Assembly: GCA_012838515.1 (NCBI GenBank)
Contig: DUPA01000264.1
Coordinates: 1 to 35,725 of the forward strand
Length of the DNA stretch: 35,725 nt
Source of the DNA: Natronincola sp.
Lineage (GTDB): Bacteria > Bacillota > Limnochordia > Darwinibacteriales > Darwinibacteriaceae
Direction of reading: 5' to 3'
The notes beneath the pieces are model-generated. The model worked only from the letters and a program-made list of their open reading frames with translations, did no database searches and was not told the DNA's origin. The first letter of the stretch is position 1. Every line of letters begins with the position of its first letter. Shown here one piece after another: positions 1-35,725 of this stretch. The position numbers and the translations under genes are program-made.

Positions 1-2
1 AT

Positions 3-257
3 GGCGTAAACGAAATAGTTCTAGGAGATGGAACGGGCTCGATAGAATTTTTTGAGGAAATATCCAAAGAATTACCTCAACTCAAAGTAAATTTAGTTGA
101 TGAAAGCCACAGTACAGAAGAAGCTAGGCGACGGTATTGGATAGAAAATCCCCCTAAAGGATTGCGGAGATTTGCTCCAACGAGCATGCAGGTGCCACCG
201 GAGCCATATGATGAATATGTGGCCGTAATCTTAGCTGAAAGATATTTGCTAAAGTAA
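3..257 (+). CDS. C-terminal fragment of YqgF/RNase H-fold-like (resolvase-like) protein, 5' truncated by window edge
   Basis: Frame 3 is open from the window start to TAA at 255-257: GVNEIVLGDGTGSIEFFEEISKELPQLKVNLVDESHSTEEARRRYWIENPPKGLRRFAPTSMQVPPEPYDEYVAVILAERYLLK. The LVDE.HSTEEARRRYW and DEYVAVILAERYL motifs recall YqgF-like RNase H folds. Confidence 0.6.
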   Translation, partial: GVNEIVLGDGTGSIEFFEEISKELPQLKVNLVDESHSTEEARRRYWIENPPKGLRRFAPTSMQVPPEPYDEYVAVILAERYLLK

Positions 258-355
258 GGTTAGTAGTTGTTGGAAAAGATGTAAAATAGCAGGTTTTTAT
301 ACCATCCGCGGAGAAAAGGTTCTTCTAGGTACAAATTCGAAAGGAGGGGGAATTA

Positions 356-1672
356 GTGCAGAAGCGATTTATTCTTTTTGTTTTCATTTTATTGTTTTGT
401 GTTTATTCAGGTTTTGCACCGACAGCATCTGCTAGTTCTTCCGCTTCAAATGTAGTTGTCTCCAGCGAAGATTGGACAATTACAGCAATTGAAAACCTTT
501 CTTCTACCCGGCAGATTCCCGGATTTGACATACCGAATAAAATCAATCGTACACAGGGTGCACTTTTAGTTTCCCGCCTTCTGCAGCATTTAACTGGTGA
601 GGACGAAGGCGATTCTCGCCGTTTTGGCGTGAGCAAAAATGTCTATTTGGATAATATGATTTTCACCTATAATCAGAGGGTTACTCCTGAAGAGGCATTA
701 ACAACAAATCAAGTTGAGGCATTATATTTGCTTGTTTTAGAATTCCGTGACGAATTGGAGATCTTGGGCTATTCTATTCAAGATTTTAATATGCTCGCCG
801 AAATGAGTCCAAGAAGAGGTCAACAAGGTCTGTTTTCTCAACGTCCACTTTTATATTCAGAACAGGCTTTATCTGCCGCTCGTAAACTTGATGACGAAAG
901 CAAGCTCAATGATTTTATCTTGCAGACTAAACAGAATAATCCGCAACAATTGGAGCAAAGTGTGGTTGAGATTATGCAACCTCCAATTGAACCTAAAAAC
1001 CTATGGACCGGACATTTTACATCAGAAGGCCGGTATTTGCCTCCTAGTAATCGTTTGATTGCACAAGAACCTACACCTGACTCACCACTAAATCCTATCC
1101 AATTAGGGGCTATAGAGGTAAGCGGAGCGTTGAGGGCTTTGGCCACGGATAATGAACCCCGTGATAAACAAGATGATTCTCAGAGCGGAGCGGGATATGG
1201 GATTCTTGTAAAGATGGGCGATCTCGCTCTGAATACAGCCTTAGATGTGGCGGTTGATCCTACTTTAGAACCGAAGATCGCTAGCACATCCGTTGGTTTG
1301 AGTTTGGATTGGGCTGACTTGTTTACCCTTAGTGCCGGAATCAAACAACAAGATTTGTTAAAGGCAGCTGCAGATGCAGAACCCGTCCTACCCTTGGTAA
1401 CTTCATTAGGTGTTGTCGTCCCCATAACTCGGGGAAGGGTACATTTGGGAATGAGTCAAGAGTGGCCAAAATCAAGTGGCGAAGAAGGAGAAAAGCCCCC
1501 TGACGATGAATCGAATCAAAGTGTGTTTTTGCCGAAGAATACTGCGGAAGTTGGTTTGAGATATGATTTTAAAAATGATAGTTCTCTGCGTTTAAATTAT
1601 ATGTTAATTGACTTTAGTGACGTTGAACAAGATCATTACAAGGCAAAAGCGGAATTTTCTATTAAATTTTAG
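356..1672 (+). CDS. Secreted/outer-membrane-type protein with N-terminal degenerate SLH-like segment and C-terminal beta-barrel-like region
   Basis: GTG start after an AGGAGGGGG-type RBS; signal peptide; SLH-like INRTQGALLVSRLL; alternating hydrophobic strands and terminal aromatic residue (...AKAEFSIKF*). Confidence 0.55.
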   Translation: MQKRFILFVFILLFCVYSGFAPTASASSSASNVVVSSEDWTITAIENLSSTRQIPGFDIPNKINRTQGALLVSRLLQHLTGEDEGDSRRFGVSKNVYLDNMIFTYNQRVTPEEALTTNQVEALYLLVLEFRDELEILGYSIQDFNMLAEMSPRRGQQGLFSQRPLLYSEQALSAARKLDDESKLNDFILQTKQNNPQQLEQSVVEIMQPPIEPKNLWTGHFTSEGRYLPPSNRLIAQEPTPDSPLNPIQLGAIEVSGALRALATDNEPRDKQDDSQSGAGYGILVKMGDLALNTALDVAVDPTLEPKIASTSVGLSLDWADLFTLSAGIKQQDLLKAAADAEPVLPLVTSLGVVVPITRGRVHLGMSQEWPKSSGEEGEKPPDDESNQSVFLPKNTAEVGLRYDFKNDSSLRLNYMLIDFSDVEQDHYKAKAEFSIKF

Positions 1673-1690
1673 GCAATGGAGGGGTAGGCT

Positions 1691-2614
1691 TTGAAAAAAA
1701 GTATAGCAATAGTATTAGCATTTCTTTTGTTAAGTGCCCTTGTTCCCCAGGGCGTTTTAGCAAACGTTACACCCTTGGATTCTTTAACTGAAGTGGAAAA
1801 CATACTTTATGGAAGTAGTCGCACCGGGGCGCTTTTAGAGCGTATTGAAGATGTTGAGACAGACATTTATGGTTCGGTGCAAGAAGGTGCAGTTTTGCTT
1901 CGAATTGCCAGAATACAAAAATTCTTAACAGATACTGGTGGAACCGGAGGCTTGCAGCTGTTTCTAAATCTTGCTGAGTGGGGATTCTCTTCCACCATGT
2001 CAACGCAGTTACCGTTCTTGCAGCGCCTTGAGGAGCTTGAAGTTGTTCTTTACGGAACTGTACAAGAAGGCTTTATTGCAAAACGGGCTGAAGAACTCAT
2101 GGAAGCAATTTGGGGAACCACGAAGCTTGATGTGAAGCAAGTTACTTTACCTGCGCGAACATTGGTTAAGATTGCTCTTTTAGAAACAGTTGATTCGGCT
2201 AACAATCAAATTGGCGATCCTGTATTATACAGGGTTGCCGAGGACGTTATGGTGGATGGTCGTATTGTGATTCCAGCGGGAACGATAGCTAATGGAACGG
2301 TTGCTGAAGTTACGTCTGCGGGGCGCTTAGGCAAAGACGGGCGAATATTACTTGAATTCAACCGTGTTACTGCATTAGATGGTACTTTGATCGGCCTTAA
2401 AGTAGATGAGACTGCAACCCAGAGAAATAAATCTCTTGAATTGGCTGCCGGTGCCAGTATGGCGGGTATTGTATTATTAGGTCCCGTTGGGCTTGTGGGA
2501 GGCTACTTCATTAAAGGAAAAGATGTGGCAATTGAAAAGAACTTACAGTTTTATGTGGAAACTACTAAAGCTATTAATGTCTCGGGCTTTCATTTTAGAC
2601 CGGCGTCTTACTAA
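1691..2614 (+). CDS. Secreted protein with repeated LYGS/T..G.LL.RI..(V/L)E motifs and a C-terminal hydrophobic segment
   Basis: Signal peptide; internal repeats (ENILYGSSRTGALLERIEDVE, TDIYGSVQEGAVLLRIARIQ, EVVLYGTVQEGFIAKRAEELM, EAIWGTT); glycine-rich hydrophobic helix near the C-terminus. Confidence 0.5.
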   Translation: MKKSIAIVLAFLLLSALVPQGVLANVTPLDSLTEVENILYGSSRTGALLERIEDVETDIYGSVQEGAVLLRIARIQKFLTDTGGTGGLQLFLNLAEWGFSSTMSTQLPFLQRLEELEVVLYGTVQEGFIAKRAEELMEAIWGTTKLDVKQVTLPARTLVKIALLETVDSANNQIGDPVLYRVAEDVMVDGRIVIPAGTIANGTVAEVTSAGRLGKDGRILLEFNRVTALDGTLIGLKVDETATQRNKSLELAAGASMAGIVLLGPVGLVGGYFIKGKDVAIEKNLQFYVETTKAINVSGFHFRPASY

Positions 2615-2702
2615 GATTTAAGAAAACCTATTTTTTGAGAACCGAGGTCCTACGGGTTCCACGGTTCTTGTTATGTAATTTGTAATAGGGGAATTCATTG
2701 AT

Positions 2703-4901
2703 ATGAGGTGTAGGGGCAATATGAGGAAATCGCGAACAAAAGTAACAATATGTATGTTTTTACTAGTAATATTGATTTATGGCCTGCCCGCTACGGCTAA
2801 CGAGTACTTACTTGGGGTAGGCGATGTATTAGCAATTTCGGTATGGGGTCATAATGAACTTACAACTGAAGTTGCCGTAAGACCGGATGGTTACCTCACT
2901 TTCCCCCTTGTCGGCGATATATGGGCTGTGGATAAAACCGCTAGAGCCCTGTCTAAAGAGATTCAAAGCCAGTTAGCCGAGTACATTGTCAATCCGCAAG
3001 TAACAGTGATTATTAGCCACTTTCGTACGCTTCAGGTACAAGTCTTAGGTGAAGTAAGATCCACAGGTTATTACAATTTAAAGTCAGGTTCAAGACTGAT
3101 GGATGTATTGGCTTTAGCGGGTGGACCCACTAAAAGCGCGGATCTTGATAAGGTTAGTATTACCCGTTACAATATGAATTCTCAGGGCATTGAGTTGACC
3201 AGTGTTTTGCACATAGACGTTAATCAGTTTATTCAAGGTGGAGACCTGAAATCAAATCCCATTATTCAAAGCGGTGATATGATTTTCATTCCCACCACAG
3301 GAAGGGCCACAATTTTTGGCGAAGTTCGTCAACCGACCAGTTACGATTTGGGTAGTGGGCTAGGTATTCTTGATCTTTTAGCTTTAGCCGGTGGCGCACT
3401 GGATTCGGCTGATTTGGCGAGGGTGGTTGTGACAAGTCAAGGCGAAGATAAACCAAATGAACGAATAGTTAATGTACAAAGCATAATGTCCGGTGGTAGT
3501 AAAGATGTGCGCATAGATCCAAATGATGTTGTCTTTGTTCCGAAGAAACAGCAAGTCATGTTATTTGGTGCAGTTAAATCGCCCGGTATTTATGTTCTGG
3601 ATAAAGAAACCTCTTTGATAGATTTGTTGGCGAGGTCCGGGGGTTTGTTACCTTCCGGCAATAGCTCTTCAATATCAATTACCCGAAACGTCGATGGCGA
3701 ACAGGATATTTCCATTGTAAACGCATCGCCGGGTCTTAGCGGACAAAAAGGTGGGGACAACCCGCTTCTAGTTGCCGATGATTTAATCTTCGTGCCTGAA
3801 GGAGAACAAAACGCATTGGTCTTAGGTGAAGTTCGTTCCCCGGGTGCATATGCGGTTAAGGAACATACTACAGTTTTAGATCTTTTGGCACAAGCCGGGG
3901 GCACCCATGAAAGGGCCGGAGAAAATATAACTTTAACAAGAAACGGTGAAAGTAAGGAAATTAATTTATATACCTTGGAACGCCAAGGGTTAAATAATGA
4001 AAAAGTAATGCCCGGTGATGTTATTTATGTAGCAGAGGTCAGACGGCAAGTCTTAGTATTGGGCGAAGTGCGCAATCCCGGTTACTTTCAATTTAGAGTA
4101 GGTGATCGGATATTGGACGCCATTGCTTCGGCCGGCGGGCTAACAAGCGATGCCCAAGAAGATCAAGTGTCTTTAACTCGACATACTCAAGAAAAAGTAA
4201 ATATCTCCATACACGACTTTGGAAGACTTATGACAGAACGCTCTTTGCCTGACAATGTTCTTCTGCATCCACAAGATGTGATTATAGTTCCGAAGGCCAA
4301 TCGCAATGTATTGGTTTTCGGGGAAGTGGCCAGATCCGGTGTTTATACATTACCGCCTGATGGACGTATTTTAGACATTCTGGCCCTAGCGGGTGGAGTG
4401 CAACAAACATCGGGTATTCAGACAATTGTCTTAACCAGACAGGATGGGGAAGACGAGAGGGTATGGCATGTTGATTATCAGGATCTTATGGACAACCAGA
4501 ATGAGCACAATTTAGCTGTTGATGGTGGAGACGTTATTTATGTTCCCGCATCTAAGAAGCAGATCTTAGTTTTGGGACAAGTTAAGAACCCCGGGGCCTA
4601 TAATTTACCCCCGGGAGGGCGCGTCATGGATGCTTTGGCACTCGCAGGGGGCCCATTAGAAAGGGCTGCTTTGGAAAACGTGGGAATTTATCGAGATGGA
4701 TCAGTTGAAGACTCTGAATCAGTAATTATGGGTAAAGATAAGGTCTTGTTTACAGGTGATGTGAAGGAAAATCCCCAACTAGAAGGTGGAGACATAATTT
4801 ATATACCGGAAACCAAAAAGCCGGATTGGCTCAAGATATTTAGTTTTGTTGGAGCAATTAAATCATTTAAAGATGCCGTGAAAAGCATACTTACTTTCTA
4901 G
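2703..4901 (+). CDS. Polysaccharide export protein (Wza/poly_export family N-terminus) with seven SLBB repeats
   Basis: Signal peptide, then LLGVGDVLAISVWGHNELTTEVAVRPDGYLTFPLVGDI (poly_export signature) and seven copies of a VLVLGEVRNPGxYxLxxGxRxLDxLALAGG-like motif. Confidence 0.9.
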   Translation: MRCRGNMRKSRTKVTICMFLLVILIYGLPATANEYLLGVGDVLAISVWGHNELTTEVAVRPDGYLTFPLVGDIWAVDKTARALSKEIQSQLAEYIVNPQVTVIISHFRTLQVQVLGEVRSTGYYNLKSGSRLMDVLALAGGPTKSADLDKVSITRYNMNSQGIELTSVLHIDVNQFIQGGDLKSNPIIQSGDMIFIPTTGRATIFGEVRQPTSYDLGSGLGILDLLALAGGALDSADLARVVVTSQGEDKPNERIVNVQSIMSGGSKDVRIDPNDVVFVPKKQQVMLFGAVKSPGIYVLDKETSLIDLLARSGGLLPSGNSSSISITRNVDGEQDISIVNASPGLSGQKGGDNPLLVADDLIFVPEGEQNALVLGEVRSPGAYAVKEHTTVLDLLAQAGGTHERAGENITLTRNGESKEINLYTLERQGLNNEKVMPGDVIYVAEVRRQVLVLGEVRNPGYFQFRVGDRILDAIASAGGLTSDAQEDQVSLTRHTQEKVNISIHDFGRLMTERSLPDNVLLHPQDVIIVPKANRNVLVFGEVARSGVYTLPPDGRILDILALAGGVQQTSGIQTIVLTRQDGEDERVWHVDYQDLMDNQNEHNLAVDGGDVIYVPASKKQILVLGQVKNPGAYNLPPGGRVMDALALAGGPLERAALENVGIYRDGSVEDSESVIMGKDKVLFTGDVKENPQLEGGDIIYIPETKKPDWLKIFSFVGAIKSFKDAVKSILTF

Positions 4902-4913
4902 GGAGGTGATCTG

Positions 4914-6341
4914 ATGGATATGGAGGAAATGGATTTACGAGAATATTGGGAGATAATCATCAAAAAACGAGTGCTAATTTTAGTGGTTCTTTTTCTTGTG
5001 GTGTTAGCAGTAACAATATATAGTCTTGTTGCCACTCCAATATATGAGGCAACGACAACAGTCATTGTGCAGGAGCAAGGGGCAAGCCAAATGTTGTTTT
5101 TGGATGGTTTTTCGAATATGGGTAAAAATCAGGCCCAAAATTATATTCAGATTATGAAAAGCCGAAATATTTTGGAGCAAGTTCATGACAGGGCGGGGCT
5201 CTCCGAAGAGTATGATTTAATCAAGTTGGCTAAGAAGTTAAATATACAACCCGTTCAGGGCAGTGACTTACTGGCGATTAGCATACAATCCTCAGATCCC
5301 GAAGAAGCGCAATTAATAGTTAATTCATTGGCAGACGTTTTTATAAATTGGAATACTCTTTATAGGCAAGATGATGTACGTAGTGCAAGGGAGTTTATTC
5401 AAAGACAACTTATTACTGTTGAAGAGAATCTAAAGTTGGCCGAAGAAAATCTAAAGCAATTTAGGGAAGACGAAAAGCTTCTATCCCCAACGGAAGAAAC
5501 CATTGCAGGTATTGGGCAATTAGCAAACCTAGAAAAATTACAGGCTGAAGCGGATATTGCCATCAGAGAGACTCAAGAAAGAATTGAAAGGGTACATGCT
5601 AAATTATCAGCGGAAGAGGAAACATTTGTATCGAGCACGACAATTGGGGAAAACGCTTTCGTAACCCAATATAGGGCACGCTTGGCGGATCTGGAGATTT
5701 CGTTATCAGGCGCTAGAGAAAAATATACTGATTTACACCCTTCTGTACTGGCGATTCAGGCTGAGATAGAGGATATTAAAGAAAAACTGGCTGATCAAGT
5801 TGAACGAGTGATTGGAACTGAAACAAGAACCGTTAATCCAATACACCGCGAATTATATGGAAGTTTAATCGATCTTGAAGTGGGCTTGAATGCTTATCAC
5901 GCGCGTAAATTAGCTTTGCAAGAGATAATTGACTCTACAGAGGATAAACTTGGACTTTTACCCCAGAAGGAATTGCAATTAGTTCGCCTAATGAGGGATA
6001 GCAAAGTTCTAGAAGAACTCTATGTCATGCTACGTACTAAGGTTGAAGAAACTCGTATCACTGAAGCTATGCAAACTGCCGATGTACATGTTATAGATAC
6101 AGCTTTATTGCCGGAGCTTCCTGTTAAGCCAAGGGTTAAGTTAAATATAGCAATAAGTATCGTTCTTGGTGCTTTCTTAGGAGTTGGCTTGGCATTCTTA
6201 ATAGAGTTTATGGACAATACTGTGAAAACAAAGGAAGACGCCGAACGTCTCTTGGGAATTCCCGTTCTCGGTCAAATTCCCGATTTCGACTTTGGAAAAA
6301 GTATGGAAAAACGTAAAATCTTTACGAGAAAAAGGGTGTGA
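4914..6341 (+). CDS. Wzz/GumC-type chain-length determinant protein
   Basis: Two terminal TM segments, central coiled coil, N-terminal YWEIIIKKRVLILVVLFLVVLAVTIYSLVATPIYEATTTV, C-terminal PVKPRVKLNIAISIVLGAFLGVGLAFLIEFMDNTVKT. Confidence 0.9.
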   Translation: MDMEEMDLREYWEIIIKKRVLILVVLFLVVLAVTIYSLVATPIYEATTTVIVQEQGASQMLFLDGFSNMGKNQAQNYIQIMKSRNILEQVHDRAGLSEEYDLIKLAKKLNIQPVQGSDLLAISIQSSDPEEAQLIVNSLADVFINWNTLYRQDDVRSAREFIQRQLITVEENLKLAEENLKQFREDEKLLSPTEETIAGIGQLANLEKLQAEADIAIRETQERIERVHAKLSAEEETFVSSTTIGENAFVTQYRARLADLEISLSGAREKYTDLHPSVLAIQAEIEDIKEKLADQVERVIGTETRTVNPIHRELYGSLIDLEVGLNAYHARKLALQEIIDSTEDKLGLLPQKELQLVRLMRDSKVLEELYVMLRTKVEETRITEAMQTADVHVIDTALLPELPVKPRVKLNIAISIVLGAFLGVGLAFLIEFMDNTVKTKEDAERLLGIPVLGQIPDFDFGKSMEKRKIFTRKRV

Positions 6342-7054
6342 GATTTGTGCGTAAAGGGCGTAAACAAGAAAATGGTAGGGCGCGCTTAATTGTGCATGAC
6401 GATCCTAAAGCGGTGGGAAGTGAAGCGTTTAGAACACTTAGGACTAATTTGCAATTCACTAGTCCCGATCAAGATTTAAAGTCAATTTTATTAACCAGTG
6501 CCGGACCGGGTGAAGGTAAATCTACAGTGTCAGCTAATTTGGCCGTTGCCTGGTCTCAATCGGGCGCAAAAGTTGTGCTAGTAGGTTGCGACCTTCGTAA
6601 ACCTGTTCTTCATGAAATGTTTTCCATTAGGAATGTTCCGGGTTTAAGTGCTGTGCTTTCCGGAGCCGCATCTTTAAAAGATGCTATCGTTTCCAGCAAT
6701 ATCCCCGGTTTAGATGTTATTCCCGCGGGTCCGCTTCCCCCAAACCCGGCTGAGCTTCTTCAATCTAAAGCAATGGTATCGGTTATTGAAGAACTGGAAA
6801 AAAGCTACGATATGGTTATCTTAGATGGTACTCCTGTGATTGCAGTTACAGATGCTGCTGTGATGGCAAATCAAGTAGATGGAATTGTGCTTGTTATAGG
6901 TTCTAATCAGGTGCCCAGGGAAATGGCTTTACAAGCTAAAAACTTGTTAGAGCAAGCGCAGGCCAAATTACTTGGGGTTATTATGAATAAGGTTAAATTC
7001 AAAGAATCAAATATGTATTACTATTATTATAATGAAGTGGATCAAGCGCAATGA
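6338..7054 (+). CDS. BY-kinase (CpsD/CapB-type tyrosine-protein kinase)
   Basis: Walker A SAGPGEGKSTVSANLAVAWSQ, Walker A' VVLVGCDLRKP, Walker B MVILDGTPV, C-terminal tyrosine cluster NMYYYYYNE. Confidence 0.92.
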   Translation: MRFVRKGRKQENGRARLIVHDDPKAVGSEAFRTLRTNLQFTSPDQDLKSILLTSAGPGEGKSTVSANLAVAWSQSGAKVVLVGCDLRKPVLHEMFSIRNVPGLSAVLSGAASLKDAIVSSNIPGLDVIPAGPLPPNPAELLQSKAMVSVIEELEKSYDMVILDGTPVIAVTDAAVMANQVDGIVLVIGSNQVPREMALQAKNLLEQAQAKLLGVIMNKVKFKESNMYYYYYNEVDQAQ

Positions 7055-7809
7055 TAGATCTTCATACACACATTTTACCAACTGTAGATGATGGTGCTGC
7101 AGACTTGTCCATGTCCTTGGGCATGGGGAATTACGGGGTTGAGCATGGTGTAATCAAGGTGGCAGCCACCCCCCATTTCTATTCAATTCCGGATTGGTCA
7201 TTAATAAAAGAAAAAGTATCCCAATTACAGAGTGAATTCGATAATGCCGGGATCCCTATTGAGTTAGTCGCGGGAGCCGAGATTTTCGTAGATAATAGTA
7301 TTTTAGAATTGGATAAGGAAGATATCCCTACCTATGGCGATGGTGGTAAATATAGTCTCATTGAATTCCCGATGCAACAAGTGTCTTGGAATGCCGAACA
7401 AGTCATTTTTCATCTTCAGGTTAATGATATTACTCCGATTATTGCCCATCCTGAACGCTATAGGCAGGTGGTAGAGGATCCTGAAGTAGTCTTAAATTGG
7501 ATAAATTTAGGTTGCCTGATTCAAATGAATGCAGGTAGCATATTAGGTAGATTTGGCTCGAAGGTCAAGGAAACCTCTGAGATCATGCTCACCCATAACA
7601 TGGTACATTTGGTAGCAAGTGACGCCCACGGCTCAGAACGCCGTCGTCTCAATCTTCCGGAAGCTTACGAAGAATTAACCAAAGTAGTTGGAGAAGCTAA
7701 GGCTACTGATCTTGTACGTAATAATCCAAATTGTATATTAGAAGGGGATTTCCATCCCACTGAAGAACCGCTGAAATATAAGAAAAAGAAAAGATTCTTT
7801 TTCCTTTAA
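7051..7809 (+). CDS. CpsB/YwqE-type PHP tyrosine-protein phosphatase
   Basis: MIDLHTHILPTVDDGA..., IAHPERY, LVASDAHGSERRR; overlaps the end of the BY-kinase gene. Confidence 0.92.
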   Translation: MIDLHTHILPTVDDGAADLSMSLGMGNYGVEHGVIKVAATPHFYSIPDWSLIKEKVSQLQSEFDNAGIPIELVAGAEIFVDNSILELDKEDIPTYGDGGKYSLIEFPMQQVSWNAEQVIFHLQVNDITPIIAHPERYRQVVEDPEVVLNWINLGCLIQMNAGSILGRFGSKVKETSEIMLTHNMVHLVASDAHGSERRRLNLPEAYEELTKVVGEAKATDLVRNNPNCILEGDFHPTEEPLKYKKKKRFFFL

Positions 7810-7857
7810 ATGAATACCATCTGCTGACTATCCGTATATTAAGGTCAGGAGGTGTTT

Positions 7858-7998
7858 GTGGTGGTATTTTGCCGTTTTACTTGCACTAAGAGAGATAAAT
7901 GCGATCAATTGGAGTTTTACTGTTCGCACTTTGAACGTCGCATGGAAATCGATTTGCTGGAAAAATGCCAACATTGTACAGAATACAAATCCATGTAA
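7858..7998 (+). CDS. Cys-rich miniprotein of unknown function (46 aa)
   Basis: Read by hand: AGGAGG RBS then GTG; translation M(V)VVFCRFTCTKRDKCDQLEFYCSHFERRMEIDLLEKCQHCTEYKSM*, with six cysteines. Below the size cutoff of the ORF track. Confidence 0.6.
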   Translation: MVVFCRFTCTKRDKCDQLEFYCSHFERRMEIDLLEKCQHCTEYKSM

Positions 7999-8031
7999 GC
8001 ATCACCCCATAAGGAAAGGGGACTAATAGCA

Positions 8032-8487
8032 TTGCTCCGGTGGATGATCGTTATAGTCTATATTGCTTCAATGTTTTTATTCGCGGGCCAAGAAACATCT
8101 AGTGCAAATTTCACCAATAAATTCTTAGCGAAATTGTTGCCGCAATTAAGTCGTGCAGAGTTAAAGTCCTTTGTTCTAATATTACGCAAAGTTGGGCATG
8201 TTTTGGCATATGGAGTTTTAATGTACTTGATGTATAACGCGTGCCATAAGACGAAAAGTACACGACGAATTGCCTTACCATTAGCGGCTGTGGTAACTTT
8301 CTTGGTGGCAATGGCAGATGAAATGTATCAAATGCGACTTGTACATCGAACCGGGGCTTGGAAAGACGTGGCAATTGATAGTGGTGGGATTGTATTTGTT
8401 AGTCTTGTAATCTGGTTGCGGGAAACGATTAGAAAAAAGAAAACCTCCAAGCCGTTGGAGAAGGCTGGAGATGAGGATGTAAACTAA
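8032..8487 (+). CDS. VanZ-like family protein
   Basis: TTG start; four hydrophobic segments with KVGHVLAYGVLMYL and ADEMYQMRLVHRTGAWKDVAIDSGGIV (VanZ-like signatures). Confidence 0.85.
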   Translation: MLRWMIVIVYIASMFLFAGQETSSANFTNKFLAKLLPQLSRAELKSFVLILRKVGHVLAYGVLMYLMYNACHKTKSTRRIALPLAAVVTFLVAMADEMYQMRLVHRTGAWKDVAIDSGGIVFVSLVIWLRETIRKKKTSKPLEKAGDEDVN

Positions 8488-8520
8488 AGCCTCTATCTAT
8501 CACTCTAGATAGGGGCTTTT
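8486..8520. terminator. Bidirectional intrinsic terminator between convergent genes
   Basis: AAAGCCTCTATCTA-TCACTC-TAGATAGGGGCTTTT; 11-bp stem (GCCTCTATCTA/TAGATAGGGGC) with flanking A/T tracts. Confidence 0.8.
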
Positions 8521-8709
8521 CTATATTGATTTTTTTAGTAAAGCGTTTCTTTCGGCTTCAGACACTTGGGTGGACCGCTCAAGTTCTTCATCTGGGCTTT
8601 TAATACCGGCTGCTTTTCGCAACAAGCTATTTTCCAGTTTTAAGAGTTCAATTTCTTCGAGTAAGGCTTGAATTTTTTCTTCAGACTTATTCACTAGAAA
8701 AACTCCCAT
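8521..8709 (-). CDS. Small predicted coiled-coil protein
   Basis: ORF with heptad-like EEKIQALLEEIELLKLENSLLRK; immediately upstream of the shared terminator. True start may be internal (VNKSEEK). Confidence 0.5.
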   Translation of the reverse strand: MGVFLVNKSEEKIQALLEEIELLKLENSLLRKAAGIKSPDEELERSTQVSEAERNALLKKSI

Positions 8710-8779
8710 CTGATTTTTTTTATTTTCTTCGGCAAATTTCGTCGTTTCCCTGCAAAAACTAGAAAAATTATACCATATT

Positions 8780-9943
8780 TTAAGAATTTAAATATAGAAG
8801 TTCTGTTTTTGCAAGGGCTTCCTCAACCAAATCATCAACGCGGAGTTCCTCTTCGGCCCTCAATACTTGTTCAATACTCGGCCTGGTGGCGGGGTTTTGC
8901 GGTACAAAAACAGTACAGCAATCTTCATATGGTAAAATTGAAGTTTCGTACGTTTCCATTTTAACGGCCAAGTCAATTATTTCTTGCTTATCTAAACCAA
9001 TTAGGGGGCGATAAACGGGCATGCTTGTCACGGCATTAATTGTGTGGATACTTTCCATGGTTTGACTAGCTACCTGGCCCAAACTATCGCCTGTTATCAG
9101 AGCAAAAGCATTTTCTCGTTCAGCTAATTTAGCGGCAATTCTTAACATAAAACGCCGCATAAGAGTAATATTTAAACTTGGAAAAGAACCCTTTTGTAGT
9201 TCTTTTTGAATTTCAGTAAAATAAACAACCCACAACTTCATTTTGCCTCCGGCGTTATAATGGCTGAGTCGTTTTCCTAGTTCAACGACCTTTTCCTTAG
9301 AACGTTCGGAAGTGAAGGGGTAGGAATGAAAATGAACACCCTCTATATCTACGCCTCTTTTCATAGATAAAAAGCCTGCCACCGGACTATCAATACCCCC
9401 GGAAAGCAGCAATAAACCTTTACCGGATGAGCCGGCGGGTAGACCGCCTTGACAAGGGATGACTTTGGAATATAGGAATGCCCCCTCTTGGCGAATCTCC
9501 ACATTTAGAACGAGCTCCGGTCGATGAACATCAACGGTCAAATTGGGGATGTTTCTCAATAGGTGCCCGCCTAATGCACTGCTTACCTCTGGAGATTTTA
9601 GGGGAAAACTTTTATTGGGGCGCCTGGTCTCAACTTTAAAGGTTTTACCCTCCGCTTCTTCCATTGCCTTGAAGGCACCGGCCTTTATATTTTCAATATC
9701 CAGTTCGGTTTTTAAAACCGGTGAAACTGAAACTATTCCAAAAACAGTTTGCAATCGTTCTGCTAATTCTCCCCAATTATCTTTGGTTTCTAAATAGATT
9801 CGACCAAAGGTCTTCGTTATGGCTCCGTGATCTATATCCCTTAGGGCAACACGGATATTTGTTAGTAATTTATCTTCAAAAACTCTTCTATTACGACCTT
9901 TAAGGCTTAGTTCTCCGTAACGAATGAGTAGTAAGGGGTACAT
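8780..9943 (-). CDS. thiI: tRNA uracil 4-sulfurtransferase ThiI (THUMP + PP-loop)
   Basis: LLIRYGELSLKGRNRRVFEDKL, LLLLSGGIDSPVAGFLSMKRGV, TGDSLGQVASQT; adjacent to a cysteine desulfurase. Confidence 0.95.
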   Translation of the reverse strand: MYPLLLIRYGELSLKGRNRRVFEDKLLTNIRVALRDIDHGAITKTFGRIYLETKDNWGELAERLQTVFGIVSVSPVLKTELDIENIKAGAFKAMEEAEGKTFKVETRRPNKSFPLKSPEVSSALGGHLLRNIPNLTVDVHRPELVLNVEIRQEGAFLYSKVIPCQGGLPAGSSGKGLLLLSGGIDSPVAGFLSMKRGVDIEGVHFHSYPFTSERSKEKVVELGKRLSHYNAGGKMKLWVVYFTEIQKELQKGSFPSLNITLMRRFMLRIAAKLAERENAFALITGDSLGQVASQTMESIHTINAVTSMPVYRPLIGLDKQEIIDLAVKMETYETSILPYEDCCTVFVPQNPATRPSIEQVLRAEEELRVDDLVEEALAKTELLYLNS

Positions 9944-9955
9944 GGAAACATCTCC

Positions 9956-11131
9956 TCACATATAAATATTACGAATTTCTTCAACTGTTTCTCTTAGACT
10001 ATAAACCACCTTATCAATTTGGGCAAGCGTTATTTGCGGCGAAAGGCTAATTCGGATTGACGATAATAGCTCATCTTCATGTAGGTTAATGGCTCTAAGA
10101 ACATGTGATGTTTCCTTGCTCCGTGATGAACATGCGGCCCCCATAGAGCAGTAGATATGTCGTTGCTCTAAAAAGTGAATCAGTACTTCCCCCCGCACTC
10201 CTTTAAAACTAACATTTAAAATATGTGGGGCTCCATCTATTGGGCTGTTCACCCTTGATTGAGGAATTGAATCTACACCTTCTAAAAGGCGGTCGCGCAA
10301 GTTAGTCAAACTTTGATTGTTTTTATCTAGGTTTTCTACTGCAATCTGTGTAGCCTTAGTAAGCCCAACTATACCCGGGATATTTTCGGTCCCCGGACGC
10401 AGCCCATTTTCTTGGTTACCTCCAAACAAGATTGGTCTTATCTGGGCTTCTTGATTTGCGTATAGTAACCCAACGCCTTTAGGTCCGAAGATCTTGTGTG
10501 CGCTAAAGGTCATTAGGTTAGCCTTTAACTCAGGAATGTTAACCTTGATCTTTCCGAGGGCTTGGATGGCATCAACATGGAAAACAATATTATGATTGCG
10601 CTTTTTATTTTCCCCCTCAAGAATTGTACCTATTTCGGCTATGGGTGCGATTGTACCTAACTCATTATTTACCATCATTACGCTAACTAGCTTTGTGTTC
10701 GGACGCAGGTTTTCTTTAACCTCAAGGGCATTTATTCTACCAAAACTATCAACGTTAAGATAGGTGACTTCCCACCCAGACTCTTCTAGATGCTTAATAA
10801 CATTAAGAACAGAAGGATGTTCCATGGGAGTGGTGATTATGTGTCCGGGGTTACGTAAAAAGAAAGGTATATTTGCCACTCCAAACAGTGCTAAGTTGTT
10901 GGCTTCCGTACCGCTAGCCGTAAAGTATAGATCCGAAACTTTAGCATCTAAAAGTTTACTCAATTGAGAGCGACACGAAGAGATGGTTCTTTCGGCGTCA
11001 ATCCCAAGCAAATGTGGTGAAGAAGGGTTACCAAATTGCCGAGACCAATATGGCTCCATTGCTTGTATGACTTTCTGATCTAGTGGAGTTGTTGCACTAT
11101 TATCTAAATATATATCTTCGGTCATATTCAA
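9956..11131 (-). CDS. Cysteine desulfurase (NifS/IscS family)
   Basis: IYLDNSATTPLD, SGTEANNLAL, HVDAIQALGK, SAHKIFGPKGVGLLY, GAACSSRS. Confidence 0.95.
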   Translation of the reverse strand: MNMTEDIYLDNSATTPLDQKVIQAMEPYWSRQFGNPSSPHLLGIDAERTISSCRSQLSKLLDAKVSDLYFTASGTEANNLALFGVANIPFFLRNPGHIITTPMEHPSVLNVIKHLEESGWEVTYLNVDSFGRINALEVKENLRPNTKLVSVMMVNNELGTIAPIAEIGTILEGENKKRNHNIVFHVDAIQALGKIKVNIPELKANLMTFSAHKIFGPKGVGLLYANQEAQIRPILFGGNQENGLRPGTENIPGIVGLTKATQIAVENLDKNNQSLTNLRDRLLEGVDSIPQSRVNSPIDGAPHILNVSFKGVRGEVLIHFLEQRHIYCSMGAACSSRSKETSHVLRAINLHEDELLSSIRISLSPQITLAQIDKVVYSLRETVEEIRNIYM

Positions 11132-11244
11132 ACTCCTTATGTTCTCTGAAAAAGGTTATACTTTGTAATTTTAAAAGAAGGGTTGCATTTAAATTCTAGT
11201 TTTCACCTTGTTTTCCTCTTTCTAATATCTTAAGATTGGGGTAG

Positions 11245-12405
11245 GTGAGGAAAATGCGTGGATGGTATTGGTATCTTGGTTTTAAGCAACTAAAACATCA
11301 CATAAAGCAAACTATGATTGGAGTAGGGGGCATAGCTGCTTCAGTTGTGGCGTTAATGGTGATCCTTTCTTTCAGCCAGGGTATTGAGGAATTTATTGTG
11401 GAGCGCATTTTACTCCTAACGCCTCACCTATCGGTGGAGGCGGGCTATAATGATTTTATCTTAGAAGATTGGCAAAATTCTTTAGAAGAGTTTCCCGGCG
11501 TCTACGGAAGTTCTCCTTATCTTCTGTTCCCCGGAGTCGTGCAAAGGGGATTAGTCAACGAATCAGTCGCTTTTAAAGCGGTTGACTGGGATTTAGAAGA
11601 TCAACTTTTTGATTTACAAACCCTCTTAGACGAGGGTGAATGGTCAAAAATAAGAAGGGGCAATGGTCTTGTTATAGGCGGTGAATTGGCTCTTAGACTC
11701 GGTGCTGACTTAGATGACAATATTACGGTTATTACTGCCTATGGAGCACGTAATTTAGAACTAATGGGTATATTTTATACCGGATACTATCCTTTAGATA
11801 GCGGTTTAGCTTTAGTTTCTTTAGGAGAAGGAAAGGATTTATTAGAAACAGATGGAGTAAGCGGTTATGGTCTGAAAATTAGAAATTTATCCCATGTAGA
11901 TCAGTATATCCTTCCCCTACAGGACTTAACCGGTTTATGGATACGTCCTTGGTATGACAAAGAGCAAAGTATGTTTATTACAATGTCAATTCAAAAAGTT
12001 GTACTTGTATGGATTACTGTATTTTCCCTTTTAATAGGTGCCCTTGGCATAATGAACATCTTCCTCCTAAGAAGCTGGCAACAAAGTCGTAGTGTAGGGG
12101 TTTTACGAACCCTTGGTGCCACGCCGAAGCAAATTGGGGCACTACTACGAACGCAGGGAGTTTATTGCGGGATTATGGGAGGCACTATAGGTATTATATT
12201 AGCACGTCTAGTTGTATTTATCCTTGGTAGGATAGATATTCGCCTTCCGCAGGTTTTTTATCTTGAAAGACTACCCATAAGCTGGGCACAAGGCGACCTT
12301 TGGTGGGTTGTTTTATTAGCCTTAATTACAGGGTTAGGAGCGGTTGTGTGGCCGGCCTTGCGTATGACTAGGATTGACGTGGGGGAGGTCTTAAGAAATG
12401 ATTAG
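11245..12405 (+). CDS. ABC transporter permease, FtsX/MacB superfamily with LolC/LolE-like features
   Basis: One N-terminal TM, large extracytoplasmic domain, three C-terminal TMs, IMNIFLLRSWQQSRSVGVLRTLGAT, and VFYLERLPISW...PALRMTRIDVGEVLR. Confidence 0.8.
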   Translation: MRKMRGWYWYLGFKQLKHHIKQTMIGVGGIAASVVALMVILSFSQGIEEFIVERILLLTPHLSVEAGYNDFILEDWQNSLEEFPGVYGSSPYLLFPGVVQRGLVNESVAFKAVDWDLEDQLFDLQTLLDEGEWSKIRRGNGLVIGGELALRLGADLDDNITVITAYGARNLELMGIFYTGYYPLDSGLALVSLGEGKDLLETDGVSGYGLKIRNLSHVDQYILPLQDLTGLWIRPWYDKEQSMFITMSIQKVVLVWITVFSLLIGALGIMNIFLLRSWQQSRSVGVLRTLGATPKQIGALLRTQGVYCGIMGGTIGIILARLVVFILGRIDIRLPQVFYLERLPISWAQGDLWWVVLLALITGLGAVVWPALRMTRIDVGEVLRND

Positions 12406-13066
12406 CCTTTTAGAGTTTAGGAATGTATGTAAAGGATATCCAAAATTATCTGTACCCGTTATAGATGGAGTTAGCTTTAAAATAGAGCAAGGTGAACGGA
12501 TTGTTGTTCTAGGTGCATCCGGATCGGGAAAGACAACACTGTTGCAATTAATGGGACTTTTATTACGTCCCGATTCCGGAAATGTTCTGATTGAAGGCGA
12601 GGATGTTCAAGATTGGTCGGAGTCAAAGAGATCCCGCTGGCGTAATCAAAACTTGGGTTATGTATTCCAAGATTTTGGGCTAATCCCCGAACTAAATCTT
12701 GTGGACAATATAGAACTTCCTTTGCGAATTGCAGGTTTGAGAACTTCAGGTTTGGATGGAATGAAGTTTTTATCAGAAGTGGATTTGTGCGGTAGGGAAA
12801 AAGCATTTCCTGCCGAAATTAGTGGGGGAGAAAGTCAAAGAGTGGCAATTGCGAGAGCATTAGTTGGTCACCCCAAATTGATCTTAGCCGATGAGCCCAC
12901 GGGCAATTTACAAGGTCAACAAGGTAAGCAGATTGCCGAACTTTTTAAGAGATTACAAGTAAAACTCGGTTTTACTTTAATAGTCGCAACACATAACGAA
13001 GATTTAATTGAATTATTAGATGCGAAAACATGGATTTTGTCCGGTAGACTAACAAAATCTACATAG
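12398..13066 (+). CDS. LolD/MacB-type ABC transporter ATP-binding protein
   Basis: Walker A GASGSGKTTLLQLMGLLLRPDSG, signature ISGGESQRVAIARAL, Walker B LILADEPTGNL; overlaps the permease gene. Confidence 0.9.
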   Translation: MISLLEFRNVCKGYPKLSVPVIDGVSFKIEQGERIVVLGASGSGKTTLLQLMGLLLRPDSGNVLIEGEDVQDWSESKRSRWRNQNLGYVFQDFGLIPELNLVDNIELPLRIAGLRTSGLDGMKFLSEVDLCGREKAFPAEISGGESQRVAIARALVGHPKLILADEPTGNLQGQQGKQIAELFKRLQVKLGFTLIVATHNEDLIELLDAKTWILSGRLTKST

Positions 13067-13084
13067 GAAGCGGAGGCTAATTTA

Positions 13085-13795
13085 ATGAAAAGAAAACTAA
13101 CTTTTTTACTACTTATTGCTATCCTTTTGACCGGATGCTTCGGACGGGAAAGGGTTATGGTCAAACCAAGGGTTGATATGGGAGCCAAAGTTGCCGTGAT
13201 CTATTTTTACAACTTTACTGACGAACCCATGATTACGAAAGATGTTGAAGATGCTTTAGTACTGGGACTATCCGACTACTATCAGGTCGTTAAACCCATC
13301 GACGCGGAAAGGGCCTTAATCGATCTAGGTTTACGACGCGGAGAAGAACCCACGGCTAAAGAAATTGTTCGGTTAGGGAAAAAACTAAATGTGGATTCTA
13401 TAGTATATGGCGAAGTAACCGGATATTTTGAACCCATTACCACCTTACCTGTATCAGTTATTGAAACACGGGTAAATGACGATGGGGAAAATGAGTATAA
13501 GTGGCAAGCGGGTCAAGTTACTCAAGTAATGATTAGTTTTTCCGGTAAAGTAATGGAAACAAAAGAGGGAAGGGTTGTATATCGTAATCGCGTTAAGGGT
13601 GAGAAAGAGTATACATCCACCACCACATTGCGACCTATCTGGTGGAAAGAGGGAAAGACTCCGGATGCCTGGGATATTCCGAGAACCCATAGAAAAGATA
13701 TTCCCGATGCCAGAAAGAAAGCGCTTAAGCAGGCAATTAATCAGTTTACAGCAGATCTCATGCCCACATATGTTTGGAAGAAAATCGAGGATTAA
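13085..13795 (+). CDS. Lipoprotein of unknown function (CsgG/TolB-N-like fold possible)
   Basis: Lipobox LLTGCFG; AVIYFYNFTDEPMITKDVEDALVLGLSDYYQVV; follows the Lol-like ABC genes. Confidence 0.7.
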   Translation: MKRKLTFLLLIAILLTGCFGRERVMVKPRVDMGAKVAVIYFYNFTDEPMITKDVEDALVLGLSDYYQVVKPIDAERALIDLGLRRGEEPTAKEIVRLGKKLNVDSIVYGEVTGYFEPITTLPVSVIETRVNDDGENEYKWQAGQVTQVMISFSGKVMETKEGRVVYRNRVKGEKEYTSTTTLRPIWWKEGKTPDAWDIPRTHRKDIPDARKKALKQAINQFTADLMPTYVWKKIED

Positions 13796-13810
13796 TTGAA
13801 ACTGTGTTAT

Positions 13811-13839
13811 TTGACATAAATATGGTTCGATGGTAATAT
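13811..13839 (+). promoter_or_regulatory. Sigma-A-type promoter for the metK leader
   Basis: TTGACA (13811-13816), 17-nt spacer, TAATAT (13834-13839). Confidence 0.75.
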
Positions 13840-13850
13840 ATAATGGTATT

Positions 13851-13960
13851 GATGCTCATCAAGAGTGGTGGAGGGACTGGCCCTATGAAGCCCGGCAACC
13901 AATAAAGTTTGGTGCTAAGTCCTGCAAAATCCTGGAGAGGGTTTTGATAGATGAGGAGTA
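13851..13960 (+). ncRNA. SAM-I (S-box) riboswitch aptamer upstream of metK
   Basis: Core ATCAAGAGTGGTGGAGGGACTGGCCCTATGAAGCCCGGCAACC...GGTGCTAAGTCCTGC...GATAGATGAGGAG; closing P1 CTCATC/GATGAG. Confidence 0.97.
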
Positions 13961-13976
13961 TTACTCGAAATCCGAT

Positions 13977-14004
13977 CCTCTCCCGCAAGGGAGAGGTTTT
14001 ATTT
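13977..14004 (+). terminator. Expression-platform terminator of the metK SAM-I riboswitch
   Basis: CCTCTCCC-GCAA-GGGAGAGG followed by TTTTATTT. Confidence 0.85.
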
Positions 14005-14024
14005 ATGCAGAAAAGGTGGTTATT

Positions 14025-15209
14025 ATGGCAGGTAAAAAGTATTCATTTACATCCGAATCTGTAACAGAAGGGCATCCTGATAAGGTTTGCGATCAGATTT
14101 CCGATGCCATTGTTGATGCGATTTTAGAGAAAGATAAAAATGCCCGTATTGCATGCGAGACGGCCATCTCCACCGGATTAGTCTTGGTTTTAGGTGAAAT
14201 AACCACAGATTGCTATGTGGATATTCCCAAGATCGTGCGTGATGTGGTACGCGGTATTGGATATGATCGGGCAAAATACGGTTTTGATGCTGATACATGT
14301 GCTGTGCTTACAGCCATAGAGGAGCAGTCCCCGGATATTGCCCTCGGTGTAAATAAGGCTTTAGAAAAACGTGCAGGCGATGCGGATCTTGACTCACAGA
14401 TGGGTGCGGGAGATCAGGGCATTATGTTCGGTTATGCAACGGACGAGACACCTGAATATATGCCCATGCCCATTGCGCTAGCACATAAGTTGGCTAAGAG
14501 GTTGGCACAAGTTCGTAAGGATGGCACTATCCCTTACCTTAGACCCGACGGAAAAACTCAAGTATCCATAGCTTATGATCAAGACGATCGACCGATGAGT
14601 ATAGAAAATATCGTGGTTTCGGCCCAGCATCACCCCGATGTTGACCAACAGACCATATTTGATGACATATATAAACATGTGATATCTGCCGTTGCTCCTG
14701 AGCAGTTTGTGAAGGAAGATACTAAAGTATTGGTTAATCCCACCGGTAGGTTTGTGGTTGGCGGTCCTTTAGGTGATGCGGGGTTGACGGGAAGAAAAAT
14801 TATTGTAGATAGTTACGGTGGATTAGGTCGTCACGGAGGTGGGGCTTTCTCAGGTAAAGATCCATCTAAGGTTGATCGGTCTGCTTCTTATGCTGCGAGG
14901 TATGTGGCCAAGAACATAGTAGCTGCCGGGCTCGCGAGAAAAGTCGAGATTCAGGTGGCATATGCAATTGGTGTGGCTAACCCCGTTTCCCTTTATGTGG
15001 ATACCTTCGGAACAGCGGTTATCCCTGAAGAAGATATAGTACAGTTAATTCGGGAAAACTTCGATTTACGACCTGCCGCCATTATACGCGGACTCGATCT
15101 ATTAAATCCCATATATCGCCAAGTGGCCGCTTACGGACACTTCGGTCGCTTAGATCTGGACTTGCCTTGGGAGCGCTTAGATAAAGTTTCTGCACTTATA
15201 AAAGGATAG
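14025..15209 (+). CDS. metK: S-adenosylmethionine synthetase
   Basis: [34 protein letters not shown]..., [34 protein letters not shown]. Start placed at the ATG with AAAAGGTGG RBS; the ORF track start (13830) lies in the riboswitch. Confidence 0.97.
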
Positions 15210-15227
15210 GAAGCTTATATTGTATAA

Positions 15228-15263
15228 GAAAAAATACAGCCCCTCGTTAAGAGGGGCTGTTCG
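15228..15263 (-). terminator. Intrinsic terminator of the metNIQ operon
   Basis: On the minus strand ACAGCCCCTC-TTAAC-GAGGGGCTGT followed by ATTTTTT. Confidence 0.75.
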
Positions 15264-15273
15264 CTATTTGGTT

Positions 15274-16059
15274 TTAGAAAACCGGCACTACACCGCCGCC
15301 ATAGCTTTCTTCAATGAATGTTTTAACTTTTTCGCTACGCAATATTTCAGCTAACTTTAGTAAATCAGGATTGTCTACATCATCGCTTCGTACAGCTAAA
15401 ATGTTAACGTACGGCGATTCTCCACCTTCTTAAAAGATAGAATCTTTTATGGGATTAAAATCGGCTTGTAGTGCATAGTTTCCATTAATTACGGCCGCGT
15501 GAACATCCGGTAAAGTGCGGCTTAACTGCGCTGCTTCAAGTTCTACAAATTTAATATTCAGTTTATTTTCAATAATATCAAAAACAGACGGCTCGATTCC
15601 TGCTTTCGGATCTAGTTTGATTAAGCCCGCTTCTTGCAGAAGCAATAGTGCCCTAGTTCCATTGGAGGCATCATTGGGAATAGAGATTTGTGCTCTCTTA
15701 GGTAGATCGGCAAGGGAGGAAATCTTTTGACTGTAGACACCTAGAGGTTCTACGTGAATACCAGCTAATGATACTAAATCAGCACCCCTATCTTCGTTAA
15801 AGCCTTCCAAGTACGGAAGGTGTTGAAAAAAGTTTGCATCTAATTCATTATCCTGTAAAGCAAGATTTGGTGTAAGATAGTCAGTGAACTCAATAATTTG
15901 CAAAGTGATTCCTTCGGTTTTGAGGTCTTCCACAATAATTTCTAAGATCTCCGCGTGGGGAACCGGCGTTGCTCCGACTTTTATAACTTTAGCGGTTGCT
16001 ATACCTGCAGTTAATAAGGAAAAAACCAAGATAGAGATAACTAATAAATTTCTTTTCAT
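15274..16059 (-). pseudogene. metQ: Methionine ABC transporter substrate-binding protein MetQ, interrupted by an in-frame TAA
   Basis: NlpA/MetQ-like ORF ends ...NPIKDSIF*; the same frame continues for 51 conserved residues EGGESPYVNILAVRSDDVDNPDLLKLAEILRSEKVKTFIEESYGGGVVPVF to TAA at 15274-15276. Internal stop at 15430-15432. N-terminal hydrophobic signal present. Confidence 0.85.
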
Positions 16060-16071
16060 TTCATAAACCTC

Positions 16072-16707
16072 CTAATTTTTATGGTAAAGTTTGTGGGCAA
16101 TTTTATCACCCACCATTTGTATTCCTTGAACTAATATAATCAAGATAACAACTGTTTGTATCATAACATCTCCCCTGAAACGTTGGTAACCGAACCGTAT
16201 GGCCAAGTCACCTAAACCGCCTCCACCGATTGCGCCGGCCATGGCAGAATAACCAATGAGATTAACTGCAGTTAAGGTCACTGCTAAAACCAGGGCAGGG
16301 AGTGCTTCGGGAATCAAAACTTTATAAATAATTTCAGGGGGCGAGGCCCCCATACTTTCCGCCGCCTCAATAACACCGGGGTCCACTTCCTTGAGAGCCC
16401 CTTCAACTAACCTAGCCACAAAGGGTATGGCTGCAACTGTTAAGGGGACAATTGCTGCAGTTGTTCCAATGGAGGTGCCTACAATTTTGCGTGTAAAAGG
16501 AATTATGGCGACCATTAGGATAATAAAGGGGACTGAACGTCCGAGATTAACAATGGCACCGAGCGCTTTATTAAGCACAATTTGCTCTAAAATATGATTC
16601 TCTTCCGTCGTAGCTAATAGAATTCCCAGCGGTAAACCGATAATTGTGGCCAAAACTGTTGCTGAACTCACCATGAATAATGTTTCTAGTGTAGCATCCC
16701 AAAGCAT
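16072..16707 (-). CDS. metI: Methionine ABC transporter permease
   Basis: TLFMVSSATVLATIIGLPLGILL, NLGRSVPFIILMVAIIPFTR, GAIGGGGLGDLAIRFGYQRF (MetI signatures). Confidence 0.95.
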   Translation of the reverse strand: MLWDATLETLFMVSSATVLATIIGLPLGILLATTEENHILEQIVLNKALGAIVNLGRSVPFIILMVAIIPFTRKIVGTSIGTTAAIVPLTVAAIPFVARLVEGALKEVDPGVIEAAESMGASPPEIIYKVLIPEALPALVLAVTLTAVNLIGYSAMAGAIGGGGLGDLAIRFGYQRFRGDVMIQTVVILIILVQGIQMVGDKIAHKLYHKN

Positions 16708-17705
16708 TAGTTTAACACCTCCACTTTTACACCATTGTTTCTGAGATAAGTAATGGCATTTTCTTTTTTCTCGTGATTGCCCGATAGCTCAATCAGAAGC
16801 ATTCCGAAAGGTGTCTCCTTCATTTGATCAACTCTTCCAAAGAGGATGTTTACATCCAATTCATATGCTCGTACCATTTGAGAAATAATGGGGTCATGTG
16901 TTTTTTTGTCTACAAATGTCAAGCGAAGTAAGGTATTAGAAATCTCGCTAGGTTGCGCTTTATAATTTGTTGCTAAAAACCCTTGCAACATCCTCTGAGT
17001 TGCTACGCTTTGCGGATTAGTGAACACATCTATTACGGGGCCGACTTCTTGTAAAAATCCGTTTTCCAAAACAGCCACTTTGTCGCAGATCTCCTGAATA
17101 ACCGACATTTCGTGCGTAATGATAACGATTGTCAATTGAAGTTTTTCGTTGATTTCTTGCAAAAGCTTTAATACGGAGGTTGTAGTTTCAGGATCCAATG
17201 CCGATGTCGCTTCATCGCAAAGTAATAATTTAGGTTCAGTTGCTAGTGCTCGAGCAATTCCGACCCTTTGCTTTTGACCCCCGCTCAATTGTTCGGGATA
17301 AGCATTAAGTTTATCCGTTAGCCCTACAAGGCTTACTAGATTTTGAACTTTTTCTTTTATTTCATCCTTGGAGGCACCGGCTAATTCTAATGGAAATGCA
17401 ATATTACCAAAAACAGTGCGGGAATTTAATAGATTAAAATGTTGAAAGATCATGCCAATTTTTTTACGTTCGATGCGTAATTCTTTAGCATCGAGATTGT
17501 TCATTAGTACTCCATCTACAATAATATCCCCTCGATCCGGCTTTTCTAACATGTTAATGCATCGAACTAAAGTGGATTTTCCCGCGCCGCTTTGCCCGAT
17601 GATCCCAAAGATTTTTCCCTCAGGAATATTTAGATTTATGTTTTTGAGGGCGTGGACGGTATCTTTACCTGCAAAAGTTCTGTCCACATTTTTAAATATA
17701 ATCAC
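16707..17705 (-). CDS. metN: Methionine ABC transporter ATP-binding protein
   Basis: GQSGAGKSTLVRCINMLEKPD, LSGGQKQRVGIARAL, LLCDEATSALDPETT, C-terminal NIL-like domain. Confidence 0.96.
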   Translation of the reverse strand: MIIFKNVDRTFAGKDTVHALKNINLNIPEGKIFGIIGQSGAGKSTLVRCINMLEKPDRGDIIVDGVLMNNLDAKELRIERKKIGMIFQHFNLLNSRTVFGNIAFPLELAGASKDEIKEKVQNLVSLVGLTDKLNAYPEQLSGGQKQRVGIARALATEPKLLLCDEATSALDPETTTSVLKLLQEINEKLQLTIVIITHEMSVIQEICDKVAVLENGFLQEVGPVIDVFTNPQSVATQRMLQGFLATNYKAQPSEISNTLLRLTFVDKKTHDPIISQMVRAYELDVNILFGRVDQMKETPFGMLLIELSGNHEKKENAITYLRNNGVKVEVLN

Positions 17706-17718
17706 TTTGTGCCTCCTT

Positions 17719-17751
17719 AAAAAAAAGACCTCTTCGTAAAAGAAGAGGTTC
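17719..17751 (-). terminator. Expression-platform terminator of the metNIQ SAM-I riboswitch
   Basis: Minus strand GAACCTCTTCTTTTACGAAGAGGTCTTTTTT. Confidence 0.85.
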
Positions 17752-17775
17752 GCATCTGAATTTAACTAGAAGCTT

Positions 17776-17887
17776 ACCCCTCATCTGTCTGGAAATCCAG
17801 CTGGAATTGGCACCTTGTAGGAATTAATTAAATCCACCGGTTGCCGGGCTTCACAGGGCCAGTCCCTCCACCTCTCTAGATAAGAGT
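17776..17887 (-). ncRNA. SAM-I (S-box) riboswitch aptamer upstream of metN
   Basis: Minus strand CTCTTATCTAGAGAGGTGGAGGGACTGGCCCTGTGAAGCCCGGCAACCGGTGGA...AAGGTGCCAATTCCAGC...AGATGAGGGG; P1 CTTATCT/AGATGAG. Confidence 0.97.
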
Positions 17888-17913
17888 AGCATAAAAGATA
17901 TAATATTAAATTC

Positions 17914-17942
17914 AGTATAATAGGCAAGTATAACTTTGTCAA
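17914..17942 (-). promoter_or_regulatory. Sigma-A-type promoter for the metNIQ leader
   Basis: Minus strand TTGACA, 17-nt spacer, TATACT. Confidence 0.75.
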
Positions 17943-18049
17943 CAAGGAATTTCGGGCTTTAGCTGGAAATTAATAAGGAAGAAATGCTAATATCAATAAT
18001 ACTAATTAATTTAAATTTATGGAAAAATCAGTCGTTAGGAGGAGTGGTT

Positions 18050-19219
18050 TTGGAAAATCTGCGGTTGTCTTCGGAAATGCTAGAGAACATTGTCCAACGT
18101 ACTTTAAATGAACTTGAAAATGGACGCGCCCAGATCTTTCAATTTGCAGAGGCTGCTCGTGAGGAATGCACACGTGTCGAACGAGTTTTGGAGGCAGTGC
18201 AATTTGAATTGCAGTTAACAGTGGAAAATGTTGAAGACTTGACCACAAGATTTACAACTATTAGAGAAAGACTTTATGAAGTAAACAAGGAATTTCATGA
18301 GTACAGCGAAGAAAAAAAAGAAAATATTTACGAAGAAGCGAGTAAAGTAAGGGAAGAATTAGCCGCATCGAGGGAAAGGGAGCGGGTCTTAAGGGTCCGG
18401 CATCGCGAGTTAAAGCAAATTTTAACGAAATTTCAGCAGATCGCTGAGAAAGCCGAACGTTTAGTTTCGCAATTGGGTGTTGCATTAAATTATTTGTCCA
18501 ATGATGCAGAAAAAGTAAATGATCAACTCGGCACCTTGCAGGCAAGGGAAGTGGTGGGTCAACAGATTCTTAGAAGTAAGGAGCTTGAACGGAAAAGGAT
18601 GGCCGGGCTGTTGCACGATGGACCTGTTCAGGATTTAGCAAACCTAGGAATTCAACTCGAGGTTTGCGAGAAACTCCATAAGGAAGGAAAACACGAAGAA
18701 GCGATTAAGAGATTTGCCGAACTAAAAGGTATTGTTCAAGGAAGTTTAGGTAAATTGAGACATATAATCTATGATTTGAATCCAATGACATTGGATGATC
18801 TGGGACTTGCAGTAACCGTAAAGAATTTCTTAGTAAACTTATCAAATAGAACGGGTATTAACACCGAGTTCAATGTACTGGGAAAGGAAGTTCACTTAGA
18901 ACCATCGATCGAAATGGTTCTTTTTAGAATTATTCAAGAATCGGTTCAAAACAGTCATAAACATGCCAACCCTAACAGTGTTAAGGTGGTATTAGAATAT
19001 TCATCAAATTTCGTGTTAGTTGAGATAAAAGATGACGGAGAAGGTTTTGATCTTCAGGCGATAAAGAAAAAGATTCGGTCAGGTAATCATTATGGTCTTC
19101 TTAGTATGCAAAGTAGATTAGAACTGATCAAAGGAACCTTTTCCATAAAAAGCAGTCTCGGTGAAGGGACAAAGACCCTAGTTAAGGTACCATTGGATAA
19201 TGCTATACGGAGGTCTTAA
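18050..19219 (+). CDS. DegS-like sensor histidine kinase (HisKA_3 + HATPase)
   Basis: ELERKRMAGLLHDGPVQDLANLGIQLE (HisKA_3 H-box), HATPase IIQESVQNSHKHA...VEIKDDGEGFD; long N-terminal coiled coil. TTG at 18050 after AGGAGG preferred over the track start 17984. Confidence 0.9.
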   Translation: MENLRLSSEMLENIVQRTLNELENGRAQIFQFAEAAREECTRVERVLEAVQFELQLTVENVEDLTTRFTTIRERLYEVNKEFHEYSEEKKENIYEEASKVREELAASRERERVLRVRHRELKQILTKFQQIAEKAERLVSQLGVALNYLSNDAEKVNDQLGTLQAREVVGQQILRSKELERKRMAGLLHDGPVQDLANLGIQLEVCEKLHKEGKHEEAIKRFAELKGIVQGSLGKLRHIIYDLNPMTLDDLGLAVTVKNFLVNLSNRTGINTEFNVLGKEVHLEPSIEMVLFRIIQESVQNSHKHANPNSVKVVLEYSSNFVLVEIKDDGEGFDLQAIKKKIRSGNHYGLLSMQSRLELIKGTFSIKSSLGEGTKTLVKVPLDNAIRRS

Positions 19220-19221
19220 AG

Positions 19222-19893
19222 ATGAAGGATATTAAAGTTTTGATTGCAGATGACCATCCTTTACTCCGCGGGGGCTTGTGTCGTCTTTTAGAATTGGAAA
19301 GAGGAATCTCCGTGGTTGGTCAGGCGAATAATGGTTTAGAGACACTTAGACTTGTTGAGGAACTGCAACCTGATTTGGTTTTACTAGATATAAATATGCC
19401 TGATTTAAATGGGATCGAGGTGGCTAAAAACCTACGGACCAATTTTCCGGAGATTAGAGTTTTAATCTTTACTATTCATGATAAAAGCTCTTACGTAAAT
19501 GAAATGATTCGGCTTGGAGCCCACGGGTATCTTTTAAAAGATGCTGAACCTAATAAGGTTGTTGATGCAATCAAAAAGATAATGGAAGGTGAAACCGTTT
19601 ATTCAGTTGATTTGATGGAACATGTTATGGAGCATTACCATCACATGGAAATACAGTACGGCCGATTGCAAAGTGCAGCTACGATTAGTGAATTGTCGCT
19701 AACAGCAAGAGAAACCGAGATCCTCGGATATATTGTTGAAGGATTAAGTAATAAAGAGATTGCTCAAGTTTTATCTATCACAGAAAAAACGGTAAAAAAT
19801 CATATTACCCGTATTTTTAAGAAACTAGACGTTGAAGATCGGACTCAGGCAGCAGTATTTGCAGTTAGTGAAGGCTTGTTTTCACTCGATTAA
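19222..19893 (+). CDS. DegU/NarL-family response regulator
   Basis: IKVLIADDHPLLRGGLCRLLE, DLVLLDINMPDLNG, LuxR-type HTH LTARETEILGYIVEGLSNKEIAQVLSITEKTVKNHITRIFKKLDV. Confidence 0.93.
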   Translation: MKDIKVLIADDHPLLRGGLCRLLELERGISVVGQANNGLETLRLVEELQPDLVLLDINMPDLNGIEVAKNLRTNFPEIRVLIFTIHDKSSYVNEMIRLGAHGYLLKDAEPNKVVDAIKKIMEGETVYSVDLMEHVMEHYHHMEIQYGRLQSAATISELSLTARETEILGYIVEGLSNKEIAQVLSITEKTVKNHITRIFKKLDVEDRTQAAVFAVSEGLFSLD

Positions 19894-20570
19894 TCTTCAG
19901 TAAGAACCCCCAAGAACTCTAATTCGTTAATAACTAAACGAAAACGGCATCCCAGAAGTGTTGAAGCTTTTTTGCACATTTCCATGCGCGAGAGGTATAT
20001 TTCAAAGAAGTCCATTATTTGGCAAATGCTCTGATCAAAACATAATTCCAGTGTAATGGTTTGTAATTCTCGCTCTAAATAAAGTTTGGTATCGGTGATG
20101 GCTAAGTTCACCCGATCGTGGATACTTGGGCGCTCTTCGTTGGCAAGCCGATTGGCTCGCGTACGGTGGGCGTCACTTTTGTCAGCCAAGATCAATGCCG
20201 CGGTAATTGGACTAACCGCTTCACCGATTTCCACTTCGTGGTTAGCAATAGCCATGGTAATTGCAGCAATTTCTTGAGGATCCATCCCTAAGCGCCGTAA
20301 TTCGTAATAGACAAGGTTTGCCCCTGAAATGCTGTGATATTTGCGATTCAGCATATTCCCCACATCGTGAAGGTATCCGGCGATTGCCCCAAGTTCAACC
20401 GTTCTTGAATCGTAACCCAATTCAGTAAGTATCTTAGCAGTTTTTTCGGACACATATGATACATGCCTGAAGCCGTGCTCAGTATAGCCTCGTGCGCGCA
20501 AATAAGTATTGGAATTGTTAATTAAGGTATGAAAGACCGGATCATTCTTAATATCGGCGAGAGTTATCAT
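19890..20570 (-). CDS. HD-domain phosphohydrolase
   Basis: EHGFRHVSYVSEKTAKILTELG...GAIAGYLHDVGNM...AIANHEVEIGE...ALILADKSDAHRTR. Confidence 0.85.
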   Translation of the reverse strand: MITLADIKNDPVFHTLINNSNTYLRARGYTEHGFRHVSYVSEKTAKILTELGYDSRTVELGAIAGYLHDVGNMLNRKYHSISGANLVYYELRRLGMDPQEIAAITMAIANHEVEIGEAVSPITAALILADKSDAHRTRANRLANEERPSIHDRVNLAITDTKLYLERELQTITLELCFDQSICQIMDFFEIYLSRMEMCKKASTLLGCRFRLVINELEFLGVLTED

Positions 20571-20694
20571 TGTGATTCCTCCTAAATTGTGTTGATCTAT
20601 TTATATCATAGTGAAATTTTTACGGCAAGCTTCACGACGAAGGTCCTACACAAAGTGGGACTATAGTCCGCTATAAATTTAGTGTCTAAACTGT

Positions 20695-20833
20695 TATAAT
20701 TATATGCAATGGATTTTATATTTTTGTAAATACAATCCACAATAAGATTTATGCTTAAGCTTCATTTAGCTGAGCAAATTAGGAAAGCGGTAGCCACCCC
20801 CAACCCCGACCCAGGCTACTGCTTTTCTTTTTT
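20695..20833 (+). ncRNA. Candidate orphan small RNA (extended -10 promoter through intrinsic terminator)
   Basis: TGTTATAAT extended -10 (hexamer 20695-20700); terminator stem AGGAAAGCGGTAGCC/GGCTACTGCTTTTCT (20781-20795/20814-20828), loop ACCCCCAACCCCGACCCA, then T-tract; no ORF between. Predicted transcript starts near 20707. Confidence 0.4.
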
Positions 20834-20923
20834 TGTCCCTAGCATTTAGTTAGTCTTTATTGCAGGATTTTGAACGAATGGGGACGAAATAATTATGTGC
20901 CCAGGGTTCATAGGGAGGACCTT

Positions 20924-22600
20924 ATGCAAAAACTACAGATTTTTGTTGTTCGTTCAAATGATGAATTCCGGTTGGGCTTATGTCGTAATCCACTTCACCT
21001 TGTTAATATATGGCGTGGAGACTTAGAAGATATTATAATTTTATCAACACCATTACCTAGTACAGAGGCTTATCTGGAGCTTACGGTTTGGAAGCGGAGA
21101 TTTCTAGGTAGATTTAGCAAGTGTTGGTGGCATTATTTGCGTTTTAAACAAACTCACACCCTTCCCGCTAGATCCTCGAATGTTATCACCAAAGATGACT
21201 TGACCCCCATTTTATCTAATATTGAAACCCTTCTTTCCGGTCGCTTACTCTGTGAACAGCGCCTTTTTTCCACTTTGAGGCAAGAGGGATATTGGCCAAG
21301 TGATGTGAGCCGGGCCCTAGATTGGGGAATTTTTTCAGAAAAAATAATTCAGTTACCCGGTTTCAAAGAAGAAGCGTGGGGCCAGATCGTTTGCAATCGC
21401 TGTAATAGTACCAATGTAAATAAGCGCCCATGCTTAACATGCGGCAAATCCGATTGTCTTTACTGTAAAGATTGTTCAACCATGGGAAAGAACCGTGGCT
21501 GCAGTGTATTATTGGCGGTGGATAAAGATGATGATTTTGATCTTTCCGCCAACGCAAAGTTAGAATTGACCTATGAATTAACCGCGGCCCAACAGAATGC
21601 AAGCGATAAATTGCTCGATTCATGGTCTAATGGAATAAAGCAAACACTTATTTGGGCGGCTTGCGGGGCGGGCAAGACGGAGGTCACCTTTTCCTTGATT
21701 CAAAAGGTTCTCAATGAGGGTAAGCAAGTTCTTTTTGCCATCCCTAGGCAGGCCATAGTAAGGGAAATGGCACAACGTTTAGAAAAGGCATTTCCCGAGA
21801 CAGCCGTGGCGGTTCATTACGGCGGTCAACCGTGGTTTGCCCATGGAAACCTTGTGGTGGCCACCACACATCAAGTATTGCATTTTCGCAATCGATTTCA
21901 CCTCGCCATACTCGATGAAGTAGATGCTTTCCCCTATCACGGAAGCGAAATGTTGAGATTCGGTCTTTTGCGTTCGTTACGCCCACAAGGGCATTTAGTA
22001 GAGATGACTGCAACACCGAACTTTCAAAATAAATTTCAACATACTATTACTATCCCCGCACGGTATCATGGGTATCCTTTACCGGAGCCGCGACTTATCC
22101 ATTATAAATTACCATTATCATCACAACTCGAATCTCAAGACTTACCTTCTTTTGTGGTCGAAAAATTAAAGCAACGGGGATCGTGGTTGGTTTTTGTTCC
22201 CACCATTGCCGCTTGCACTGTTCTTCGTGATTGTTTGAGTGAAGTATTGGCGAAACCGGTGGGTATTTGCCATTCTCAAGAGCCAAATAGGGATCAAACC
22301 ATAATGGCTCTAAAAACAAATAAGCTAGATGTGGTGGTTACAACCTCTATCTTAGAACGTGGTGTTAATTTTCCCGGGATTGAAGTCATGGTTTTGTACG
22401 CAGATCATCCCCTGTTTTCCACTAGTGCTTTGGTGCAGATTGCCGGCAGAGTGGGGCGTAGCGCTGAATTTCCTGTTGGTCGAGTATTTTTTATAGGAAA
22501 TAGGGTCACCGCTTCCATGCGTGGGGCGCAAAATCTAATTAAAAAGCTAAACAACGAAGCAAGAGAACAGGGGTTGCTACCAAATGAAAAATCTACTTAA
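20924..22600 (+). CDS. comFA: ComFA-like DNA uptake/transformation helicase
   Basis: Zn-finger CNRCNSTNVNKRPCLTCGKSDCLYCKDC, Walker A WAACGAGKTEVTF, DEVDAFPY, VTTSILERGVNFPGIEV, QIAGRVGRS. Start at the ATG with GGGAGG RBS. Confidence 0.9.
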   Translation: MQKLQIFVVRSNDEFRLGLCRNPLHLVNIWRGDLEDIIILSTPLPSTEAYLELTVWKRRFLGRFSKCWWHYLRFKQTHTLPARSSNVITKDDLTPILSNIETLLSGRLLCEQRLFSTLRQEGYWPSDVSRALDWGIFSEKIIQLPGFKEEAWGQIVCNRCNSTNVNKRPCLTCGKSDCLYCKDCSTMGKNRGCSVLLAVDKDDDFDLSANAKLELTYELTAAQQNASDKLLDSWSNGIKQTLIWAACGAGKTEVTFSLIQKVLNEGKQVLFAIPRQAIVREMAQRLEKAFPETAVAVHYGGQPWFAHGNLVVATTHQVLHFRNRFHLAILDEVDAFPYHGSEMLRFGLLRSLRPQGHLVEMTATPNFQNKFQHTITIPARYHGYPLPEPRLIHYKLPLSSQLESQDLPSFVVEKLKQRGSWLVFVPTIAACTVLRDCLSEVLAKPVGICHSQEPNRDQTIMALKTNKLDVVVTTSILERGVNFPGIEVMVLYADHPLFSTSALVQIAGRVGRSAEFPVGRVFFIGNRVTASMRGAQNLIKKLNNEAREQGLLPNEKST

Positions 22601-23249
22601 ATGGTGGCACGCTTTTGATCAGCTTCTTTTTCCCAATGCGCCTTTATGTGGCTTATGTGCGCAAAATCCCAGTCTAGCCGTTGGGGTATGTGATGTTTGC
22701 CTTCGCTCATTGTCCATCGATTGGAAGGAAAGTTTAGTTTTTGGTCGTCCTTGTTTCTCCTTAGTTGCCTATCAGGGATATGTGAGGGATTTAATTCACC
22801 GGATGAAATTTCAATCGGGGTATGACACCGCCGGTTCTTTTGGATTCTTGCTTGGCCTTGCCGCACGCGAGGAGCCAAGGTTACAGCATATAGATTTTTT
22901 ACTTCCGGTGCCCCTCCACGATAATAGATTGTCAAAAAGAGGATTCAATCAAGCGAGTATTCTTGCCGATAACATAAATAGGGCATGGAAAAAACCAATT
23001 TGTAGCCATATGCTCCGTGTCCGTGACACTAAACCCCAAAGCGAATTATCTTCGGGTGAACGTAAAGATAACTTGTTAGGGGCATTTGATATGCTTCCGG
23101 GATTTGATTTTAAAGGAAAGACCTGCCTAATTGTTGATGATGTAATAACTTCGGGACATACGTTTATGGTGTTGGCTAATTTAGTTGAACAATATGGGGG
23201 TATCCCAATGGGGTTATTTGTTGCTCGAACAGAAGCGAGAAAGGAGTAA
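22584..23249 (+). CDS. comFC: ComFC-like phosphoribosyltransferase
   Basis: LCGLCAQNPSLAVGVCDVC, LLPVPLHDNRLSKRGFNQASILA, LIVDDVITSGHTF; overlaps the comFA end. Confidence 0.9.
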   Translation: MKNLLKWWHAFDQLLFPNAPLCGLCAQNPSLAVGVCDVCLRSLSIDWKESLVFGRPCFSLVAYQGYVRDLIHRMKFQSGYDTAGSFGFLLGLAAREEPRLQHIDFLLPVPLHDNRLSKRGFNQASILADNINRAWKKPICSHMLRVRDTKPQSELSSGERKDNLLGAFDMLPGFDFKGKTCLIVDDVITSGHTFMVLANLVEQYGGIPMGLFVARTEARKE

Positions 23250-23255
23250 AGAATA

Positions 23256-23663
23256 ATGCTAAAAAACTGCGAAAAGTGTAATCGAGTTTTCGCCCACCCA
23301 ACAAGATCCATGTGTGAAGGGTGTTTCGAAGAAGAATTGGCGAACTTCGTTGCAGTAAAGGAATACTTAAAGGAAAATCCCGGTGCAAGTGTTGCCCAAG
23401 TGGCAAATGAAACGGAAGTGGATGTTGGAATAATTTATGAGTATATCCGCCAGGGAAGATTAGATATTATTCCTTCTGACGTGAAGTTTCATTGTGAAAT
23501 TTGTGGTGCGGAGATTTCTTCCGGTAGAATTTGCCCAAAATGTAAGGGAGATTTAGTTAAAGGATTTAGATCGCAACCCGTTTCAGAACCAGAACCTGAA
23601 AGTAAGCCGCGTGATAGGGGTTCCAAAGTGCATTACCTTGATCAAATCAAAGATCGTCGGTGA
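23256..23663 (+). CDS. Flagellar operon protein, YvyF-like
   Basis: CEKCNRVFAHPTRSMCEGCFEEE, two Cys-pair motifs and an HTH-like EVDVGIIYEYIRQGRL; between comFC and flgM as in Bacillus-type loci. Confidence 0.8.
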   Translation: MLKNCEKCNRVFAHPTRSMCEGCFEEELANFVAVKEYLKENPGASVAQVANETEVDVGIIYEYIRQGRLDIIPSDVKFHCEICGAEISSGRICPKCKGDLVKGFRSQPVSEPEPESKPRDRGSKVHYLDQIKDRR

Positions 23664-23664
23664 T

Positions 23665-23692
23665 TAAAGTTTTAATTAGGTATAGCCGAAGA
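23665..23692 (+). promoter_or_regulatory. Candidate sigma-28 (SigD/FliA-type) promoter upstream of flgM
   Basis: TAAA (23665-23668), 16-nt spacer, GCCGAAGA (23685-23692). Confidence 0.6.
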
Positions 23693-23697
23693 TTACA

Positions 23698-24006
23698 GTG
23701 AGGAAGGAAGGGGTTTTGGAAATGAATATATCTAATAAGGCAGCAATCCAACGTGTTGCCCAGATTTACCAAGGACAACGGCAGACTAGTAAAGTTAAAA
23801 AGAAATCCGGCAGTGTCAATTATAACGATGAGGTGACTCTTTCTACAGAGGGCAAGGAGATGCAAACAATGCTTGAAAAGCTAAAAGCCACTCCGGATAT
23901 TAGACCTCAAGCAATGGAAATTAAGACGGCGATCGAAAATGGTACTTATAAGATTTCGGCTCGTCAAATCGCTCAAGGACTCGCGTCATCTTTAGATAGG
24001 AGTTAA
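23698..24006 (+). CDS. flgM: Anti-sigma-28 factor FlgM
   Basis: MNISNKAAIQRVAQIY...DEVTLSTEGKEMQ...IKTAIENGTYKISARQIAQGLAS. Start may be internal (ATG at MNISNK). Confidence 0.9.
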   Translation: MRKEGVLEMNISNKAAIQRVAQIYQGQRQTSKVKKKSGSVNYNDEVTLSTEGKEMQTMLEKLKATPDIRPQAMEIKTAIENGTYKISARQIAQGLASSLDRS

Positions 24007-24010
24007 GCGA

Positions 24011-24469
24011 ATGGGCATTTGGGAAGACTTTGTGGTTGTTATCCAAAAAGAAAACGACTTGCTTAGTAAATTAGTTGATTTAAGTACGGAAAAGCAAAAG
24101 AAGATCAATGATGCCCAAGAAGTGGTGCGTTATGCCAGTGAAGAACAAAATATCTTAGTTCAACTCGAAGAAATTGATAAAGAGCGGGCAATACTTTTTG
24201 ATGCATTAGCTCCTGGTCTTGATCTAGAAGATTGGCTCCAATCTCTAGATGAAGAAAAGGAGAAAATAATTACACCATTAATTCTTCGTTTAGTGGAGAA
24301 CATTGGGGAACTTCAAAGGCTAAATGATCTTAACCAAGAACTATTGGCACAATCATTAAGTTTTGTCGAGTTTTCTTTAAATATCTTAATCGGTGATGAT
24401 GGTTCGCCCACATACCAAAGGCCCGGAGCTAATGCACGGGGAAAATCAATATTCGACCGAAAGGTGTAG
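24011..24469 (+). CDS. flgN: FlgN-like flagellar chaperone
   Basis: Helical protein between flgM and flgK; NDLNQELLAQSLSFVEFSLNIL motif. Confidence 0.85.
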   Translation: MGIWEDFVVVIQKENDLLSKLVDLSTEKQKKINDAQEVVRYASEEQNILVQLEEIDKERAILFDALAPGLDLEDWLQSLDEEKEKIITPLILRLVENIGELQRLNDLNQELLAQSLSFVEFSLNILIGDDGSPTYQRPGANARGKSIFDRKV

Positions 24470-24475
24470 CTTATT

Positions 24476-25957
24476 ATGAGAACAACATTTAGCGGAATCT
24501 CAATTGCATTAAGAGCGCTGCAAGCCCAGCAAGTATCGCTGGACATTACGGGACATAACGTTGCTAATGCCAATAATCCTAATTATTCTAGGCAAACCGG
24601 GTTACATTCGGCTACTAGACCTTATCCCGCACCCATGATGGGGCACAATCCCTCTAATGGTCAATTAGGTACCGGGGTGGAAATCAGTCAAATTAATCGC
24701 ATGCGCGATACTTTTGTTGATTTACGCTTAAGGCAACAACTTAGTAGTTTTCATTATTGGTCTGCTATGGAAGACGGGTTATCGCAGGTGGAGTTGTTTT
24801 TTAACGAACCGGGTGAAAATGGAATTAATCAGGCTCTAGATCAGTTTTGGGATTCTTTGCAGGATTTAAGTAGAGAACCGGACTTTAACTCCGTTCGTGA
24901 AGTTGTGGTGCAAAGGGCGCAAGTTCTTGTGGAATCCATAACCACCACCAGACGGCAACTTCAAGATTTAAGGGAAAACATTAATGAAAATATACCCTTA
25001 AAGGTTCAAAAAATTAACTCTTTATCTAATCGTCTAGCTGATCTTAATGTGCAAATAGGAAAAATTAGTGCAACAGGGAGTTTGCCCAATGATTTACTTG
25101 ATTCTCGTGATGCAATTTTGGAGGAATTATCTGAACTAATAGATATTGAGGTGGTTCAAGATCACGTTAACATGGTTGGTGTTACTGTTGGAGGCGCCAG
25201 CTTAGTTCATCGTAGCACGGCTTATAATATGACCACCGTGGGACAAGCAAGTGAAGAACAGGGTTATCAAAAGAATATTGTGCGCTGGGCCACCACAGGC
25301 AATCTCGTGGAGATAAAATCAGGTGAAATCGGTGGTTTAGAAGCGTTACGTGATGTTGATATCCAGCGTGCCATAGATGATTTGGATAATTGGACCAAAG
25401 AGTTAGTTGAACGAGTTAACGAAGTGCACGATCAAGGCTGGGATTTAAAAGACAACGAGGATGCAGATGGCAACCTGGTAGAAAGCACCCCCTTCTTTGT
25501 ATTCCTAAATAATAATTCCGATTTTGCCGCTTTAAATATTATGGTTAATGAAGAACTCGCCAACGATGTTAGCCTTATTCGTGCAAGTTCAAGAGAAAAA
25601 GCCATCGGTAACGGTGAAAATGCCCTTAAACTAGCTCAGTTACGATTTAATAGAGTGCTTGATACAGGTATAGGTTCCGGCGATAACTCGAAGATTACAA
25701 TTGGCGATGCATTTCGCGCAATTGTTTCCAAGTTAGGCGTTAACACACAAAAGTCAATTAAAATGGTTGAAAATGACGAAACATTGGCGGGTCATTTAAG
25801 AAATTTAAAAGAATCTGTCTCAGGTGTGAGTTTAGATGAAGAAATGGCGAATATGATTCGCTTTCAGCATGCGTACGGCGCGGCAGCTCGCATGATGACC
25901 GCCGTTGATGAAAGTTTAGATACGATTATTAATCGCTTGGGAATTGTCGGTCGTTAG
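24476..25957 (+). CDS. flgK: Flagellar hook-associated protein 1
   Basis: GISIALRALQAQQVSLDITGHNVANANNPNYSRQ; C-terminal VSLDEEMANMIRFQHAYGAAARMMTAVDESLDTII. Confidence 0.97.
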   Translation: MRTTFSGISIALRALQAQQVSLDITGHNVANANNPNYSRQTGLHSATRPYPAPMMGHNPSNGQLGTGVEISQINRMRDTFVDLRLRQQLSSFHYWSAMEDGLSQVELFFNEPGENGINQALDQFWDSLQDLSREPDFNSVREVVVQRAQVLVESITTTRRQLQDLRENINENIPLKVQKINSLSNRLADLNVQIGKISATGSLPNDLLDSRDAILEELSELIDIEVVQDHVNMVGVTVGGASLVHRSTAYNMTTVGQASEEQGYQKNIVRWATTGNLVEIKSGEIGGLEALRDVDIQRAIDDLDNWTKELVERVNEVHDQGWDLKDNEDADGNLVESTPFFVFLNNNSDFAALNIMVNEELANDVSLIRASSREKAIGNGENALKLAQLRFNRVLDTGIGSGDNSKITIGDAFRAIVSKLGVNTQKSIKMVENDETLAGHLRNLKESVSGVSLDEEMANMIRFQHAYGAAARMMTAVDESLDTIINRLGIVGR

Positions 25958-25970
25958 GAGGGAATGAATA

Positions 25971-26873
25971 ATGCGTATTACAAATAGGACAATTAATAAT
26001 AATATGCTTTTAAATCTTAATCGTGGTCTTCAACGTTTAGATCGCATTAATACCCAGTTAGGATCGAAAAAGCAAGTGAATGTACCTTCCGATGATCCGG
26101 TTAAGGCCGGAGTTATTTTACGGATGAATAGTTCCATTGCGGAAACGGAGCAGTATATCAGAAATAATGAGGCGGCGATTTCATGGTTAGATGCCTCAGA
26201 TGTGGTTTTCAAAGATGTAATTGAAGTAATCCATCGTGCTAAAGAATTGGCAAATCGAGGTGCAACAGATTCGCAAGATAGTACTTCGAGACAAGCCTTG
26301 GCCGATGAAATTGCTCAATTACATGATAGTTTACTTCAGTTGGCTAATTCGACCCATGGTGGCCGTTATTTATTTGCTGGACAACAAACACAGACCTTAC
26401 CGTTCGTTGTGGATCCGGATTTTGATCCGGAAGCCGGCGGGTTACCCACAATAATATATGAAGGGGACGAAGAGGAGATTAAGTTCGAAATTGGGGTAAA
26501 TGTAACCATGGGTGTGAATATGAAGGGCGATAAGTTATTTCCCCAAATTTTCGAAGCCTTAGGTGTTGTATATAATCAGCTTGTGGGTGAAGAACCCGAT
26601 CCCGATGCAACACCCTTAGACGATTTTGATAACGTTTTAGACGATGTCTTACAACACATGTCTGAATTGGGTGGAAAGCAGAATCGAGTGGATTTTGCCC
26701 ATGAACGTTTATTGGATATGAGACTTAACTTAATAAAGGTACTATCTGAAGCGCAAGATCTTGATTATTCTGAGGCGATTATGGATTTAAAGATGGAGGA
26801 ATTTGCTTATAGAACGGCCCTATCAGTTGGAGCCAGAATTATTCAGCCTTCATTAATTGACTTTCTACGCTAG
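25971..26873 (+). CDS. flgL: Flagellar hook-associated protein 3
   Basis: MRITNRTINNNMLLNLNRGLQRLDRINTQLGSKKQVNVPSDDPVKAG; follows flgK. Confidence 0.96.
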   Translation: MRITNRTINNNMLLNLNRGLQRLDRINTQLGSKKQVNVPSDDPVKAGVILRMNSSIAETEQYIRNNEAAISWLDASDVVFKDVIEVIHRAKELANRGATDSQDSTSRQALADEIAQLHDSLLQLANSTHGGRYLFAGQQTQTLPFVVDPDFDPEAGGLPTIIYEGDEEEIKFEIGVNVTMGVNMKGDKLFPQIFEALGVVYNQLVGEEPDPDATPLDDFDNVLDDVLQHMSELGGKQNRVDFAHERLLDMRLNLIKVLSEAQDLDYSEAIMDLKMEEFAYRTALSVGARIIQPSLIDFLR

Positions 26874-26886
26874 GTAGGGCATAGAT

Positions 26887-27375
26887 ATGTTAAAAATAAC
26901 CACTACGTATCCGGAATTTCAATTAAAGACCTATCAACCACGGGCTGAGATCAAGCAAAAAATCATCCAGATTCAAATTGAACACGAGGGGCCCAGTTTG
27001 GAGATCGATCAGCTACAAAGCCGTAATGAATTGGGAATCGGAGGCTATGATCATTTAAGTAAGCAAATCAGAGATGAGGGTTTTCAAAAAACATTGGCCG
27101 CCATAAAGCAAATTGCTTGGGAGGGCGATGATGTAATGAATCGCGCGGGCCACTTTAGAGAGCAAATGATTTTTGCTGAACAGGCTAAAATGCGGATGGA
27201 GTCGGAAATTCCTGAGCTGAATATCCGCCCGGCCCCATCAACTAGGCCAAGAATCACATTTCATTATGAGCAAAGGATTTATTGGGAACCCGGTGCGGCT
27301 GAGATCACTCACTATTTACGTGACCCCGAGATTATTTGGGAATTAGGTAATGTACAAGTTGATTTACGGGGATAA
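26887..27375 (+). CDS. DUF6470 (YviE-like) protein
   Basis: Position between flgL and fliW, and sequence LEIDQLQSRNELGI...GDDVMNRAGHFREQMIFAEQA. Confidence 0.75.
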   Translation: MLKITTTYPEFQLKTYQPRAEIKQKIIQIQIEHEGPSLEIDQLQSRNELGIGGYDHLSKQIRDEGFQKTLAAIKQIAWEGDDVMNRAGHFREQMIFAEQAKMRMESEIPELNIRPAPSTRPRITFHYEQRIYWEPGAAEITHYLRDPEIIWELGNVQVDLRG

Positions 27376-27391
27376 GAATGGGGTGTATAAA

Positions 27392-27886
27392 GTGGAACTA
27401 CAAACTAAAATAGGTACCATGCATGTAAAAAAAGAAGATATTATCAGTTTTCCCAAAGGCATCTTGGGCTTTGATGAATACCACGAATACGTTGTTATTA
27501 AGCAAGAAGAAAGTGTATTTAGCTTTCTTCAATCGGTGGAAGAACCGGATTTAAGTTTTGTAATTATTATGCCGGAATTGGTGCGAAGTGATTATTCGGT
27601 ACAATTGCAAAAAGACGATATCGAGCTTTTGCAGATTGCCTCGCCGGATGATGGAAGAGTTTATGCAATAGTAACTATTCCGGAAAATGTCGCGGATATG
27701 ACGGTTAATCTGCAAGCGCCGGTGGTGATTAATTCAAAGCGACGTATAGGAATGCAGATTATTGTATCCGGAGACACCTATCATACTAAGCATAATGTCA
27801 TTGCCGAAATGCAGAAAAATGCTTTTCTGCTTCAAAAACAAGCTTCCGAAGAACAAAATGATTCAAAAGTTCAAGAATCTGTCTAA
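27392..27886 (+). CDS. fliW: Flagellar assembly factor FliW
   Basis: VELQTKIGTMHVKKEDIISFPKGILGFDEYHEYVVI; next to csrA. GTG 27392 preferred over the track start 27350. Confidence 0.93.
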   Translation: MELQTKIGTMHVKKEDIISFPKGILGFDEYHEYVVIKQEESVFSFLQSVEEPDLSFVIIMPELVRSDYSVQLQKDDIELLQIASPDDGRVYAIVTIPENVADMTVNLQAPVVINSKRRIGMQIIVSGDTYHTKHNVIAEMQKNAFLLQKQASEEQNDSKVQESV

Positions 27887-27930
27887 TTCTGGACTTATTC
27901 GGAAACAATAAAGTCCAGGGAGGGACAAAC

Positions 27931-28167
27931 ATGCTGGTATTAACTCGCAAAACCGATCAAAGTATAATGATCGGTGAAAACATAAGGATTGTTGTTGTGG
28001 ATGTTCGTGGAGATCAAGTTAAAATTGGAATTGATGCCCCAAGGGATATAGCCGTCCATCGCGAAGAAGTTTATTTGGAGATTAAGGCCGAAAATAGACG
28101 TGCAGTGCTAAAAAAGGATATTGATTTAGGTGCTTTAGAACGTGCATTGCGAGATTCTAAAGCCTAG
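27931..28167 (+). CDS. csrA: Carbon storage regulator CsrA
   Basis: MLVLTRKTDQSIMIGENIRIVVVDVRGDQVKIGIDAPRDIAVHREEVYLEI. Confidence 0.97.
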   Translation: MLVLTRKTDQSIMIGENIRIVVVDVRGDQVKIGIDAPRDIAVHREEVYLEIKAENRRAVLKKDIDLGALERALRDSKA

Positions 28168-28173
28168 TTTACT

Positions 28174-28200
28174 TAAGTTATATATTTATTATGCCGATAA
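28174..28200 (+). promoter_or_regulatory. Candidate sigma-28 (SigD/FliA-type) promoter upstream of flaG
   Basis: TAAG (28174-28177), exact 15-nt spacer, GCCGATAA (28193-28200). Confidence 0.75.
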
Positions 28201-28234
28201 AGAATATGACTAATGTTATAAGGGGTGAACTATT

Positions 28235-28630
28235 ATGAGTCTGAGGGTACAGTCGAATTCTGATGTGATAACTAAATTGGAACCTACAACACCTCGGCAA
28301 CTTACGGAAGTATCTCAAAAATCAGCTGCACTCGATCTAGAAAAAAAGCATAATGCTAAGCAGAGACTAGACGTAGATCACGACTTAAGTGAATACGAAG
28401 ATGCAACTTTAGAAAACGTAGAAACAGCCGTCAACGGTATTAATGGGGCTATGGAGTACGTTAATCGAGGTTTAAGGTTTTCGATTCACGAAGGTACTCA
28501 GCGGGTAATGGTCAGGGTTGTGGATGTTTTGACGGATGAAGTGATCAAGGAGTTGCCACCGGAGGCCGTCTTAGATACGGCTGCACGTATTCGCGAAATG
28601 ATCGGACTTTTAGTAGACGAGCGGGCGTAA
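28235..28630 (+). CDS. flaG: FlaG family protein
   Basis: NRGLRFSIHEGTQRVMVRVVDVLTDEVIKELPPEAVLDTAARIREMIGLLVDERA. Confidence 0.92.
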   Translation: MSLRVQSNSDVITKLEPTTPRQLTEVSQKSAALDLEKKHNAKQRLDVDHDLSEYEDATLENVETAVNGINGAMEYVNRGLRFSIHEGTQRVMVRVVDVLTDEVIKELPPEAVLDTAARIREMIGLLVDERA

Positions 28631-28648
28631 TAGTAAGGGGGTAATTCT

Positions 28649-29008
28649 GTGAGTGTTAATGCATATCAAGCTTATAAACAAACACAAGTTTCAACGGCTT
28701 CCCAAGGCGAGCTACTGATCATGCTATTTGATGGCGGTATTCGTTTTGCTAAGCATGCTAAAAAGCATTTAGAGGATGGCGATCTTGCACAGGCCAATGA
28801 TAAACTCATTCGGGCTCAAGATATTGTGAACGAGCTGATTCTTTCATTAAATCTTGATGTTGGGGAAATTGCCCAAAGTCTGCAGCAACTTTATACTTAC
28901 ATTTATGAACTTTTGGTACAGGCCAATGTGAAGAAGGAAACTAAGAAAATCGAAGAAGCTATTTACATGTTAACTGAATTGCGGGAGACATGGGAGCAGG
29001 TGGTGTAA
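28649..29008 (+). CDS. fliS: Flagellar export chaperone FliS
   Basis: NAYQAYKQTQVSTASQGELLIMLFDGGIRFAKHAKKHLE...LRETWEQV. Confidence 0.95.
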   Translation: MSVNAYQAYKQTQVSTASQGELLIMLFDGGIRFAKHAKKHLEDGDLAQANDKLIRAQDIVNELILSLNLDVGEIAQSLQQLYTYIYELLVQANVKKETKKIEEAIYMLTELRETWEQVV

Positions 29009-29014
29009 ACACCA

Positions 29015-29479
29015 ATGAAAGAGATCCGCGAGAAAATTTTAGAACTTGTCAATGCTTACGAACGGCAATTAATGTTTTATGAGCAAATTCGCGAGGTTGG
29101 CTCTCAAGAAAAAGATTTAATTGCTAAAGGCGATTTAGAGTCCCTACTAAAGGTGTTGCGGCAAAAGGGAGTTTATTTGAAAAATGCAACGGGACAAGAA
29201 ACAGAAATAAAGTCGCTTCAGGCATTGTTGACACGTCATTTCCAGTTAGATGAGTTCTCCATACCTCAATTAAAATCAAAGGCATCAGATCGTTATCAAG
29301 GGGATTTTGAACAATTGGAAAGCGTAATTAATAAATTAGTGCCTATGTTAGAGGAGTTAGAGAACCAAGAAAGACGCAATGAACAATCATTAAGTCGTTA
29401 TATAGATGCTACAAAGGTCCAAACTCCGGGGAGACCTCAGATCAAATTAGCGCGCACCGCTTATGAAAAAAAGAAGTAA
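29015..29479 (+). CDS. FliT/FlgN-like helical protein
   Basis: All-helical composition; immediately after fliS in the operon. Confidence 0.55.
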   Translation: MKEIREKILELVNAYERQLMFYEQIREVGSQEKDLIAKGDLESLLKVLRQKGVYLKNATGQETEIKSLQALLTRHFQLDEFSIPQLKSKASDRYQGDFEQLESVINKLVPMLEELENQERRNEQSLSRYIDATKVQTPGRPQIKLARTAYEKKK

Positions 29480-29502
29480 AAGGCTGAGGTAATTTCCAAT
29501 CC

Positions 29503-29532
29503 TTGACAAATGCAATTGTATTATGATAAAGT
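29503..29532 (+). promoter_or_regulatory. Candidate sigma-A promoter upstream of the cold shock gene
   Basis: TTGACA at 29503-29508 with an A/T-rich -10-like TAAAGT about 18 nt downstream. Confidence 0.5.
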
Positions 29533-29588
29533 TAAATTACCGGATAACTTGCGGCCGGAGTTTTACACTTTAGGAGGAATGTTTAATA

Positions 29589-29789
29589 ATGATTGGTAAA
29601 GTAAAATGGTTTAATGCTGAAAAGGGTTACGGATTCATTGAGCGCGATGATGGCGAAGGTGATGTATTCGTTCACTTTTCTGCGATTGAAGAAGAGGGAT
29701 TCAAATCTCTTCAAGAAGGCGAAAGCGTAGAGTTTGATATTGTATCAGGTGATAGAGGGCCGCAGGCATCCAATGTAGTTAAAATCTAA
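29589..29789 (+). CDS. Cold shock protein (CspA family)
   Basis: [31 protein letters not shown]. Confidence 0.97.
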
Positions 29790-29795
29790 TGGATA

Positions 29796-29828
29796 TTGGA
29801 CTGAGTATAAACTCAGTCCAATTTTTTT
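29796..29828 (+). terminator. Intrinsic terminator after the cold shock gene
   Basis: TTGGACTGAGT-ATAA-ACTCAGTCCAA followed by TTTTTTT. Confidence 0.92.
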
Positions 29829-29905
29829 GTTGAAGGATTATTGATGGTTAATGGATAATATTACTAATATAGGTTATCATACTTATCGTTGAAGGAGGAG
29901 TTAGG

Positions 29906-30454
29906 ATGGGTACTATTAGAATTAATATTTCAAGTAAAAATTTGGAGATTACACAAGCTTTAAGGGAGTATGTAGAAAAGAAAACTACCAAAATAGAAAA
30001 ATACATCAATGATAATCAGACTGCTACCGCAGAAGTCATGTTACGTACCGAACGGGGAGTTCATATCGCAGAGGTAACAATGAATTTATCCGGTATAATC
30101 TTGCGTGGTGAGGGTAAAACTTCCGATATGTATACATCAATTGATGCGGCAGTAAATCGTATCGAAAGGCAATTCAATAAATATAAGACGAAGATTTCCC
30201 GTAAAATTCACGGACCCAAGCTTGGCGAAGTGAGTGTTCCACCAACTGCTAAAGAAGCAGAAGCAGAATTTAGCCCTCGGATTGTGAGAACTAAGCGATT
30301 CGCTTTAAAACCCATGGATTCAGAAGAAGCGGTATTGCAAATGGAGTTACTGAGTCACGACTTCTTCGTTTTTAGAAATGCCCACAGTGGTGATGTGAAC
30401 GTGGTATACAAACGCCGTGATGGAAACTTCGGTTTGATCGAACCTGAGCACTAA
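29906..30454 (+). CDS. hpf: Long ribosome hibernation promoting factor
   Basis: INISSKNLEITQALREYVEKKTTKIEKYI; C-terminal VRTKRFALKPMDSEEAVLQMELLSHDFFVFRNAHSGDVNVVYKRRDGNFGLIEP. Confidence 0.95.
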   Translation: MGTIRINISSKNLEITQALREYVEKKTTKIEKYINDNQTATAEVMLRTERGVHIAEVTMNLSGIILRGEGKTSDMYTSIDAAVNRIERQFNKYKTKISRKIHGPKLGEVSVPPTAKEAEAEFSPRIVRTKRFALKPMDSEEAVLQMELLSHDFFVFRNAHSGDVNVVYKRRDGNFGLIEPEH

Positions 30455-30455
30455 A

Positions 30456-31571
30456 ATGAATAAACAAGTTAGTTTAGTAATCTTAGAAGGTGGCACTATT
30501 TGCGGTCATTTGGAAAAACAAATACAGATGGTGAGACAGGCATTGGTGTTTGATTTGATCGATAGGGCTCGGGAGGCGGGATATAATCATATTGTGGTTG
30601 GAACCTCGTACACTGAGTTAGCTGATGCTTTACAATTTAGTGAAGTGGACGTTTTCTTGGATCAATCAACGAATAAAGAACCTTTTCATTTTGGCCAACG
30701 GCTACAGGGGATAGTTAATAAGTATGATTTGAAAAAGGTTTTATATATGGGGGGAGCATCTGCTCCCCTAATTTCTTCTTCCGAATTAAAGTACATCAAG
30801 GAAGTCTTAGAACAGAATGAGGATGTCTTCATGGCCAACAACTATTATTCCGCCGATATAGTTGGCTTTACCCCGGGTAAAATACTTAATAGAGTTAGCT
30901 TGCCGATGATTGATAATAGTTTACCACTAAGCCTGGGTAATGATGGTGGCTTACGTTTTCTACCAATGCAGCGAACTTTGGGTTTAAATTTTGATGTGGA
31001 CACACCCACAGATATACTGATCATGTCGGTGCATCCCAATTTAGGATCACACAGCAAGAAGGTGGTGGAAACCCTTTCTTGGGATCTGGAACGGTATAAA
31101 GTTCTAAAAAATTTATTGAATGATCCCCGGAGTGAACTTGTTATTTATGGAAGGGTTGGTTCCAATCTATTTCAATATCTTGACCAAAATACCCGTTGTC
31201 GTATTAGACTTTATTCAGAGGAACGGGGAATGAAAGCCTTAGGACGCGATCTGCGAGGTGAGGTAAAAACCCTTATGGGTGAGTTAGCCCGGACTCTCGG
31301 TTTCAAAAATTTTTTTGAATTTTTATCTCAAATTGCTAACGGGGCGGTCCTAGACACAAGGGTATTGTTCGAACACTTTCAATGGAAACTAAGTCAAGCG
31401 GATCGCTTCGCATCAGATCTGGGCGAAGTAGACCTGATTGAACATGCAGGTTTGCGGGAGTTTACGTTAGCGGCCATAAATGCACCCATACCAATTCTTT
31501 TGGGCGGTCATTCTTTAGTAACGGGAGGGCTTTGGGCGTTAATTGATGCTAAAGAAAAAGGGACCGGATAG
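30456..31571 (+). CDS. Uncharacterised protein, possibly nucleotidyltransferase-like
   Basis: Long ORF starting 2 nt after hpf. Motifs such as VVGTSYTELADALQFSEVDVFLDQ and LKKVLYMGGASAPLISSSELKYI loosely resemble MobA/CofC-type NTP-transferases. Confidence 0.45.
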   Translation: MNKQVSLVILEGGTICGHLEKQIQMVRQALVFDLIDRAREAGYNHIVVGTSYTELADALQFSEVDVFLDQSTNKEPFHFGQRLQGIVNKYDLKKVLYMGGASAPLISSSELKYIKEVLEQNEDVFMANNYYSADIVGFTPGKILNRVSLPMIDNSLPLSLGNDGGLRFLPMQRTLGLNFDVDTPTDILIMSVHPNLGSHSKKVVETLSWDLERYKVLKNLLNDPRSELVIYGRVGSNLFQYLDQNTRCRIRLYSEERGMKALGRDLRGEVKTLMGELARTLGFKNFFEFLSQIANGAVLDTRVLFEHFQWKLSQADRFASDLGEVDLIEHAGLREFTLAAINAPIPILLGGHSLVTGGLWALIDAKEKGTG

Positions 31572-31647
31572 ACTTGTGGTTGCTAGGCGTTGCGTAGCAT
31601 AGTACAATGAATAGTGGAAGTGGGATATGTTATCGGGAGGTAGAATT

Positions 31648-34152
31648 GTGTTAAAAAGTATTAAGAACTTTTTTGATCCTACAGAACGGGAGTTAAAACG
31701 CCTGGCGGTTATAGTTGACGAGATTAATGAATTAGAAGCAAAAATGATGGCTGCAACCGATTTTGAATTATCCGGAAAAACGGATGAGTTTAGACGACGA
31801 CTCGAACAAGGCGAGACTTTGGAAGATTTATTGCCGGAAGCTTTTGCCGTTGTTAGGGAGGCTTCACGACGTGTGCTCGGCATGCGTCATTTTGATGTGC
31901 AATTATTGGGAGGAATCATTCTTCATCAGGGTCGCATTGCCGAAATGAAAACGGGTGAAGGGAAAACACTAGTTGCAACTTTGCCGGCCTATCTCAATGC
32001 TTTGACTGATCAAGGTGTTCATGTTATTACGGTAAACGACTATTTAGCCAGCCGCGACGCGGAATGGATGGGTCAAATCTATAAGTTTTTAGGTTTGGAC
32101 GTGGGCGTGGTTATTCATGGTCTTAGTTTTGAAGAGCGTCGCGAAGCGTATAATGCGCATATTACCTATGGAACTAACAATGAGTTTGGATTCGACTATT
32201 TGCGCGATAATATGGTGGTTTATGCAGATCAGATGGTGCAAAGACCCCTGCATTATGCGATTGTGGACGAAGTAGACTCAATTCTGATAGACGAAGCTAG
32301 AACCCCCTTGATTATCTCAGGTGCCGCGGAAGATTCTGCCCGGCATTATATGCAATTTGCCAAAATTGTCCCACAGCTAAAATCAGAAGAAGATTATGTC
32401 GTTGATGAAAAAGCAAAGACAATTGCCATTTCCGATGAAGGTGTGGCGAAAGTTGAAAAGATTCTTAATATAGAAAACCTCTTTGATGATACTAATTTCG
32501 AATTAAACCATTATCTAAATCAGGCATTAAAGGCAAAAGAACTTTTTGTCCGCGATCGGGATTACGTGGTTAAAGATGGAGAAGTGCTTATAGTTGATGA
32601 ATTTACCGGCAGATTAATGCCGGGACGACGCTATTCCGACGGGTTGCACCAATCCATAGAAGCTAAAGAAGGCGTATCTGTACTTCAAGAAAGCCAAACG
32701 CTGGCTTCCATAACGTATCAAAATTATTTCAGGATGTACAAAAAACTCGCAGGAATGACGGGTACAGCCAAGACAGAAGAAGATGAATTTAGAAAGATTT
32801 ACGGGTTTGATGTGGTGGTGATTCCCACCAATATGCCTATGATCAGAGAGGACTTTCCCGATGCGGTTTATAAAACGGCGGCGGGTAAGGCGCGGGCAAT
32901 CGTAGAAGACATTGCTGAGCGGCATGCTAAGGGTCAACCTGTATTGGTAGGTACCATAAGCATCGAGTCCTCCGAATTTTTCAGCATACTTCTGAAACGA
33001 AAGGGCATTCCCCATCAGGTTCTCAATGCTAAGCATCATGATCAAGAGGCCGAAATAGTAAAGCAAGCCGGTCAGCCCAGAACAGTTACCATAGCAACGA
33101 ACATGGCCGGTCGAGGAACAGATATTGTTTTAGGTGATGGCGTAGTTGGTCTCGGGGGTCTTCACATTATTGGAACTGAGCGCCATGAGTCCAGAAGAAT
33201 TGACAATCAACTTCGGGGAAGGGCTGGTCGTCAAGGTGATCCCGGCTCATCGAGGTTTTATGTGTCTTTAGAAGACGATATTATGCGATTGTTTGGATCT
33301 GAGCGAATTATGGGGATCATGGATCGACTAGGATGGGAAGACGACCAAGCGATTGATCATCCTCAGATTAGTAGAGCTATAGAAAATGCCCAAAAACGGG
33401 TTGAAAATCGTCATTTTGAAATTAGAAAACAAGTACTGGAGTACGACGATGTAATGAACCAGCAAAGGGAAGTCATTTATGCCCAACGTCGGGCTGTTTT
33501 GCTTAATGAAAATATAACCGAGCAGATTTACAATATGTTTGAACCGGTATTCGAAAGAGTAGTAAACGCTAACGCTGACGCAAAAGTTATTCCGGAAGAA
33601 TGGGATATAGATGCCATTCAGTTAAAGTATGAAGAAATAGTCGGCAAGCCCCTTGGTACGTCTAATGATGAATTGAGTATGCTCTCTCCGGAAGATACAG
33701 TTGCTCTATTGACAGACTCAGCTAGAGAAGCTTATAAAGAACGAACTGCAAAATACGGCGAAGAAATTCAAAGCCAAATTGAGAAATTCGTGCTACTACA
33801 GCTGACTGATCAAAAGTGGATGGATCATTTAAGGGGTATGGATGATTTGCGAGAAGGCATAGGTTTAAGGGCTTATGCTCAAAGAGACCCTCTACTTGAA
33901 TATCGCTTCGAAGCCTATGAAATGTTCCAACAAATGATTCACGCTATTCAGGAAGACTGTCTTAGTATGCTATTTAGAGTTCGCCCGGCTTCATCAGAGA
34001 CAAGTAAACCAAAGGATCGCTTAGCTGATGCTCATCTAAATCAAGGCGATTCCGTGCAGCCGCAACCTAGAAAAGCAGAAGATAGGATTGGTCGCAATGA
34101 TCCTTGTCCATGTGGAAGCGGGAAGAAATATAAAAGGTGCTGTGGGAGGTAA
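31648..34152 (+). CDS. secA: Preprotein translocase ATPase SecA
   Basis: [65 protein letters not shown]-terminal Zn motif [21 protein letters not shown] 31648 after GGAGGT preferred over ATG 31627. Confidence 0.97.
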
Positions 34153-34156
34153 TCTT

Positions 34157-35237
34157 ATGCAAGAAATTTTAAAGGATCTCGGTCAACGGATAGACGAAAT
34201 GAGAGACTATCTTTGAAGTAGAAAACAAGCAGAGTAAACTATCTGAGTATGAAGAGAGAATGTTGGAACCCAATTTTTGGGATAACCAAGAATTAGCCCA
34301 GAATACAACAAAGAAAATTAGTGATCTAAAAAGAATTATTGGCCAATGGCAAGAGGTTCATACTCTATTTGAAGATGGCATGGTCTTTCTAGAATTATTT
34401 TTAGATTCGGGCGATCGATCTTTAGAAACTGAGCTAACGGGCATCTTACCGCAATTGCAAAAGGCTGTTGAGGAACTTGAACTTAAATCACTTTTAAGTG
34501 GGCAGTACGATGAGAATAATGCGATTTTAACAATTCACCCGGGTGCCGGGGGAACTGAGTCGCAAGATTGGGCTTCCATGTTATGGCGTATGTACACTCG
34601 CTGGGCTGAGAGCCAAGGATATACAGTTGAAGTTTTAGATTATCAGCCCGGTGAAGAAGCAGGCTTAAAGAGTATTACTCTATTAATTAGTGGTCTATAT
34701 AGCTATGGTTATCTTCGGGGAGAAAAAGGCGTACATCGCTTAGTACGTATTTCTCCATTCGATTCTTCCGGTAGAAGACACACTTCTTTTTCCTCTGTTG
34801 AAGTGTTACCTGAAATAGACGATGATTTAACTGTGGACATTAACGCAGACGATTTGAGGGTTGACACTTACCGCGCGAGTGGAGCAGGGGGACAGCATGT
34901 AAATAAAACGGATTCGGCAATTCGCATAACGCATTTACCTACGGGTATTGTTGTTCAGTGTCAATCAGAGCGCTCACAGCATGCTAATAGAGAAGCGGCC
35001 ATGAAAATATTGCGTGCCAGATTAATGGAGCGCCAAATAGAAGAGCAAAGGGAGAAACTCGAAAGCATTAAAGGGCAGCAACAAGATATTGCTTGGGGTA
35101 GTCAAATTCGTTCCTATGTTTTTTGTCCATATACAATGGTCAAAGATCACCGTACAAACGTGGAAACCGGAAATATTGATGCCGTAATGGATGGTGATAT
35201 CGAAATGTTTATTGAAGCTTTTTTAAAGCATCAATAA
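34157..35237 (+). CDS. prfB: Peptide chain release factor 2 with programmed +1 frameshift
   Basis: Frame 0: MQEILKDLGQRIDEMRDYL then TGA (CTT TGA at 34211-34216). Skipping T34214 gives EVENKQSKLSEYEERMLEPNFWDNQ..., continuous with the RF2 ORF; GGQHVNKTDSAIRITHLPTGI present. Confidence 0.95.
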
Positions 35238-35301
35238 TTTTCCCATAAGAACCGGCCTTTTTCACTTGGGAGTGGGAAGGGCCGTTTTAGGAGGAAGGTA
35301 C

Positions 35302-35646
35302 TTGAAACGGAACTGGCTTGTGGTAGTGTTAGCTTTACTTGTTTTGGGGATTGTGGCTATTCCGCGATTGGTGATAGTTCCTAGAGTTATTCAAGTAATC
35401 GAAGCTGAACTGAATAAAGAATTCGATTTAGCCAACGTCAAGATTCAAATGAAGGCGCCTTTAGGTTGGGAATTGCTCCTAGGTCGCATTCCGCAGTTAA
35501 TGGTTGAAGTGGAAAATATTGAGATAGACGGTCTAATTGTTGCGCAGACTATAATTAACGGAAAGAACATACTTTTTGATACCCATTCCTTACGGCAAAG
35601 AAATGAATATGTTTTTTCCGTTAATTATAGTATGCGCAACAATTAG
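35302..35646 (+). CDS. Membrane-anchored protein (possibly DUF2993-like), C-terminus disrupted by a terminal inverted repeat
   Basis: TTG start with AGGAGG RBS; N-terminal TM LVVVLALLVLGIVAIPRLVI; the last residues (SVNYSMRNN) are encoded by the inverted copy of the same gene. Confidence 0.45.
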   Translation: MKRNWLVVVLALLVLGIVAIPRLVIVPRVIQVIEAELNKEFDLANVKIQMKAPLGWELLLGRIPQLMVEVENIEIDGLIVAQTIINGKNILFDTHSLRQRNEYVFSVNYSMRNN

Positions 35647-35725
35647 ACCGTCTATCTCAATATTTTCCACTTCAACCATTAACTGCGGAATGCGACCTAG
35701 GAGCAATTCCCAACCTAAAGGCGCC
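35454..35725. repeat. Near-perfect inverted repeat: 118-bp arms (35454-35571 and 35608-35725), 36-bp spacer
   Basis: Manual alignment of the window end with its reverse complement; mismatches only at pairs 35547/35632 and 35565/35614. Ends at GGCGCC (35720-35725), mirroring GGCGCC at 35454. Confidence 0.95.

Follow-up and report, generated by a model that had tools for sequence, protein, structure and literature searches.

The methionine importer operon of Natronincola sp. is an ordinary S-box-controlled metNIQ operon, and the single in-frame TAA that splits its metQ gene is best explained, with some reserve, by one very recent nonsense substitution, which would have left a recent null allele.

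The metNIQ operon and the stop codon in metQ

The window, the whole stretch of DNA that was analysed, comprises 35,725 nt of the forward strand of contig DUPA01000264.1 (assembly GCA_012838515.1). The draft genome totals 2.16 Mb, is split into 271 contigs and is 93% complete. The operon is encoded on the minus strand in the order SAM riboswitch, metN, metI, metQ and intrinsic terminator. The features of the locus are as follows:

17914-17942, minus strand: promoter-like site TTGACA-17-TATACT, 5' of the riboswitch (consensus match only)
17778-17886, minus strand: SAM (S-box) riboswitch aptamer upstream of metN (RF00162, 87.2 bits)
17728-17749, minus strand: terminator-like hairpin with a T run (expression platform), between the riboswitch and metN
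16707-17705, minus strand: metN, ATPase with a NIL domain, intact (PF00005, PF09383)
16072-16707, minus strand: metI, permease, intact (PF00528)
15274-16059, minus strand: metQ, whole gene including the premature stop
15430-16059, minus strand: metQ head, 209 aa, with the signal peptide and the greater part of the methionine-binding protein (PF03180 positions 1-184)
15430-15432, minus strand: premature in-frame TAA at codon 210, which is Leu in same-family relatives
15274-15429, minus strand: metQ tail, 51 codons in the same frame and the normal TAA at 15274-15276 (PF03180 positions 189-236, E 3.6e-12)
15403-15405, minus strand: Asn codon equivalent to N229 of E. coli MetQ (read-through residue 219), lost by truncation
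15236-15260, minus strand: intrinsic terminator 3' of metQ, between the convergent metQ and metK

The first-pass annotation had described a metQ gene divided by one TAA at 15430-15432, a MetQ-like tail of 51 residues in the same frame without an indel, a terminator after the gene, and an otherwise intact operon and riboswitch; each of these features was recovered here, the last by the RF00162 match and the undamaged metN and metI genes. The MetQ N-terminus is MKRNLLVISILVFSLLTAGIATAKVIKVGATPVPHAE, and the head runs to ...ADFNPIKDSIF before the TAA at 15432-15430. Past the stop, the frame continues as EGGESPYVNILAVRSDD...YGGGVVPVF and closes at the TAA at 15276-15274. The PF03180 (NlpA/MetQ) profile matches the head alone at positions 1-184 (E 2.6e-72). 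Since the tail matches the same family on its own, it is not a chance open frame. In a whole-genome search read through the stop, the gene covered all 236 profile positions (1-236) with 303 bits, a single TAA and no indel. The reading frame does not shift across the stop, and the change is therefore a substitution; a frameshift was excluded as the cause of the break. This was the only PF03180 match in the draft genome, and no second metQ was found in its 2.16 Mb.

The metK gene (plus strand, about 14025-15209) is convergent with metQ and has its own SAM riboswitch at 13853-13957 (plus strand). The mechanical open reading frame from 13830 crosses this riboswitch; translation probably begins with MAGKKYSF at about 14025. 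Elsewhere in the window, prfB (release factor 2; 34157-35237, plus strand) carries the usual programmed +1 frameshift: its short opening frame, MQEILKDLGQRIDEMRDYL, closes with CTT TGA near 34211-34216, and the remainder lies in the +1 frame. In the flagellar cluster (28235-29008, plus strand), no fliD-sized frame occurs between the FlaG-like (28235-28630) and FliS-like (28649-29008) genes, which were named from a look at their sequences only.

Homologues of metQ and the age of the stop

Sixty relatives, all from outside the genus of this genome, were searched. A PF03180 match was found in 49 of them, none with an internal stop, and a stop at metQ codon 210 occurred in 0 of 95 aligned metQ stretches from relatives. 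The codon-210 column holds Leu in every same-family relative aligned and mostly Ile or Leu in the more distant ones. The comparison proposed at the first pass thus showed a stop unique to this genome at a position that is Leu in same-family homologues. The disabling change is absent from relatives, as in young pseudogenes; it is not conserved at the same site, as programmed readthrough would have it.

The divergence of the tail (after the stop) relative to that of the head (before it) was computed for this metQ and 29 intact homologues. The ratio was 1.23 (range 0.90-1.45; rank 16 of 30), and the tail retained every one of the 18 columns that at least 90% of homologues conserve. On both sides of the stop, the changes that separate metQ from its closest homologues are concentrated at third codon positions. 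Identity to these homologues reaches only about 69%, so the comparison speaks against long decay and gives no finer dating. The lack of excess tail divergence and the 18 retained columns point to a stop that would be either very young or absent from the organism. Among the four origins first offered (very recent nonsense mutation, single-base sequencing error, suppression or readthrough, and phase-variable loss of methionine uptake), the first two fit this undiverged tail, and the other two were not supported.

Explanations of the stop

According to the favoured explanation, one sense codon of metQ, Leu in relatives, would have become TAA by a very recent nonsense substitution, and the resulting allele may have reached fixation in the sampled population or may still be segregating in it. 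The metNIQ mRNA is still expected to be made, because the riboswitch, metN, metI and the terminator are intact. With translation ending at residue 209 of 261, the product would have neither the methionine-contacting Asn nor the C-terminal fifth of the fold; little or no MetQ-dependent uptake would remain, and the tail would not have had time to decay.

A single-base consensus error, or strain variants collapsed by the assembler, would instead leave metQ intact in the organism. This explanation is quite possible, if not the one preferred: the sequence comes from a single assembly, a draft of 271 contigs, and the same facts fit a one-base error. An error would also give just such full conservation, with a tail indistinguishable from those of functional homologues and metQ uninterrupted in every relative with a match. 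Against it, the stop lies well inside its 35.7 kb contig and is not beside a long homopolymer. Lone in-frame stops between coding stretches were scanned in 0.92 Mb of the 2.16 Mb (N excluded; control 0.28 Mb). Clean cases were few in the 0.92 Mb, metQ was among the clearest, and no further interrupted gene was flagged on its contig. The position deep in the contig and the absence of other flagged genes there lean toward a real, recent mutation rather than an assembly error.

Interrupted genes occur in this genome at a modest rate, and some of them look truly decayed, which also weighs against a consensus error. The only purB of the genome (L192, G000:C160, 3488-4497) has four stops and a frame change, and the frames flanking it look intact. 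No purB match was found in five sister genomes; the decay here together with these missing matches looks like genuine gene loss in the lineage. A BspA-type LRR region (L163:13238) and an EAL domain (L097:17616) each contain a stop that is spanned by one profile. L137:7469 is probably another interrupted gene, and L143:801 also has an in-frame stop in a coding frame. Interrupted orthologues were compared between samples of this genome (G000) and a relative (G001), with 36 and 33 shared genes, too few for an error rate, and several flags looked like spurious frames. A search of the literature on stop errors in metagenome assemblies yielded nothing useful.

Decoding of the TAA as sense, by readthrough or an ochre suppressor, would allow some full-length MetQ to be made from the single-copy interrupted gene, and the in-frame, fully conserved tail is what it would predict. 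Nevertheless, it is very unlikely. Since a stop at codon 210 is seen in no relative, programmed or conserved readthrough is improbable. Known programmed readthrough occurs mostly at UGA or UAG. Recoding of TAA was rejected, since it is the commonest stop here, closing 207 of the 378 long open frames. A scan of about 45% of the genome gave 21 tRNAs, and no ochre suppressor or other reader of UAA was among them. The suggestion of suppression or readthrough was thus not borne out.

It is harder still to credit that the 209-residue MetQ has a function of its own, perhaps as a partner of MetNI without tight methionine binding. In its favour, the N229A variant of E. coli MetQ, a very weak methionine binder, still binds MetNI and allows slow uptake (PMC12357092). 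However, 51 residues of a two-lobed fold are gone here, not one side chain, and no relative's MetQ ends at this point. The least credible explanation is a reversible switch of methionine uptake, whether by phase variation, as had also been proposed, or in another way: nothing except the intact rest of the operon speaks for it, the change is a substitution rather than repeat slippage, and the stop site has no tandem, direct or inverted repeats and therefore no substrate for phase variation, of which a lone in-frame base substitution is an unusual mode.

Effect on MetQ and comparison with known systems

The methionine site of E. coli MetQ, which we take to include Y69, F86, H88, Y91, R144 and N202 besides N229, was compared by alignment. 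The equivalents of the first six residues precede the stop and are conserved; N229 aligns with read-through residue 219, past the stop at codon 210. All seven residues are therefore present in the read-through frame, the last of them only beyond the stop. N229 belongs to the methionine site (PMC6739813), and its mutation lowers methionine affinity more than 10^5-fold, so that it is needed for tight binding (PMC6739813, PMC12357092). Solved MetQ structures cover the protein. The 209-residue product lacks both the N229-equivalent Asn and a fifth of the fold. Should the stop be real, a null or near-null metQ allele and loss of MetQ function are expected from the sequence. Re-initiation on the tail was rejected for want of a suitable start site, as the tail showed no start codon preceded by a Shine-Dalgarno-like sequence. 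An intact 793-codon open frame in the genome carries the S-methyltransferase domain found in MetH; the cell may therefore make its own methionine and may in this way tolerate the loss of MetQ.

With a real stop, the sole methionine-binding protein of the MetQ type would have been lost from this population very recently, and the cells would have to rely on making methionine themselves or on a different importer. Were it an error, automated annotation would wrongly call metQ a pseudogene. The importance beyond annotation is slight; a stop that stands alone in a draft genome should be checked against reads before it is interpreted.

The MetQ signal peptide (15987-16059, minus strand) contains no Cys, and nearly all close relatives are alike in this; E. 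coli MetQ, in contrast, has a lipobox Cys. The PF03180 family does not require this residue, and its absence suggests a soluble periplasmic protein in an outer-membrane cell.

Nothing about the in-frame stop indicates a new mechanism. The gene resembles the young pseudogenes that arise from nonsense-mutated bacterial genes in its one stop, otherwise open frame, intact operon and the intact copies of its relatives. It differs from confirmed cases in that the stop is known from one draft assembly, where an assembly error is possible. With known MetNIQ importers under S-box control, the operon shares gene order, riboswitch, domain content and binding-site residues, and it differs from them in the missing lipobox Cys, a trait of its near relatives too, and in the one stop codon that interrupts metQ.
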